Shown piece by piece: positions 1 to 64,000 of a stretch of 64,000 nt of DNA (position 1 is its first letter; each line of letters opens with the position of its first letter). Made by a program: the position numbers and the translations under genes. Source of the stretch: Nitrosospira briensis C-128 (GTDB taxonomy: Bacteria; Pseudomonadota; Gammaproteobacteria; Burkholderiales; Nitrosomonadaceae); assembly GCF_000619905.2 (NCBI RefSeq), contig NZ_CP012371.1, positions 1,984,001 to 2,048,000 of the forward strand. The letters are read 5' to 3'. The notes under the pieces are model-generated. The model worked only from the letters and a program-made list of their open reading frames with translations. It made no database searches and had not been told where the DNA came from.

Positions 1-61
1 CCTCGGGTAGCAGGGCTTTTCTCGCCGCAGCAACGGCATCAAGCTTATCTAGCAAACTCAT
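1..61 (-). CDS. Start of a PLP-dependent acyltransferase-like gene (partial)
   Basis: Only the first 20 codons are inside the window. The ATG at 61-59 overlaps the TGA of the upstream acyl carrier protein gene in an ATGA junction, so the two are translationally coupled. The visible N-terminus begins MSLLDKLDAVAARKALLP. Such a start, directly after an ACP gene, resembles serine palmitoyltransferase and other alpha-oxoamine synthases, but 20 residues cannot prove it. The neighbours (acyl-AMP ligase, SDR, ACP) make a serine palmitoyltransferase the best guess. The gene continues beyond the left edge. Confidence 0.45.
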   Translation of the reverse strand, partial: MSLLDKLDAVAAARKALLPE

Positions 62-312
62 TGTTGTGCAGACTTTATCTGATGGATTAAATTTGCAAGT
101 TCGTGAACAGTCTGCACATCCGCAAGCGCATTGAGCGGAACGGAAATATCAAACTCATCTTCAATTTCCATAACCAGATTCAGCAATTTGACAGAGTCGA
201 TCGCAAGCTGATGAATGAGATCAGTCTGTGGTGTGATTTGAGCGTCGGGCTCACAAAATTGCTTAAGGTGATGGCAAAGTTTCTGCAGAACATCGGTGTA
301 ATCGCTCGCCAT
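58..312 (-). CDS. Acyl carrier protein
   Basis: An 84-residue acidic, helical protein with the typical ACP layout. The phosphopantetheine attachment site lies in the sequence AIDSVKLLNLVMEIED, with Ser40 as the predicted modified residue. It would carry the acyl chain as a thioester for the enzymes encoded beside it. It is the third gene of a minus-strand set: acyl-AMP ligase, SDR, ACP, then the partial gene at the edge. Its stop overlaps the next start (ATGA). It is not the housekeeping fatty-acid ACP, because it sits with a dedicated loading ligase and its core motif is DSV rather than the usual DSL. Confidence 0.85.
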   Translation of the reverse strand: MASDYTDVLQKLCHHLKQFCEPDAQITPQTDLIHQLAIDSVKLLNLVMEIEDEFDISVPLNALADVQTVHELANLIHQIKSAQQ

Positions 313-347
313 GGCTGCTCGGTTTGAATTGATTTGTTTGTTAGAAA

Positions 348-1262
348 TTATACCGCTTGAGGCAAGGCATCAAGCAGTTGGACAGAGGGCCGCCAACCGG
401 GAAGCGCGTGAGTTAGAGGCGTTATATCGCAAACCCAGTTGGGATGCTGTAATTCCCTGACTTTCCCCGGAGTCAGCATTGGGGAATACCGCAGCAACCG
501 CGCCGACCATAAATTAATGGTCGCAACCAACCAAACAAGCGATGCCGGAAAGAAGATACAATGTACGGGTCGCTTCCATACTTCCTGCGCAATTACCGCT
601 ACGGATTGACTATTGTAGCCCCCGGGCGTCCCATCATCAAGTTCATAGACACCTTGCACGGGATTCTTGGTGGAAAGCCAGCATATAACAGCCGCCACCA
701 AATCATTAACGTGTAGCAAACCAAAACGCATTGCGCTTTGACCCACCATCGGCAACAGGCCACGACGGGTTGCTCTGAAAAGTGGACTCATTTCTTTATC
801 ACCCGGACCATAGACGGCGGTCGGACGAAAAACCGCATATGGCATCCTTTGCGAGTGGTCACTAACCAGTTGCTCAGCCATGCGCTTGCTGGCTGCATAC
901 CAGGAGAGCTCCGGTTGTCTGGCAGCCAAGGAAGATATAAGGAGGAAACGAGGTGGTGAACTCTGTTCTATTGAAGCACGCACGAGGTTGTCCGTACCAT
1001 CCACATTAGTATGGACGAAGTCCTTGAGAGAGCTACCGCGAACCTGCCCCGCGCAATGTACAACTGCCGAAACACCTTTGACGAGGCTCTGCAGCGCCTG
1101 GTAATTATCTAAATCACCTTCAATCCATTGCGTAAATTCATCGTCAGCCCGCGGACGCCGAGTCAAGGCCTTGACCTTCCACCCTTCCTTGATCAGTGAC
1201 TGTAGCAGAACACGACCAATAAAGCCGGTGGCACCGGTCACGGCCACCCAGGACCCTGACAT
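348..1262 (-). CDS. NAD-dependent epimerase/dehydratase family SDR (ceramide-reductase-like position)
   Basis: A 304-residue extended short-chain dehydrogenase. The Rossmann glycine motif TGATGFIG is at residues 9-16, and the catalytic YxxxK is YAASK at 122-126, preceded by the LISS serine region at 108-111. It starts 7 bases after the acyl-AMP ligase ends, so the two are surely co-transcribed. In Caulobacter the homologous position (between the acyl-ACP synthetase and the acp-spt pair) is held by CerR, a member of this family that reduces the 3-keto group of the ceramide precursor. I infer a similar lipid-ketone reduction. A nucleotide-sugar epimerase is the alternative, since the family alone does not fix the substrate. 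Confidence 0.75.
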   Translation of the reverse strand: MSGSWVAVTGATGFIGRVLLQSLIKEGWKVKALTRRPRADDEFTQWIEGDLDNYQALQSLVKGVSAVVHCAGQVRGSSLKDFVHTNVDGTDNLVRASIEQSSPPRFLLISSLAARQPELSWYAASKRMAEQLVSDHSQRMPYAVFRPTAVYGPGDKEMSPLFRATRRGLLPMVGQSAMRFGLLHVNDLVAAVICWLSTKNPVQGVYELDDGTPGGYNSQSVAVIAQEVWKRPVHCIFFPASLVWLVATINLWSARLLRYSPMLTPGKVRELQHPNWVCDITPLTHALPGWRPSVQLLDALPQAV

Positions 1263-1269
1263 ATGTTGG

Positions 1270-3111
1270 TTATTTTTCCCCGGACTCAGCAGATAGCTGG
1301 TCAGTCAATTGTGTCCGCTGTATGAAACCCTGACGTGCGGCAAAACGCGATAGCTTACCTGAGGAAGTGCGAGGTAAAGTATGCGGCGAAACCAATTCGA
1401 CCAAGCAATTAACGCCAAATGCCATATATACAAGACGTTGCAACCGACTGGTGAGAGATTGGCGATCTGCTATCGAGGTTAGACGGCATTCTATGACCAA
1501 AACGATCGTTGTAACATCATTAGTATCGGTTATACCAAAGGCAGACGCCTCCCGGGCTCTCACCTCAGGTTGTTGCTCGGCAAGTTCTTCTATGTCCTGC
1601 GCGCGGATATTGCGCCCGTTAACGATAATTACATCTGTACGACGGCCAGTGACATAAAGATCGTCATCGAACAGGAAACCAAGATCTCCTGTATCCAGCC
1701 AGTTTCCGGGTTGCAGCGTTTTTTGGGTGTCTTCCGGATTATTAAAGTAGCCCGTCATGATACTGCTGCCTTGCACCAGCACGCTGCCCACTTTTAAATC
1801 AGACAATTCCTGACCAGCATCATCGACGATCTTGACCGTGTGTCCTGGCAAAGGCCGTCCACAATTTACAAATTCGCTATATTTCCTGCCCTCCACCTGT
1901 AACCGAACCGCCATTTTTTTATCAATCAAGGTTCCAGCGTCAACCTGAATGCTCTGAAAACCTTTCCCAATTTGAGAGAAAGTTACGGCAAGCGTTGATT
2001 CCGCCAGTCCATAGCAAGGGAGAAAGGCTCGCGCATCAAAGCCCGCAGGTGCAAATTTTTCCGCAAAATACCTTAAAGTATCGGGCCGGATCATCTCTGC
2101 ACCGACACCCGCCGCTCGCCAACTGCTAAGATCAAGATCTTCCAAATCGGAATCGCGGACTCGCAAGGTGCAAAGTTTGAGTCCGAATGGCTGGCTAAAT
2201 GCCACGGTAGCACGGTTTCGACTAATCAGCCGCAACCATTGCAGAGGTCGAATGGCAAAATCGCGGGTGGCCAGATAGTCGACGGAAACCTGCGCCACCA
2301 TTGGTGCCATCACCATGCCCACCAATCCCATGTCGTGATAAAACGGTAGCCATGATGCGCAGCGGTCGCCAGCGCGTATTTCCAGTCCGTGCCGAACAAT
2401 TCCCTGTAAATTGCTCATCAGTGCACGTTCGGTAATAATTACCCCACGCGGAGTGCGCGTGCTGCCAGAGGTGAATTGAAGATAAGCGATTTCGTCAGGG
2501 GTATTTGTCGGTAGTGCTATATCGGGAACTGCAAACTTTCCGAGTTGTTCCGGCGTGCCGACCCAGCGTAATCCCTGGGATCCCTCTGCAGCTTCGCTCA
2601 GAAAATTAATATAGTCCACATTGGCTATGGCGGCGCTCGCCTGGCCCGCATCAAGCATCCCCCGCAGCTGCTGAACATATACAGCATGACTGCCAAGATT
2701 GACGGGTACCGGCATCGCAAAAGGAACCAATCCGGCATAGCGGCATGCAAAGAACAATTCTACAAATTCTGGGGTGGTATCGGCAATAATGGCCACGCGA
2801 TTGCCGCTGGTCAGACCCATGCCTATCAAGCGTTGGGCTGATGTCTGGGCATTTTGCTTTAACGCCTGATACGGAAGGATCGAGCGTAGATTGCCTTTGG
2901 CGTCATAGAAATTAAATCCCGCGACGCCGGCTGCCGCATATTCCAAGGCAGCAGTCAAGGTTTCAAAATCAGCTAATCGTTGATCTTGAGTGTTGTACGT
3001 CGGTGTTGGGGTTATTGCTATCGGCGACTCGTCTAATAACCGAGGATCAAACGCTTGCGTTAGCGGAGCGTTCAACTTCGCTATTGTTGAACTCAAGGTC
3101 TTCCCCTCCAA
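1270..3111 (-). CDS. Fatty acyl-AMP ligase (FAAL/acyl-ACP synthetase)
   Basis: A 613-residue member of the adenylate-forming superfamily, activating a fatty acid with ATP and passing it to an acyl carrier protein. Seen are the P-loop-like motif FTSGSTRTPRGVI, the FAAL-type segment LPFYHDMGLVG, the adenine-binding region CYGLAESTL, the hinge region TGDLGFL, and a C-terminal LPRTSSGKLSR containing the likely catalytic lysine. FAALs differ from CoA ligases by favouring ACP acceptors, and the ACP gene three positions downstream fits this. It is the first gene of the minus-strand operon. The start follows a purine-rich stretch (GGAGGGGAAG on the minus strand) just upstream of the ATG. Confidence 0.85.
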   Translation of the reverse strand: MEGKTLSSTIAKLNAPLTQAFDPRLLDESPIAITPTPTYNTQDQRLADFETLTAALEYAAAGVAGFNFYDAKGNLRSILPYQALKQNAQTSAQRLIGMGLTSGNRVAIIADTTPEFVELFFACRYAGLVPFAMPVPVNLGSHAVYVQQLRGMLDAGQASAAIANVDYINFLSEAAEGSQGLRWVGTPEQLGKFAVPDIALPTNTPDEIAYLQFTSGSTRTPRGVIITERALMSNLQGIVRHGLEIRAGDRCASWLPFYHDMGLVGMVMAPMVAQVSVDYLATRDFAIRPLQWLRLISRNRATVAFSQPFGLKLCTLRVRDSDLEDLDLSSWRAAGVGAEMIRPDTLRYFAEKFAPAGFDARAFLPCYGLAESTLAVTFSQIGKGFQSIQVDAGTLIDKKMAVRLQVEGRKYSEFVNCGRPLPGHTVKIVDDAGQELSDLKVGSVLVQGSSIMTGYFNNPEDTQKTLQPGNWLDTGDLGFLFDDDLYVTGRRTDVIIVNGRNIRAQDIEELAEQQPEVRAREASAFGITDTNDVTTIVLVIECRLTSIADRQSLTSRLQRLVYMAFGVNCLVELVSPHTLPRTSSGKLSRFAARQGFIQRTQLTDQLSAESGEK

Positions 3112-3732
3112 ATTAATGGTCTAATCATCTTTTTGTAATGTAAGTAATCCGGTCCGAAATACAGTAGTTCTGATCGCTATCCGTTTACCGCTCGAGCTCG
3201 GAATGCTCAGCTTGAATTTGAATCTTTATCAATTAAATACCAGGAGCTCAGGTGCGCTACCAAGATCAGTAACGGACGACATTTCTGTTGACTTCGCTGC
3301 CAACACAATACCATCCGTCATATCCATGTAGCTGTGATGCCACCATTTTCAGTCGTGTCAGGTGTCGTTTAAATAAACAGCAAGCCTTCCTTAACACAGC
3401 AAGATCGACAGGTTCCATTCTGTACGAGTTGGCGGCCAATATAAAGAGATTTTGGAGAATAGAAGAGAAATGTGTCGTTTTTTTGCAACACTACTTGAAC
3501 CTGCGTCTTCGGTTGGAACTAGCCACACCTGGCCTCGACCTCTTCAGCAGGCATTCTACATGAATACGACTGCCAAATGAACGAGCGATGGCATGTTCGT
3601 CATGTGGGGCTTCAGCCTGTCCGCAGGCATGTTCATTACATGCTTTATGGAAGAGGATAGGTGGGTAGTGGGAGGAATTCAGGTTTTCTGATCTGATAAT
3701 CGCAGATAAGTCTGCGCCCGCGCCAGGCCGCT
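3112..3732. other. Intergenic region, no supported gene
   Basis: About 620 bases between the acyl-AMP ligase start and the SpoIIAA-like gene. Short open frames occur on both strands but none has a ribosome site, recognisable motif or sensible composition. The promoter of the minus-strand lipid operon should lie near 3120-3300. No clear -35/-10 pair was identified. Confidence 0.5.
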
Positions 3733-4077
3733 TTAAGCTTCTACCCAAGCTTTGGCATCGGTGTAGTGACCGAATACCCTGATGTCGGCATCAACGAATA
3801 GATTGGATACCCAAGCACCCCAAGCCTGCCACTGGTTCTCGGTAATTATTGCAACCCGGTTGAATTCACTGCCGTGCGCGCGGATGAATTTGAGGTCCTC
3901 CCATGCGACATCGACAGTGTAGCCCAGCATGTCGCGCCAATCGAACAGCACATTCACTTTGCTGTCGCGCCTGGATTTGTAGAGTACCTGCTCTTCGAAT
4001 TGCTTATAGTCAGCCAAGGTAAACTCACCGAAAACAGCAACGCTGATTAAATTGTCAGCTTCCTGAATGGTAATCAT
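3733..4077 (-). CDS. SpoIIAA-like (STAS/SEC14-type) protein
   Basis: A 114-residue single-domain protein beginning MITIQEADNLISVAVFGEFT and containing FDWRDMLGYTVDVAWEDLKF. Length and pattern match the SpoIIAA-like family (STAS-related fold). Members are small soluble proteins of mostly unknown role, often thought to act in protein-protein or lipid interaction. A GAGG ribosome site lies just upstream of the ATG. It is 49 bases after the Rieske oxygenase gene on the same strand, so the two may be co-transcribed. No catalytic residues can be assigned. Confidence 0.7.
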   Translation of the reverse strand: MITIQEADNLISVAVFGEFTLADYKQFEEQVLYKSRRDSKVNVLFDWRDMLGYTVDVAWEDLKFIRAHGSEFNRVAIITENQWQAWGAWVSNLFVDADIRVFGHYTDAKAWVEA

Positions 4078-4126
4078 GGGGTAACCTCAAAAAAGCATGC
4101 AAAATTAGTCAGTGGCAAATTCGAAA

Positions 4127-5227
4127 TCACTTTATGTGCGGTCCGATTTCCCGTCGCACAAATTCATGGAAATGAACCATGCCATCTTCCATCGGTGACT
4201 GATACGGGCCTGTTTCATTGATTCCCTGCTCGTATAGCGCGCGGCGTCCGGCTGTCATCAGCTTGCATATTTCGTCATCTTCAACCGCGGTTTCATGATA
4301 GGCGGCCTGTTCCGCTTCAATGAATTCACGTTCGAACAAGACAATGTCTTCCGGATAGTAAAACTCGACGACGTTGGTGCAGCGCTCTGTTCCCGTCGGA
4401 ATCAGCGTGCTGACAATCAATACATGCGGGTACCATTCTAACATGATGTTTGGATAGTAGAGCATCCAGATCGCACCATACCTCGGCATTTTTCCTGAAC
4501 TCTGGCGCAATAGTTGCTCATGCCATTTAGCGTAGACCGGCGTGCCGGGACGAGTAAACGCATCATTCACACCCACCGTCTGTACGTTGTACCACTCTGA
4601 AAATTCCCACTTAAGTTCAGAGGTATCAACGAAGTTGTTCAAGCCTGGATGATATGATTCGACGTGATAGTCTTCCAGGTAAACTTCGATGAAAGTTTTC
4701 CAGTTGCAGGCATATTCTTCTACTTGGACCCGTTCCAGTACATGGCCGGAAAAATCGAAATCCTTGAGAAGGCTCAGGGGTGCCAGGTCGCGCGCAATGT
4801 TTCTCTTGCCTTCAAATAGCAACCCGTTCCAATTCTGCAGCGGTGTGCTGCCAAGGTTGAGACAGGGATTTTTCGAAAAATGAGGGGCGCCCAGCAGTGT
4901 GCCGCTCATATCGTAAGTCCATCGATGTATGGGGCAGACAATGTTTCTGGCATTGCCGCGACCCTTCAGCAGCAGAGATTGCCGGTGCCGGCAAACGTTG
5001 GATAGAAGTTCAATGCCGCCTTTGTTACGTACCAGGAACTTGGCATTACTCATCCATTCCCGCACATAATAGTCGCCCACATTCGGCAGCATGATTTCAT
5101 GGCCGACATAGCCGGGCCCCTGGTCGAACAAAAAGCGTTTTTCCAGGTCGAGAATGTGGGGGGCAAGGTACCATTCAACCGGTAGTTGAGTCGGTGCCAG
5201 TTGGAAAACATCAACGAGATCGGCCAT
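4127..5227 (-). CDS. Rieske non-haem iron oxygenase, alpha-subunit type
   Basis: A 366-residue aromatic-ring-hydroxylating-dioxygenase-like protein. The Rieske [2Fe-2S] ligands are C79-x-H81 and C98-x2-H101 (CRH and CPIH). The C-terminal catalytic domain shows LEDYHVESYH at about 184-193, with H188 and H193 as predicted mononuclear iron ligands. The family hydroxylates or demethylates small organics using electrons from a separate reductase, and no reductase or ferredoxin gene is adjacent. Substrate cannot be deduced: choline-monooxygenase-like and aromatic dioxygenase members share this layout. It is transcribed away from xseB, with about 236 bases between the two starts. Confidence 0.8.
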   Translation of the reverse strand: MADLVDVFQLAPTQLPVEWYLAPHILDLEKRFLFDQGPGYVGHEIMLPNVGDYYVREWMSNAKFLVRNKGGIELLSNVCRHRQSLLLKGRGNARNIVCPIHRWTYDMSGTLLGAPHFSKNPCLNLGSTPLQNWNGLLFEGKRNIARDLAPLSLLKDFDFSGHVLERVQVEEYACNWKTFIEVYLEDYHVESYHPGLNNFVDTSELKWEFSEWYNVQTVGVNDAFTRPGTPVYAKWHEQLLRQSSGKMPRYGAIWMLYYPNIMLEWYPHVLIVSTLIPTGTERCTNVVEFYYPEDIVLFEREFIEAEQAAYHETAVEDDEICKLMTAGRRALYEQGINETGPYQSPMEDGMVHFHEFVRREIGPHIK

Positions 5228-5388
5228 ATTTCGTTACTTTTAGATCTTTTGAGGAATAAAAAAGAGAGTTGAAAGATTAAAAATGCTGAATAAACGCACC
5301 GGGCAAAGTGGAAAGCGCTTGCTCTCGTTCTGAAACGCTTATAATTGCCACCAAGAGATCGTTTTTGAGGGAAAGTTTCGTGGATTAA

Positions 5389-5417
5389 TTGACCTGACCC
5401 TGCTTATTGCGTTATTT
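5389..5417 (+). promoter_or_regulatory. Possible sigma-70 promoter for xseB-ispA-dxs
   Basis: TTGACC at 5389-5394, a 17-base spacer, then TTATTT at 5412-5417, about 50 bases before the xseB start. The -35 is good and the -10 is weak. Position and spacing are right, but there is no further support. Confidence 0.35.
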
Positions 5418-5463
5418 TTGTAGCTTGCCCGCAATATACCTAATTTGCGACAATGTGTTTATC

Positions 5464-5718
5464 ATGACAAAGCCCGTTAACTCCGTCAAATTTTCACGGC
5501 CCGAAAGTTTCGAAGCCGCTTTGACAGAATTGGAATCTATTGTAATAGAAATGGAAGCAGGACAAATGCCGCTTGAAATATCGCTCGAAGCTCACAAACG
5601 TGGTGCGGAGTTGCTACAATACTGCCAATTAAAGCTACAGGATGCGCAACAACAGGTACGTCTTCTTGAGGCCGACACACTGAAAAATTTCTCCCCGTCT
5701 GGTATCGATGACCACTGA
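5464..5718 (+). CDS. xseB: Exodeoxyribonuclease VII small subunit
   Basis: An 84-residue acidic helical protein, the usual size for XseB, with the family pattern SFEAALTELESIVIEMEAGQ followed by LEISLEAHKRGAELLQYCQ. It associates with the XseA large subunit to degrade single-stranded DNA in the cytoplasm, and xseA is not in this window. I chose the ATG at 5464 (MTKPVNSVKF). An upstream in-frame ATG at 5407 would add 19 unconserved residues. The 3' end overlaps ispA by 11 bases, the common proteobacterial order xseB-ispA-dxs. Confidence 0.92.
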   Translation: MTKPVNSVKFSRPESFEAALTELESIVIEMEAGQMPLEISLEAHKRGAELLQYCQLKLQDAQQQVRLLEADTLKNFSPSGIDDH

Positions 5719-6601
5719 TTTCCAGGATTGGGCGAGGAGCCGCCAGGTACGCATCGAAAATTCCCTGCAGACCTTGCTTCCCGCTGCAAACGTTGCTCCC
5801 GAACGTCTGCACGACGCCATGCGCTATACCGTTCTGGGTGGAGGCAAACGCGTGCGGCCGTTGCTTGCCTTTGCGGCGGGAGAGCTGAACGAGGCGGATG
5901 AAGAGCGGGTGACGATTGCCGCAGCCGCAGTGGAACTGATACATGCCTATTCGCTGGTGCATGACGATTTGCCCAGCATGGATAACGACGTGTTGCGGCG
6001 GGGTAAGCCTACTTGTCATATCGAGTATGGCGAAGCCATTGCATTGCTGGCGGGCGATAGTTTACAAAGCCTCGCTTTTCAATTGCTGGGCGAATATTGC
6101 TTGGCTGATACCCCGAAAATGCAATTGGAAATGGTCAAGCATCTGGCGCAAGCGGCGGGTTCTCGCGGTATGGCGGGAGGTCAGGCCGTTGATCTCGCCA
6201 GCGTTGGAAAGACATTAAGTCTGCCGGAGCTGGAGTTTATGCATATTCATAAGACTGGAGCGCTTATTCGGGCTGCTGTAATGCTTGGTGCGGGTTGCGG
6301 TAGTAGTTTGAACGAGAGCCAACTGATGAGCCTTGATCATTTCGCGAAGTGTATCGGCTTGGCATTCCAGGTAGTGGACGACGTGCTCGATGCAGAAGCG
6401 ACTACCGCGACGCTGGGTAAAACTGCCGGCAAGGATGCCGAAAATAATAAGCCAACCTACGTGAGTATCCTCGGGAGCGGCCGGGCACGTGAGTTGGCTG
6501 AAGAGCTGCGGCGCGATGCATATCAGTCGTTGGATGTTTTTGGCGCAAAGGCGGGACGGTTGCGGCAAGTAACCGACTTCATCATCCAGCGGGAGTTTTG
6601 A
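5708..6601 (+). CDS. ispA: Farnesyl diphosphate synthase (geranyltranstransferase)
   Basis: A 297-residue class I prenyltransferase that condenses IPP with DMAPP and GPP to make farnesyl diphosphate in the MEP-fed isoprenoid pathway. The first aspartate-rich motif DDLPSMD is at residues 86-92 and the second, FQVVDDVLD, is at roughly 225-234. GGGKRVRP at about 44-51 binds the diphosphate. It overlaps xseB by 11 bases and is followed 45 bases later by dxs. Its product feeds ubiquinone and undecaprenyl phosphate, the lipid carrier used by the polysaccharide genes further along. Confidence 0.95.
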   Translation: MTTDFQDWARSRQVRIENSLQTLLPAANVAPERLHDAMRYTVLGGGKRVRPLLAFAAGELNEADEERVTIAAAAVELIHAYSLVHDDLPSMDNDVLRRGKPTCHIEYGEAIALLAGDSLQSLAFQLLGEYCLADTPKMQLEMVKHLAQAAGSRGMAGGQAVDLASVGKTLSLPELEFMHIHKTGALIRAAVMLGAGCGSSLNESQLMSLDHFAKCIGLAFQVVDDVLDAEATTATLGKTAGKDAENNKPTYVSILGSGRARELAEELRRDAYQSLDVFGAKAGRLRQVTDFIIQREF

Positions 6602-6646
6602 CCCGTATTTTCTTCGGTAAAGAATACTATAATTTTCAAGGTTTAA

Positions 6647-8491
6647 ATGTATCCACTGCTTGATACCATCACTACCCCTTCAAAGTTGCGAAGGCTGGAA
6701 CGCAAGATGCTGCCGCAACTTGCCGACGAGTTGCGGCAGTTCCTGGTCGAATCCGTTTCTAAAACGGGCGGGCACCTATCTTCCAATCTCGGTACGGTTG
6801 AATTGACCATAGCACTGCACTATGTTTTTAACACACCCAATGATCGCCTGGTATGGGATGTGGGTCATCAGACTTATGCCCATAAAATTCTTACCAGTCG
6901 TCGTGAGGGCATGAGCAGGCTACGCATGCAGGGCGGTATAGCAGGATTTCCCCGGCGTGACGAAAGCGAGTACGACGCCTTCGGTACGGCTCACTCCAGC
7001 ACCTCCATCAGTGCTGCTCTAGGTATGGCGGTGGCAGCGCAACGCGAGGGCAAAGGCCGATGCGTGGTCGCGGTGATTGGCGACGGCGCCATGAGTGCAG
7101 GTATGGCATTCGAAGCCCTGAACAATGCGGGTGCCATGGACACCAATTTATTGGTGATCCTCAATGACAATGACATGTCGATTTCGCGTCCGGTGGGCGC
7201 ACTCAACAATTATCTCGCAAGGCTCATGTCAGGTCAGTTTTATGCGACGGCACGCCGTGCCGGCGAAAAAATGCTGGGTGTCGTTCCACCCGTGCTCGAA
7301 CTCGCCAAGCGTGCCGAAGAGCATGTAAAAGGCATGGTGACGCCCAGTACGCTATTTGAAGAGTTCGGTTTCAACTATATCGGCCCTATCGATGGTCATG
7401 ATCTCGACGTACTGGTGGGCACGCTCAACAACATCAAGCATCTTGATGGACCCCAGTTTCTGCATATCGTAACGCGCAAAGGCGCGGGCTATAAGGCGGC
7501 GGAGGAAGACCCGATTCTCTATCACGGTGTAACCAAGTTTAATCCGGACGCCGGTATCATTCCCAAAGCCGCAGGCAAGCCTTCTTATACGCAGATTTTT
7601 GGAGACTGGCTATGCGACATGGCTGCGCTGGACCAGCGCTTGGTCGGGATTACGCCGGCTATGCGCGAGGGTTCCGGCTTGGTGAGATTCTCTCAGGAAT
7701 ATCCTGATCGTTATTATGATGTTGGTATCGCGGAGCAGCACGCAGTCACTTTTGCCGCGGGCTTGGCCTGCGACGGATTGAAGCCGGTTGTCGCTATTTA
7801 TTCAACCTTTTTGCAGCGTGCTTACGATCAGTTGATTCACGATGTCGCTATTCAGAATCTGCCGGTCGTATTTGCTATCGATCGGGCCGGATTGGTTGGA
7901 GCAGATGGCCCTACGCATGCCGGGAGTTTCGATTTAACCTATTTGCGCTGTATCCCGAACATCACCGTAATGACTCCTGCGGATGAGAATGAATGCCGTC
8001 AGATGCTCTATACCGCATTTCAGATGGATACGCCCACAGCGGTGCGATATCCCCGAGGTATGGGGACGGGTATAACGCCGCAAGCGCAGATGCAGATGTT
8101 ACCGATAGGCCGGGGTGAGATTCGCCGGGAAGGCGTAAAAATCGCGCTGCTGGCTTTCGGCAGCATGCTCAAGCCTTGCCTTGAAGCGGCAGAAGAATTA
8201 AATGCTACCGTGGCCAATATGCGTTTTGTCAAACCTCTGGACGACGATCTGGTCGCGTCGTTAGCGGCAGACTATGAATTGCTGGTAACGGTTGAAGAAA
8301 ATACGATCATGGGTGGAGCTGGTAGTGCCGTGATCGAATCTCTGGCAAGCAGGGGTTTCACGGTTCCCGTATTGCAATTGGGTTTGCCCGATGTTTTCAT
8401 AGATCAGGGTGAGTGCTCTCAAATGCTGGCTGATTGCGGATTGGATAAGGCGACCATCGTCGAGTCCGTCAGAGTAAGATTTTTTGAGTAG
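6647..8491 (+). CDS. dxs: 1-deoxy-D-xylulose-5-phosphate synthase
   Basis: A 614-residue thiamine-diphosphate enzyme that joins pyruvate and glyceraldehyde-3-phosphate, the first step of the MEP pathway. Visible landmarks are [13 protein letters not shown] near residue 70, the TPP-binding [18 protein letters not shown]...LNDNDMSIS block, the transketolase central motif [18 protein letters not shown], and the C-terminal FGSML region of the transketolase fold. Full length for the family. It is the third gene of the xseB-ispA-dxs group. Confidence 0.96.
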
Positions 8492-8554
8492 TCAACGCAA
8501 CCGGATGCATATATCTATGCATCCGTGTTCGCTTCCAGGAAAAAATATCCCCTC

Positions 8555-9355
8555 ATGAACGATGCGAATTTTCCTATTGCAGACGTGCAGAATGCATTCG
8601 ATGCCCGGCATATTGCAATCAACAGGGCGGGTATCAGGGCCATCCGTCATCCGATCTCGATAAGAGACAAGGATGGGTCTATCCAGCACACTGTCGCCGT
8701 ATTCAATATGTATGTGGATCTACCGCATCAATTCAAAGGCGTACATATGTCGCGCTTTGTGGAAATACTTAACAGCCACGACCAGGCGATTTCCGTGGAA
8801 TCGTTTGAAAGCCTGCTACAGGCCATGGTGGAGAAGCTGGAAACGGAATCTGGCGATATCGAAATGACGTTTCCTTATTTCATCAGCAAAATGGCTCCCG
8901 TTTCACGCATAAAAAGCCTGCTGGATTATGAAGTGACTTTTACCGGCGAACTAAAAAAAGGAAGCTACCAATTCACCCTGAAAGTCGTTGTACCCGTGAC
9001 CAGCCTGTGCCCGTGCTCGAAGCAAGTTTCCGATTATGGCGCACATAACCAGCGGTCCCATGTGTCAATATCAGTTAGAACCAGGAGCTTCGTATGGATA
9101 GAAGATCTGGTACGTATGGCAGAAGACCAGGCATCGTGTGAACTCTACGGATTATTGAAACGTTCGGATGAGAAGTATGTAACCGAAAAGGCTTATGATA
9201 ATCCGAAATTCGTCGAGGACGTGGTGCGTGACATAGCGGCGATACTGAATCGGGACGAACGTATAGACGCCTATGTGGTGGAATCTGAAAATTTCGAATC
9301 CATCCATAATCACTCTGCATATGCGTTGATCGAGCGGAATAAATGCGAGAGCTGA
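8555..9355 (+). CDS. folE2: GTP cyclohydrolase FolE2 (type IB)
   Basis: A 266-residue GTP cyclohydrolase IB, making 7,8-dihydroneopterin triphosphate for folate and queuosine pathways, often with metals other than zinc. The signature [20 protein letters not shown] contains the conserved cysteine region of the type IB family. I start at the ATG at 8555 ([12 protein letters not shown]). An in-frame GTG at 8525 would add ten residues that do not look like the family N-terminus. It follows dxs by 63 bases. Presence of FolE2 alone does not show whether a zinc-dependent FolE exists elsewhere. Confidence 0.93.
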
Positions 9356-9500
9356 GGCTTAGTTCAAATCAAGAAGTCGGCAAATTAACCTGTGTGCTGG
9401 AGTGCAGAAGAAATTCCTGTCAATGCGTGAGATTCGATATACCATTCCCCATCAGTATAAATTGACCTTTTGTAGCCGGAAAGGTATATTATCGCCCTTC

Positions 9501-9577
9501 CGGGGTGTAGCGTAGCCTGGTAGCGCGCCTGGTTTGGGACCAGGATGTCGGGAGTTCAAATCTCTCCACCCCGACCA
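9501..9577 (+). tRNA. tRNA-Pro (anticodon TGG)
   Basis: A 77-base cloverleaf with acceptor stem CGGGGTG/CACCCCG, anticodon loop TTTGGGA between CCTGG and CCAGG, T-arm GGAGTTCAAATCTCTCC and an encoded CCA. First of a three-tRNA cluster. Confidence 0.96.
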
Positions 9578-9613
9578 ATTCATGCTAATCTGAGGCGAAA
9601 TCCGATTTGAGTG

Positions 9614-9690
9614 GTGCCCGTAGCTCAACCGGATAGAGCACCAGCCTTCTAAGCTGGGGGTTACAGGTTCGATTCCTGTCGGGCACGCCA
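9614..9690 (+). tRNA. tRNA-Arg (anticodon TCT)
   Basis: A 77-base cloverleaf with acceptor GTGCCCG/CGGGCAC, anticodon loop CTTCTAA between CCAGC and GCTGG, T-arm ACAGGTTCGATTCCTGT, discriminator G and encoded CCA. It reads AGA codons. Confidence 0.96.
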
Positions 9691-9749
9691 TAAGCTATTT
9701 CTTTAGCCATTGGTGCCTGAGCATCAACAATGCGTTATTTTTCTCGGAT

Positions 9750-9825
9750 GGTGGCTGTAGCTCAGTGGTAGAGTCCCGGATTGTGATTCCGGTTGTCGTG
9801 GGTTCGATCCCCATCAGCCACCCCA
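9750..9825 (+). tRNA. tRNA-His (anticodon GTG)
   Basis: A 76-base cloverleaf including the extra G at -1 (position 9750), which pairs with C73, the identity element of tRNA-His. Acceptor GTGGCTG/CAGCCAC, anticodon loop TTGTGAT, and encoded CCA. Last of the tRNA cluster. A GC-rich inverted repeat (GCTCCC...GGGAGC) lies about 45 bases downstream but lacks a T run. Confidence 0.96.
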
Positions 9826-10650
9826 AAAATAATCAGCAAAAAACAGCTATTTTCCTTCGGAACAAGCTCCCCCTTAGCTTGGGAGCCGCGTTCGAAGCAC
9901 GATGAAAAACGTGCTCTTCTTCGTCGGCATCTACTGCCACTCTTCCAGTCCTGTCATCTATTTCGCTGCTGGATATTGATGCGTCCATCACATTCAATAG
10001 ACGCGCATAAGCTTCTACCGGGGTCCTTGCGCTGGTTTCGGCGATGCGTATTTATCTATCCTCTCGGCACATGCTTGTATTGCATCCACCCCGCGCGTTC
10101 ACCCTTGGATTGAGATAGGGTTTCACATTCCTGCTTCACATGACTAAATCCAAATGGTTGGCGAAGCGAAAGAACATCATTTGCGGACCCAGTCAATAGT
10201 TGAGCCAGCCTGTCCCTAGGTTTGACCAGCCAGCATCAACTGCAACCGGGGTACATCAAGGTGTCTCATTCCAGCGACATCCAAATATTGCAATAAACAT
10301 AGGGTTATATACGAATCATAAGCAATTGATGTGCTTTGGCGACATTTAACACCAAATCAGTGCGCTAATTGCTTTATTTAAAGAGGAAATTATCTGGCAT
10401 GAATTGTGCTTGATATTACGCCAAGTGCCCCTTAAACATGTGTTGACCAGAAGCGCGAGCTCCAGATCGAATGATTAAAGCTTTTGATGAGAAGCAGGTG
10501 GCGCGAAAGTATAGAAATATGCTGCGCAATGCTATGTGTGCTGCCGAACAGACTGCGCTCAGCAGAAAAGGACAATAAAAACTTTTGCTTCAATGTTTTT
10601 ATCGCAGTTCCAACAGTCCAACCCATCCAAATATTTTACTCATTCACGAC
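9826..10650. other. Long leader/intergenic region before the EPS locus
   Basis: About 825 bases between tRNA-His and epsA without a supported gene. It becomes AT-rich from about 10300. It contains a sigma-54-type element at 10395-10410, described separately. The short open frames here have no family resemblance. Confidence 0.55.
10395..10410 (+). promoter_or_regulatory. Candidate sigma-54 (-24/-12) promoter upstream of epsA
   Basis: TGGCATGAATTGTGCT matches the RpoN consensus TGGCACG-N4-TTGC with invariant GG (10396-10397) and GC (10408-10409) exactly ten bases apart and only two mismatches in the conserved positions. It lies about 240 bases before the epsA ATG, leaving room for a long leader. 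The exosortase/PEP-CTERM EPS systems of betaproteobacteria are known to use RpoN with the PrsK/PrsR pair, and those regulators are not in this window. Confidence 0.5.
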
Positions 10651-11454
10651 ATGGGTTTTTTCCCCTCACTCTCTGCTGATCATCTCCAACGCTACTTCCG
10701 CATCATTCAGGAAGGGATAGCGGTGCGCCGGCATGTAGACCTGCTCAGATGGTTGCAGGGAGAGGTGCAGCATTATCTTCCCCACGAAATCATGCTTGTC
10801 GCGTGGGGCGATTTTAGTTCGAACTCCATACGGCATGACATTATATCCTCACTGCCTGGAGTCAGAACCGCGCGATCGGAACCGGCAAGTCTTTCACCAT
10901 TATTGCAGGCGTTTCATAATCGCTGGGTCGAACTGGGCAGAATGCCGTGCACATCAAGCATTTGCAAACCCGGTATTGGTGAATTCGATATTTTTAGTGC
11001 AGACCGCGCTCCTCCATGTTCTTTTGGGAGAGCTCTGCACGGCATGCGCTCATCGCTTTTGCATGGCATCAGCGACAAGCGTGGACACCATGATTGCCTT
11101 TACGTTATTTTTAGCTCCGAAGACAAACTCGATGATTCCACGCTCAGCGCGATGGAGATACTATTACCATATCTTGACACTGCCTTGCGCCGGATAGTGC
11201 CCCTGGCGCAGCGCTCATATATGCCGTCGCTCTTGGCGGATCAACCACGAAGCGAAGGCCGTGGATTGAGCGAGCGTGAAATCGAAATAATGGATTGGGT
11301 AAAGAAGGGCAAAACCAATGCCGAAATAGGCAGTATTCTGTGCATCAGTTCTTACACCGTAAAGAACCACTTGCACCAGATTTTCCGAAAACTTGACGTC
11401 TACAATCGCATGCAAGCGGTTTCCAAAGTTGAGCGCAGCCCAAGCCATGGCTGA
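10651..11454 (+). CDS. epsA: LuxR-family transcriptional regulator EpsA
   Basis: A 267-residue regulator with a C-terminal LuxR helix-turn-helix (GLSEREIEIMDWVKKGKTN, then EIGSILCISSYTVKNHLHQIF) at roughly residues 205-255 and an N-terminal domain of about 190 residues lacking a receiver aspartate pattern. It resembles the EpsA regulator that opens exosortase-B/methanolan-type EPS operons. I chose ATG 10651 (MGFFPSLSADHL). A TTG at 10585 would extend it by 22 residues. Its last codons overlap the start of epsB by 8 bases, tying regulator and first biosynthetic gene into one transcript. It probably controls the operon it heads. Confidence 0.82.
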   Translation: MGFFPSLSADHLQRYFRIIQEGIAVRRHVDLLRWLQGEVQHYLPHEIMLVAWGDFSSNSIRHDIISSLPGVRTARSEPASLSPLLQAFHNRWVELGRMPCTSSICKPGIGEFDIFSADRAPPCSFGRALHGMRSSLLHGISDKRGHHDCLYVIFSSEDKLDDSTLSAMEILLPYLDTALRRIVPLAQRSYMPSLLADQPRSEGRGLSEREIEIMDWVKKGKTNAEIGSILCISSYTVKNHLHQIFRKLDVYNRMQAVSKVERSPSHG

Positions 11455-12865
11455 AGTCCATCCCATATTTTCAGCATCAACAGTTTCTGCGCGTCATGCG
11501 CAGGTACCGCTCGGCAATAATATGCTGAGCGCAGTCGAGGCCATCCTGGACCCGGCGGTACTTGCACTTTCGCTTTGGCTTGTGAGCGCCAGCGTCTACG
11601 GAGAATTGCGTCCACCCTACCTGATTCTTGCGGTCATTGTATTTTCGATCACCTTCCCGGGCACATCGCGTCTGCAATCTTCAGTCAAATTGCTTATCTT
11701 CAATATCCTCTACAGTTGGTTTTGGGTGGCTTTGCTGCTACTCTTTCTCGGCGTTGCCACTGGCTACATTGCCGAATTCTCCAGCCACGCGTTGATCACC
11801 TGGTTATGGGCGGCTCCCCTGAGCCAGATCGGCGCTCAACTGGCGTTGCGCTCCGCCGCTCCCTATCTGCTCTTGCTTCAGGGACCCCCGCAGCGCGCAA
11901 TCATTGTCGGCATGAACGAACAGGGGCTTGCGCTTGCCAATCGAATTCATGAAACACGCTACTCAAAAATAGCATTGTCCGGATTTTTCGATGACCGGAA
12001 CCCAAGCAGGCTTCATCAAGCGGAACACAGTTCGCTGCTCGGCAGGCTTCGTGAACTCCCCGAATTTGTCAAGGAAAACCGCATCCAGTTCATCTATCTT
12101 TCGCTGCCTATGGCCTCGCAGCCGCGCATTCTACATATTCTCGATGAGCTGAAAGACACCACGGCCTCGATCTACTTCGTACCGGACATGTTTATTACCG
12201 ATCTTATCCAAGGTCGAAGCGGCGCAGTTTGCGGTACCCCGGTAATCTCGGTGTGCGAATCGCCCTTCACGGGCTCCAACGGGATCGTGAAGCGGGCAAG
12301 CGACATTATTTTATCCCTGATTATCCTGACGTTGATTGCGCCGCTCCTTCTGCTTATCGCAATCGCAATAAGGCTGGATTCACCCGGCCCCATCATTTTC
12401 AAACAGCGACGTTATGGTCTGGATGGGGAAGAAATCCTTGTTTATAAATTCCGGTCAATGCGCGTGTGCGAGGATGGCGATAACATCCGGCAGGCGGAGA
12501 AGGGAGACAGTCGCATCACACGCATCGGCGCTTTCTTGCGCAAGAATTCGTTGGACGAGTTGCCGCAGTTCGTCAACGTCCTGCAGGGTCGAATGAGCAT
12601 CGTCGGCCCCAGGCCTCATGCAGTAGCTCACAACGAGATATACCGCAATTTGATAAAAGGTTATATGATTCGCCACAAGGTCAAGCCCGGGATTACCGGT
12701 TGGGCACAAGTCAATGGTTACCGCGGCGAAACTCGAACCCTCGATAAAATGCAGGCGCGTATTGATCACGATCTCGATTATTTGCGCAACTGGTCATTGC
12801 GGCTTGATCTTCATATCATCCTGAAGACTGTCCTGATAGTTCTTAAGGATCGGGCAGCTTATTGA
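11447..12865 (+). CDS. epsB: Undecaprenyl-phosphate sugar phosphotransferase (EpsB/WcaJ type)
   Basis: A 472-residue polyisoprenyl-phosphate hexose-1-phosphate transferase that starts repeat-unit assembly by loading a sugar-phosphate onto undecaprenyl phosphate. There are four N-terminal membrane segments, a CoA-binding/Rossmann-like middle (AIIVGMNEQGLALANRI), one further membrane helix (ASDIILSLIILTLIAPLLLL) and the C-terminal catalytic bac_transf domain with KFRSMR, DELPQFVNVLQGRMSIVGPRP and the KPGITGWAQVNGYRG region. I take ATG 11447, overlapping the epsA stop. An upstream start at 11393 lies deep inside epsA. Glucose is the usual sugar in this family, not proven here. Confidence 0.9.
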   Translation: MAEVHPIFSASTVSARHAQVPLGNNMLSAVEAILDPAVLALSLWLVSASVYGELRPPYLILAVIVFSITFPGTSRLQSSVKLLIFNILYSWFWVALLLLFLGVATGYIAEFSSHALITWLWAAPLSQIGAQLALRSAAPYLLLLQGPPQRAIIVGMNEQGLALANRIHETRYSKIALSGFFDDRNPSRLHQAEHSSLLGRLRELPEFVKENRIQFIYLSLPMASQPRILHILDELKDTTASIYFVPDMFITDLIQGRSGAVCGTPVISVCESPFTGSNGIVKRASDIILSLIILTLIAPLLLLIAIAIRLDSPGPIIFKQRRYGLDGEEILVYKFRSMRVCEDGDNIRQAEKGDSRITRIGAFLRKNSLDELPQFVNVLQGRMSIVGPRPHAVAHNEIYRNLIKGYMIRHKVKPGITGWAQVNGYRGETRTLDKMQARIDHDLDYLRNWSLRLDLHIILKTVLIVLKDRAAY

Positions 12866-12988
12866 ACGAGCTCTGACGCTATAAACTGTCGCCTTAACGT
12901 CCGCAAATGAAGTTTACCAACCTTCCATAGGCTCCGAGTGATACTCTTGCGGAACTTATGTCGTTGGGAAGAAAAAGAGCTAGAAAAA

Positions 12989-14278
12989 ATGCCGCCGCTG
13001 ACTCTTTCCTTTCGTAATATTCGAAGTTATAACCGTTGGCCCGCGGTTACCGCTTGTCTATTTTTATTGTTGATGCCGCGATACGCGGATGCCGCTCCCG
13101 GAGATACATTCAACGCAACTGTTGGCACCGCGTTCACATACGACAGCAACGTCTTCCGTTTATCACCTGTCATCAATCCTGTTGCGGTAACGGGTATGCC
13201 CACGCGATCCGATCAGATCATCATCTCGACGTTCTCGCTCAACCTGAACAAGGTTTATTCAATGCAGCGGTTTGATGTTACCGGCAGCCTTATCGATAAC
13301 CGTTATAACAATTTTGATTTTCTGAATTTCCTCGGGAAAAATTATACGGCGGCTTGGCATTGGTACGTTACGCCTTATCTACACGGCAGATTGACCAGTT
13401 CTCATAGCGAAGTGCTCAACAATTTCGCCAATTTGACGGGTTTTGCTAACTCTACCACCCAAAATCTGCGCACTAATGACAACTATCATTTTGAAGGAAT
13501 TTTCGAAATTGACAGGGCTTGGCACATTGTCGGTGGTCTTGATCACAACGTCTCAAAGAACAGTAAACTTACTATACAAGACTTCAGCAACCGTGTTTCC
13601 TCAGTCGAAGGAGGCATTCGTTATACGCGCCCGTCGGGTGCCTCGCTCACCTATAAGGTAAGAAGTGGGACCGGTGAATTTATTAATAGACCAAAACCTA
13701 TTGTCGAGAGCCTCTTCGATACCCGTTTCAATGAGATAGAACATGAAGTACGCTTATTATGGCCCGTCACCGGCAAGGCCTTCATTGATGCACGCGGCGG
13801 ATATCTGTCGCGCGAACATGCACACTTTCCTCAGCGCGATTACGCCGGCATCGTAGGTAACGTCAATCTAACCTGGGCTGCTACGGGCAAGCTACGCGTT
13901 AATGCAAATTGGACGCGTCAGCTTTCGAATTACCAAACGGCTCCATCCGCGTTCCTGAACTCCGCCTTTCAACGTTTCTCGAGTAGTTCCGTTACCACCA
14001 ACCGTTTTACGGTATCCCCGGTTTGGCAGATCACAGAAAAAACCGCATTACGCTTACGCTACGATTACGTTCTGAGTGATTTTGAAGGAGCGGTCATTTC
14101 GCTGCCTACCGAAAGCCGTAGCGATTCAATGCACTCCGGCCTCGTCGCGCTGGATTGGCAACCACTGAAGGTAGTCTTCCTTAGCGCCGCTTTCCACCGA
14201 GATAGACGTACTTCCAATCTACGGGGTTTCGACTTTGACAGCACCGCAGGCAGTATTTCAGCAAAACTTAATTTCTGA
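12989..14278 (+). CDS. epsL: Exopolysaccharide operon outer-membrane protein EpsL
   Basis: A 429-residue secreted protein. A signal peptide ends near YADAAPGD, and the remainder is rich in alternating aromatic/polar strands (for example TFNATVGTAFTYDSNVF) and ends in SISAKLNF, a terminal aromatic typical of outer-membrane beta-barrels. This matches the EpsL family of exosortase-linked EPS operons, which probably provide an outer-membrane pore or scaffold. I start at ATG 12989. The GTG at 12938 would add 17 charged residues before the signal peptide. It follows epsB by about 120 bases and is followed by a 557-base gap. Confidence 0.82.
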   Translation: MPPLTLSFRNIRSYNRWPAVTACLFLLLMPRYADAAPGDTFNATVGTAFTYDSNVFRLSPVINPVAVTGMPTRSDQIIISTFSLNLNKVYSMQRFDVTGSLIDNRYNNFDFLNFLGKNYTAAWHWYVTPYLHGRLTSSHSEVLNNFANLTGFANSTTQNLRTNDNYHFEGIFEIDRAWHIVGGLDHNVSKNSKLTIQDFSNRVSSVEGGIRYTRPSGASLTYKVRSGTGEFINRPKPIVESLFDTRFNEIEHEVRLLWPVTGKAFIDARGGYLSREHAHFPQRDYAGIVGNVNLTWAATGKLRVNANWTRQLSNYQTAPSAFLNSAFQRFSSSSVTTNRFTVSPVWQITEKTALRLRYDYVLSDFEGAVISLPTESRSDSMHSGLVALDWQPLKVVFLSAAFHRDRRTSNLRGFDFDSTAGSISAKLNF

Positions 14279-14835
14279 TACTCAAACACTCGAAAAGGCT
14301 CCGCAAGAGTTATGGAAGACATACTGTTACAGTAATTTGTCTAGCTGATGGTGGATAATTCTTCCCCTGATGAAGAGTGTGGCCGTCCAGATAGATTTTT
14401 TGATAGTGCATATGGACTATTGCACGCTAAACGCTAACTCGTTATCTTGAGAAAACAAAAATGATATACGACGGCAACATGTTGCGGTAATTCAGAATGC
14501 CGGGTCAAAAGGTGTGGCCTACCTATCGCCGCCGATCAACTATTCCCATGAATCCATCAAAAACTATAGTCAAAAAACGAATTGACGACCGTTAGCATGG
14601 TGTATATTCTTTTATTAAACGACATTTTTTTGAGTGTGGGCATCAAGGTTTCAATAGAACGTCGAGCAAGTTACGATAGCGTAATATTGTATGTCTAAAA
14701 TGCGTATGTAATTTTTACTACAACCGGGCACATTGGTCGGATTGGCGATGGTTTTAGCTGATGGGTGCATGATTACAGGACGTCCTATCCAGGTTTTAAA
14801 CATTGTTGTTATTGATATCTCTCACTCAAGCTCAG
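14279..14835. other. Intergenic region before epsD
   Basis: About 557 bases with no supported gene. AT-rich, with an imperfect dyad GTGCA-N10-TGCAC near 14407-14426. A separate promoter for epsD onward would be expected here. I see no convincing -35/-10 or -24/-12 element with correct spacing. Confidence 0.5.
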
Positions 14836-15804
14836 ATGAAACTCAGCCAAAATAAAATCATATTGCAAATACTCTCGGCGTCACTTGCACTCGGGCTTGC
14901 CGCATGTGGCAGCAAAGACGCCGAAAAGCCCGTCAGTCAAATAGCGGCTAAAGTCAACTCCGGAGAAATTTCCGTTCATCAGATTAACTATATACTTTCT
15001 CACGCGGGGGCCAACGCTGGCACACCGGAAACAGCGCCTAAAGTCCGCCGTGAAATTCTCGATCGACTCATTGATCAGGAGCTGGCTGTTGAACAAGCCA
15101 TTGGGAAAAAACTTGACCGTTCGCCTGATATTCTTATGGCTGTCGAAAACGCTCGCCGCGAAATTCTTGCCCGGGCATATATTGCGCAAGTTACTGCGGA
15201 GATGCCGAAGCCGACTGTTGATGAAGCGAAACAATATTATATTGACAATCCACAGCTCTTTGCCGAGCGCCGCATATACAACATACAGGAAATTGTGGTT
15301 CCGATAACTGCCGGGGTAGATGGCGAACTGCGAGAAATGCTCAATACGGGCAAATCGATGGAAAGTATCGCCAATTGGCTCAAGGACAAGGGAATAAAAT
15401 TTGGCGCCGGTAGCGCTACACGGTCAGCCGAACAGATTCCCCTTGAGTTGCTGCCTAAAATACACTCGCTCAAAGTCAACGACGGGCTGATCATCCAAGG
15501 CCCGCAGTCCATTACGGTAATGCGCCTTGCTGCGACGCAATCCGTGCCTATATCAGAAGCCGCGGCGCTACCGCGCATCCAGCAGTTTCTTGGCAACCAA
15601 CGTGTAACGGAAGCCGCAAAACAGGAGCTCAAGACGCTTAAGGAGAAAGCTAAAATTACCTATATGAACGGGTTTTCTGACGCTGATACCAACACACCGT
15701 CCCAGGCCGCTGCAGCTCCAGCGGCCATAAGCAACGCAGACGTGAGCGCCGTAAAATCCAACACTGACATTAGTGTTGAGAAAGGCATTGCGGGTTTGAA
15801 ATAA
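14836..15804 (+). CDS. epsD: EpsD-family peptidyl-prolyl cis-trans isomerase lipoprotein
   Basis: A 322-residue lipoprotein. The ATG at 14836 gives a lipoprotein signal (MKLSQNKIILQILSAS, then LALGLAAC) with lipobox cysteine 24, whereas the upstream TTG at 14803 would not improve it. The body resembles SurA/PrsA-type N-terminal helical domains followed by a parvulin-like rotamase region (RRIYNIQEIVV onward), the arrangement of EpsD. It probably assists folding of the outer-membrane export components. The last 50 residues are Ala/Ser/Asn-rich and low in complexity. First gene of the epsD-E-F-G run. Confidence 0.85.
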   Translation: MKLSQNKIILQILSASLALGLAACGSKDAEKPVSQIAAKVNSGEISVHQINYILSHAGANAGTPETAPKVRREILDRLIDQELAVEQAIGKKLDRSPDILMAVENARREILARAYIAQVTAEMPKPTVDEAKQYYIDNPQLFAERRIYNIQEIVVPITAGVDGELREMLNTGKSMESIANWLKDKGIKFGAGSATRSAEQIPLELLPKIHSLKVNDGLIIQGPQSITVMRLAATQSVPISEAAALPRIQQFLGNQRVTEAAKQELKTLKEKAKITYMNGFSDADTNTPSQAAAAPAAISNADVSAVKSNTDISVEKGIAGLK

Positions 15805-15846
15805 CGCCTCATCCAATTTAGCATATGCTTAAGGAAATATGACAAC

Positions 15847-16644
15847 ATGACCAAAACTTCGATAAGGCTACTTGCTTTTTTCTTTACTCTGTTATCTATG
15901 AGTGCGTATGCGCAACATATTCTCGACTATCCGCTTGGACCGGGAGATATCGTACGCATTCAAGTATTCCAGAACCCTGATCTGACGACAGAAACTCGGG
16001 TATCCGAGAATGGCTCTATTACATACCCGCTCGTCGGCGCTGTCGAAGTGGGAGGGCTTGCTATCGCTGCTGCGGAACAGAAGATCGCTGCCGCACTCAA
16101 GAATGGAGGCTTCGTCAAACAACCGCAGGTGAACATCGTCATCTTACAAATGCGCGGTAGCCAAGTAAGCGTGCTTGGCCAGGTCAACCGGCCTGGGCGT
16201 TTCCCGCTTGATACGCTCAGCCGCGTAAGCGACATGCTTGCCGCTGCGGGCGGCGCCGCGCCAACGGGTGACGACTTCGCCATCGTTACAGGTTTACGAG
16301 ACGGTAAACCCTTCCGAAAAGTAATAGATATTCCGGCACTCTACCTCGCGGAAAAATCGGATGAAGATATCATCCTCGCGGGGGGGGACACAATTTACAT
16401 CCACCGTGCGCCGGTTTTCTATATCTATGGTGAAGCTCAGCGTCCGGGTGCCTATCGTATCGAGCGCGGCATGACCATCATGCAAGCCCTAGCCCAGGGT
16501 GGCGGCCCGACGCAGCGCGGGAGCGAATGGTGGCTTCGCCTTCATCGAACAAACGCTGAGGGTGTTGTGGAAAGGCTCTCTCCGGAGATGACCGATTCGA
16601 TACAGCCCAACGATATAATTTACGTTCGAGAAAGTATTTTCTAA
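15847..16644 (+). CDS. epsE: Polysaccharide export outer-membrane protein EpsE (OPX/Wza family)
   Basis: A 265-residue protein with a signal peptide ending at AYAQ. A polysaccharide export (Poly_export) domain starts at YPLGPGDIVRIQVFQNPDLT, followed by two SLBB ligand-binding repeats (VSVLGQVNRPGRFPL and FYIYGEAQRPGAYRI). Such proteins form the periplasmic and outer-membrane passage for the polymer together with the EpsF/EpsG partners encoded next. An 8-G run at about 16380-16387 lies inside the coding region. The start is 42 bases after epsD, and epsF begins 17 bases after its stop. Confidence 0.93.
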   Translation: MTKTSIRLLAFFFTLLSMSAYAQHILDYPLGPGDIVRIQVFQNPDLTTETRVSENGSITYPLVGAVEVGGLAIAAAEQKIAAALKNGGFVKQPQVNIVILQMRGSQVSVLGQVNRPGRFPLDTLSRVSDMLAAAGGAAPTGDDFAIVTGLRDGKPFRKVIDIPALYLAEKSDEDIILAGGDTIYIHRAPVFYIYGEAQRPGAYRIERGMTIMQALAQGGGPTQRGSEWWLRLHRTNAEGVVERLSPEMTDSIQPNDIIYVRESIF

Positions 16645-16661
16645 TTAATGGTCGGGGCGTA

Positions 16662-18044
16662 ATGACACTTCTACAATTCCTGCTCATTCTCCGGGCGCGC
16701 TACAAGGTAGCCGCGCTTACGCTGCTGATTACGGTGGCTGCCACGTTTTTTATCAGCTTGTTGTTACCCAAGCAATATAGTGCTACCAGCTCCGTAGTGA
16801 TCGATGTCAGGTCGCCTGATCCCATCGCCGGTATGATCATGCCAGGGTTGGCAACGCCTGCATATATGGCGACGCAGGAAGATATCCTCAACAGCGATCG
16901 TGTAGCTCATCGCGTGGTCAAGTTATTGCGTATGGACGAAAGCCCGGCTATCCGGGAGCAATGGATGGACGCCACGGAAGGTGAAGGGGATTTGATGATT
17001 TGGCTGGCTGACCTGCTCAAGCAAAAGCTTGAAGTCAGACCTTCACGCGAAAGCAATGTAATCAACATCGAATTCAGCGGCAGTGAGCCCAGCTTTGTTG
17101 CAACCGTGGCGAATGCCTTCGCCCAGGCTTACATCGACGTTCACCTTGCACTGAAAGTCGCGCCCGCCCGTGAATCAGCCACCTGGTTTGAGGACCAGAC
17201 CAAAGTGGTGCGTGAGAAACTGGAAAAAGCCCAGGCGGCACTCTCGGCATTTCAGCAAAAGACCGGCATCATCGCTACCGATGAGCGGCTTGATCATGAA
17301 ACTGCCAAACTCAACGAATTGTCGGCTCGATTAACGAACGTACAGGCTGAAACCTCGGATAGCAGCAGCAAGCGTAAATCCGCCGGCAATTCCGAAACAC
17401 TGGCTGAAGTGATGCAAAGCCCAATGATTAATATGCTTAAATCAGACATTGCGCGCCTTGAGGCCAAACACAACGAAAGCAATGTGAATCTCGGTGTAAA
17501 CCATCCGCAAACGAAACGTACGGAAACTGAACTTGCCTCGCTCAGAAGGAGGCTGGCTAGCGAAACCCGGCAAATCTCGGACAGTATCAGTACCTCCTAC
17601 GAGGTGGGTAAGCAAAAGGAAAAAGAACTGCTTGAAGCAATGGAGTCTCAAAAAAAACGTATACTCGAGCTCAACAAGGAGCGCGATGAAATCGCCGTAC
17701 TCAAACGTGATGTTGAAGCTGCCCAGCATACGTTTGAGGGTGTGAGCCAGCGTTCTGCTCAAACCCGTCTTGAAAGCCTGTCGGCTCAGACCAACATCGC
17801 GATTCTGAATCCAGCCACAATACCAACCAAGCACTCGCGGCCCAGAATCCTGCTCAACGTTCTAATCTCCATTTTCCTCGGTACCTTACTCGGTATAGGG
17901 ATTGCTTTGATGCTTGAACTCAGCAGCCGTTGTGTGCGCTCATCAGAAGATCTTATCCAGGTCATCGATCTACCAGTACTTGCGGTGATTTCCAGCAGGC
18001 CGGTGCAAAAAATTCCCAAGCAGCTTGGCCCGGTAGCCAGCTAA
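16662..18044 (+). CDS. epsF: Chain-length determinant protein EpsF (Wzz/polysaccharide co-polymerase)
   Basis: A 460-residue inner-membrane co-polymerase. The first membrane helix is near residues 14-36, a Wzz domain follows, a long coiled-coil-rich periplasmic section (VREKLEKAQAALSAFQQKTG and the Glu/Lys/Arg-rich stretch to about 380) comes next, and the second helix is near 397-420 (ILLNVLISIFLGTLLGIGIA). It controls polymer length and links the Wzy polymerase with EpsE and the EpsG ATPase. It ends 22 bases before epsG. Confidence 0.92.
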   Translation: MTLLQFLLILRARYKVAALTLLITVAATFFISLLLPKQYSATSSVVIDVRSPDPIAGMIMPGLATPAYMATQEDILNSDRVAHRVVKLLRMDESPAIREQWMDATEGEGDLMIWLADLLKQKLEVRPSRESNVINIEFSGSEPSFVATVANAFAQAYIDVHLALKVAPARESATWFEDQTKVVREKLEKAQAALSAFQQKTGIIATDERLDHETAKLNELSARLTNVQAETSDSSSKRKSAGNSETLAEVMQSPMINMLKSDIARLEAKHNESNVNLGVNHPQTKRTETELASLRRRLASETRQISDSISTSYEVGKQKEKELLEAMESQKKRILELNKERDEIAVLKRDVEAAQHTFEGVSQRSAQTRLESLSAQTNIAILNPATIPTKHSRPRILLNVLISIFLGTLLGIGIALMLELSSRCVRSSEDLIQVIDLPVLAVISSRPVQKIPKQLGPVAS

Positions 18045-18066
18045 ATACCTAAAACGGAACCAGATC

Positions 18067-18996
18067 ATGAAACCCGTAAGCGCTAGCCTACCACTCATCA
18101 AACGGAATCAGACCACGACACCAGGCGAGTCTTCAATTTACGGTAAAGCGCAGGTCACCGGCAATGGCAGTTCAATAGGGGCCATCCTCGTCGATACCGG
18201 ACGCCTCTCCGCCGATAACGCCGATCGCATTCTCCGGTTGCAGATAGAGCAGGGCAAACGCTTTGGTGATACCGCTATTGAGCTGGGCCTGCTTACGGAA
18301 GACGACGTTCGTTTTGCCCTCTCTCGCCAATTTAATAACCTCTACCTTCCTGCGGGGGATAACAGCCTCAGCTATCAACTCGTAGCCGCCTATAAACCGT
18401 TCAGTCCTATCGTCGAGAAGCTGCGCGCCTTGCGTAGTCAGCTAATGCTGCGGTGGTTCGATACTGAAGTCAGGTTGAACTCCCTCGCTATCATGAGTCC
18501 TGGCATAGGGGAAGGACGCAGCTTCATTGCTGCAAATTTGGCGGTTGTCTTCTCGCAACTGGGAAAGCGCACCTTGCTCATCGACGCAAATCTGCGTGCG
18601 CCGCGCCAGCATGAGCTATTCAAGTTAGGCAACAATGCAGGTTTATCCAGTATGCTGGCGGGTCGTATCGGGATCGAGGCGATCGCACGCGTACCTTCGT
18701 TGCTGGGGCTTTCCGTGCTGCCAGCCGGTGCTGTGCCGCCGAATCCGCAGGAACTGCTCGGCCGCACTGGCTTCCCCGAATTGTTACAGTCGATGGCCCG
18801 CGATTTTGACGTTGTCATTATTGACACGCCTGCCGCGCACGAATACGCCGAAGCTCAGATTATTGCGGCGCGCGCTTCAGCCGCCCTCATAGTCGCCCGC
18901 AAAGATCGAACATCAGTCGCGCAAACAATTGAGCTGGCCCGTAGTCTCCAGCAAACGGGCACAACGCCCGTGGGGTCGGTGCTGAACGAATTCTGA
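18067..18996 (+). CDS. epsG: Chain-length determinant ATPase/tyrosine-kinase-like EpsG
   Basis: A 309-residue cytoplasmic BY-kinase-like ATPase. Residues 35-95 form a MshEN/GspE-N-like domain (SSIGAILVDTGRLSADN...FALSRQF). The P-loop region is SPGIGEGRS at 144-152, so the usual Walker lysine is Arg. Walker A-prime is IDAN at 172-175 where Asp is more common at the last position, and the Walker B-like motif is VVIIDTPA. No C-terminal tyrosine cluster is present. As I recall, EpsG homologues often share GEGRS, so this may be normal for the family. It partners EpsF in polymerisation control. Confidence 0.88.
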   Translation: MKPVSASLPLIKRNQTTTPGESSIYGKAQVTGNGSSIGAILVDTGRLSADNADRILRLQIEQGKRFGDTAIELGLLTEDDVRFALSRQFNNLYLPAGDNSLSYQLVAAYKPFSPIVEKLRALRSQLMLRWFDTEVRLNSLAIMSPGIGEGRSFIAANLAVVFSQLGKRTLLIDANLRAPRQHELFKLGNNAGLSSMLAGRIGIEAIARVPSLLGLSVLPAGAVPPNPQELLGRTGFPELLQSMARDFDVVIIDTPAAHEYAEAQIIAARASAALIVARKDRTSVAQTIELARSLQQTGTTPVGSVLNEF

Positions 18997-19195
18997 GTGA
19001 AGGAAAACGGTGTACAAAGCCTCAGACTTCCAACTGGCAATAAAAGCGAGCAGTCAAGCCTTAGCAGTAGTCCGAAAGCGCTTCAAGTATTTTTACCAGG
19101 AGGCAATTGTGTTCTCCACCGCTTTTATCCGTTTTTTCTCTTTTCTCATAGGTGAGGAGAATTGGACGATGAGAATTTTTCGCTACTGTCGAATT

Positions 19196-19555
19196 CTAGC
19201 CACGCTTTCTGTTCCACAATGTCAGCGATACCGTACCGATGAGGCTGCCCGCCATATCCGCAACGAAGTCAGACCATCCCGCTTGTCGACCTGGAAGATA
19301 CAGCTGATGCCACTCATCGAGCAATCCAATCAGCAACGAGCCGAAAAACGCAACAGCCAGACTGCGCCATCCATGGAGTCCGCTAGCGAAGCCAAGTGCC
19401 CATGCGAGCAACGCAAACACGATGCCATGAAGCAATTTATCCCATGGTTCCGGCACCAGATTCACAGCAACAGGTTGTGCTCCTCCAAGGAACAAGCTAG
19501 TCACGATCCCAAGTGCCAGCAGTATGGCTGCGGTACGAAGATGGCGGGATAGCAT
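19196..19555 (-). CDS. VanZ-like membrane protein, opposite to the operon
   Basis: A 119-residue protein with about four membrane helices and the VanZ-family pattern WDKLLHGIVFALLAWALGF followed by GLLDEWHQLYLPGRQAGWSDFVADMAGSLIG. The function of VanZ-like proteins is unclear; some affect glycopeptide resistance, and many sit in EPS loci beside exosortases. I start at ATG 19555 (MLSRHLRTAAI). The longer frame to 19645 would overlap xrtB. It lies on the minus strand between epsG and xrtB, its start only 16 bases from the xrtB start, so the two genes diverge. Confidence 0.75.
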   Translation of the reverse strand: MLSRHLRTAAILLALGIVTSLFLGGAQPVAVNLVPEPWDKLLHGIVFALLAWALGFASGLHGWRSLAVAFFGSLLIGLLDEWHQLYLPGRQAGWSDFVADMAGSLIGTVSLTLWNRKRG

Positions 19556-19571
19556 ATGTTGTAAAAACAAG

Positions 19572-20492
19572 ATGAGTGCCAATTTGTCAACTACATTCAA
19601 CAGACCATCAGGCCAACCGGAAGACTGGCGCGGCCGGCTACCCATCTGGTTACCAATTATTACCGGATTAATCGTACTTTATTTGCCAAGTCTGGTCGAT
19701 CTCTTTCGCGGCATCTGGAGTACCGATCAGCAAGCGCATGGTCCGATTGTACTCGGTATCGCTTGCTGGCTTATTTATCGCAAGTGGCCGGAAATGTGGC
19801 GTTTGAGCGAAGGTCAACCAATGGTACCTTCAGCCGGTTGGCCCATCTTTATTTTTGGGCTGCTTCTCTATGTGATTGGCCGCTCGCAAGACATCCTGCT
19901 TCTGGAGATCGGTTCTGTCATTTGGATACTCGTTGCTATCCTCTTGCTCATGCGTGGTAGCGCCGCACTCAAGGCACAATGGTTTTCGCTTTTCTTCATG
20001 CTCTTCATGATTCCATTACCCGCCACGATTGTGGATAACTTGACGATGCCCATGAAGATGGCAGTGTCTTATGTGGCTGAAAACATACTTTTCTGGGCGA
20101 ACTACCCCATCGCCCGCACGGGCGTTATTCTCCAGATTGGGCAATACAAACTGCTAGTAGCTGATGCATGCGCGGGGCTGCACACCCTTTTTACGCTTGA
20201 AGCGCTAGGCCTGCTCTACCTTAATATCATCCGGCACGATTCATTATTCCGAAATATTGCCCTTGCCATTTTTATCGTACCCATTTCTTTTACGGCTAAC
20301 GTCATACGGGTAATGGTATTAACGTTGATCACCTATCATTTTGGTGATGAGGCCGGGCAGGGCTTTTTACATGGCTTCGCAGGCATGGTGCTCTTCCTTA
20401 GCGCACTATTGCTGATCATTGGGGTTGATTCACTGCTGCACCTCGGCGTAAAGGTGCGCCGCAACCGTAATAATGTGTTGGACGGAGTGTAA
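19572..20492 (+). CDS. xrtB: Exosortase B (EpsH family)
   Basis: A 306-residue integral membrane cysteine transpeptidase/protease with about eight helices. It recognises PEP-CTERM proteins after export and removes or replaces their C-terminal helix. The conserved catalytic residues are visible: Cys200 in ADACAGLHTL, Arg246 in NVIRVMVL and His267 in GFLHGFAG. The epsG/epsI neighbourhood identifies the B type. I use ATG 19572 (MSANLSTTF), since the 19524 start overlaps vanZ. epsI follows 6 bases after the stop. Its likely substrates in this window are at 32477, 40509 and 53961. Confidence 0.93.
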   Translation: MSANLSTTFNRPSGQPEDWRGRLPIWLPIITGLIVLYLPSLVDLFRGIWSTDQQAHGPIVLGIACWLIYRKWPEMWRLSEGQPMVPSAGWPIFIFGLLLYVIGRSQDILLLEIGSVIWILVAILLLMRGSAALKAQWFSLFFMLFMIPLPATIVDNLTMPMKMAVSYVAENILFWANYPIARTGVILQIGQYKLLVADACAGLHTLFTLEALGLLYLNIIRHDSLFRNIALAIFIVPISFTANVIRVMVLTLITYHFGDEAGQGFLHGFAGMVLFLSALLLIIGVDSLLHLGVKVRRNRNNVLDGV

Positions 20493-20498
20493 AAGGCA

Positions 20499-21191
20499 AT
20501 GAGTCTCTGGTTCAGGAATTTCATTCTTTTAATACTCATGCTCGCGGCCTCGGGTCTTGCGCTGGCGTTGCGCCCTACCGAAAAAATTGCCGATCAGGGG
20601 CCTGTCATCGATTTGGAAACGATGATTCCGCATACATTCGGGGATTGGAGCGAAGAGCAGCAGAACTCGGTGCAAATGGTAGATCCGCAGCAACAGGAAA
20701 TGATCGAAAAAATTTACACACAGACACTCAGCCGTACCTACCTGAACAACCGCGGTTACCGCATAATGCTCGCGATCGCCTATGGAGACGACCAGAGGGA
20801 TTCCATGCAGATGCATTACCCCGAAGTTTGCTATCCTGCCCAAGGATTCTCGCTCCAGAGTAAGCAAACGGGTACCTTGGCTACTGCAAACGGTTTAATT
20901 CCCGTCACTCGTATCCTGACCAATCTCGGTCAGCGCAACGAACCCGTTACCTACTGGACAACAGTTGGCGATCAGGTATTTCAGGGTAGTATCCAAAAGA
21001 AACTTACCGAAATGCGCTACGGCCTGAACGGCAAGATTCCCGATGGCATGCTCGTACGTATTTCCTCGATCGACGCAGAAGCGACGCACGCATATGAAAT
21101 GCAAACCCTATTTACGGATCAGATGCTTGCCGCGTTGACACTCGAACATCGCCAAAAGCTGAATGGCATATTGAACCCGGCCCGCCCATGA
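20499..21191 (+). CDS. epsI: Exosortase B-associated protein EpsI
   Basis: A 230-residue protein with one N-terminal membrane helix (about residues 6-22) and a periplasmic domain carrying the EpsI signature MHYPEVCYPAQGFSL near residues 107-121. EpsI is sometimes fused to exosortase or encoded next to it, and here it lies 6 bases downstream. It is required for EPS production in the methanolan system, mechanism unknown. A 39-codon frame overlaps its stop (ATGA) but has no recognisable content. Confidence 0.9.
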   Translation: MSLWFRNFILLILMLAASGLALALRPTEKIADQGPVIDLETMIPHTFGDWSEEQQNSVQMVDPQQQEMIEKIYTQTLSRTYLNNRGYRIMLAIAYGDDQRDSMQMHYPEVCYPAQGFSLQSKQTGTLATANGLIPVTRILTNLGQRNEPVTYWTTVGDQVFQGSIQKKLTEMRYGLNGKIPDGMLVRISSIDAEATHAYEMQTLFTDQMLAALTLEHRQKLNGILNPARP

Positions 21192-21520
21192 AAGAAACCA
21201 CACTTATCAACGGCATAAAAGGGGCAGGACGGCTACTTGATCGCGAAAACCTGTTCATGGGGAAAATCATGTTACTCCCGGCATCACTCGTTTACCGGCA
21301 TATGTAGGGTTTAGTCTGCGAAATCAACTTCTGACTCGGCGTCCCGAACGCGTCATGCGGCCGGGCAACAGCTGCGATTACATCGACATATTATCGATGA
21401 TGTTCCTGAATAAGCCCGCTGATTTTGTTGTTGCGTCAGGGGTTCAATAATATTTGCGAATTCATCAGCACTTCCTAATAACCACTAAGAGAATCCTTCA
21501 AACGTTAGCGAGAATTAGTT

Positions 21521-22948
21521 GTGTTACAACTCATGGTCTTACCATTGGCTGCATTTGTTCTCGCACTGCTTTCGACCACGGCAATCGTTATCGTTGCGGG
21601 GGCAGGGTTTCGCTGGCCTGGCCGAATGTTCAACTATTTAATGTTGTTGATCGTGAGCACGAGCGTAGCGACTATTGTTTTCTCCGGCCGGGTCTTGGCT
21701 TTTATGGACGAAAGCCTGATTGTCTCGTCCGAGGCCGATACTGGAAGTACCGTATATACAAAGCTGCTTCTCGCAGCTGTGATTGGATGCTCTGTCGCGC
21801 TTTGTACGGCGTGGGTTTTCAATTTTAAAAATTATAAAACAAGCTTTGACCGATTTGATAAGAGGGGGATGAAAGCGCCGACTGACATCACCATCGCGTT
21901 CATGGTTTTCCAAGTTGCGTTCAGCATTCTCCCGATTTTTTTCGGGGAGCGTTACTACTTCCACGTAAATCTGATTTACCCGCTTTTCGTATGTCTTGCG
22001 TTGTTTCTCTGGGCTAGATTGTCAGCTGTCGACCCGGTTATTGTCGCAAAACAATGTCTCGCCTGGATAGTATTCTCCAGTTTGATCGCAGCGATCGTCG
22101 CACCGCAGCTTGTCATGCAGCCCGGCTATATCGGCCTGATTCCCGGATTCGATTTAAGATTTTGGGGAGTTACTTCGCACGCGAATACGCTTGGCGCAGT
22201 TGCATGCATGCTTCTCATCCTGGAGTTGGCCGAGCCGTCAACCAGGCCATGGCTTAGAACGACTATACTTGCGGCTGCCGCGCTGACGCTGGTCTTAACG
22301 CAATCCAAAGCATCAATTGTAGCCGCATTCATAGGTTTTTCGATCATTTTTGGCTGGCGATTATTGAATCGAACCCACGAAGTAATCGTTGGTAGTAAAC
22401 ATGGGAGCTCAGTCCCGATAGTCTTATTGGGTTCACTTATTGTTTCAATTGCAGCGATTGGAGCATTCGCTATATTCATTGATACGGATATGCTTGCTGC
22501 ACTTAAGAGTCAATTGGATGCGCGTGCGGTGGGCACGCTGTCTACGGCAACCGGTCGAACGTTGATATGGAACGCCGCGTTAGAGGGCGGGTTGCAAAGC
22601 CCTCTATTTGGGCAGGGCGCAGATTTCTGGGGAATTGATAATCGGCTTCGACTCGGCCTCGGGGGTGCTACCAGCGCGCACAACCTTTTCTTGCAGACAT
22701 TCAGCCGATCAGGACTCATCGGGCTTGCTGCATTATTGGTTTTTTTTTATTTTCTTGTTCGTTATTCAATACGAGCAGCCAAACCCACCCGTGGTGGAAG
22801 TCTAGCCATACTGGCCGTCCTCCTGATGCGATCCATGTTCGAGACGAGTTTTCAACTCAACTCGGTTCTTGCAGGAGAATTTTTCGTAATGATTGCTCAT
22901 TTCACCTATGTGATCGACAGGGGCGCTAAGCCGATCGCAAGAGTTTAA
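21521..22948 (+). CDS. O-antigen ligase/Wzy-type polymerase membrane protein
   Basis: A 475-residue protein with about eleven hydrophobic segments. The Wzy_C (O-antigen ligase) periplasmic-loop pattern is clear: TSHANTLGAVACMLLILEL in the first half, FGQGADFW then TSAHNLFLQTFSRSGLIGL in the second. Placed after the export genes and before the flippase, it probably polymerises the EPS repeat units; ligation to a lipid anchor is the alternative. The start is uncertain between GTG 21521 and ATG 21533. A T9 run lies near 22740-22748. Confidence 0.85.
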   Translation: MLQLMVLPLAAFVLALLSTTAIVIVAGAGFRWPGRMFNYLMLLIVSTSVATIVFSGRVLAFMDESLIVSSEADTGSTVYTKLLLAAVIGCSVALCTAWVFNFKNYKTSFDRFDKRGMKAPTDITIAFMVFQVAFSILPIFFGERYYFHVNLIYPLFVCLALFLWARLSAVDPVIVAKQCLAWIVFSSLIAAIVAPQLVMQPGYIGLIPGFDLRFWGVTSHANTLGAVACMLLILELAEPSTRPWLRTTILAAAALTLVLTQSKASIVAAFIGFSIIFGWRLLNRTHEVIVGSKHGSSVPIVLLGSLIVSIAAIGAFAIFIDTDMLAALKSQLDARAVGTLSTATGRTLIWNAALEGGLQSPLFGQGADFWGIDNRLRLGLGGATSAHNLFLQTFSRSGLIGLAALLVFFYFLVRYSIRAAKPTRGGSLAILAVLLMRSMFETSFQLNSVLAGEFFVMIAHFTYVIDRGAKPIARV

Positions 22949-23462
22949 ATTAAGTCATTACCATTAACACTGATGAATAAATTCAAGTTACCGAAGTTCA
23001 ATATCAGCAAACCGAAGGTTGTTTCCTTCGACAATGAGGCCGGGTAAGTCTTTTTAACCTGCAGATTCTTATCGCCGTTCTGTATGTGGGCAAGCGTGGT
23101 AGCACCACCAAGAGGTCTGATCCATAGGCATGCGATCGATATGCGAGTGAATTGCTGGCGCAGGAGCAATCTATTGGATCGCTTGCTTGAGTGTTGGTGT
23201 ATGTTTAAGTCGTACGTATCAAGATCGGAGCAACACAGTTGTAAAAGCCCATCCGAATGGGCCCGGACTGAAGAAAAATCAACGATCAATCAGCGAGTCG
23301 CACGGAGGATCAGACACCCAGATTTATATGGTTGCCGCGGATGAGAAAATAGCTATTACATTTTTGCCAGATCAAATACACGAGGCGCCCCAATGCACAA
23401 GAGAGGGTATTATCTAATCCAATCTCACAGTCTGGAAGGCATAACTTTAGGAGGACTTGCAA
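22949..23462. other. Intergenic region upstream of the glycosidase
   Basis: About 510 bases without a supported gene. It holds a small perfect hairpin (GTGGT-AGC-ACCAC, 23096-23108) and, at its end, a strong ribosome site (AGGAGG, 23449-23454) for the next gene. Confidence 0.5.
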
Positions 23463-25730
23463 ATGTTCCGATTACTTTGCAGTCTCGTCATCGTACCGCT
23501 GCTAATAACATTATTGATAGCGCGGAGCGCGTTGGCCGAGGATAATTGGGAAACACTTACTGATCATGATCTGACCGTTTCTTCCGGGAGCGCGCTAGAT
23601 TTCTCCGCCTTGGTCACAACCGCGCCAGCAGGCAAACACGGCCCGGCCATTGCGTTATCAGATGGGCATATCGGCTTCGAGCGCCGTCGTACGCCAGAGC
23701 GCTTCCTTTGCGCCTCGATAGCGTTAAGCCCGCTGAGCGGCGGTTTCCCCGATAAAGCGGGGAGTGAGCAATTTGTGCGGCAACTCAAGCAAACAGGCTA
23801 TAACCTGGCTCGGCTGCATATGGTTGACGCACAGCTGATGAGCGGTCGCTTTAAGGACTTTGATTTCGATCCCGAGCAGCTTGACCGGTTGCACTTCCTG
23901 CTTGCCGAGCTTAAGGCAGCGGGCATTTATTGGATCGTCGATGGTATGGCTTCTGACAATGGCGGATGGGGCGACGTGCGGCCGCACCGCTGGGTAAAAA
24001 AATACCGTGCCAGAATGGATGTGCTCACCGATTCCGCAGGTTTCGCTCACTGGGCAACCCTGGTTGAGCGGTTGTGGGGCGCGAAGAACCCCTACACGGG
24101 CATCGCTCCCATAAAAGACTCAGCGATGCTGGGTATGATACTGGTCAACGAAGGGAGTTTCTTCTATCTCGCTACCACTTATAGCAAGCGCTACCCGGCG
24201 CTCCCTGGTTATGGCAAGTTGTACCCAGACCAATTGGCTCTCCAGTTTCGTGACTGGCTGCAGACGCGTTATGGCACCGATACTGCCTTGAAGTCAGCCT
24301 GGGGCAAAGAGCTAAAAAGCGGAGAATCCATTGGAGGAAGGATCGACCTGCCTGATGCCCTTCGCGGAAGCGGGCGCCGCGATATCGATTTTGATCGCTT
24401 CGTTGTCGAACTGGAGCAGCGGAGTTATCGCGCGATGGAAAAACGGGTGCGCGATCTGGGTTTCAAGGGTCTGAGCACCGCTTTTAACAACTGGAGTTTT
24501 CTGGCTGCGGACATTACCCGTTCCAGCCTTCAATGGGTGGACCTGCACAGTTACCATGTTTTGCCCAGCGTAATGGGCGATCCGGGCTCAAAGATGGCCC
24601 AATCGAGTTTACATCAAAATACGGCTCAGTATATTCGCGAACTCAGTACTGGGCGACAATGGGACAAGCCATTTACCGTCACCGAATATGGACAACCATT
24701 CTGGAACCGGTGGCGCCACGAATCGGCCGCTTTGATACCGGCAATCGCCGCGCATCAAAGCTGGGATGCAATTTGCCAGTACGCCGAAGCACCTATTCAG
24801 GTCGATTACGGCCCATCCCATTTTGTGCGACGGCAAGCAATCTACCCGTTCAGCGTCGGAGCCGATCCAATTACCCACGCCGCTGAGCGTCTCGCCGCCA
24901 TACTGTACTTGCGTGGAGATGTCGCGAGTTCACGAGACCGCATATACGTGCACATGGATGCTGAGAAAGTGCTGGCCAGAAGCGGTGGTTGGGAACAAGT
25001 ACCGGACCCACTTTCAAAGCTTTCCCTCATCTCCCCCATGGGTTTGGATTTTGGCCCGATTTCAGAACGGCCGAAACCTGGCGAACTCTGGGTCAACCTG
25101 ACAGGGGGGCAACCTTGGTGGCTCGTGAAATCGGCGAATGGCCCAGCGGCTGGACGGGATTTACGCTCGGCTGCCGTAGCTGCACTGCAAGATGCGAAAT
25201 TGATAGGCTCTGGCAATCGCTCTCAGCCCGAAAATCAGTTGTTCCAATCCGACACAGGACAGCTCGTCGTGGACTCGGGGGCTGGCCTTATTCAGGTAAC
25301 GACCGATCGAACAGCAGCACTGGTGCTGAAAGGCGGTAGTGCCTCGGCCGGCACGCTGAGCGTAAGCTCCGCGAGCGCACCGGCGCTGTTCGCGGTTTCT
25401 TCTCTGGATAAAAAGCCGATTGCTCAGAGCCGTCACTTACTGCTGTGGGTATTGACAGACGCCATCAATACAGGCATGACCTTCACGGACGCGGAACGCA
25501 CTACGATTAAAACCCTGGGTAAATTTCCCCCGCAGGTACAGACGATCTCGGCTACATTACGTGTCGCGGCGGAGAATAGTGCTGGGCTCAAGGCTTGGCC
25601 GCTCTCTTTGGGAGGCGTTCGGCGTCAGGCAATTCCTCTTACGCAGGTAGGGGGCGCCATCGAATTGCGCCTGGATACAGCAGCACTACCGAATGGTCCG
25701 GCGCTTTTCTTCGAGATTGCAGATGAATGA
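23463..25730 (+). CDS. Secreted glycoside hydrolase-like protein (clan GH-A fold)
   Basis: A 755-residue exported protein. The ATG at 23463 follows AGGAGG by 8 bases and gives a signal peptide ending at ALAED. Residues 75-420 look like a clan GH-A (beta/alpha)8 glycosidase: N229-E230 in ILVNEGSFF would be the strand-4 acid/base pair, H365 lies in DLHSYH, and E408 in TVTEYGQPFW is the strand-7 nucleophile position. The last 250 residues are a beta-rich domain, probably carbohydrate-binding. There is no PEP-CTERM tail. Inside an EPS locus it could trim or release the polymer. The exact GH family was not determined. Confidence 0.72.
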   Translation: MFRLLCSLVIVPLLITLLIARSALAEDNWETLTDHDLTVSSGSALDFSALVTTAPAGKHGPAIALSDGHIGFERRRTPERFLCASIALSPLSGGFPDKAGSEQFVRQLKQTGYNLARLHMVDAQLMSGRFKDFDFDPEQLDRLHFLLAELKAAGIYWIVDGMASDNGGWGDVRPHRWVKKYRARMDVLTDSAGFAHWATLVERLWGAKNPYTGIAPIKDSAMLGMILVNEGSFFYLATTYSKRYPALPGYGKLYPDQLALQFRDWLQTRYGTDTALKSAWGKELKSGESIGGRIDLPDALRGSGRRDIDFDRFVVELEQRSYRAMEKRVRDLGFKGLSTAFNNWSFLAADITRSSLQWVDLHSYHVLPSVMGDPGSKMAQSSLHQNTAQYIRELSTGRQWDKPFTVTEYGQPFWNRWRHESAALIPAIAAHQSWDAICQYAEAPIQVDYGPSHFVRRQAIYPFSVGADPITHAAERLAAILYLRGDVASSRDRIYVHMDAEKVLARSGGWEQVPDPLSKLSLISPMGLDFGPISERPKPGELWVNLTGGQPWWLVKSANGPAAGRDLRSAAVAALQDAKLIGSGNRSQPENQLFQSDTGQLVVDSGAGLIQVTTDRTAALVLKGGSASAGTLSVSSASAPALFAVSSLDKKPIAQSRHLLLWVLTDAINTGMTFTDAERTTIKTLGKFPPQVQTISATLRVAAENSAGLKAWPLSLGGVRRQAIPLTQVGGAIELRLDTAALPNGPALFFEIADE

Positions 25731-26400
25731 TGAAGGTGAGCATATTTCCGGTTTTAACCGCTGCGCCGGATACCATGAGAGATAATCCTTTGCGCGACAT
25801 ACTGCTAGTAAAAACAACGGTGATGTTGATCCGGCGGCACAAGTGCGATTCAGGCTGATTACATCAAGTAAGCTTGTTTGACCATCCTCAGCAGGTCTGC
25901 AATGACGGTAAGCTATCAACTTGACAGGGATCATGTATTCAAACGAGCTATGAGGTAAATCTGGCTATCCATGTCCTTAGTGTAATGAGGGCTTGAGCGC
26001 CAGCAGAGTCGGGAGTCCAGGGTCACCTTGGATTCCCCTGCTTCAGGTATAAATCTTAATCACCCAAGCTATAATTCTTGCAGTACCTGTCAATCCTGCA
26101 GCTATTCAAATATATCGTTTTAAAGTGTTGTAGCGCCGCTGCATCGCCGCAAACGGGCAGCGTGGTCATGCGCACCTACGCAAATGAATCCCACTCGCCG
26201 TTTTCAGAGAAATTTATTCTGTCAACCATATAAGCCACTGCTAACGCCAAACGAACCGCTAAGCCATTGTCTTACTTTTATCCCTTTTTATCGCCTCTCG
26301 TTGCTGGACAGTCTGAGCTTCGTAAGTTTGCTTGGCATGCTGCTGCCCGTCTTGCTTGGTTGCGCCATGGGCATGTTAGCCCAACTGCCGAAAATCATTC
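25731..26400. other. Intergenic region before the flippase gene
   Basis: About 670 bases. A plus-strand open frame from 26184 continues through the flippase gene in another frame and is best read as a shadow. No convincing promoter, RNA or repeat was seen. Confidence 0.5.
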
Positions 26401-27927
26401 ATGAGTGCTTCGCCCTATTCCCGCCATGCACTCAAGCGCAGCGCGGTCCATTTTCTCGCAGGCAAAGCTGTCTCCGCTGTGCTTACATTGATTATCCTGT
26501 TTTGGTTGGTGCGCTTGCTGACCGTGGAGGAGTATGGAGTGTACGTAACATTCGTCGCCGGGATGGAGCTTATGCTGGCAATAGCATCACTGGGCCTGCC
26601 ATGGATAGCGGCTCGCTATCTGCCAGAATTTCGTCTGCATGCCAGCGGAAAGATGCTTGCGCATTTCGTATGGAACATTACCGCCCGGATCGGCTTGCTT
26701 TTAGTCGCCGTTTCGGTGCTGCTCTATTTGGCGATGCCTTGGCTGCTGGAGCATCTGAAGCTCCCTCAACAAACGGATGTGGCACGGCTTTTTCTGCTCG
26801 TGCTGCTGGTGGATGGCTTAGGCTGGCAAATCCGGGAAAACACGCTGGAACCACTTTTGCAGCAGCGCCAGGCACAAACAAGTCTTGTGATGCGTAACAT
26901 GGTCCTGCTGTTACTCCTGAGTATCACGGCATTTCATGAAGAGGTTCATTTAGATCACGTGGTGCTGGCTGAGTTGACCGCATCTATATTCGGAACAACC
27001 CTGGCTTTCTATAGCATGATCAAGCATTTGCACAAACACAGGGGCTTGCTGAAGCAGGATGGATGGCAACCTCCGCCTTGGCCTGTTATGTGGCGAATGG
27101 CTCGTCATATGTATTTCAGCCGCCTCGTTACTCTGGCTTACAGCCCGCAGAGCTTCGTTTTTCTTATCCAGTTTTATCTCGGCCTTGAAGCCGCCGCATT
27201 ATTTGGTTTTCTGCGGAGACTCTACGGACAGGTTTCCCGTTATTTGCCGGCGACCTTGCTGTTCAGTCTGGTCAGGCCCAAGCTGGTAGCCTCCTATATA
27301 GGAGAAGGCGGTATGGCAGATTTGACACGCAACGCCAACCTCGTCGGAAAGCTGAGCCTGTTCGTTCTGATGCCCATACTGGTGTTTGTCTGGCTTGCCG
27401 GTGGTGAACTTTTAACTGTACTCAGCGGTGGTAAGTTCGCGCAGTCAGGCTTTTACCTGGCAGGCTTGCTAATGGCCCTTATCCTTTATAGCCAGCGCCA
27501 GATACTTGAGACTGTGGCAGTGGCCAGTGGCAAGAGTCATTTATGTATGTGGGGAGCGTCGTTGGGGATACTGGTGTTGCCCTTGACTTACTTGCTGCTA
27601 AAATCCGGGTTGGGTTTGTGGGGACCCATCATCGCTATTATCATAAGCGAAATGATATTCAACGCTACGGTCATTATCGCGCTGGCGCGTATCACCACTT
27701 ATAGATCTGATACTATCGGACTTTACAAACTGGGGACGGCAGCTTTAGCGGGATTCGTGCTAGCGCACCAGATTGCAATACCGGCACACGGTTGGCCACG
27801 GTTGATAATATTGGCCGCGCTTGCATGCGCTTGTTTTATGCTGGTGTCTTACTTCTTCAAACCTTTTCGGGTGGAGGAGCGTGCGAGCTTGAATCAATTG
27901 CTCGGCCGCAAGATTTTTATTTGGTAA
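26401..27927 (+). CDS. Wzx-like oligosaccharide flippase (MOP superfamily)
   Basis: A 508-residue polytopic membrane protein with about 12-14 helices, resembling Polysacc_synt/MATE-related flippases (HFLAGKAVSAVLTLIILFWL then LVRLLTVEEYGVYVTFVAGM at the N-terminus). It would move the undecaprenyl-linked repeat unit across the inner membrane for the Wzy-like protein at 21521. It is preceded by a long untranslated region and followed by about 310 bases before the next secure gene. Confidence 0.85.
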   Translation: MSASPYSRHALKRSAVHFLAGKAVSAVLTLIILFWLVRLLTVEEYGVYVTFVAGMELMLAIASLGLPWIAARYLPEFRLHASGKMLAHFVWNITARIGLLLVAVSVLLYLAMPWLLEHLKLPQQTDVARLFLLVLLVDGLGWQIRENTLEPLLQQRQAQTSLVMRNMVLLLLLSITAFHEEVHLDHVVLAELTASIFGTTLAFYSMIKHLHKHRGLLKQDGWQPPPWPVMWRMARHMYFSRLVTLAYSPQSFVFLIQFYLGLEAAALFGFLRRLYGQVSRYLPATLLFSLVRPKLVASYIGEGGMADLTRNANLVGKLSLFVLMPILVFVWLAGGELLTVLSGGKFAQSGFYLAGLLMALILYSQRQILETVAVASGKSHLCMWGASLGILVLPLTYLLLKSGLGLWGPIIAIIISEMIFNATVIIALARITTYRSDTIGLYKLGTAALAGFVLAHQIAIPAHGWPRLIILAALACACFMLVSYFFKPFRVEERASLNQLLGRKIFIW

Positions 27928-28092
27928 CATGGGAGCCAATGAATGATCGCCTTTTACCGCTGATGCTCGCAGCTTCTCCACAGATGTGAATGTGCTTTGC
28001 CAGGCAATTACCGCGGCACGTTACTTTCTGTCCGGCACCATGGTAGCGATTAGCCGCAGCATTTCTCATTTTTAGTAGATATCGGTTTCGTA

Positions 28093-28263
28093 GTGAATGC
28101 TATTTTGAGCGCGATTCTCTGGTTGATCATGTTGATACTGATGTGGCGGCGCAAATCAGCCAAGAGTGCGTTCGCTCACGGGCTTGATACACGTCAGCGA
28201 GCCTCGCGGGATATCCCACCAGATTTAAGAACAGGATATGAAAAAATTCAAGCAGTTGGTTAA
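28093..28263 (+). CDS. Possible 56-residue membrane peptide
   Basis: A GTG-started frame giving NAILSAILWLIMLILMW followed by a positively charged tail (RRKSAKSAF). One membrane helix and inside-positive topology are plausible. It overlaps the start of the next gene by 26 bases. No Shine-Dalgarno sequence and no family are recognisable, so it may be chance. Confidence 0.22.
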   Translation: MNAILSAILWLIMLILMWRRKSAKSAFAHGLDTRQRASRDIPPDLRTGYEKIQAVG

Positions 28264-29575
28264 AGGCGCGCTTCACCGGCTTCCTGATGAAGGACGTGGC
28301 ATAAAGGCGACCGTTCGAAAATTGCAAATGAAAAAAGAAATTGCAACCGCTAATCTGATTGGCCGCTTAGAGGGTGCGAGATTGCCTGACCCCTATACAA
28401 TATATTGGACTGACCCCGCGCGCGTTAACTTTCATACAAATTACAAGGTTGATTCCCCGGATTGGGAAGACTTTGTATTCGACCAAAACAAATTTGTTGC
28501 ACAGGTTCAGGATGGTGACTGGGACCTTCCTTTGCACCGCGTTGCGGACATGCGGGTGTGCCGCGCGATCAGCGAGCGAATTCATCAGGGAGTTGCATGG
28601 CACGCGACGGAATATTATCAGCACGCCATAAGTCAGATCAACGACGGTCGAGAATTATGGGATTGTTCAGATCGCGCAAGTTTCGATAGGCGCTGCGATG
28701 AGATAGATCGATTAATTGAGTCCATAGATAGCAAGGGATACTGTGAAAGATTAGCAGATCCGTCGATGTCGGCGTATTCCGGAGGCAAGGAAATTCTTAT
28801 CAACATCAGTCGGGATGGCTTGTGTTTATTTCAGGATGGCAGACATCGGTTGGCTATCGCGCTTGCGCTCGGGCTCAAGCGCGTTCCCGTGCAGGTTCTG
28901 GTAAGGCATTCAGGTTGGCAATCATTTCGTGAGTTGATGCATCATATGGCGCGCGGTGACGGCGGTGCCAGCAAACGGGGTGTGCTCTATCAAACACCTA
29001 TGCATTTCGATCTGGCGGATATTCCATCGGAGCATGCATGCGAGGATCGATGGGAGGCAATAAAAAATAAATTGGATGCGGCATCCGGCATGGCTCTTGA
29101 TATCGGCTGCAATCTCGGTTTTTTTTGTCATAGATTGGAAGAAAGCGGCTATTCCTGTGTCGGCGTTGAGTACCTGCCAACAATTGCGCTTGCCGCACGA
29201 AAGATTGCATATGCTGAGGATCGTAAGCTGAAAATAGTGACAGGCGACATACTTAGTTCAGAAACGCTGAGGGAGGTTGGGGACTCTGGCTTTGACGTCG
29301 TGATAGCGCTGAATATTTTTCACCATTTCATCAAAACGAAGGATGGATATGAGCGGCTTCGTCAATTTATGAGTAACGTTCAGATCGGAGCTATGTTTTT
29401 TGAGCCCCATCATCCGGATGAACCGCAGATGCAAGGCGTATTCATAAATCCACCGCCAAATGAATTTGTACAATTAGTAAAGGATTGGGGCGGCTTCGAA
29501 AAGGCCGAGCGTATTTATACGGCGACAGACGGCCGGATGATATTCAAATTGGAACAACAGCGCCGGAAGCGCTAG
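28238..29575 (+). CDS. Two-domain SAM-dependent methyltransferase
   Basis: A 445-residue protein. The C-terminal half is a class I methyltransferase: motif I is MALDIGCNLGFF, with VGVEYLP and DVVIALNIFHHF following. The N-terminal part (about 260 residues) contains LCLFQDGRHRLAIALALGL, the DGRHRL pattern seen in ParB-like nuclease-fold domains. The combination is not one I can name. In this context it most likely methylates a sugar or lipid-linked intermediate. A T8 run is present near 29119-29126. It precedes the 29798 methyltransferase by about 220 bases. Confidence 0.7.
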   Translation: MKKFKQLVKGALHRLPDEGRGIKATVRKLQMKKEIATANLIGRLEGARLPDPYTIYWTDPARVNFHTNYKVDSPDWEDFVFDQNKFVAQVQDGDWDLPLHRVADMRVCRAISERIHQGVAWHATEYYQHAISQINDGRELWDCSDRASFDRRCDEIDRLIESIDSKGYCERLADPSMSAYSGGKEILINISRDGLCLFQDGRHRLAIALALGLKRVPVQVLVRHSGWQSFRELMHHMARGDGGASKRGVLYQTPMHFDLADIPSEHACEDRWEAIKNKLDAASGMALDIGCNLGFFCHRLEESGYSCVGVEYLPTIALAARKIAYAEDRKLKIVTGDILSSETLREVGDSGFDVVIALNIFHHFIKTKDGYERLRQFMSNVQIGAMFFEPHHPDEPQMQGVFINPPPNEFVQLVKDWGGFEKAERIYTATDGRMIFKLEQQRRKR

Positions 29576-29797
29576 CAGTCCATCGGAAGTAGCTTGTCCT
29601 ATGAGAAATTTTGGTTGTTCGAATACCTCTACTTGACAGGGGTCATTCCGTCTGATCGATCGCAAGGCTCCGCCTATCTTTGCCATCCTCCGTGGGCGAA
29701 TGGCTACCGAAGGACCATTTGGCAATGGTTTATAATATGTAAGTACCGTACGTTTTAGAAAACTACCGCTTGTCAGTAGACCACGGGGAAGGGAAAT

Positions 29798-30499
29798 ATG
29801 AGCTCTGGTAATATTTATAGCGATGGTACCTATTTGGAAAGACATCCGGGGTGGCATCAAGAGGATTCATCATGGAAAGCAAAGCAAATATTAAAAATAC
29901 TCAGGAAAAATAGCGTTGCTCCTTCGACATTATGTGAAATTGGCTGCGGTGCTGGTGAAATATTGAACTGTCTATCACATGAGTATGGTGACGAAGTAGT
30001 TTTTTCCGGATATGAAATTTCCCCCCAAGCTTTTGCGATCTGCAAGAATAAAGAAAAGAAGAATCTTCATTTTTTTCTCGAAAATCTACTTGACTATAAA
30101 GACCCCGCGTTCGACGTATTGCTGGCCATTGACGTATTTGAACACGTTGAGGATTACTTTGGATTTCTAAGGGAACTTAGAAAAAAAGCGAAATATAAGT
30201 TGTTTCATATTCCTCTGGACTTATCCGTTCAATCAGTTTCTCGCCTCTCGCCAATATTACACTCCAGGTCATCAGTGGGTCATATCCATTATTTCATAAA
30301 GGAAACAGCCTTGGCGACCTTACAGGATACTGGCTATGATGTTGTGGATTACTGCTATACAAACAGTTCATTAGAGCTTTCCAATCGCGGCTGGAAAGCC
30401 AACTTCATGAAAGTGCCTAGAAAGCTTTTCTTTAAAGTTCATCCTGATCTGACTGTAAGAGTATTAGGGGGATTTTCATTATTGGTTTTGGCTAAGTAG
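29798..30499 (+). CDS. Class I SAM-dependent methyltransferase (AT-rich)
   Basis: A 233-residue methyltransferase with motif I LCEIGCGAGEIL, acidic loop GYEISPQA, and AIDVFEHVEDYFGF as the motif-IV region. The base composition is visibly more AT-rich than in neighbouring genes and codon use differs (many AAA, TTT, ATA), suggesting recent transfer. A TATAAT-like box is at about 29731-29736. Its C-terminal end (from about DTGYDVVDYCY) has a decayed relative fused to a wecB fragment at 36907-37319. Substrate probably a glycan or its precursor. Confidence 0.75.
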   Translation: MSSGNIYSDGTYLERHPGWHQEDSSWKAKQILKILRKNSVAPSTLCEIGCGAGEILNCLSHEYGDEVVFSGYEISPQAFAICKNKEKKNLHFFLENLLDYKDPAFDVLLAIDVFEHVEDYFGFLRELRKKAKYKLFHIPLDLSVQSVSRLSPILHSRSSVGHIHYFIKETALATLQDTGYDVVDYCYTNSSLELSNRGWKANFMKVPRKLFFKVHPDLTVRVLGGFSLLVLAK

Positions 30500-31326
30500 A
30501 AAAGTCACAGAAGCTCTGCAGTTTGGTTTGTGTCAGGTTCTCCAAAAATTGAAGAACTCCTGCACCTAATGTAAGAGAGTTTGTTGACGAGTCAGGAAAT
30601 CCAACAAAACCACTCTTCAGGTGAGTTTGGCCCGTAGAGGGGAATGCCTCCGCTCAGATCACCGGGGGAGTTTTCCAAGAAGCTCATATGAGCGCTATGC
30701 GCTTCAAAGCGTCTCCACAACGAAAACGAAATATGTCAAGCTTTGGGAGTCGACATCCGGAAAAGCGACTTGTTGAGTAGATCAGATTGAGGTGTGCGTC
30801 AGTTTTGATGTTATTTTCTGGTAATGTTCCACCGACGGCGTTGGCCGACTTCGCGATCATCCTAAATCTGCCGCGAAGCGAGTTCACCAAAAAGGTGAAG
30901 CTCACGGGGCACAAAAAATCCTTTTGTATTATGGTCTTAACTGAAAAAATGAGCGGTCAACTTCCGGATCTAGGATCCTTCCACATTTAAGCTTCGGTCT
31001 GGGAAAACTCACATCGATCGAGTCTTCAAAACAAATGCCGCTAAGCCAACGGTCGAAGATGTGATCAAGCTCGAAACCCAACAGCTACCATTTTTCCCTG
31101 GTTCATGGCTTGTTGGGAAGAGGCCGGATTCTAGCGTTCGGAGAGCCGAGACGAGTTGCTTGACATGGCAAGCCTGGAGCGAGCATGAGTACTATAAGAT
31201 TACTTCATCCTGTGGGAGCGTAATCTTGTCACCGAGTTCGGATGTGTTTTCAGCCGTGCTGATGGAATCACTACCAATGGATGCCGATCCGGTGGACCGG
31301 CTTGCTTTGATGATCAATTGAACTTT
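30500..31326. other. Decayed intergenic region with a repeat fragment
   Basis: About 830 bases without an intact gene. It contains a short relative (30859-30978) of the inverted-repeat element at 35358. From about 30982 one frame stays open to 31321 (reading ...GKTHIDRVFKTNAAKPTVED...) without a good start or family, possibly the remnant of a lost gene. The stretch separates the AT-rich methyltransferase from the GT4 gene and looks like a recombination scar. Confidence 0.5.
30859..30978 (+). repeat. Short/deleted copy of the inverted-repeat element
   Basis: It shares with 35358-35676 the left-end sequence ATCCTAAATC and the block AGCGAGTTCACCAAAAAGGTGAA, ...CACAAAAAATCCTT..., ATGAGCGGTCAAC and a right end TCCGGATCTAGGAT. 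The roughly 200-base centre of the larger copy is absent. The hairpin TTCACC-AAAAA-GGTGAA lies at 30883-30899. Confidence 0.7.
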
Positions 31327-32439
31327 ATGAAAATTCCGGCGCACAAGTCAATAGTAATGCTTGGAACATCACCTGAGGCCCACGGCGGTATCGCAACCTT
31401 GGTGGGCAATTACAGAGATTCCGGTATCTTAAAGGAGTGGAAGGTCAGGTATCTAGTGACGCATGTGGAGGGCTCCCGGTTAAAAAAAGCGCGGGTGGCG
31501 GCGATTGCGATGTTTCGGCTGTGTTCAATACTTTTTGCTGGGCAAATTGAACTGCTTCATGTGCACATGTCATCCAGAGCAAGTACATGGAGAAAGGTGC
31601 TTTTTATATTGGTAGCGATGACGTTCCGGGTGCCTTATCTCGTTCACTTACACAGTCCTGACTTCGTTGATTTTTTTGAGCATGAATGTGGGAAACGCAA
31701 AAAAAGGCTAATTAGGTTCGTTCTATCTCATGCGGCCCGTGTTATTACCTTATCGTCAAGTTGGGCTAAAGCTATAGAAAAACTAATTCCTGCTACACGT
31801 ACCGTGATTCTTTTCAACTCCGTGGGACTACCTGAAATGAAGTTGGGTGATGCGGAGGAACACGCGCGTAATGGCGATTTGTTCGACCCGCCGCTGATAT
31901 TGTTTCTTGGTCAAATTGGTAGACGTAAAGGTGTATTTGATCTGATTCAGGCCGTTTCTTTGCTAGATGAGAGCTTCAGATTGATCCTGGGAGGTGACGG
32001 TGAGCTACAACGAGGGCGGGCATTGTCCCAAGAATTGGGTGTCAGTGAAAAGATCCAATTTGCAGGATGGCTCAGCAAAGTAGAAAAGGAACATCTGCTC
32101 GCGCGCGCAGACATATTTGTGCTTCCTTCATATAATGAGGGTATGCCGATGGCAATTCTGGAGGCGATGTCATGGGCAATTCCCGTTGTAACGACCCCAG
32201 TGGGAGGCATACCGGAAGTCATAATAGAAGGACAGGAAGGACTGCTGGTCAATTCTGGCGATATTCCAGAACTGGCGCACGCACTGAAGCGGTTGCTTAC
32301 TGCGCCATCACTTCGCCGCGAACTTGGGGAAGCAGGAAGGCATAAAATCGAGCTTGAATACTCAATGCAAGTTTTGCGTCCGCAATTAGAAAAATTGTGG
32401 ATCAATTCGAGTTCATCTCAATCTGACCGTTCACTTTGA
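31327..32439 (+). CDS. Glycosyltransferase family 4
   Basis: A 370-residue GT-B fold transferase. The N-terminal acceptor domain includes EAHGGIATLVGNYRDSGI and HLHSPDFVDFF. The C-terminal Glycos_transf_1 domain has ILFLGQIGRRKGVFDLIQA and the donor-binding EGMPMAILEAM motif followed by PVVTTPVGGIPEVI. It adds a sugar, donor unknown, to the lipid-linked EPS intermediate at the cytoplasmic face. I use ATG 31327; a TTG at 31318 is also in frame. It precedes the PEP-CTERM lyase-like gene by 37 bases. Confidence 0.88.
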   Translation: MKIPAHKSIVMLGTSPEAHGGIATLVGNYRDSGILKEWKVRYLVTHVEGSRLKKARVAAIAMFRLCSILFAGQIELLHVHMSSRASTWRKVLFILVAMTFRVPYLVHLHSPDFVDFFEHECGKRKKRLIRFVLSHAARVITLSSSWAKAIEKLIPATRTVILFNSVGLPEMKLGDAEEHARNGDLFDPPLILFLGQIGRRKGVFDLIQAVSLLDESFRLILGGDGELQRGRALSQELGVSEKIQFAGWLSKVEKEHLLARADIFVLPSYNEGMPMAILEAMSWAIPVVTTPVGGIPEVIIEGQEGLLVNSGDIPELAHALKRLLTAPSLRRELGEAGRHKIELEYSMQVLRPQLEKLWINSSSSQSDRSL

Positions 32440-32476
32440 GGCGGTGCCGTATCGTTTGTCCTATAAGGAAGTCATC

Positions 32477-33409
32477 ATGATTCGACCAAAATATATTTTT
32501 GCCAACCTTGTCTTTGCGCTTTCTTGTAATTATGCTTATGCCGAGATAGTTTTCGATGGAAGATTCGATAAGGGCGATTTCTCCGGTTATTGGGCATTGG
32601 AGGCGAACGGTAATGCTGTTAGCGGCGCATCCGTGCCCAACGGTATTCAAGCCCGGCTGGAAAGTGTTCTTGATCCGGCAGGGTCTGCGAAATCGGTGAT
32701 GCGTGCGACATATATCGCGGGCGATATTGAGACTCATTCTGGCTATCGCTCCGAAGCAAGCACTTTCAAAGATCCCATTGGCGCGGAACGCTGGTATTCC
32801 TGGGGTTACTATCTTCCTGATACGTGGAAGTCTATCAAGATCGATAGTGCTATTGCGCAAATTCACGACACGCCCGATGAGAATGAGAGCGGATTCCGGA
32901 ACCCGACTCTCGCCGTTATCGTTCAGGATAACAAATTGAAACTGATCAATGCATTCGATTACGACAATATTACATCGCCATCTGACCGCAAAGCCATGGC
33001 AGGTGTTGATTTTGAGCGTCGGGAATTGACTTCATGGGAACTCGAAACGGGGAGATGGACTTACTTGGATCTCCATGTAAGGTGGGCAGGAGACGATACA
33101 GGTTTTCTTGAAGTCTGGAAGGATGGGGTGTTGCTTTTTCAAGAGCATGATCACATCAATACTTTCAATGACAAAGCAGGGGTTTGGTTCAAAAACGGTA
33201 TATACAACTGGTCGCCCGGTCAAGAATCAGTTTCGGCTTATTCGACTGGTGTTCTTATCGGAGATGGGAAAGAAACGTTTCGGTCTATGTCCATGTCGGT
33301 TGTTTCCGAGCCGAGCAATTATATGATGATGATGGCGGGACTCGTAGGTATCGGTTTCTTTGCCTCGAGGCGAAGCCCCGTGCCCAAATCTGCCGGGATA
33401 AATACGTGA
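32477..33409 (+). CDS. Polysaccharide-lyase-like protein with a PEP-CTERM-type tail
   Basis: A 310-residue exported protein. The signal peptide ends at NYAYAEI, and AAGGA at 32465-32469 supports ATG 32477. The beta-jelly-roll body with HSGYRSEAST, WYSWGYYLPDTW and GRWTYLDLHVRW resembles the heparin-lyase-I-like polysaccharide lyase family. The end, SEPSNYMMMMAGLVGIGFFASRR, is a PEP-CTERM sorting signal in which the usual PEP core is SEPS, followed by a hydrophobic helix and a basic cluster. It would therefore be processed by exosortase B. Its 3' end overlaps wecB (GTGA). Lyase activity is inferred from resemblance only. Confidence 0.68.
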   Translation: MIRPKYIFANLVFALSCNYAYAEIVFDGRFDKGDFSGYWALEANGNAVSGASVPNGIQARLESVLDPAGSAKSVMRATYIAGDIETHSGYRSEASTFKDPIGAERWYSWGYYLPDTWKSIKIDSAIAQIHDTPDENESGFRNPTLAVIVQDNKLKLINAFDYDNITSPSDRKAMAGVDFERRELTSWELETGRWTYLDLHVRWAGDDTGFLEVWKDGVLLFQEHDHINTFNDKAGVWFKNGIYNWSPGQESVSAYSTGVLIGDGKETFRSMSMSVVSEPSNYMMMMAGLVGIGFFASRRSPVPKSAGINT

Positions 33410-34515
33410 AAAGTCTTTATTTGATTGCCGGGGCACGTCCGAATTTCATGAAAATCGCTCCCATAGTGCGTGCGTTACAAGCCCATGGCGGCTTGGCATA
33501 CAAGATTATCCATACCGGTCAACATTATGATCGCGAGATGAATGAGGTTTTTTTTGAGGAACTGGGCATCCCCCAGCCAGATGTCTTCATGGGAGCCGGT
33601 GGAGGTAGCCATGCACAGCAGACGGGCAAGATCATGCTGGTTTTTGAGGAACTCTGCGACACGGAGCGACCTGATGCGGTGCTGGTGGTCGGTGACGTAA
33701 ATTCAACATTGGCCTGCTCGATTGTAGCCAAGAAACTGGGTATCCCCGTGGCGCATGTAGAGGCCGGTTTGCGCAGCGGCGATATGACAATGCCGGAAGA
33801 GATCAACCGCGTGGTCACCGACAGCATTGCAGACTGGTTTTTCGTGACCGAGCCAAGTGGTATTGCGCACCTGAAGCGCGAGGGAAAGCCGGACGCGGCA
33901 ATTCATTATGCCGGTCACGTGATGGTGGATAATTTATTATACCAGGCGGAAAAGCTGGCTCGCTCCGACACCTCTGGATTTGAAACAAGCAATTTCAAGG
34001 CGGCGTATGCGGACAATGGTGCACAGTATGGGGTAGTTACCCTGCACCGGCCGAGCAATGTGGACAACGCCGGGATGCTTGCGCGTATCGCCAGCGCGTT
34101 GTGCGAGATAGCAACCGAACTGCCGCTGGTTTTCCCCGTGCATCCGCGTACCAGGGGAACTCTTGAAAAATTTGGAATCGATCTTGGGCCGAATATTACT
34201 CTGGTGGGACCGCAACCCTATATGAGCTTTCTTCATTTATGGAAAGATGCCGCTGTGGTATTAACCGACAGCGGCGGTCTCCAGGAAGAAACCACCGCGC
34301 TTGGCGTGCCATGCATTACCATCCGCGAAAACACCGAGCGGCCCGTGACGGTGGATGAAGGGTCCAATGTGGTGGCCGGCACGGACCCTGTACGAATCGT
34401 CGCCGAAGTACGGAAGATACTTCGCGGCGAAGGCAAGCAGGGCCGCCGGCCTCATCTTTGGGATGGTAGAGCCGCCCAGCGGATTGTCGAAGTGCTCGCG
34501 AGGGAATTGTCATGA
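33406..34515 (+). CDS. wecB: UDP-N-acetylglucosamine 2-epimerase (non-hydrolysing)
   Basis: A 369-residue enzyme converting UDP-GlcNAc to UDP-ManNAc. Family landmarks are GARPNFMKIAPI at the N-terminus, TGQHYDREM, VGDVNSTLACSIVAKK, HVEAGLRSGDMTMPEEINR, LHRPSNVD, DSGGLQEET and the TERPVTVDEGSN region. The GTG start at 33406 overlaps the previous stop as GTGA, whereas the open frame further upstream is just the other gene's shadow. It overlaps wecG by 4 bases. A broken partial copy lies at 36907. Confidence 0.93.
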   Translation: MKSLYLIAGARPNFMKIAPIVRALQAHGGLAYKIIHTGQHYDREMNEVFFEELGIPQPDVFMGAGGGSHAQQTGKIMLVFEELCDTERPDAVLVVGDVNSTLACSIVAKKLGIPVAHVEAGLRSGDMTMPEEINRVVTDSIADWFFVTEPSGIAHLKREGKPDAAIHYAGHVMVDNLLYQAEKLARSDTSGFETSNFKAAYADNGAQYGVVTLHRPSNVDNAGMLARIASALCEIATELPLVFPVHPRTRGTLEKFGIDLGPNITLVGPQPYMSFLHLWKDAAVVLTDSGGLQEETTALGVPCITIRENTERPVTVDEGSNVVAGTDPVRIVAEVRKILRGEGKQGRRPHLWDGRAAQRIVEVLARELS

Positions 34516-35270
34516 CGCGTCGCATTGAGATGATGGGCTGTAAAATCGATAATCTATCAATGGAAGAGACGTTGCAGACCATCGAGACATTCATTCAGAC
34601 TCGGGAGCCTCACCAGCATGTCGTTATCAATGTCAATAAGTTGGTCAAGGCCAGCCGCGACGATAAATTGCGCCGTATTATCAATGATTGCCAGTTGATC
34701 AATGTAGATGGGATGCCGATCGTGTGGGCGTCCCGGCTGCTCGGCAAGCCGCTAAAAGAGCGCGTAGCTGGCGTAGATGTGTTCGAATCGCTAATGCGGC
34801 GTTCAGCCGAGAAAGGTTGGCGCGTATACTTGCTTGGTGCTCGGGAAGACGTGGTTTCCACTGTAAAGCAGGTTTACGCTGGCAAGTATCCTGGTTTGAC
34901 CATTGCCGGACACCGCAATGGATACTGGAAGCCTGGGGAAGAAGCGGAAGTCGTCGAGCGCATTAAAGCCACGCAGGCGGACATATTGTTCGTTGCAATC
35001 AGTTCACCAAGAAAAGAGTATTTTCTCGGGCATTATCAGGCAGAGATGAAGATTCCGTTTGCCATGGGTGTTGGCGGCACTTTCGATGTGGCGGCGGGCA
35101 AGGTCAAACGCGCACCGGTCTGGATGAGAAATTCCGGTCTTGAATGGTTTTACCGGTTCCTGCAGGAGCCTCGACGTATGTTTAAACGCTATTTTATCGA
35201 AAACATGTTTTTTTTCTGGCTGCTGCTGAAAGAACTGACGCGGAAGAAGCAAGCAATTTATCTGCTTTAA
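34512..35270 (+). CDS. WecG/TagA/CpsF family glycosyltransferase (GT26)
   Basis: A 252-residue GT26 transferase. Seen are VVINVNKLVKASRD, the family block INVDGMPIVWASRLLG, VYLLGAREDVV, and DILFVAISSPRKE with GVGGTFDVAAGKVKRAP near the end. Relatives transfer ManNAc (TagA) or ManNAcA (WecG) to undecaprenyl-PP-GlcNAc. With wecB directly upstream (ATGA overlap) and no wecC-type dehydrogenase adjacent, ManNAc transfer is the simpler inference. A T8 run lies near its 3' end (35207-35214). Confidence 0.88.
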   Translation: MTRRIEMMGCKIDNLSMEETLQTIETFIQTREPHQHVVINVNKLVKASRDDKLRRIINDCQLINVDGMPIVWASRLLGKPLKERVAGVDVFESLMRRSAEKGWRVYLLGAREDVVSTVKQVYAGKYPGLTIAGHRNGYWKPGEEAEVVERIKATQADILFVAISSPRKEYFLGHYQAEMKIPFAMGVGGTFDVAAGKVKRAPVWMRNSGLEWFYRFLQEPRRMFKRYFIENMFFFWLLLKELTRKKQAIYLL

Positions 35271-35357
35271 TCCATTACTTCTATTTGTTGCTAACACTCA
35301 AAATGATCTAATTATTTCAAGTCCTTTTCGTTTGCGCCCGGCAGGCGCGAGTAGTCG

Positions 35358-35676
35358 ATTATCCTAAATCCGGCAGTTGGACGGGCGGAGTGAGCGGTTT
35401 TTGGGTGCAGGGCAAGACGCAACGACGCGGAATGGGCGCCCTGGAATGCGGTCGCGGCATCCCTTCGTTGCCCTATCCCCGCTTCGCGGGGTCCTCGGGC
35501 GACGCTCCGGGCGCCCATTCCCAAGGAGTTGCATCGCAGCCCTGTGCCGCAAAAACTGTTCAATCCGCCCCGGAGCGAGCTCACCAAAAAGGTGAGGTTC
35601 ACGGGTCATAAAAAATCCTTCCGGATTATGGGTAAAAATTTAAAAATGAGCGGTCAACTGCCGGATTCAGGATTAT
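35358..35676. mobile_element. MITE-like element with terminal inverted repeats
   Basis: A 319-base segment bounded by imperfect inverted repeats: the left end ATTATCCTAAATCCGGCAGT at 35358 and the right end ACTGCCGGATTCAGGATTAT to 35676, about 20 of 24 positions matching. The interior has nested dyads: GGAATGGGCGCC / GGGCGCCCATTCC arms around 35430-35522, CCCCGC-TTC-GCGGGG at 35477-35491, and CTCACC-AAAAA-GGTGAG at 35580-35596. No transposase is encoded. A shorter relative is at 30859. Confidence 0.7.
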
Positions 35677-35819
35677 GGGATCGAACCAGATTAGTGCTTC
35701 GTACTAACTTTGCCTTTGCTTCTGATAATATCTCACGCATGCGGATAATATTGGAACGTGTAATCCAAATCCGTATCCGAATCCGAATTTCGGCTTGAAG
35801 AATTTACCATACTTGATCT

Positions 35820-36830
35820 ATGGGCAAGGCGACAGTGCGCGTTAGCATTCTTATTAAGGCGCTCAACGAAGAGGCGCGGATTGGCGGTTGCCTGGCTGCT
35901 GCTGTGCGTGAGGCACAATCAATTAACGGGGAAGTGATTTTAGTTGACTCACTCTCAACCGATAGAACTGTTGAAATTGCGAGTCGCTACTCCGTTCGGA
36001 TTGTACAGTTTTTCCGCTTGGAAGACTGTGGCTGTGGCGCTGCGGTTCAGCTTGGGTATCAATTCGCGAAGGGGGATTACATTTATGTACTTGATGGCGA
36101 TATGGAGTTGCAGGCTGGTTTTATTGCCAAGGCATTGGCTATGCTGGAGGCGGAACCGGATCTCGCTGGGGTTAGCGGAAAACTTGTCGATACTCATATC
36201 CGAACCGCTGCAGATGCAAGACGTGCTCAGACAGTGGGGAACTTGAGCGAGCGAACAGAAGTGGATCATCTGGGTGGCGGCGGTCTTTATCGGCGCAAAG
36301 CGATCGAGTCCGTGGGTTATCTCGCTCATCGCTGGCTTCCGGCCTTGGAGGAGGCTGAGTTAGGCTTCCGCTTACATGCCGCGGGTTGGCGTCTAGTCCG
36401 ATTGCCCGACGTTGCGGTATTGCATACCGGCCATGCAGAATCAAGTCGGGAGATGCTTCGTAGACTTTGGCGGAATCGTCGTGCTCACGCTGGCGGCATG
36501 TTCCTGCGTTCTGCTTTTCGTAAAGCATGGTGGTGGCTTACTGTGCGAAACCAATGGCCGTTAATTTTTACACTTGCGATACATCTCGCGATCTTAGGGA
36601 TGGCAATCTCGTTCAGCAGCAGCTCGCTCAATATAATAAGTAAATGGCTGGTGCTGGAACTTGGCACTTGGATGAGTCTTTGGATTGCGCTCGGCATAAA
36701 GAAACGAAGCCTGTCATTTGCGGGGATTTCTCTCGTCAACTGGCACATCTTAACCTTTGCAGCGCTGCTCGGCGCAAGCCGGCCTCTAGCTGACCCGGAA
36801 ATACCTATTCCCGCGCGCGAAATCACGTAA
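35820..36830 (+). CDS. Glycosyltransferase family 2 with C-terminal membrane segments
   Basis: A 336-residue GT-A transferase: VSILIKALNEEARIGGCL at the N-terminus, nucleotide-binding region VDSLSTDRTVEIA, metal-binding VLDGDMEL and the acceptor-side LEEAELGFRLHAAGWRL with an EE/ED-like motif. Two or three hydrophobic helices lie after residue 240 (FTLAIHLAILGMAISF). It starts about 143 bases after the inverted-repeat element. Likely an inner-membrane-associated enzyme adding one EPS sugar. Confidence 0.85.
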   Translation: MGKATVRVSILIKALNEEARIGGCLAAAVREAQSINGEVILVDSLSTDRTVEIASRYSVRIVQFFRLEDCGCGAAVQLGYQFAKGDYIYVLDGDMELQAGFIAKALAMLEAEPDLAGVSGKLVDTHIRTAADARRAQTVGNLSERTEVDHLGGGGLYRRKAIESVGYLAHRWLPALEEAELGFRLHAAGWRLVRLPDVAVLHTGHAESSREMLRRLWRNRRAHAGGMFLRSAFRKAWWWLTVRNQWPLIFTLAIHLAILGMAISFSSSSLNIISKWLVLELGTWMSLWIALGIKKRSLSFAGISLVNWHILTFAALLGASRPLADPEIPIPAREIT

Positions 36831-36906
36831 TCTGAATCCGATTGTCCTGTTCAGCTAACCTATCCCAGAAAATGGCAAGCGAAGAATATGGTTCGAGAAC
36901 ATATTT

Positions 36907-37319
36907 TTGTCAAATGTCTTCATGGGCGCTGGTCGAGGAAGCCATACTCAACTGACCAGCAAGGCCCTGCTCGCTTTTGAGGAGTCTTGTCAGACAGAGC
37001 GGCCTGACGCGGTGCTGATTTTGGGCGATGTGAATTCAACATTGGCTTGCTCAATTGTGGCCAAGAAGCTGAATATTCCTGTAGCCGCGTTGAAGCGGGA
37101 CTGCGTAGCGGCGACAAAAGCATGCCGGAAGAAATCAATCGCTTGGTTGCTCACAGTATTTCGGACTGGTTTTTTGTTGGCTGTTCTGAGCAACACGGGA
37201 TATGAAATAACAGATTGTTTCTACAAGAATTATTCAGAACTGCCAAATCTCGGTTGGAAGACCAAGGCACTGAAACTGATGAAGACTTGACTCTAAGAGT
37301 GCTTGGAGGATTTCGCTAA
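36907..37319 (+). pseudogene. Chimeric remnant: wecB fragment fused to methyltransferase 3' end
   Basis: The first part reads VFMGAGRGSHTQLTSKALLA and ERPDAVLILGDVNSTLACSI, clearly a copy of wecB residues from about VFMGAGGGSHAQ onward. After IPVA the frame shifts by one base, and the correct reading continues VEAGLRSGDKSMPEEINRL to SDWFFVG. It then switches to a relative of the C-terminal end of the 29798 methyltransferase (NTGYEITDCFYKNYSELPNLGW versus DTGYDVVDYCYTNSSLELSNRGW), with a second frame break before DLTLRVLGGFR and a stop at 37317-37319. Not functional. Confidence 0.85.
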
Positions 37320-37692
37320 TGTATTGGCGAAATAGACGGAATAATGCTTCCTAAGCCTGTTTTGAAGTAAGCGATGGGATGGGACGGCAATCTGACGAGT
37401 GTCAGTTCAAGCTGGCTTGTAGTTCTCCGGGCTACTCAAAATAATTGCTGCGTTATTCAGGCTGCCCAATGACGAAATTGTTGACAAATAGTGCAAGGCG
37501 CTTCGGGGGAGGGCAAGCAGATCGCGGGGGATGACTTCTGGATTATCAGAGTCAGCGGACTGGTGTAATAGAATAAGGCCATTGAATTCTGCTACGATTC
37601 ACCGGATCGCAGCGATGAATATGCACTCGGCCAAGCTAGATTCCAATAGTTGGGCTTTGCATTTAATCTCTAGTTTAAGATAATAGGTAATC
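37320..37692. other. Intergenic region before galE
   Basis: About 370 bases with no gene or recognisable repeat. No clear promoter identified, although one for galE is expected here. Confidence 0.5.
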
Positions 37693-38742
37693 ATGATTCT
37701 TGTCACCGGCGGAGCAGGTTATATCGGGTCGCATACGTGCGTGGAGTTGCTGAATGCGGGCTTCGACGTGACGGTTTTCGACAATTTCTGCAACAGCCAT
37801 CCCGAGGCATTAGCCCGGGTGGAGCGCATCACCGGCAAAAAACTGCACCTGGTGCGTGGCGATAGTCGGGATCGTGCCGCGTTGGTTGCAGCATTGCGCG
37901 AGAGCGGCGCCAGTGCGGTTATTCATTTCGCCGGCCTCAAGGCGGTGGGGGAGTCGGTCAAGCAGCCATTGGCTTATTACGATAATAATGTGGTCGGTAC
38001 CCTTCGCCTGTTGGAAGCGATGACTGAGTGCGATGTGAAAACCTTGGTATTCAGTTCTTCCGCCACGGTTTATGGTGATCCCAAGTGGCTTCCGTTAACT
38101 GAAGACCATCCTCTCTCCACCACAAATCCGTACGGGCGCAGCAAGCTGATGGTTGAGGAAATTTTGCGCGATCTATACCGCAGTGATTCTTCCTGGCGCT
38201 GCGGCATCCTGCGTTATTTCAACCCCGTGGGTGCCCACCCCAGCGGCCTGATCGGCGAGGATCCACAGGGCATTCCAGATAACCTGATGCCTTTCGTTAC
38301 CCAGGTAGCGATAGGACGACGAGAAATTCTCAATGTTTGGGGCAACGATTATCCAACGCCGGATGGTACCGGTGTGCGGGACTACATCCATGTCGTGGAT
38401 CTGGCGCTGGGTCACCTTAAAGCCCTGAAAGTCCTGGATGCCGTTGCCGCCCCAGGTACTTCGGATCGGCACGCGCAGGCGGGGTGCCTGACGGTAAATC
38501 TCGGAACGGGGACAGGCTATAGCGTACTGGAGATGATTCGGGCTTTTGAGCAGGCAAGCGGTCGGCCGGTGCCATACCAGATTGGGTCCCGGCGCCCCGG
38601 CGACATCGCGTCTTGCTATGCCGACCCCAAATTGGCATTTGATTTACTGGGTTGGAAGGCGGAACGTGGGTTGGAGGAAATGTGCGCCGATAGTTGGCGC
38701 TGGCAAAGTGCCAATCCCGAGGGATTTGAAGGCCGACGTTAA
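37693..38742 (+). CDS. galE: UDP-glucose 4-epimerase
   Basis: A 349-residue extended SDR interconverting UDP-glucose and UDP-galactose. The N-terminal [15 protein letters not shown] binds [18 protein letters not shown] and [12 protein letters not shown] carry the Ser region, and [12 protein letters not shown] carries the YxxxK pair. [12 protein letters not shown] and [18 protein letters not shown]-like blocks (here [15 protein letters not shown]) are classical GalE features. It precedes the GDP-mannose gene by about 110 bases. It supplies UDP-Gal, possibly also UDP-GalNAc, to the EPS. Confidence 0.93.
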
Positions 38743-38854
38743 CGAAGAGGTCCGCGTTATTCGTTATTAACCGGCGGTCAGCAATCGGAACCGGCAGTAA
38801 GTGGTTTCAGGAATAGATTTTTAACGGATGGGAATATCGCCCTATGGAAGGTTC

Positions 38855-40303
38855 ATGCAGCCATTGATTCCTGTTGTGCTCTCTGGAGGCTCCGGCACGC
38901 GCCTCTGGCCGCTCTCGCGCGAGAAGTATCCCAAGCAGCTTTTGCCGCTTATTGGAGAAGATTCACTGTTGCAGTCCACGGTGAGACGCATGGAGGGGCT
39001 CACCGGTGTGGAACTCGGGTCACCGCTGATCGTTTGCAACGAAGAATACCGTTTCGTAATTGCGGAACAGCTACGCCTGATGGAAACCGAAGGCACGATC
39101 CTGCTTGAACCCGTAGGGCGTAATACCGCACCCGCCCTGACTCTGGCTGCCTTGGCGGCAATGCGCGGCGGAGACGATCCAGTCCTGCTGGTGATGCCCG
39201 CTGATCATTTGATTCTGGATATATCAGGTTTTCAGGCGGCGGTACGCAAAGGCATAACGCTAGCCAATGAAGGCATGGTAGTGACTTTCGGTATCAAGCC
39301 GGATTCACCCGAGACGAGTTACGGCTACATTCAATCGGGTGAGCCTCTCGGACAGGATGGGGTCAATCGGATAGCGCGTTTTGTGGAGAAGCCCGATCTC
39401 GCAACGGCACAAGCTTATCTTGACGCCGGTTCTTACTTCTGGAACAGCGGCTTATTCATGCTGCATGCTTCGGTATGGATCTCGGCCATCGGTTGCTGTC
39501 GAGCGGACATCCTGGCGGCTTGCCGTGCAGCGTGGGATCGGGGTGTTGTGGATGGCGATTTTTTACGCGTGAGCAAAGAAGCATTCATGCAATGTCCGAG
39601 CGACTCGATCGATTACGCGGTCATGGAGCGTATTGCTGTGGGCGATGACTCATTGCCGATGGGTGCGGTGATTCCGCTGTCGGCTGGCTGGTCTGATGTT
39701 GGCGCATGGGATTCCTTATGGCAGGTATTGCCCAAGGATCATCACGGCAATGTATCGCAAGGAGATGTGTTGCTGGATGATTGCCATAACATGCTGATCA
39801 TGGCGGAGCACAGACTGGTGGCGTGCGTAGGGGTAGAGGATATGGTGGTGGTCGAAACGGCGGACGCCATCCTGGTAGCCCACATGAACAAGACGCAGCA
39901 CGTGAAGAAAATTGTTGATAGCTTAAAGCGTCAGGGTCGGCCCGAGGGCGAATTGCATCGCAAGGTATTCCGCCCCTGGGGTTGGTACGATGCTGTCGAT
40001 GCCGGCAAGCGTTTTCAGGTAAAACGCATCGTTGTCAAACCCGGGGCAGCCCTATCGCTGCAGATGCATCATCACCGTGCGGAACATTGGATTGTAGTAA
40101 GCGGAACGGCACAGGTGACGCGGGGTGACGCCAGCTATCTCGTATCCGAAAATGAATCGACTTTTATTCCGTTGGGTACTCGCCACCGATTGGAAAATCC
40201 GGGCTGCGTGCCCCTTGAGATGATCGAGGTCCAATCAGGCTCATATTTGGGCGAAGATGATATCGTGCGCTTTGAGGATGTTTACGGACGGCAAGAAGGT
40301 TAA
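38855..40303 (+). CDS. manC: Mannose-1-phosphate guanylyltransferase / mannose-6-phosphate isomerase
   Basis: A 482-residue type II PMI/GMP enzyme. The nucleotidyltransferase half starts PVVLSGGSGTRLWPLSREKY, with VMPADH and FVEKPD downstream. The C-terminal cupin isomerase half shows FRPWGWYDAVDAG, KPGAALSLQMHHHRAEHWIV and STFIPLGTRHRLENPG. It converts Fru-6-P to Man-6-P and Man-1-P to GDP-mannose; a phosphomannomutase must be elsewhere. The start is either ATG 38855 or ATG 38828. I prefer 38855 on family N-terminus, though the ribosome site is not decisive. Confidence 0.92.
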   Translation: MQPLIPVVLSGGSGTRLWPLSREKYPKQLLPLIGEDSLLQSTVRRMEGLTGVELGSPLIVCNEEYRFVIAEQLRLMETEGTILLEPVGRNTAPALTLAALAAMRGGDDPVLLVMPADHLILDISGFQAAVRKGITLANEGMVVTFGIKPDSPETSYGYIQSGEPLGQDGVNRIARFVEKPDLATAQAYLDAGSYFWNSGLFMLHASVWISAIGCCRADILAACRAAWDRGVVDGDFLRVSKEAFMQCPSDSIDYAVMERIAVGDDSLPMGAVIPLSAGWSDVGAWDSLWQVLPKDHHGNVSQGDVLLDDCHNMLIMAEHRLVACVGVEDMVVVETADAILVAHMNKTQHVKKIVDSLKRQGRPEGELHRKVFRPWGWYDAVDAGKRFQVKRIVVKPGAALSLQMHHHRAEHWIVVSGTAQVTRGDASYLVSENESTFIPLGTRHRLENPGCVPLEMIEVQSGSYLGEDDIVRFEDVYGRQEG

Positions 40304-40508
40304 ATGCTTTTTGGTCCTTGCTAGTCCATACGGTCTATTGACCCCTCGTTTCTCAGGTGTAACCTTCATACCTCGAGTTCTGCGAGTTAAATTTTTCCAG
40401 ATCCGGTGTAGTAAGTACAGTAAAAAATAATTATCGACGCTGTTGCAAAACTGCACAGATCGTTGGTATCCAAGTGTTCAAAGTACGTACTTATAGGAGA
40501 TTACAATC

Positions 40509-41087
40509 ATGGTTAATATTTTTTTGAAGCGAGCCATTGGTGTTGCGATTCTGGCAGGAGTCAGCGTCGGCGCGAATGCAACAACAACTGCCCTGGGTGA
40601 AGTGTCTCCCGGCGTGCCCACGACGTTCACGGGTAGCGTGTTGGGGAATCAGCAAAGCTTCAGCGATATTTTCACCTTCACTTTGTCGCAACCCAACATG
40701 AGTTCCGGCTATAGTGTCGTCAATTTTCCGCTGGATATTCCGAATGTAGGCAGCTTGGGAACAATACTGTCCACAATGTCGCTGGTTACATTTGGTACTG
40801 ATGGACTGCAGGGAACCGGAGATGATCAGGTCCTGAAGTCGGTCGTGCTTCCGTCGGCCGGCAACACGCAGGATCATCTCAGCTTATCCTGGGATCAACC
40901 TATTACCGGTCCGGCATATCTCAGCATAGGTGGCGTGACGAGCGGTACACTGGGCGGTATTTACTCCGGCTCGATCGAGACAGTTGCGGCGCCGGTTCCC
41001 GAGCCCGAAACCTATGCCATGCTGTTGGCTGGCCTGGGATTGATGGGTGCGGTTGTTCGCCGCCGGAGTAGCCGCAAGACGTCCTGA
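40509..41087 (+). CDS. FxDxF-type PEP-CTERM protein
   Basis: A 192-residue exported protein: signal peptide to GANATTT, then an Ala/Gly/Ser/Thr-rich beta domain with FSDIFTFTL, the FxDxF motif that names this PEP-CTERM family. The C-terminal sorting signal is PVPEPETYAMLLAGLGLMG followed by the basic RRRSSRK. It is a probable substrate of exosortase B. Function unknown; family members are thought to be matrix or floc proteins. AGGAGA precedes the ATG. A strong terminator follows at 41137, so it is a self-contained unit behind manC. Confidence 0.88.
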   Translation: MVNIFLKRAIGVAILAGVSVGANATTTALGEVSPGVPTTFTGSVLGNQQSFSDIFTFTLSQPNMSSGYSVVNFPLDIPNVGSLGTILSTMSLVTFGTDGLQGTGDDQVLKSVVLPSAGNTQDHLSLSWDQPITGPAYLSIGGVTSGTLGGIYSGSIETVAAPVPEPETYAMLLAGLGLMGAVVRRRSSRKTS

Positions 41088-41136
41088 ATCAAGCCAGACT
41101 CAGGCATTATTGTATCTACTCTGTAATTCATTGTTA

Positions 41137-41163
41137 CGGCCTCTTGCAAGAGGCCGTTTCTTT
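41137..41163 (+). terminator. Rho-independent terminator after the PEP-CTERM gene
   Basis: Perfect stem CGGCCTCTT / AAGAGGCCG with a two-base GC loop, followed by TTTCTTT. It ends the EPS transcript on the plus strand, 50 bases after the stop codon. Confidence 0.85.
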
Positions 41164-41180
41164 GTGCGCCATGCCGGGCG

Positions 41181-41207
41181 CGCAAAAGAAAACCGCCAAG
41201 GGCGGTT
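41181..41207 (-). terminator. Terminator for the minus-strand tRNA-Val
   Basis: Stem AACCGCC-AAG-GGCGGTT at 41191-41207, with the run AAAAGAAAA on its left side, which reads as TTTTCTTTT on the minus strand. It lies about 50 bases beyond the 3' end of tRNA-Val. Confidence 0.65.
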
Positions 41208-41254
41208 TATTGAGCGGCGAATGCCGGGGCTTATTTATACTCTCGCCAAGTTCC

Positions 41255-41331
41255 TGGTAGGCGCGATTGGACTCGAACCAACGACCCCCACCATGTCAAG
41301 GTGGTGCTCTAACCAGCTGAGCTACGCGCCT
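41255..41331 (-). tRNA. tRNA-Val (anticodon GAC)
   Basis: A 77-base cloverleaf on the minus strand: acceptor AGGCGCG/CGCGCCT, anticodon loop TTGACAT between CCACC and GGTGG, T-arm with GGTTCGAGTCC, and encoded ACCA end. It sits alone between the EPS terminator and the pseudouridine synthase. Confidence 0.95.
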
Positions 41332-41475
41332 GGAAAATCGAATTTTATATGAAACAGAAGGGGGGTTCAAATTATAATAATCGAACTCTGGCAAAATTCC
41401 GGCAAAAGGGGCGGGAAGGAGGAGAATATCTTTCAATGTCGATCATAAAGCCGCTACAGGAACTCACGGGGACCC

Positions 41476-42207
41476 ATGGAAAAAATCCGGTTATCCAAGC
41501 TCATGTCTCAACAAGGGCTGTGTTCTCGCAGGGAAGCGGATAATTACATCGAACGCGGATGGGTATATGTCGATGACGAACCTGTCACCGAATTGGGTAC
41601 AAAGATTTATCCCCTGCAGAAAATAAGGCTGCATAACATGGCGGAAGCCCAGCAGCTAGATCAAGTTACAATACTGTTGAACAAGCCCATCGGCTACGTA
41701 TCAGGGCAACCGGAACCAGGATACAAGCCCGCGATCAGCCTGGTTAACAAGGAATCGCGCTTTCATGGCGATCAAACACCAAAACGCTTCAGTCCGATGC
41801 ATTTGAAAGGTCTGGCTCCTGCGGGTCGGCTGGATATCGATTCGTGCGGCTTGTTGGTGCTCACGCAGGACGGTCGCATTGCCAAACAGTTGATCGGCGC
41901 GGAATCGGGGATTGAGAAGGAATACCTGGTGCGTATCGAGGGAATCTTGTCGAAGCCCGCATTGGATCTGCTGAACCATGGCCTGAGCCTCGATGGTCAG
42001 GTATTAAAGCGCGCCGAAGTGATCCGGCAAAATAAGGACCAATTACGCTTTATTCTACGCGAAGGCAAGAAACGCCAGATCCGTAGAATGTGCGAATTGG
42101 TCGGACTGAAAGTTACTGGGTTAAAGCGCGTCCGCATTGGCAGGGTAAAATTGGGTGACCTGCCGGTAGAAAAATGGCGTTTTTTGCGGCATGGCGAAGA
42201 GTTTTGA
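41476..42207 (+). CDS. RsuA/RluB/RluF-family pseudouridine synthase
   Basis: A 243-residue enzyme with an N-terminal S4 RNA-binding domain ([20 protein letters not shown]) and the catalytic block [20 protein letters not shown], in which the aspartate of GRLD is the nucleophile. The C-terminal [17 protein letters not shown] is typical of the RsuA group. Length and the [10 protein letters not shown] region suggest a 23S rRNA RluF-like enzyme, but the rRNA position is not proven. It starts about 145 bases after tRNA-Val on the other strand and precedes rfbB by 54 bases. Confidence 0.88.
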
Positions 42208-42261
42208 CCCGGTGTTCCCGCTAAATGCCATGCGATTAGTCTCTCAAGTCGAAGGATAACA

Positions 42262-43323
42262 ATGATTTTAGTAACGGGCGGCGCCGGATTCATTGGTGCG
42301 AACTTTGTGCTGGACTGGTTGGCGCAATCTGACGAAGCGGTAATCAACCTCGACATACTCAGCTACGCGGGTAATCTGGAGAATCTCTCCACGCTGGTGG
42401 AAGATGCGCGGCACATTTTTGTAAAAGGCGATATAGGCGACGCTTCCCTCTTAACTGATCTACTCCGACGCTATCGACCCCGCGCCATCGTCAATTTTGC
42501 CGCTGAAAGTCACGTCGACCGTTCTATTCATGGCCCGGAAGACTTCATACAGACCAATATCGTCGGTACCTTTCGTCTTCTGGAAGCCGGACGCGGTTAC
42601 TGGAATGCCCTGGATGAAAATGCAAAGCGGGATTTTCGCTTCCTCCAGGTTTCGACCGACGAAGTTTATGGTTCCCTCGCCAAGGGCGAGCCAGCCTTCG
42701 ATGAGGCGCACCGCTACGAGCCGAATAGCCCATACTCGGCGACCAAAGCCGCCAGCGACCATCTGGTGCGTGCATATCATCATACCTACGGCTTGCCTGT
42801 GCTCACCACCAATTGCTCCAACAACTATGGTCCTTATCAATTCCCTGAAAAACTTATCCCGTTGATCATCGTCAACGCGCTTGCCGGCAAACCCTTGCCT
42901 GTGTATGGAGACGGTCAGCAAATTCGCGATTGGCTATATGTAAAAGACCATTGCAGCGCCATCCGTCGTGTGCTGGAAGCGGGAATTCCCGGGCAGATTT
43001 ACAATATAGGCGGCTGGAACGAGAAACCCAACATCGACATCATCCATACGATTTGTGCATTGCTGGATACGTTACGACCTCGAGCCAGCGGGCCCTACCG
43101 TAACCTGATCAATTTTGTCACTGACCGTCCTGGTCATGACCGCCGCTATGCAATCGATGCGAGTAAAATCGAGCGCGAACTGGGCTGGAAGCCTGCTGAG
43201 ACTTTTGAAACAGGCATACGCAAAACCGTGCAATGGTATCTTGGCAATCCGTCCTGGGTCGCCAATGTTCAGTCCGGCGCCTACCGGACCTGGGTTGAGA
43301 AGAATTACAATGGGCGCACCTGA
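42262..43323 (+). CDS. rfbB: dTDP-glucose 4,6-dehydratase
   Basis: A 353-residue extended SDR, second step of dTDP-L-rhamnose synthesis. Seen are [36 protein letters not shown] with the catalytic Asp-Glu, [12 protein letters not shown] with the YxxxK pair, and [17 protein letters not shown]. First gene of rfbBDAC. Its stop shares one base with the rfbD start. Confidence 0.96.
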
Positions 43324-44225
43324 TGAAAATTCTGCTGTTCGGTAAAAATGGGCAGGCGGGGTGGGAGCTACAGCGCAGTCTTGCGCCGTTAGGCGAATTG
43401 ATAGCGGTCGATTTTGACAACCAGGATTTCTGCGGTGATTTCACAAACCTTGATGGTATTGCGCAAACCGTTCGGACGGTTTCACCCGATGTGATAGTGA
43501 ATGCGGCCGCACATACCGCTGTGGACAAAGCTGAAGACGAGCCGGAACGGGTTCATGTTATTAACGCCCTTGCTCCGGCTACTCTTGCTGGAGAAGCCGG
43601 TAAGCTTGGCGCCTGGCTGGTCCATTACTCCACTGATTATGTATTTGACGGCAGTGGGAGCAAACCCTGGGTAGAAACCGACCCTACCGGGCCTTTGAAT
43701 GTATACGGTCGGACAAAACTTGAAGCCGAGAACGCCATTTCAGCGTCTGGCTGCCGCCATCTGATCTTCCGCACCAGTTGGGTTTTTGCCGAGCGGGGTG
43801 GTAACTTCGCAAAAACAATGTTGCGCCTGGCACAGGAGCGCGATCGCCTCACCATTATCGACGACCAGATCGGCGCGCCCACTGGTGCCGATCTGTTGGC
43901 CGATATTACTGCCCATGCCATTCGGACGGCCGTGAAGCGGCCGAACGTATCCGGCCTTTATCATCTGGTTGCAGCGGGCGAAACCTCATGGTACGGTTAC
44001 GCCCGGTTTGTATTAAACTTTGCTCGTCAAGCTGGGGTCAGGCTCGAGGTGGCGCAGGAAAATATCCTCCCGGTCCCTGCCAGTGCATTTCCTTCACCCG
44101 CCACGCGACCGAAAAATTCGCGTCTGGATACCGAAAAACTGCAAAGCACCTTCGACTTGAGTTTGCCTTCATGGCAAACGGGTGTAGCACGCATGCTCAC
44201 TGAAACCCTTGAGAAGAATCGATGA
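43323..44225 (+). CDS. rfbD: dTDP-4-dehydrorhamnose reductase
   Basis: A 300-residue reductase for the last step of dTDP-rhamnose formation. The N-terminal [15 protein letters not shown] binds [22 protein letters not shown] and YSTDYVFDG follow, and YGRTKLEAE carries the catalytic YxxxK. It overlaps rfbB by 1 base and rfbA by 4, so translation is tightly coupled. Confidence 0.95.
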
Positions 44226-45109
44226 CCCAGCGTAAAGGCATTATCCTCGCCGGCGGATCCGGTACCCGGCTTTACCCAGTCACAAAGGCGGTTTCGAAAC
44301 AACTGCTGCCTATTTACGACAAACCGATGATCTATTATCCGTTAAGTACACTCATGCTGGCGGGTATTCGCGATATCCTCATCATCTCCACGCCGCAGGA
44401 CACGCCGCGTTTTGAACAACTGCTGGGCGATGGAAGCGATTGGGGGCTGAACTTGCAATATGCCGTGCAAGCCAGTCCGGATGGGTTGGCTCAGGCCTTT
44501 ACCATTGGTAAAGACTTTATCGGGCATAATCCCAGCGCCCTGGTGCTCGGCGATAACATTTTTTATGGACACGATTTGCACCTGCGCCTCCAGCGCGCCA
44601 TGGCAAAGCAGGAAGGGGCGACCATATTCGCCTATCACGTACAAGACCCCGAGCGCTATGGCGTGGTTGCTTTTGATGGTCATAATCAGGCTTCCTCGCT
44701 GGAGGAAAAACCGGTCCGGCCCAAGAGCAACTATGCTGTGACCGGCCTGTATTTCTACGATAACCAGGTTGTCGATATTGCCAGCAGGCTCAAGCCTTCC
44801 GCTCGGGGCGAGCTGGAAATCACCGATGTAAACCGAAGCTACCTGGAACACAGCCAGCTTAACGTCGAAATCATGGGCCGTGGTTATGCATGGCTGGACA
44901 CAGGTACTCACGAAAGCCTGATTGAAGCCAGCAATTTTATCGAAACCATTGAGCACCGCCAGGGTCTCAAGGTAGCGTGTCCGGAAGAGATCGCCTATCG
45001 TCAAGGTTTTATAGACGCCGCGCAGCTTGAGAAGCTGGCGAAACCCTTGGAAAAAAACGGCTACGGTCAGTATTTATTGCGTCTCTTGAATGAGCGGGTG
45101 GTCATATGA
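44222..45109 (+). CDS. rfbA: Glucose-1-phosphate thymidylyltransferase
   Basis: A 295-residue nucleotidyltransferase making dTDP-glucose, the first step of the rhamnose pathway. It has the signature [50 protein letters not shown] and LDTGTHESL. Overlaps rfbD and rfbC by 4 bases each. Confidence 0.96.
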
Positions 45110-45654
45110 AGGTAATTCCCACCGCCATTCCGGACGTGCTGATAATCGAACCGAGAGTCTTTGGTGATAGCCGGGGATTCTTCTTCGAAAGCTTCAATCA
45201 GAAAAATTTCAGCCAGGCTACCGGGCTTGGCGTAAACTTCGTGCAGGATAATCATAGCCGCTCGGTCAAAGGTGTATTGCGCGGCTTGCATTATCAGATC
45301 CGACAGCCTCAGGGCAAGCTGGTGCGTGTAGTACGCGGTGCGGTTTTTGATGTGGCGGTCGATATCCGCAAGTCATCTCCAACTTTTGGCCGGTGGGTCG
45401 GGGTGGAATTAACCGAAGATAATTACCGTCAGGTATGGGTGCCACCGGGTTTTGCCCATGGTTTTTACGTGTTGAGCGAAAGTGCCGATTTTTTGTATAA
45501 AACTACGGATTACTACATTTCCGACTTTGAGCGCAGCATTGTTTGGAATGACCCGCAAATCGCGATTTCATGGCCAGTCGAAGCGGGTGCGCAACCCATT
45601 ATTTCGGCGAAAGACGCAATTGCACCAACGCTGGCTGATGCCGAGGTATTTTGA
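45106..45654 (+). CDS. rfbC: dTDP-4-dehydrorhamnose 3,5-epimerase
   Basis: A 182-residue cupin epimerase. It shows [35 protein letters not shown] with the catalytic histidine of [19 protein letters not shown], and [13 protein letters not shown]. Last gene of the rfbBDAC set. A small hairpin AACCC-TTC-GGGTT at 45694-45706 follows but has no T run. Confidence 0.95.
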
Positions 45655-45804
45655 GGCTTCTCGCCTGCAATCTTGTGGTGTGCCAAGCCGAGGAACCCTT
45701 CGGGTTGTGTATCGACATAGGAAACATGGATGATTTGATCAAGTAGTAAATGCCCGACAATCCTGATTCAATCACAAAACGAACGATTCTATGAGTATCC
45801 AGGA

Positions 45805-46917
45805 ATGATAGAAACGACAGCGGGCCGGGAATTTCCCTTGCGGGAGGCGCACAGTCTTGTCCGCGATCTCATGACGCCCAATCCCTGGATTTACTGGGCG
45901 GATTTTCTCTTTCATATCTCGCTGGGTTGGGCCGCCTTTTTGGCTGTCCTGTCCATGCCGCTGTTTTCTGCCTGGCAACTTCCACTTTTTATTATCGCTA
46001 CACTTGCGTTTTATCGTGCAGCTATTTTCATTCACGAACTGGCCCACCTGAAAACGGGAACATTCGGGCTATTCCGCCTGGTGTGGAACGTCACATGCGG
46101 CATACCGTTGCTGATTCCCTCTTTTACCTATGACGGCGTTCACAACGATCATCACAAGCGTGATGTCTATGGTACCGCCAAGGATGGGGAATACGTCCCT
46201 TTTGCTACCTTGAGGCCGGTGATCATGGTCGGCTATGTACTGCTCTCATTTATTCTGCCGCTCTTTTTCATCATCCGTTTTTTGGTTCTCACGCCGTTAT
46301 CGTATTTCATCCCCCCGCTGCGTAAACTGGTTTGGGAACGGGCTTCTTCTCTCACCATCGATATGAATTACAAACGTGAGGAAAATGCGATTCGCAGCGA
46401 CAAGCACTGGAAACTCCAGGAGTTTGCCGCTTTTGTATTCATAACAGCGGTGGTTGCCTGTATTGCGCTGGGCGTGCTGACCTATCACTTTCTGGTCTTC
46501 TGGTATGTCATTGCAATGTTCATCTTTTTTATAAATTCCTTGCGTACGCTGAGCGCACATGCTTATCGCAATCCCGGTGATCAACCCATGGAATTTCACG
46601 AGCAATACCTCGACTCGATAAATGTTCCGGGCAACCTGTTCATTACCGCCTTATGGGCTCCGGTTGGCTTGCGCTATCACGCGACCCACCATCTTTTCAT
46701 GAGCTTGCCCTACCACAACCTCGGTGAGGCCCAACGACGTCTCGTGAATGGCTTGAGCGACAACACACTTTATCTGAAGACGGTGCGGACCAGTATGTGG
46801 GATGCACTGCGGCGGATTTGGGGTGAAGCGTCTGCAAATGCCCAGGGACGTCAAGCTGACGTAGCCAATTCTGATACGGCGTTTGAGGATAGCGTACGCA
46901 GACAAAGAAATGCCTGA
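45805..46917 (+). CDS. Membrane fatty acid desaturase
   Basis: A 370-residue integral membrane di-iron protein. Three histidine boxes are visible: HELAHLKTG, HNDHHKRDVYG and YHATHHLF, with four or more membrane helices between them. Desaturases of this group introduce double bonds or hydroxyls into acyl chains, carotenoids or sphingoid bases. The gene stands about 150 bases after rfbC, without obvious co-translation. Substrate unknown; given the ceramide-like operon at 1-3111, a sphingoid or acyl-lipid role is possible but speculative. Confidence 0.82.
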   Translation: MIETTAGREFPLREAHSLVRDLMTPNPWIYWADFLFHISLGWAAFLAVLSMPLFSAWQLPLFIIATLAFYRAAIFIHELAHLKTGTFGLFRLVWNVTCGIPLLIPSFTYDGVHNDHHKRDVYGTAKDGEYVPFATLRPVIMVGYVLLSFILPLFFIIRFLVLTPLSYFIPPLRKLVWERASSLTIDMNYKREENAIRSDKHWKLQEFAAFVFITAVVACIALGVLTYHFLVFWYVIAMFIFFINSLRTLSAHAYRNPGDQPMEFHEQYLDSINVPGNLFITALWAPVGLRYHATHHLFMSLPYHNLGEAQRRLVNGLSDNTLYLKTVRTSMWDALRRIWGEASANAQGRQADVANSDTAFEDSVRRQRNA

Positions 46918-47455
46918 TAAAGAACCGGGCTGCTGTTGCGCCACGGACAAAAAATCTGAAACTCCAATAAACACGTCAGGCAATGGGCGTTATGATGCCT
47001 AAACGTACAAGGCCGACAGGAAGCGAGCCACTAAAAATGAATGCATCAGCTCGAAGCAAGCTGACCATTCCCGTGCCCGGCAGATTTGCGAAAGTGGCGG
47101 CGTATCAAGTAATAGTTCCCCTGCTCCAGTAACAATCTACGCCCTGTTTTATTCTTGCCGGGGCCATGTCGTGTTTGTTGCGTTTTCGATCCCTGCCTCC
47201 AGGCAATCCGCGAAGTACTTACGGCCCCGGTCGGCGCGTTGCTCAGGCTGTTCCTCCTGAGATTGATTTGCTGCCGGATTTTCCCACGCTCTTGCTCTGA
47301 GTCACCTGCCGGCATGATATCTGAAATAAGTCTTGTGGAAATTGCACTTCAGTACAATGTTATTCAAGGAGATACTGCCGGATGATAGGGAGTTGGAGTA
47401 CAGTACGGCAGGGCGCTTTGCCGATATGAATGATAAACGGAGTGGGAGATAACTG
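46918..47455. other. Intergenic region between desaturase and nucleotide-sugar dehydrogenase
   Basis: About 540 bases with no supported gene. A GGGAG ribosome site near 47443 serves the next gene. No repeats were recognised. Confidence 0.5.
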
Positions 47456-48736
47456 ATGAGCCTGGTGGCTGTAGTTGGATTGGGGTATGTAGGGTTACCC
47501 TTGGCAGTTGAATTTGGAAAAAAGCGGCGAACCATAGGATATGATCTTTCCAGCAGCAAAGTCGACAGCTACAAGCGCGGCATAGATCCGACCGGCGAAG
47601 TTTCCTTTGATAATCTACAAGCGGCATGTCACTTGTCTGTTACCACCGATCCGGCTGAGCTGTCCGAGGCTGATTATATCGTTGTCGCAGTTCCCACCCC
47701 GGTAGACCTTGCTCATCAGCCCGATTTTTCGTCGCTCATCGGCGCCAGCGGGGTCGTCGGAAAACATATGAAGCGGGGCGCCATCGTTATTTACGAATCT
47801 ACGGTTTACCCAGGCGCAACGGAAGAAATCTGCGTTCCGGTTCTCGAAAAGCACTCTGGTATGAAATGGAAAGATGACTTTCACGTCGGCTTTTCCCCAG
47901 AACGTATTAACCCTGGCGATAAGCAGCATACGCTTACCAGTATCTTGAAGGTTGTGTCGGGAGACGACCAGGACACGTTGGAGAAAATCGCCGCGCTTTA
48001 CGAAAGCATCATTACCGCAGGCGTATACCGTGCATCCAGTATCAAGGTGGCCGAAGCCGCAAAAGTGATCGAAAATACGCAGCGTGACTTGAATATCGCA
48101 TTGATGAATGAGCTAGCCATCATTTTCGATAAGCTGGGAATCGACACCATGGAGGTTCTTCAGGCAGCCGGCACGAAATGGAATTTTCTTCCTTTTCGCC
48201 CCGGCCTAGTTGGGGGCCATTGTATTGGTGTCGATCCATATTACCTTACCCACAAGGCTGAAATGATCGGCTACATACCACAGGTTATTCTGGCTGGCCG
48301 GCGTATCAACGATAGTATGGCTAAATTTGTTGCTGAGCAGACCATAAAACACATCATCAAGGCTGACATTAATGTCAAGGGTGCCCGAGTGAATGTGCTG
48401 GGCTTGTCCTTCAAAGAGAACTGCCCCGATCTCAGAAACTCTAAAACTGCCGACTTGATCAGCGAACTCAAGTCCTATGGCATAGAAATTCACATCCATG
48501 ATCCTGTAGCCGATCCCGAAGAAGCTCGGCACGAATATAGCCTGGAACTTGAGTCATGGGAAAATCTTCCACGCGCTGATGCACTCATTGTTGCCGTCTC
48601 GCATCGGCAATTTATGAATAGACCCTTGACCGATTTCCAATCCAAAATTACCGCTAAAGGTTGCTTTATCGATGTTAAATCCCAGTTTGACCCAGCAGCC
48701 CTGCGTGAGGCCGGTTTCAACGTCTGGCGGCTTTGA
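47456..48736 (+). CDS. tviB: UDP-N-acetylhexosamine dehydrogenase (TviB/WbpO type)
   Basis: A 426-residue nucleotide-sugar 6-dehydrogenase. It shows VAVVGLGYVGLPLAVEFGKK (NAD site), VVAVPTPVD, YESTVYPGATEEIC, GFSPERINPGD, AEAAKVIENTQRDLNIALMN and the catalytic loop LVGGHCIGVDPYYLTHKAE with its cysteine. The family oxidises UDP-GlcNAc or UDP-GalNAc to the uronic acid. Paired with the 4-epimerase gene 107 bases downstream, it is predicted to supply UDP-GalNAcA or UDP-GlcNAcA to the polysaccharide. Confidence 0.88.
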   Translation: MSLVAVVGLGYVGLPLAVEFGKKRRTIGYDLSSSKVDSYKRGIDPTGEVSFDNLQAACHLSVTTDPAELSEADYIVVAVPTPVDLAHQPDFSSLIGASGVVGKHMKRGAIVIYESTVYPGATEEICVPVLEKHSGMKWKDDFHVGFSPERINPGDKQHTLTSILKVVSGDDQDTLEKIAALYESIITAGVYRASSIKVAEAAKVIENTQRDLNIALMNELAIIFDKLGIDTMEVLQAAGTKWNFLPFRPGLVGGHCIGVDPYYLTHKAEMIGYIPQVILAGRRINDSMAKFVAEQTIKHIIKADINVKGARVNVLGLSFKENCPDLRNSKTADLISELKSYGIEIHIHDPVADPEEARHEYSLELESWENLPRADALIVAVSHRQFMNRPLTDFQSKITAKGCFIDVKSQFDPAALREAGFNVWRL

Positions 48737-48843
48737 AGAAAATGAAGAGCGCTGAACAAATCTTTCGCGGAGCGCTTGTTTGACGACTGAGCTGGTAAAA
48801 TCGGAAATTATTCACAGATTCTTCAGGAAGGGCTAATCGAATA

Positions 48844-49902
48844 ATGACAAGATACCAAGACGTGCTTCAGCATTTGAAGAATCACCCATATCACTGGCTG
48901 ATCACCGGCGTTGCCGGGTTTATCGGGTCCAGTTTACTGGAGACTTTGCTCAAGCTGAATCAAAAGGTAACAGGTCTGGATAACTTTTCGACCGGTCACC
49001 GGCATAATCTCGAGCAGATAAGGGAGTTGGTGGGGGAAGAGGCCTGGCTCAATTTCAGCTTTATCGAAGGGGATATCCGGGACCTGCAAGCATGCAGGGA
49101 TGCATGCAAAGGCATGGATTATGTGCTGCATGAGGCCGCGCTTGGATCTGTGCCGCGGTCTATTCAAGATCCTATCCGGACAAATGAAAGCAATATTTCC
49201 GGATTCCTGAATTTACTGGTGGCCTCGCGTGACGCCCAGGTGAAGCGCTTCATTTACGCAGCCTCCAGTTCGACATATGGCGACCATCCCGGTCTGCCCA
49301 AGGTGGAGTCGGTAATTGGCCAGCCCCTTTCGCCATATGCCGTTACCAAGTATGTCAACGAGCTCTACGCAGATGTATTCGCGCGCTGCTATGGTATGCA
49401 ATCCATAGGGTTACGCTATTTTAATGTTTTTGGCCCCAGGCAGGATCCAAATGGCGCTTATGCGGCAGTGATTCCTCAATGGATTGCTGCGCTTATCCGG
49501 GGTCAGACTTTATACATTAATGGAGATGGCGAAACCAGCCGGGATTTCTGCTTTATCGAGAACGTCGTTCAAGTTAATCTTCTTGCGGCGCTGGCTGAAA
49601 ATTCCGAAGCAGCCAATCAGATTTACAATGTAGCAGTTGGCGAGCGTACAAGTCTGAACCAACTCTATGAGATGATTTGCGCGCTACTTGTGGAGAAATT
49701 TCCCGACTTGCGGAACCATAAGCCCACGTACGCGGATTTTCGCAGGGGTGATGTACGACATTCTCAGGCGGACATTTCCAAGGCCGGAAAAATGTTGGGT
49801 TTTGAGCCAACTCATCGGATAGATGAAGGGCTCAAGCAGGCCATGGCCTGGTATATCGCCCATCTTGCGCCCGAGGAAGAGGCAACGGGCGAATCGGCTT
49901 AG
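48844..49902 (+). CDS. tviC: UDP-N-acetylglucosamine 4-epimerase (TviC/WbpP type)
   Basis: A 352-residue extended SDR. The N-terminal extension before the NAD motif ([17 protein letters not shown] at about residue 20) is typical of WbpP/TviC. It also has [28 protein letters not shown] and [14 protein letters not shown] with the catalytic YxxxK, and [21 protein letters not shown]. It interconverts UDP-GlcNAc/GalNAc or their uronic acids and works with the upstream dehydrogenase. It faces the TPR gene, with 55 bases between their stops. Confidence 0.9.
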
Positions 49903-49957
49903 ATACACATTTTTATCGTATATTCGGGCTTTTCTCAAAGCTGATCCGTCGCGCCTT

Positions 49958-50587
49958 TCAATCACCGTCCCATTTTCCTGCTTTTATCAACTGATTTTTC
50001 AGACCCGGAAGGGGGAAGCCCAGTTCGTACGCTTTCTTTGCATAAGTTTTTGCCTGTTCATAGTTTTTCCTCTGCATATAGAGCAAGCCGAGATTGTAGT
50101 TGATGGTAGGGTTTTCTGGCTGGAGCTCAGCCGCTATCTGAAGCTGCTCTGTGGCCTTATCAATTTGCCCTGCTTTCATCAAATAATTGCCATATACCAT
50201 ACGAACCATGCCATCGGTTGGTTTAAACCGCATGGCTCGATCAAAAAAGCATTCAACCGAATATTTGGAGCCGCTCGGCTTTAAGGTTTTCTCCTTTAAG
50301 GCAAGTTTACCCATTGCTGCCAATGCGCGATGGTGATTCGGAAACAGCAGAAGTGTGTAGCTCAAGTCTCCGCCGATGTATCCGGTGTTGCCACTGATCA
50401 GTTTCTCGACATTAGGCGTAAAATGATAATCTTCAACGGTTTTCAGATTTCCTCTATAGTCGCTGTTCGTATAATCACCTCCCGCACCTCCTGGTATGAC
50501 TTCTCCACAATAGGGAGCGGGAGCCGCCTTGAGGTCTGCTGAAATAATCGAGACAACTAATATAACAATGAACGGCATAGCTTTCAT
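49958..50587 (-). CDS. Exported TPR-repeat protein
   Basis: A 209-residue protein with a signal peptide (PFIVILVVSIISADLKAAP) followed by about three tetratricopeptide repeats in the C-terminal half, for example AMRFKPTDGMVRMVYGNYLM and NYNLGLLYMQRKNYEQAKTY. Probably a periplasmic protein-interaction scaffold. It is the only minus-strand gene directly beside the sugar genes and may start a transcript of its own. No closer family identified. Confidence 0.72.
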   Translation of the reverse strand: MKAMPFIVILVVSIISADLKAAPAPYCGEVIPGGAGGDYTNSDYRGNLKTVEDYHFTPNVEKLISGNTGYIGGDLSYTLLLFPNHHRALAAMGKLALKEKTLKPSGSKYSVECFFDRAMRFKPTDGMVRMVYGNYLMKAGQIDKATEQLQIAAELQPENPTINYNLGLLYMQRKNYEQAKTYAKKAYELGFPLPGLKNQLIKAGKWDGD

Positions 50588-50793
50588 AAACGTTCCTTAC
50601 AATTAGCGTGTTTCGGAGGACGCTTCAACAAGCGCAGTACAGTACAGTTCATCCAGCGCTTTCCGGAAAGGTGTATCAATTATGACTCCTGACTCGCGAG
50701 TACGTCAGGTTTTTTCCATTGGCGCACTCGGATGTTCATGCCGAGAAACCGTTCATGTCGAGTAAGGCCCGATCGAAAACGATCGTTAATCTT

Positions 50794-51663
50794 TCACCAC
50801 GACTGAATCCAGTCGCTCGTCCCAACGGCTACCTCATCGCGCCATGCGCGCCGCGAAAAAGTATGGTTAGCTTCCGGTAAATTCAGACGCGATACACCTG
50901 GTGCCGCCAGCAGTCGCTGCCACTCACGCGAACTTTTAACCAGCTCCAGAAACTCCTGGGCGGTGAGGTCGTCCCCGCTCGTTATTAGCAGTATCTTTCC
51001 TTTATAACGACTGAGTGCATCCAGCATTCGTTCCGGCAAGCTGGCGAAATCACAGGATCTATCGCCAGCCTTATCACTCGCGGCTGCAATTTTTCGACCC
51101 GGCAGGGCTTTCTCGACAGTCTTCACAAGAGATTGAGTTGCGTTGGCATAATTAAAACGCCCGCTCCACACCTTTCTCCAGAACTCAGGGTCGAGAATGC
51201 GAGCGAGATAGTAATGTTTTAGATAGGCTTTTGCAGCACCTTGATCTGTTCTTACCCAGGGATTCAGTAATACCAGGCCAGTTATGCGCCGATCGCGGTG
51301 CGCATGGAAAAGCGCAGCTGAGGCAGCATCGCATAAGCCCCAAATCACCAAATTACTGAGCGCCGGCACTTCTTTAAAAAAACGTTCTATCGCACAGTGG
51401 AGATCATCTTCCAAATCTTCAAAAGTTCTCGGGGCGCCTTCGCTATCTCCCATTCCTCGGTAATCGAAACGTAGAACGGGTATGCCGATAGAGGCGAGGT
51501 GACGAGCAAGCAATGTGAACTGGCGATGGCTTCCGACCCGATATTGCGGCCCGCCCACAACGATCAGCACACCTCTCGAAGCAGTTCGCTCAGGCAGGCT
51601 CAAAATTCCATACATCCACGAATCATTGCACTGAAGGGCAAGCGCGCGTTCCTCGAAATTCAT
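50794..51663 (-). CDS. Exosortase A system-associated hydrolase 1
   Basis: A 289-residue alpha/beta-hydrolase fold protein. It has LRFDYRGMGDSEGAPRTFED and the nucleophile-elbow position WGLCDAASAALF, where Cys111 replaces the usual serine of GxSxG. It ends with a histidine in LPEANHTF. It matches the family found with exosortase A and PEP-CTERM EPS operons, in tandem with hydrolase 2. The ATG overlaps the hydrolase 2 stop by 4 bases. Substrate unknown; acyl or peptide transfer in the acylated-EPS pathway is conjecture. Confidence 0.82.
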   Translation of the reverse strand: MNFEERALALQCNDSWMYGILSLPERTASRGVLIVVGGPQYRVGSHRQFTLLARHLASIGIPVLRFDYRGMGDSEGAPRTFEDLEDDLHCAIERFFKEVPALSNLVIWGLCDAASAALFHAHRDRRITGLVLLNPWVRTDQGAAKAYLKHYYLARILDPEFWRKVWSGRFNYANATQSLVKTVEKALPGRKIAAASDKAGDRSCDFASLPERMLDALSRYKGKILLITSGDDLTAQEFLELVKSSREWQRLLAAPGVSRLNLPEANHTFSRRAWRDEVAVGTSDWIQSW

Positions 51664-52517
51664 CTGGCTTGTTCAGCAAAAATATCAGCTGTCGCCAACA
51701 CGAGTTCAGGACACTCCGCGATTTCCTGTGTCGCCCAAAACGGTAAGCAAGGCACAAGCTGCAAATGCAGATCAACGCCATTCTGCTTCCATGCGGTGAC
51801 AACCTTCGCTCCGGCCGCTGTCATGGAACGGCCCGGTTCAGCCACAACCTCGAACCAGTGAACGGGGCATCGTGTTACGAGTAGCTCAGCCGCTTGCAAG
51901 ATATCAATGGCGGCAGCCATGTCCGGTGCGAGTTCATAGCCGGCTACTTCAAGCGGATTTCCGGCCCTCAAGGCATTGCGCATTGCATTCGTTCCGGTAT
52001 TTTTTTCTGTACCGGCCTCGCCCAAAAGAATTTCATTGGCGAGCCGAAGGCGCAAAAACCGGGTCAGGAAAGATTCTCCGCTAATTACAGGTTGCCAAAG
52101 AATAATTCGGTCAATTGCGTTTTCCGAGCTCCTGGCAAAGTCGAGTGCTAGCAGAGCGCCCAGGCGCAGACCCCAGAGGCTGATCGGAGCGGCAACCCTG
52201 TCCTCCAGCCAACTCCATGCAGCAGCCAGGTCCCGCTTCCAGATATTCCAGCTTGCATTCCCGAATTCGCCGCTACTGTCTCCACAGCCGAAAAGATCTA
52301 TCTGCAGCACGCCAAACCCCGCCGCAGCAAAAGCTCTTGCCTGCATCGCCGCCATACGGCGCGATTTATTCATTTCGTCGCCGAAGGGATGAACGTAAAT
52401 CAGCACACCGCGGTATTCCCAACCGGGAGGAGGGGCGTAGAAAAGACAAAAACGCTCGCCCAACTCCGCTTTTAAAAAGAAAGGCGTGGCGGGAGCGACG
52501 TGAAAAAATGAGTTCAT
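51660..52517 (-). CDS. Exosortase A system-associated hydrolase 2
   Basis: A 285-residue alpha/beta-hydrolase-like protein. It shows VLIYVHPFGDEMNKSRRM, LQIDLFGCGDSSGEF and, where a nucleophile elbow should be, LWGLRLGALLALDF with Arg118 in place of serine, so it may not be a classical esterase. It lies between the ACP gene and hydrolase 1 with 4-base overlaps on each side, giving a coupled ACP-hydrolase 2-hydrolase 1 unit, the same order as in exosortase A loci. Confidence 0.82.
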   Translation of the reverse strand: MNSFFHVAPATPFFLKAELGERFCLFYAPPPGWEYRGVLIYVHPFGDEMNKSRRMAAMQARAFAAAGFGVLQIDLFGCGDSSGEFGNASWNIWKRDLAAAWSWLEDRVAAPISLWGLRLGALLALDFARSSENAIDRIILWQPVISGESFLTRFLRLRLANEILLGEAGTEKNTGTNAMRNALRAGNPLEVAGYELAPDMAAAIDILQAAELLVTRCPVHWFEVVAEPGRSMTAAGAKVVTAWKQNGVDLHLQLVPCLPFWATQEIAECPELVLATADIFAEQAR

Positions 52518-52765
52518 TCAGCCAATTTTTGCTCAACGAAGCGCGTCAGTGTGCCAACGGTTTCAAAGGTGCTTGCGGTAATCTCATCATCATCGACGGT
52601 TATATCAAAATGCTCTTCCATGGCGGTGATCAGATTAACCACCGCCATGGAGTCCAATTCGGGAATGCTGCCGAGCAAGGAGGAATCTTCATTGAGGGAA
52701 TTTTTTCGTTCCCCGAGGCTCAGTACGTCGGACAGAATTTTCTTTACTTCTTCAAGATGCTGCAT
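52514..52765 (-). CDS. Acyl carrier protein, exosortase A system type
   Basis: An 83-residue acidic ACP with the attachment site PELDSMAVVNLITAMEE, Ser39 being the predicted phosphopantetheinylated residue. It overlaps hydrolase 2 by 4 bases and follows the GNAT-like gene by 17. In exosortase A loci an equivalent ACP is accompanied by an acyl-CoA ligase and a PLP-dependent decarboxylase, neither of which is in this cluster. It is a second, distinct ACP from the one at 58-312. Confidence 0.85.
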   Translation of the reverse strand: MQHLEEVKKILSDVLSLGERKNSLNEDSSLLGSIPELDSMAVVNLITAMEEHFDITVDDDEITASTFETVGTLTRFVEQKLAE

Positions 52766-52782
52766 GTTTACTCCATAGTTGA

Positions 52783-53517
52783 TTATCTTTTTGAGCAGGA
52801 AGACGCCTCAAGCCCCTCAGTATCAAGACGAAATTCCGGGAATGAATCGGGGCGGGACGACAAATGAAAGTAGGGCGATATAGAGGAGAACGTAATTTGC
52901 CACCGGCCGGCACAAAAAAAGAGTGCGCTGCCCAAGGGCAATGTTCCAAAATGTGCATGGGCATCGAGTGAACCGGAGTTGAATGCGGAAATACGGCTGC
53001 ACGACCATAAAATGTTATTTTCAGTCAAGATGCGGTTTGCCTGTTCCCATAGACGCGGAAAAGTCAATCCCAGTCGGAGATCCGGCGTCACATACACATC
53101 GAAATCCCAAGCGGCCCGTTCTGCCGGTAGCGGTATGTAGCGGGCCCGCACTTCATCCTCTTGATAGCTTCCCAGCAATAGCCACAGAAAACCAATAAAG
53201 CGCTCCCCCTTCAAAGCGACCAGACATTTGGCTCCTTGCTTGAACCTGGCTCGGATCACCGCGGCAGGTCTGGGAAACTCCCGGATGATCTCGTCCTGCT
53301 CTTGAATCAGCCGGATTTCTATTTTCCTGCCCCTTCCCGGCGGAAGTAAAGCTGTCTTTGCGACTGGCTGGGCGATTAAATAATACCTGTATAGGCGAAT
53401 CTTTCCTCTTGATATCATCCCCAAAAACTTGCCGAGTACGAAAAGCCCGACATTGAACCAACCCCAGTGTTGTAACATCTGATGAAATGCTTTTTTTTTC
53501 ACTGCTATTGAGGTCAT
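52783..53517 (-). CDS. GNAT-like acyltransferase family protein of the ACP-hydrolase operon
   Basis: A 244-residue protein. The middle section (IEIRLIQEQDEIIREFPRP, then CLVALKGERFIGFLWLLLG and WDFDVYVTPDLRLGLTFPRL) follows the strand order of a GNAT acyltransferase. As I recall, a similar gene precedes the ACP in exosortase A loci. The start is the ATG at 53517; a TTG at 53541 is less likely. A T9 run on the plus strand (53491-53499) encodes the lysine stretch near the N-terminus. It begins the ACP-hydrolase operon. Substrate unknown. Confidence 0.6.
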   Translation of the reverse strand: MTSIAVKKKAFHQMLQHWGWFNVGLFVLGKFLGMISRGKIRLYRYYLIAQPVAKTALLPPGRGRKIEIRLIQEQDEIIREFPRPAAVIRARFKQGAKCLVALKGERFIGFLWLLLGSYQEDEVRARYIPLPAERAAWDFDVYVTPDLRLGLTFPRLWEQANRILTENNILWSCSRISAFNSGSLDAHAHFGTLPLGSALFFCAGRWQITFSSISPYFHLSSRPDSFPEFRLDTEGLEASSCSKR

Positions 53518-53960
53518 CACGCAAAACCATTGAGTAGCCAAGATATCAAATACAGGTGGTAACGAGAAATTACGACATAATAAAACCAGTCCGGCGACCT
53601 GAATATTTTATAAGCGGGACCGAGAATGAAGCGCCAGCATCTTCAATCCAGTTTTCTTATTTTATCCGCAGACTTTGGTAAATTCCGCTGCTGCAGCCTT
53701 TAGCCCAGGAATAGTGGCTTTCTGATACCGAAATCGCCAAGATCTCGGTAGAAAATCAGTTGGGTTCTGTTCCGTGCGGCGTTATTTTGTGACTCTTGGT
53801 AAAAACGCGTCAATAGTACTATAAGTCACGGAAGGTTAATTCTTAAAAGTAGAAATCGCTTTACTTTTCAATGTATTTTCTTGTACGCTTCAAAAAAGTT
53901 GCCCTGATTGGGAAGAGTAGGGGTATGCATAAACTTAACGTACAAAAACGGGGAGCCCAT
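53518..53960. other. Divergent intergenic region
   Basis: About 440 bases between the minus-strand ACP operon and the plus-strand PEP-CTERM gene. It must hold promoters in both directions. One plus-strand candidate is given separately. Nothing else is recognisable. Confidence 0.5.
53796..53825 (+). promoter_or_regulatory. Possible promoter with flanking dyad
   Basis: TTGGTA, an 18-base spacer, then TATAAG at 53820-53825. The half-sites GTGACT (53789-53794) and AGTCAC (53824-53829) flank it, a possible operator. About 130 bases upstream of the PEP-CTERM gene start. Confidence 0.35.
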
Positions 53961-55520
53961 ATGAGTATGCATGCGCGGAACAATCGGGTGGCAAATTTTG
54001 CGTTTTCCGCTCTCCTCGTCACTAGTTCAGCGTCATTCTTCATGGCACCAGCATATGCGGACACCTCGTTCGAACGTTTGTCATCACTGCTGGCGGCGAC
54101 GCCTGAGGGTGGTTGGGTCAAGGCAAGCACCAACCTCTTTTCCGATGCTTGGCCGGTAGGCGCCGATGCGGTACCGAATAGTTGGCCCGGCGCTATTGTG
54201 AATGCCTGGAGTTCTTTCGCCTGGGATTCAAGTCGTGGACAAATGATGCTTTGGGGCGGCGGCCACGCGAATTACGTGGGTAATGAAATGTACGTGTGGG
54301 ATGGCGCTACAGGCAAATGGGAGCGGGGTTCTCTCCCAAGCAGAATAGACGCCCATGGATTTATCGTCGACAGCGCGGCGCCACAATCGGCGCATACCTA
54401 CGACAACAACAACTATCTGCCTGTCAATAAGATGTTCATTACGTTCGGAGGGGCAGCGCAGAACGGTGGAAATTTCGAGAAGACGGATGGCAAGAATGTG
54501 ACCCGTGCCGGTCCTTTCTTGTGGGATCCTGATAAGGCAGATCCCAATAAGGTCGGTGGTACGACCGGTTCGGGCTGGAATACGACCAATATTGCGCAAG
54601 GCGGCAACATGTGGACCGACCGGCAAGGGCAATGGACCGGATCTGAACCGCCTATTTACGTTAACGCTACCACTGCCTACCGTACCGAGAACGGCAAGGA
54701 CGTAGTCTACCTTACCGCAGACTCGAATGCATCAGGGTTTCCGGTACTCTATCGCTATGCAGTGGGGGACGTGAGGAACGGCGGTAAGGACTCATGGGAA
54801 GCTATTGGCACTACATGGAATTCTGTCGGATACCAGGGCACCGCAACAATTGATACGACGCACAACCTTTACATTAGGACCGCCAATCATATCGGGCCAT
54901 ACACGGCAGATTTGGCCATATGGGATTTGGACAATTCCAATGCAGCCAATCCCAATAGTAATGCCGATATCGGAATCAATCTCGTAAACAGCGATGGCAG
55001 TGATTTCGTAATGGGTGCGACTTATGGTATTGGTTATGATTCGGCCGATAACATGGTTGTGCTATGGGATGGAAGTGGCGGCGGCGGAACAGTTTGGGCA
55101 GCGAACGTTCTCACCGACGCAGATGGCAACATCGGCTCCAACACCACGTGGACTATCCATGAGATGCAAAGCTCGACGTCAAGTCATCCTCATGGTGATT
55201 TTGCTACCGGCGTTCTCGGTAAGTGGCATTATGATCCCACGCTGGGCGCGTTCGTCGCGCTGGACCAGATTGCCCCTGAGAACGGCGGAGCGTGGGATGC
55301 CGCTGTGTGGTTATACAAGCCGGTCGCGGGGGTGGTTCCCGAACCGGAAACATATGCGCTTCTGCTTGCGGGGCTTGGCCTGATCGGATGGTTCGCTCGC
55401 AGGCGTCAAGAAATACCGAAGCGCCAGCAAAGCTGGCGCTCTCCTCAATCGCGATCAGAGGTGCTTGACACGATTTCCGGAACGCCATGCCTTGCTCCCG
55501 CACGTGACAGGCAAATTTGA
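53961..55520 (+). CDS. Large kelch-like PEP-CTERM protein
   Basis: A 519-residue exported protein. I choose ATG 53961, preceded by GGGGAG, giving a signal peptide ending at PAYADTS; earlier in-frame starts at 53871 and 53925 add a non-signal stretch. The body contains blade-like repeats such as SRGQMMLWGGGHANYVGNEM and MYVWDGATGKWE, suggestive of a kelch/galactose-oxidase-type beta-propeller. The sorting signal VVPEPETYALLLAGLGLIG with ARRRQ is complete, but 30-odd further residues follow it, unusual for a PEP-CTERM protein. A perfect hairpin lies in that extension. Confidence 0.78.
   Translation: MSMHARNNRVANFAFSALLVTSSASFFMAPAYADTSFERLSSLLAATPEGGWVKASTNLFSDAWPVGADAVPNSWPGAIVNAWSSFAWDSSRGQMMLWGGGHANYVGNEMYVWDGATGKWERGSLPSRIDAHGFIVDSAAPQSAHTYDNNNYLPVNKMFITFGGAAQNGGNFEKTDGKNVTRAGPFLWDPDKADPNKVGGTTGSGWNTTNIAQGGNMWTDRQGQWTGSEPPIYVNATTAYRTENGKDVVYLTADSNASGFPVLYRYAVGDVRNGGKDSWEAIGTTWNSVGYQGTATIDTTHNLYIRTANHIGPYTADLAIWDLDNSNAANPNSNADIGINLVNSDGSDFVMGATYGIGYDSADNMVVLWDGSGGGGTVWAANVLTDADGNIGSNTTWTIHEMQSSTSSHPHGDFATGVLGKWHYDPTLGAFVALDQIAPENGGAWDAAVWLYKPVAGVVPEPETYALLLAGLGLIGWFARRRQEIPKRQQSWRSPQSRSEVLDTISGTPCLAPARDRQI
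55420..55440 (+). repeat. Hairpin inside the C-terminal extension
   Basis: Perfect dyad AGCGCCAGC-AAA-GCTGGCGCT just after the codons for the PEP-CTERM basic cluster. It looks like a terminator stem without a T run, placed where a stop codon would normally already have occurred. Confidence 0.6.
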
Positions 55521-55838
55521 AATTTGCGATCATTGCTGAGAGGTTTTCTTTTTCACTTGATCGGATGAGCTACGCGGAATCGCCCATATCGAAGGAGATA
55601 ATTCCGTCCTGCCAAGATTATCCTTCTGGCCGATGCTGATCTCATGTGTCATGCTCGGCCTATCCCGCAACAGATTTCCGCAAATATGTCGTAGATGAGC
55701 AAGAATGATGGTCGTCAGCTACATCGGGATCACTCCAACAAATAGTTCTCAGGCGCAACGCTGGAATACGAAGAGGCACGGTTCTCTTTTGTAATCTACC
55801 GATGCGCGCGAGATGGACCGAGTAAAGATGAGGTATAG
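55521..55838. other. Intergenic region before the GT2 gene
   Basis: About 318 bases, no supported gene, repeat or RNA recognised. Confidence 0.5.
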
Positions 55839-56771
55839 ATGAATCTCGCAATAGTAGTTCCATGTTTTAACGAGGAAGAAGTGCTTGGAACCACGATCAG
55901 CCACCTCCGGGAACTGCTGAATCGGCTTATAGCCGAGCGACTGGTTGATCCCGAGAGTACGATAACCTTTATAGACGATGGCTCGAAAGACAAAACATGG
56001 AATCTGATCGAAAATGTCGCAAGATGTGATAGTTCAATGCATGGCATTAAACTGTCGAGAAATCGCGGGCATCAGAACGCTTTGATCGCCGGGCTCATGA
56101 CCGTTAGCGGGGACGCGATAATTAGTGTTGACGCAGATCTTCAGGATGATTTATCGGCGATAAGGGAGATGGTGATCAAATATCGGGGAGGTGCTGAAAT
56201 CGTCTATGGTATCAGGGTGGATCGCAGAACGGATGCGCGATTCAAAAGAATGAGTGCAGAAGGATATTATCGGGTGCTGCGCCTGCTGGGTGTTGATATC
56301 GTATTTAACCATGCAGATTATCGCCTGATGGGCTACCACGCGATAGAGGCCTTGAAGCAGTATGGCGAAGCCAATGTATTCTTGCGCGGAATTATTCCCC
56401 AGCTTGGTTTCAAAACGGAAAATGTATATTACAGGCGCGCCGAGCGTTTTGCCGGTGAATCAAAATATCCTTTAAAAAAGATGCTTGCCCTGGCGTGGGA
56501 CGGCCTGACTTCATTCTCATCGCTTCCTCTGCGATGGATTACACTACTGGGATTCACCGTATCCATGTTCAGCTTCGCCATCGGGAGCTGGGCGTTGATA
56601 GCGCGTCTTTTCTTCGATGGAAGCGTGCCGGGATGGGCGTCCACTGTGATCCCCATGTATTTTTTAGGCGGAATCCAGCTTTTAAGCCTAGGGATTATAG
56701 GAGAATATATTGCCAAGATTTACGCCGAGACGAAACGCAGGCCCCGATACATCATTGAGAAAATGATTTAG
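55839..56771 (+). CDS. Glycosyltransferase family 2, GtrB/DPM-like
   Basis: A 310-residue polyprenol-phosphate glycosyltransferase. It has VVPCFNEEEVLGTTI, FIDDGSKDKTW, LSRNRGHQNALIAGL and SVDADLQDDLSAI, then two C-terminal membrane helices (ITLLGFTVSMFSFAIGSWAL and YFLGGIQLLSLGIIGEYIAK). Relatives load a sugar on undecaprenyl phosphate for later transfer in the periplasm. With GtrA (57554) and the GT39-like protein (58220) it forms a complete periplasmic glycosylation set. Confidence 0.9.
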   Translation: MNLAIVVPCFNEEEVLGTTISHLRELLNRLIAERLVDPESTITFIDDGSKDKTWNLIENVARCDSSMHGIKLSRNRGHQNALIAGLMTVSGDAIISVDADLQDDLSAIREMVIKYRGGAEIVYGIRVDRRTDARFKRMSAEGYYRVLRLLGVDIVFNHADYRLMGYHAIEALKQYGEANVFLRGIIPQLGFKTENVYYRRAERFAGESKYPLKKMLALAWDGLTSFSSLPLRWITLLGFTVSMFSFAIGSWALIARLFFDGSVPGWASTVIPMYFLGGIQLLSLGIIGEYIAKIYAETKRRPRYIIEKMI

Positions 56772-56800
56772 CGGCACGACCAACCGATCAGGTAACCCAA

Positions 56801-57505
56801 ATGGATCGCGCAGAGTTCGATAAATTTGCCGAAGAATACAAGTCGCTTCATCGCGAAAATATAGTCGCTTCAGGCGAAAACCCGGAGTACTTCGCGGAGT
56901 ACAAAATGAAGGACTTGAGAAGAATTGTTCAAGTGGCCCGGGATATTGAGATAGATGGGTCCTTCCTCGACTTTGGAGCGGGAGTGGGTACTTCAGTGCC
57001 TTTCTTCCGTAAGTATTTTCCTTCCGCACACCTTACTTGTCTGGACGTTTCAGAAGCCAGTCTTGAAATTGCGGCTGCAAATTTCGGCAGTATGGCGAAA
57101 TATATCGCTTTTGACGGGAGGGCGCTTCCGTTCGAAGATAACAGCTTTGATGCCGCTTACGCCTGTTGTGTTTTCCATCATATTTCTCCCGAGGAACATG
57201 TTTATTTATTGCGGGAACTGCGGCGCGTTCTGAAGCGGAACGGGATCGTCATGATTTATGAGCATAATCCCCTCAATCCGCTTACCGTTCGGGCGGTTAA
57301 TTCCTGTCCCTTTGATGAAAATGCCGTGCTGATCAGGGCCAGCACCATGTACAGAAATTTCAGGTCAGCGGGTTTCCCATCTGCGTCGGTGAGCTACCGG
57401 GTTTTTTTTCCAAAGCTGCTCAGCTTTATCCGGAGCATCGAGGCCTCGCTGGGGTGGCTACCGCTTGGTGCCCAATATTATGTAACCGCCGCAAAAGGTG
57501 ACTAG
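56801..57505 (+). CDS. Class I SAM-dependent methyltransferase
   Basis: A 234-residue methyltransferase: motif I FLDFGAGVGTSVPFF, CLDVSEASLE, and the NSFDAAYACCVFHHISPEEH block typical of Methyltransf_11/25. It lies 29 bases after the GT2 gene and 48 before gtrA, so it is probably part of the same glycosylation operon and modifies the sugar or its lipid carrier. Confidence 0.82.
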   Translation: MDRAEFDKFAEEYKSLHRENIVASGENPEYFAEYKMKDLRRIVQVARDIEIDGSFLDFGAGVGTSVPFFRKYFPSAHLTCLDVSEASLEIAAANFGSMAKYIAFDGRALPFEDNSFDAAYACCVFHHISPEEHVYLLRELRRVLKRNGIVMIYEHNPLNPLTVRAVNSCPFDENAVLIRASTMYRNFRSAGFPSASVSYRVFFPKLLSFIRSIEASLGWLPLGAQYYVTAAKGD

Positions 57506-57553
57506 CCTCCCCGTTACGTCGCGTTTTTCGCCAACGGCAAGTGGAGAACACAC

Positions 57554-57943
57554 GTGCTTGCAAGCTTACTGCAACCATTACGCTTTATTCTGGTGGGGGT
57601 TGCGAATACATTATTCGGTCTATCGGTTATATTTGCTGCAAAAGGCCTCGCCGGACTCGATGACTTCGTCTCTAATCTGCTCGGATACGGTTTTGGATTG
57701 CTGCTGAGTTTCTTTTTTAACAGAAAATGGACATTTCGCCACAATGGCGGCATTTATCCCACTGCTGCGCGTTTCCTGCTGGCTTTTCTGCTTGCCTATA
57801 TTGCAAACTTGATGACGCTTTACGGGTTGCGGGATGGCGCCGGAATAAATTCATATCTTGCACAGACTATAGGCATAGTACCTTATACCGTCGTCTTTTA
57901 TCTTGGCAGCCGGTACTATGTTTTCACCCCAAATCGTGGGTGA
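57554..57943 (+). CDS. GtrA-family membrane protein
   Basis: A 129-residue protein with four membrane helices and the GtrA pattern PLRFILVGVANTLFGLSVIF and SFFFNRKWTFRH. GtrA proteins are proposed to flip undecaprenyl-phosphate-sugars to the periplasm. The start is a GTG at 57554 with GGAG about 8 bases upstream. It fits between the GtrB-like GT2 and the membrane GT at 58220. Confidence 0.88.
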   Translation: MLASLLQPLRFILVGVANTLFGLSVIFAAKGLAGLDDFVSNLLGYGFGLLLSFFFNRKWTFRHNGGIYPTAARFLLAFLLAYIANLMTLYGLRDGAGINSYLAQTIGIVPYTVVFYLGSRYYVFTPNRG

Positions 57944-58219
57944 ATGTCAGGCTCCGCGATGCTCTGGAACGCGCAGGGACTTGATCTCGATAAGCACATC
58001 TCCGAATCTGAGGTTCTGGGGTCGGCAAGGCGCCACACTGCCGCCGAATAGATGTGGCGGCAAAAATTCCGCCACGGCAATATACTCGAGAACGAGGGTA
58101 AGGATAATATTTTAAGGAAGAAAGAGCGCCGGACCGATCAACTAATCTCATGATGGTGCTCATGTTGGTGTTTCGGCAGCCGCCCCGATCAACTTTTTCG
58201 CTCTTTTTCAAAAAATACG

Positions 58220-59521
58220 ATGAAAGTTGATACCTTACTTGCACGGCTTCAGTCCCTGCTCATGCATCCGTGGTTTACCCCCGTGTGCTTTTCCGTATTT
58301 ATCGGAACCCGTCTTGCGCTTCTTCTTTTTGTTCCTGTAGAACCAAGTTCCGATGCAATGTGGTATTTCAGCAGGGCTGTCAACATCGTAGAGCATGGCT
58401 CATATTCTGAAGGGGGCTTTCCAACTGCTTACTGGCCAGTCGGTTATCCTGCATTTCTTGCGTTCTTGTTTACTTTCACCGGTCCGCATCTCATTGCGGT
58501 GCAATTTGCCAATCTGGTTCTGGCGGGATGCACTTTCTGGCTGCTCTTTTACTTTGTGAAAACTGTATTTAAAAGCAGTTCGACAGCTCGCCTGAGTATT
58601 TTTCTGCTCACTCTGTATCCTAATAGCGCAGCCTACATACCATTGGTGGCTTCCGAAGTGCTCTACACATGCGTGCTCCTATTTGTTAGTCTATTGATGC
58701 TAAGCCGTCACTCTGCCTTGGCCATATTGTTATGCGGCATAACGCTGGGCTTAGCCACATTAATAAAAACACAAACGCTGCTACTCGCACCGATCCTCGC
58801 CGCGATTGCTTATTCCCGGGGCTGGACTCTGCTCGACCTCAAAGCCGGAGTCATCCGTGCTATAGCGGTTTCAATACTGATGCTGGCTGTAATAGCGCCG
58901 TGGACTTTGCGAAACTACCTTGTTTTTGATGAATTTGTTCCTGTCTCGACAAACGGTGGAACATCTCTTTTAGCCGGGAATAATCCATCCGTTGTTGGGG
59001 ACTATGGGCATGATTACTCTGAAACCGACCCGCTATTCAAGCAAGCCGAGTTCAGCGTTGCCGACCAGGTCGCGGCGGATAAACGCGCTCGAAAGCTCGC
59101 CAAGGAGTGGATTCTCGAAAACCCGGGTACGTTTATCGGCATGATGCCCAAGAAATTCTTCCGCTTCTGGGGCATGGATGGCGAAGGGGAGTGGGGCTAT
59201 CAATCCGGTACCCCCTGGTATGACCAGCATGCCAAATGGTTTCGGTCGGTGCGCGTAATCAATCAGATTTACTATTTTCTCCTGTTGAGCGGCTTCGCAG
59301 TAGCGATCTGGAAACTCTTGCGTACGCCGGCAAAGCCTGCCATGTATTACGGTTTGGTAATCGCAATCTATTTCACTCTTATCAGTCTTGTTTTTTCCGG
59401 ACAGTCGCGTTATCACTTTCCTGTCATGCCATTTGTTATCGCGTATGTCGCCTGGATCGTAAATGAGATGTTGAATTCAAGAAAACGGGTTGCTGCACTT
59501 GCTGCACTCCCCGGTGCATGA
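58220..59521 (+). CDS. GT39/ArnT-like polytopic glycosyltransferase
   Basis: A 433-residue membrane protein with about ten helices. The first periplasmic loop carries EPSSDAMWYFSRAVNIVEHG and SEGGFPTAYWPVGYPAFLAF, the GT-C layout of dolichyl-phosphate-mannose/ArnT-type transferases. It probably transfers a sugar from the lipid donor made by the GtrB-like enzyme to a periplasmic acceptor (polysaccharide, lipid or protein). About 275 bases without a gene lie before it. Confidence 0.82.
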   Translation: MKVDTLLARLQSLLMHPWFTPVCFSVFIGTRLALLLFVPVEPSSDAMWYFSRAVNIVEHGSYSEGGFPTAYWPVGYPAFLAFLFTFTGPHLIAVQFANLVLAGCTFWLLFYFVKTVFKSSSTARLSIFLLTLYPNSAAYIPLVASEVLYTCVLLFVSLLMLSRHSALAILLCGITLGLATLIKTQTLLLAPILAAIAYSRGWTLLDLKAGVIRAIAVSILMLAVIAPWTLRNYLVFDEFVPVSTNGGTSLLAGNNPSVVGDYGHDYSETDPLFKQAEFSVADQVAADKRARKLAKEWILENPGTFIGMMPKKFFRFWGMDGEGEWGYQSGTPWYDQHAKWFRSVRVINQIYYFLLLSGFAVAIWKLLRTPAKPAMYYGLVIAIYFTLISLVFSGQSRYHFPVMPFVIAYVAWIVNEMLNSRKRVAALAALPGA

Positions 59522-59693
59522 TGAATGTGGGGGGAAATATGGCTGCTTTGGGTGTGATAGTGCAAACCTATCGGAAGTCGAGCCGCGTTTCGTGAGGAAA
59601 TCCGCTCGTCCACCGTAGCTTGATTTGTTTTTTTCGAGGCGTAACATCCAGGACAACCCAAGTACCCTTTACCCTGCGGCAGGATAGCGTTAG

Positions 59694-60647
59694 ATGACAA
59701 AACAATCCCAGACTACCGATATGCTGCCCGATATTACCATCGTCTCTACCATGTATCGATCGCGACCGTTCCTTGAGCGGTTTCTTGCCGAATGCCTACA
59801 AGCTTTATCCGATATAAAATGCGATCACTTTGAGATATTGCTGGTCAATGATGGATCCCCGGACGATTCATTAGCCTATGCGCTGGAACGCAGGACTGAC
59901 ATTTCCCAACTGGCAATAATTGATCTGTCACGCAACTTTGGCCATCATCATGCGATACAAGCCGGATTGCAGCATGCGCAGGGGAAACTGGTCTTCCTCA
60001 TCGATTGCGACCTGGAAGTATCGCCTTTAATATTGGCTGAGTTTCACCATAAGCTTCGTGAATCGGACTGCGACGTTGTTTTTGGTTACCAGGAAGCGCG
60101 CAAGGGCGGACGATTCGAGCGGATAAGTGGAAGCCTGTTCTGGAAGGGATTCAATTTGCTCAGCGATATAAAGATTCCCGAAAATATCCTTACCGAAAGG
60201 ATCATGTCGCGTCGCTATGTCGAAGCGCTGTTGCAAATGGGCGACCGTAACCTGTTTCTTGGCGGGATGATGAGCTGGACCGGATTCCAGCAGATTGGCC
60301 TGCCCATCGTAAAAAAACAGCGCGCTGGCGGCAGTACCTATACGCTCATGCGGCGTATAGGCTTGATGGTTAACGCAGTCAGTTCTTTTTCCGCCCAGCC
60401 TTTGGTTTGGCTGTTCAACACCGGGGTAACCATAACCCTGCTAAGTTTCTCCTTCGCGTTCTACCTGATCTTTCGGAAATTATTTTTTGACGACACCCTG
60501 CTGGGTTTCACCTCGCTAATGACTGTCATGACGCTTAGTCTTGGTATTTTGACCACGGCGACGGGCATTGTCGGTATATATCTCGGAAAAGTATTCACCC
60601 AGGTGCAAAACCGTCCGACGTATATAGTCAGGGATATTTACCGCTGA
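59694..60647 (+). CDS. Glycosyltransferase family 2, GtrB/DPM-like (second copy)
   Basis: A 317-residue GT2: TIVSTMYRSRPFLERFL, LLVNDGSPDDSLAYAL, DLSRNFGHHHAIQAGLQHA and VFLIDCDLEVSPLI, then two C-terminal helices (LVWLFNTGVTITLLSFSFAF and LMTVMTLSLGILTTATGIVG). Similar in plan to the 55839 gene but clearly divergent, so a different sugar or acceptor is likely. It is the first of a group with an acyltransferase and a methyltransferase. Confidence 0.88.
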   Translation: MTKQSQTTDMLPDITIVSTMYRSRPFLERFLAECLQALSDIKCDHFEILLVNDGSPDDSLAYALERRTDISQLAIIDLSRNFGHHHAIQAGLQHAQGKLVFLIDCDLEVSPLILAEFHHKLRESDCDVVFGYQEARKGGRFERISGSLFWKGFNLLSDIKIPENILTERIMSRRYVEALLQMGDRNLFLGGMMSWTGFQQIGLPIVKKQRAGGSTYTLMRRIGLMVNAVSSFSAQPLVWLFNTGVTITLLSFSFAFYLIFRKLFFDDTLLGFTSLMTVMTLSLGILTTATGIVGIYLGKVFTQVQNRPTYIVRDIYR

Positions 60648-60708
60648 ACATTCACCCTTTTATAACCCTTCATTATTTCGCTCGATTCCTTTCAGTTATC
60701 GGAATGTC

Positions 60709-61296
60709 ATGAACCAACAAGAAAAAGATCGTTACTATACAAGACCAGAACTCGAGGGAATGAAATTCAGGAAACTGGGCCGGGATGTGCTTATAAGCCG
60801 TATTTCACGTCTTTACATGCCGGAGTATATCTCGATTGACGATTTTTCCATCGTGGACGATTTCTGTATCCTCTCCGGAAATGTCGAGATTGGCAAGAAT
60901 GTTCACGTTGCTCATGGCTGTCGAGTTATCGCTGGCCGCGAGGGCATTATCATGGCGGACTTCTCGGGATTGGCATTTGGCGTAACTATATTTGCTCAAT
61001 CGGACGATTATGGCGGAAACGCGTTAACAAATCCGACCGTACCCATGGAATTTCGCAAGATCTCGAGAGCGCGGGTTGAGATAGGTCGTCATGCCATTGT
61101 CGGTGCGGGAAGCGTTATTGTTCCTGGTGTAATACTTAGAGAGGGGTCCGCAATCGGTTCGTGTAGCATGGTAACCAAGTCGACTGATCCATGGGCGGTA
61201 TATTTCGGAACGCCAGCCAAAAAAATAAAAAATAGAAGCCGGGATCTCCTGGAGCTGGAAAGAAGATATTTGGCAGAACGATCCATCAGGAATTAA
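60709..61296 (+). CDS. Left-handed beta-helix (hexapeptide) acyltransferase
   Basis: A 195-residue protein with hexapeptide repeats (VEIGKNVHVAHGCRVIAGRE and VEIGRHAIVGAGSVIVPGVI) and a WbbJ/LacA-like C-terminus (STDPWAVYFGTPAKKIKNRS). It probably O- or N-acetylates a sugar of the surface glycan in the cytoplasm, using acetyl-CoA. It lies 61 bases after the second GT2. Confidence 0.85.
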   Translation: MNQQEKDRYYTRPELEGMKFRKLGRDVLISRISRLYMPEYISIDDFSIVDDFCILSGNVEIGKNVHVAHGCRVIAGREGIIMADFSGLAFGVTIFAQSDDYGGNALTNPTVPMEFRKISRARVEIGRHAIVGAGSVIVPGVILREGSAIGSCSMVTKSTDPWAVYFGTPAKKIKNRSRDLLELERRYLAERSIRN

Positions 61297-61519
61297 ATGA
61301 CGGGTTGGCTTCGAAGAACCGGGAGTGGAAACTCGTGTGCAAACCCTTCTCATGAGCTGCTTTGCATCCTTTACGGCAGAAAATTGTGTCCACTGGGTAA
61401 TGCTTCAGTCCTCTTTTCGGCCATTCAGGTTTTCCATCCCGAGGCCGTTAGCCTCGAAAGGAGAACTTGCCTGACCTATACACTCAAGAACATCTATCGA
61501 GAATGACAAAGGAATATCC

Positions 61520-62242
61520 ATGAGCCAGGAAATTGATCAGGATTTAACCGCATACGACCGAAATTATGTTCTGGATAATAATCTGACCCTGCAGTGGTAT
61601 CCGCAGCGAGTTGTGGACATGGCGCAGGCTCGAACTGGCAGCATGCTGGAACTGGGTCTGGGACATGGTTTCTCTACGGAATACTTTGCCAACGCATTCC
61701 AGCGTTATCGCGTGCTGGAAGGCTCCCAGGAAATGATCGATCGCTTCCGCGAGCGTTTTGCAACTGAAGGAATCGATATTATCCATGGTTATTTCGAGGA
61801 CTTCGAGACCGACGAGCGCTTCGATGCTGTCAGCATGGGCTTTATTCTTGAGCATGTGGACGATCCTGCTTTGATTATCCGAAAGTATGCCCGCCTGTTA
61901 TCCCCGGATGGATCGATATACATTGCTGTCCCCAACGCTGAGTCTTTGCACCGCCGTTTCGGGTACGCCGCGGGCTTGCTCGCCGACATGGGCGCTTTAA
62001 GCTCAGCGGATCTCGAGTTCGGCCATAAACGCTATTTCACGCTGGAGTCTTTGCTTGCGATGGTGCAGAGCGAGGGGTTGGAGGTGCGCAAGGTTGAAGG
62101 CCTCTTGCTCAAACCGATCACGACACAGCAGATGCTCGATTTGAATCTCAGCGAAGCGATTTTGCAGGCCATGCTCAAAGTAGGCGTCAGTTATCCCGAA
62201 TTGTGCAATTCGTTATTAATGCGGGCGAGCTGGCCCAGGTAG
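61520..62242 (+). CDS. Class I SAM-dependent methyltransferase
   Basis: A 240-residue methyltransferase with motif I MLELGLGHGFSTEYFANAFQ, EGSQEMIDRF, and MGFILEHVDDPALIIRKYAR as the Methyltransf_23-like core, then SPDGSIYIAVPNAESLHRRF. AAAGGAATA precedes the ATG. It belongs to the glycosylation block, about 220 bases after the acyltransferase gene, with no convincing gene between. Substrate unknown. Confidence 0.82.
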   Translation: MSQEIDQDLTAYDRNYVLDNNLTLQWYPQRVVDMAQARTGSMLELGLGHGFSTEYFANAFQRYRVLEGSQEMIDRFRERFATEGIDIIHGYFEDFETDERFDAVSMGFILEHVDDPALIIRKYARLLSPDGSIYIAVPNAESLHRRFGYAAGLLADMGALSSADLEFGHKRYFTLESLLAMVQSEGLEVRKVEGLLLKPITTQQMLDLNLSEAILQAMLKVGVSYPELCNSLLMRASWPR

Positions 62243-62341
62243 ACGGAATATCCAGCAAATCTCCGCCCACCACAATTTACCAATTTCTTGAGTGCTCATA
62301 TAGAACCCTCCAAGCAGCTTCGTAACCGAAACGATATCTCA

Positions 62342-62755
62342 ATGCAAGCGTTTCTTCTTCGCTTCCACCATTTTGGTCTGGCCAGCAGACGACCGGAGCA
62401 GACCCTTCGATTCCTCCGGGGATTGGGCCATGAGGTAGCCGCGCAGGTCTACGACCCGCTACAAAATGTGAATCTCTGGCTGTGTACCCACTTCTCCATG
62501 CCGACCGTCGAGTTGGTCGGTCCGGCCGAGGGGTCGGGGCCGCTGGATGCAATCCTCGCTGCATCGAATGAAAGCATCTATCATCTTTGTTACGAAACGG
62601 AAAATCTCGCTGTCAGTCTTGAATCCATGAAGGTAGCCGGATTCCGTGTGATCTGCATATCGGCTCCCAAGCCCGCGATCCTTTTCAATAACAGGCAGGT
62701 CAGCTTCTACATGGTCAAGGATTTTGGCATAATCGAGTTATTGGAGCCCGCCTGA
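62342..62755 (+). CDS. VOC-family (glyoxalase-fold) protein
   Basis: A 137-residue protein beginning FLLRFHHFGLASRRPEQTLR with a second half SIYHLCYETENLAVSLESMK, the paired beta-alpha-beta-beta-beta motifs of the vicinal-oxygen-chelate fold, close in plan to methylmalonyl-CoA epimerase. Metal-ligand candidates are the His of FHHFG, the His of IYHLCYE and the Glu of IIELLEP. I chose ATG 62342; a TTG at 62288 is also in frame. It sits just before the FkbH-like gene, hinting at acyl or ketoacid chemistry. Confidence 0.75.
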   Translation: MQAFLLRFHHFGLASRRPEQTLRFLRGLGHEVAAQVYDPLQNVNLWLCTHFSMPTVELVGPAEGSGPLDAILAASNESIYHLCYETENLAVSLESMKVAGFRVICISAPKPAILFNNRQVSFYMVKDFGIIELLEPA

Positions 62756-62773
62756 TGATATCGACAGACTAGA

Positions 62774-64000
62774 GTGGTTGCAGTGGCTTCCTCATTCCCC
62801 ACGGATCCCCCCCCGGCGTTATCCGATCTGATCAGTACCGGCGATACGATGTATGCCGCACTGTCGTCAACGGTTCCCGAGTATCGCTTCGGCTTCTTGC
62901 GTAACATAACGCTGGAAGGCATCGAGCCTTACCTGCGCTACCACATGCTGGCGATCGGGATGCGGCCGACTCTGGTTTTCGGTGGTTATGGATCGCTGCG
63001 TCAGGACCTCGTATCGCCGGACTCGCCTCTGGTTAAATGTAGTCCGAACATTCTGGTAACAGCATTCATGCTTGAGGAGTTGGATTCCAGCTACGGACTG
63101 CCCGGTTGGGACGCTTCCCGTTCACAAGAAGAGTTGAGTGCGATTTTTGCGGCCTTGATGGCGACCGACGTGCCCACTATCGCCCTCAATACGTTCATCG
63201 TTCCTTTTTATTCCGAGACAGGCGCTTTAATCGCTGCGCTGGATGTTGCCAACCAGGTAGCCAGGCTGAATGATTTTGTGCGCAACTTTGTCCGTGAGCA
63301 CAGCCCACGCTTCTGTTTAATGGATTGGGATCGGCTTGCACATCGAATAGGCGAAGCCGAGGCGATGGACTATCGGTACTGGTATATTTCCAAGGCGCCG
63401 TTCAAACGGCCCTTTCTTGATGCGCTGGCGCGTGAGTTGGTAAAGGTTGTGCTTACCCTCAACGGACGCGGCAAGAAGTGCCTGGTCCTGGATTGCGATA
63501 ACACGCTCTGGGGAGGTGTAATCGGGGAGGATGGCATCGAAGGTATCCAGTTGGATGGTCATGATTACCCAGGCCGCGTGTACTATGATTTCCAGAAGAA
63601 CGTTCTGCAATTGGCCGAGCGCGGAGTGCTGATTGCGCTCTGTTCCAAGAACAACGAACAGGATGTGCTTGAGGTACTGGATAACCATCCGTGGAGTCTG
63701 CTCAAGCGCACCCATCTATCCGCTTTCCGAATCAACTGGAACGACAAGGCCGCTAACCTGGCGGGTCTGGCAAAGGAATTGAATCTTGGCCTCGATGCAT
63801 TCGTATTCGTGGACGACAATCCTCGGGAGCTGGAATTATTGAGGCAGGTATTACCTCAAGTCACCACCCTGCAGGTACCGGATCGGCTCTATGAATACCC
63901 GGCATTGCTGTTACGCGACGGCTTGTTCGATACGCTGATCATCAGCCAGGAGGATAGGATACGCGCCAGCCTTTATCAGACCGAGACGCAGCGGAGAACC
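62774..64000 (+). CDS. HAD-IIIC/FkbH-like protein (partial, runs off the right edge)
   Basis: An open frame from a GTG at 62774 (or 62783) through the end of the window, at least 408 codons. The HAD catalytic motif is LVLDCDNTLWGGVIGEDG, followed by LIALCSKNNEQDV and AFVFVDDNPRELE, typical of FkbH proteins that activate glyceryl groups on an acyl carrier protein in polyketide and glycan-decorating pathways. The N-terminal 200 residues match the extension seen in larger HAD-IIIC proteins. Eight consecutive C bases occur within the first dozen codons (62807-62814). No clear ribosome site precedes it. Confidence 0.82.
   Translation, partial: MVAVASSFPTDPPPALSDLISTGDTMYAALSSTVPEYRFGFLRNITLEGIEPYLRYHMLAIGMRPTLVFGGYGSLRQDLVSPDSPLVKCSPNILVTAFMLEELDSSYGLPGWDASRSQEELSAIFAALMATDVPTIALNTFIVPFYSETGALIAALDVANQVARLNDFVRNFVREHSPRFCLMDWDRLAHRIGEAEAMDYRYWYISKAPFKRPFLDALARELVKVVLTLNGRGKKCLVLDCDNTLWGGVIGEDGIEGIQLDGHDYPGRVYYDFQKNVLQLAERGVLIALCSKNNEQDVLEVLDNHPWSLLKRTHLSAFRINWNDKAANLAGLAKELNLGLDAFVFVDDNPRELELLRQVLPQVTTLQVPDRLYEYPALLLRDGLFDTLIISQEDRIRASLYQTETQRRT

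Follow-up and report, generated by a model that had tools for sequence, protein, structure and literature searches.

The two related segments that lie 4.5 kb apart in the 64,000-nucleotide stretch of Nitrosospira briensis C-128 DNA analysed here (the window) are very probably copies of a miniature inverted-repeat transposable element (MITE), which an IS1380-like transposase would have mobilised in trans. The first-pass annotation had called the longer segment a MITE-like element. In support of this reading, the element has defined ends, duplicates 5 bp of its target and is present in many copies, a relative has empty sites, and autonomous elements elsewhere have matching ends and an IS1380-like transposase. 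Contrary points are that six of the 65 copies have flanks agreeing at only three of five positions, and that no resident autonomous copy was found. In the mechanism that we favour, the trans-acting IS1380-like transposase would recognise the 17-bp ends (CCTAAATCCGGYAGTTG) and move the MITE into an A/T-rich, near-palindromic WTNAW target (mostly TTNAA or ATNAT), leaving a 5-bp duplication. The IS1380-like group is the probable mover, judging from sequence comparison, and the source of the transposase would either have been lost from the N. briensis C-128 genome or only have visited it.

Ends, target duplications and copies of the element

The longer segment, copy 2, had been described as a 319-base non-coding segment bounded by terminal inverted repeats of about 24 bases. 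Inverted ends are indeed present (35358-35379 against 35655-35676, 22 nt, 91% complementary), but their extent had been overestimated: the outer five bases on each side are the target duplication ATTAT/ATTAT, and the element proper is 309 bp long, with 17-bp terminal inverted repeats (CCTAAATCCGGCAGTTG on the left and CAACTGCCGGATTCAGG on the right) inside the 5-bp duplication (Table 1). Open reading frames overlapping it do not exceed 96 aa (ORFs listed from 80 aa). The shorter relative upstream, copy 1, was also confirmed, with 112 nt aligned at 81% identity. When copy 2 was used as a query, the genome (3,210,113 bases in one contig) gave matches with E values as low as 5e-54.

Table 1. Features of the two MITE copies and of the neighbouring EPS genes, in window coordinates (TIR, terminal inverted repeat; G040 and G048, genomes of relatives).
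Feature	Position	Strand	Remark
MITE copy 2, 309 bp	35363..35671	+	Internally deleted relative of the 386-bp class, from alignment with 38 other copies
Left TIR of copy 2, CCTAAATCCGGCAGTTG, 17 bp	35363..35379	+
Right TIR of copy 2, 17 bp	35655..35671	-
Left flanking pentamer of copy 2, ATTAT (target duplication)	35358..35362	.
Right flanking pentamer of copy 2, ATTAT (target duplication)	35672..35676	.
Internal hairpin of copy 2, CTCACC-AAAAA-GGTGAG	35580..35596	+
MITE copy 1, 114 bp, without most of the interior	30861..30974	+	Uninterrupted, collinear site in G040
Left flanking pentamer of copy 1, ATCAT (target duplication)	30856..30860	.
Right flanking pentamer of copy 1, ATCCT (target duplication)	30975..30979	.	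4/5 identical
Internal hairpin of copy 1, TTCACC-AAAAA-GGTGAA	30883..30899	+
Methyltransferase	from 29798		Pfam
Group-1 glycosyltransferase	from 31318		Pfam
Polysaccharide lyase	from 32444		Pfam
UDP-GlcNAc 2-epimerase	from 33406		Pfam
WecG/TagA-type glycosyltransferase	34512..35270	+	PF03808; 3' end 92 bp before copy 2
Family-2 glycosyltransferase	35820..36830	+	PF00535; start 148 bp after copy 2; at another place in the clusters of G040 and G048
UDP-GlcNAc 2-epimerase (wecB) fragment	36907-37287		PF02350, profile positions 40-95; downstream of the family-2 glycosyltransferase
NAD-dependent epimerase	from 37693		Pfam

It is evident from a genome-wide search with the terminal repeats that the family extends far beyond two copies. 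The end CCTRAATCCGGYAGTTG occurs 97 times without a mismatch (49 forward and 48 reverse; reversed-pattern control, 0), and the form CCTAAATCCGGYAGTTG is found 151 times at up to two mismatches (control, 0). The family is thus present at no fewer than several dozen places in the N. briensis C-128 genome. That the repeats reflect chance similarity or an assembly artefact is hardly conceivable in view of the empty controls and of exact matches to the ends in 14 of the 23 genus genomes.

At least 65 copies of 73-388 bp were delimited. The first 39 of them came from 40 loci found by similarity, one of which (L059) was dropped because its left end was not found at up to four mismatches. The further 26 are pairs of ends within 240 bp among 40 stretches picked around other ends among the matches listed; 14 of these stretches have one end only. 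The pair at 298365-298729, with a flank match of 3/5 or 2/5, was excluded from the count. The 65 copies group by size at about 386 bp, at about 236 bp and at 73-190 bp, a few being intermediate, and the 22 full copies of the 386-bp class have a mean pairwise identity of 92.6%.

The target duplications, for which the first-pass annotation had proposed to look, are clear across these copies. Both flanking pentamers are identical in 40 of the 65 and match at four of five positions in 19 and at three of five in 6, while 5/5 identity falls to 10.8% when left and right flanks are paired across different copies. WTNAW fits 119 of the 130 flank pentamers, TTNAA 62 and ATNAT 45. Since their centre base is repeated directly, not inverted, the pentamers are duplications and not part of the inverted repeat.

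Exact ends were found in 4 of 300 genomes sampled from the order, with N. briensis C-128 itself counted, and among named genomes the 5' end of the element occurs in Nitrosospira and Nitrosovibrio only (28 stretches, records of the own genome possibly excluded). Among the three other genomes of the order with exact ends, G218 holds a 237-bp MITE of the same class, which matches the consensus at 92% over 74 bp and 73% over 162 bp. G218 belongs to another family of the order, and its MITE (L174, 639-875) has ATGAT on both sides. This copy may be a sign of horizontal spread or of contamination of the G218 assembly. In G133 the exact end belongs to a 1476-bp element, whose right end it forms and whose IS1380-like gene has decayed, and in G258 it sits at a contig end. 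Mini-elements bounded by the same ends were also seen on three viral contigs (L244, 499-649, 151 bp; L245, 1906-2038, 133 bp; L246, 5215-5347, 133 bp), all with 5/5 flank duplications.

Empty sites and candidate movers

For ten of the 65 sites, the two flanks were joined as if no element lay between them, with one pentamer kept, and the resulting sequences were searched in the 23 genomes of the genus. In the relative G040, nine of the ten joined sites were found among the matches listed, with 78-92% identity; the site of copy 2 in the window is the one without a G040 match among them. At base level, eight of the nine G040 sites are uninterrupted, five with the identical pentamer and three with one or two differences. 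At the ninth (L115), a remnant of 55 bp is left, both ends included, with TTCAA on either side. The L115 site is uninterrupted in four of five further relatives inspected and has an unrelated spacer in G002. At another site (L058), the split matches in seven other genomes of the genus are unrelated spacers of about 94-260 bases, in which no MITE ends were found and no element is present. Copy 1 is absent from G040, where the aligned pentamer is ATTAT in a stretch of modest identity. The empty G040 sites imply that most of the inspected insertions arose, or were lost cleanly, since the lineages parted, and the 55-bp remnant indicates that internal deletion is one route of copy decay.

With regard to the mover, a fragment of the G133 gene used as a query matched 11 loci in G166, a further genome of the order. 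Of these 11 fetched loci, 10 contain a 1639-bp element with both of its ends, and the flank pentamers agree at 5/5 in six of them (ATCAC, TTTAT, ATGAA, ATAAA twice and CTCAA) and at 4/5 in four. The ends of this element match the MITE end at 14/17 and 15/17. One of the copies with 4/5 flanks (L189, 927-2636) has a duplicated left end 71 bp further out, and the outer pair is flanked by ATTAT at 5/5; this is possibly alternative end usage. On a viral contig (L243), a 1638-bp element has one end exactly like the MITE repeat, ATTAG/ATTAG flanks and an ORF of 514 aa. The ends of the decayed G133 element match the MITE end at 13/17 and 16/17 between TTAAT and TTAAA, and a Polaromonas plasmid has a copy that aligns with the whole G166 element at 82.3% identity.

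The three intact proteins tested (L197 of G166, L243 and the Polaromonas plasmid copy) score 84.9, 86.8 and 86.5 bits against PF13701 (cut-off 34.7), and their best NCBIfam match is NF033539 (IS1380) with 153.3, 153.4 and 155.5 bits. Because 153-155 bits lie below the curated IS1380 cut-off of 180, which none of the three reaches, the family label is uncertified, and the autonomous relatives may form a separate subgroup. An unrelated IS1380-type element of the genus has ends that match the MITE end at 8/17 only. Beyond the ends, the matches shared by the 386-bp consensus and the autonomous elements do not exceed 11-13 bases.

As to the matching transposase that had been asked for, an IS1380-like gene with near-identical ends occurs in G166, in L243 and, decayed, in G133, but none was found in the own genome. 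No autonomous copy with MITE ends was found in the N. briensis C-128 genome or in the loci examined from the 23 genomes of the genus, and two query transposase proteins gave no match in the former. A PF13701 search of the genome gave two fragments at 2695897-2696218 (L068-L070), without MITE-type ends around them; they are a remnant of an IS1380-type transposase in two pieces. Several other candidates were rejected. A 1840-bp pair of inverted repeats at 2248551-2250390 is not an autonomous element, as its right end belongs to a separate 236-bp MITE (2250155-2250390). No convincing inverted end pair, only scattered matches at 3-5 mismatches, was seen at 29 PF13701 loci from the family (L071-L099). 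The ends of a G002 element differ from the MITE ends, three fetched loci out of five identical weak matches in G030 all lack such ends, and G002, G046 and G060 gave distant or fragmentary matches, without the ends where inspected.

It is possible, though we would put it at somewhat less than an even chance, that the MITEs are an orphan family without a resident master element. Bursts would then occur only during the passage of an IS1380-like element on a plasmid or phage through a Nitrosospira cell; once this source of transposase is gone, the MITEs would remain and decay by internal deletion. The IS relatives on the Polaromonas plasmid and on the viral contig fit this possibility.

Improbable alternatives: EPS rearrangement by the copies and a structured RNA

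In the first-pass annotation, the two copies were seen to flank the shuffled part of the EPS locus and were thought able to have mediated its rearrangement. From the alignments, EPS gene order is variable across the genus and the window differs from its relatives. In G040 the order is methyltransferase, the stretch corresponding to 30703-31145, family-2 glycosyltransferase, the lyase-epimerase-WecG (wecB) block and NAD-dependent epimerase; the aligned parts of G048 have the same order, whereas the family-2 glycosyltransferase comes after wecG in the window. The order in G042 is different again, and in G030 and G034 the alignment covers only the lyase-epimerase-WecG block and then the NAD-dependent epimerase. 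The difference in gene order thus stands, but copy 1 is not at a breakpoint: it lies inside 30703-31145, which is collinear in G040, and gene order departs from that of G040 only rightwards of 31145. The stretch 30703-31145 is mostly without a long ORF call and 73-74% identical to the same place in G040, and is perhaps a decayed gene or a conserved intergenic region. Copy 2 lies in a 600-bp stretch without a G040 counterpart; neither 35238-35362 nor 35672-35845 had a counterpart there above noise, so that the order of events at copy 2 has to be read from its duplication alone.

It is improbable that copies 1 and 2 recombined, or acted as a composite element, and so rearranged the EPS cluster. 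The different place of the family-2 glycosyltransferase in the window and in G040 and G048 would agree with such an event, as would the bracketing of the 31.3-35.3 kb block by the two copies and the 4/5 agreement of the outer flanks, ATCAT and ATTAT. However, the flanks of copy 1 adjoin in G040 at the aligned ATTAT, which marks copy 1 as a simple insertion, and the perfect 5/5 duplication of copy 2, with a chance of about 11% of a coincidental match, implies that its flanks were already adjacent at insertion. Moreover, the copies are direct repeats, between which recombination would delete or duplicate, not reorder, and the order also varies among relatives without them (G042, G030 and G034). 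The wecB fragment at 36907-37287, which is 78% identical over 268 bp to part of the G040 epimerase block and is likely a relic of an older epimerase gene copy, suggests duplication or block replacement followed by loss; duplication of the block and then loss of the old epimerase copy would be more economical than mediation by the MITEs, for which we find no support.

The nested hairpins, also noted at first pass, were borne out by strong folding of the segment (-177.5 kcal/mol, compared with -119.2 ± 5.2 for 100 shuffles). On the other hand, the claim that both sides of the stem (CTCACC/GGTGAG in copy 2, TTCACC/GGTGAA in copy 1) had changed together, and hence that the structure is maintained, was not confirmed. 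In an alignment of 38 copies, from which L042 was excluded as it has no hairpin, the first stem pair is C-G in 30, C.A in 5, T.G in 2 and T-A in 1. All five copies nearest copy 1 besides copy 2 (L057, L032, L037, L040 and L053) have C...A, from which copy 1 differs on the 5' side only (C to T) and copy 2 on the 3' side only (A to G). By parsimony, C...A would be the older state, and the closest subfamily copies thus point to two independent one-sided changes instead of a compensatory one. The C...A stem is predicted to pair with one bulged A (a 32-base piece after L057 folds so). Over the six pairs of the stem, pairing is possible in 93.0% of cells and in 91.8% after shuffling, and 21 of 500 shuffles had at least as many two-sided pairs.

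That the repeat is a structured RNA or a regulatory element, retained for its hairpins like an mRNA-processing or terminator-type repeat and mobile only secondarily, is also distinctly improbable, though the case for it goes beyond the very stable fold. Among the 22 full-length copies, 9 of 133 pairs have two-sided change against 2.5 ± 1.4 in shuffles that ignore relatedness (none of 500 reached 9) and 1-5 in slid structures, and a crude ORF call places 3 of the 26 short copies inside ORFs but no long copy (0 of 39). Against this, the covariation term of RNAalifold is just -0.19 of -178.83 kcal/mol, paired cells amount to 97.5% against 97.0% in shuffles, and the single divergent copy L057 accounts for 5 of the 11 two-sided cells. 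The one-sided changes in the stem, the absence of the element at eight of the nine inspected G040 sites and an Rfam search at gathering score that found only four tRNAs in the window argue in the same direction. Arm-to-arm copying during replication of palindromes could mimic the two-sided excess. The simplest view of the nested hairpins is that they form the body of the element.

Place among known elements and significance

Elements of the IS1380 family normally have CCT-type ends and short (4-5 bp), A/T-rich target duplications. The MITE and its autonomous relatives resemble them in ends beginning with CCT and in 5-bp A/T-rich duplications, and the transposases of the relatives match NF033539 and PF13701 (DDE_Tnp_1_4). 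Unlike IS1380 insertion sequences, the MITE has no transposase gene, and the autonomous relatives stay below the curated NCBIfam cut-off. Intergenic palindromic repeats of the ERIC type are mostly intergenic and strongly foldable. Compared with them by general description only, the Nitrosospira MITE is likewise mostly intergenic and foldable, but has clear 5-bp duplications and a candidate type of transposase.

ISEcp1 and ISPme1 are named as members of the IS1380 family in PMC9330008. Like the bacterial MITEs in PMC6382973 (MITEAba12) and PMC4133298 (TIMEs), the Nitrosospira element is short, gene-less, multicopy and bounded by terminal inverted repeats, with target duplications and a transposase presumed to act in trans. 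It differs from both in its ends and interior, by description only, and no resident master was found. The 386-bp copies exceed the size of about 30-300 bp quoted for MITEs in PMC4133298.

Searches of open full-text literature for Nitrosospira together with miniature inverted-repeat, or with insertion sequence and repetitive, gave nothing, which is weak evidence as most subscription journals are outside their scope. Among the matches listed, there was no bacterial-MITE paper for MITEs in ammonia-oxidizing bacteria, and nothing on a Nitrosospira MITE family for IS1380 and MITEs. The available part of the finished-genome paper of N. briensis C-128 (PMC4964001) has no mention of transpos-, insertion sequence, mobile or MITE. 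The Nitrosospira MITE is a new family of a familiar kind.

Finally, the comparison of the two hairpins is a reminder that what looks like compensatory change in a pair of repeat copies can be an artefact of subfamilies. For a repeat family with members in 14 of the 23 genomes analysed from an ammonia-oxidiser genus, the full anatomy is now at hand, including ends, target, empty sites and the probable type of transposase. Its copies offer insertion markers at the level of strains, and the family offers a natural example of MITEs spreading with no resident master element.
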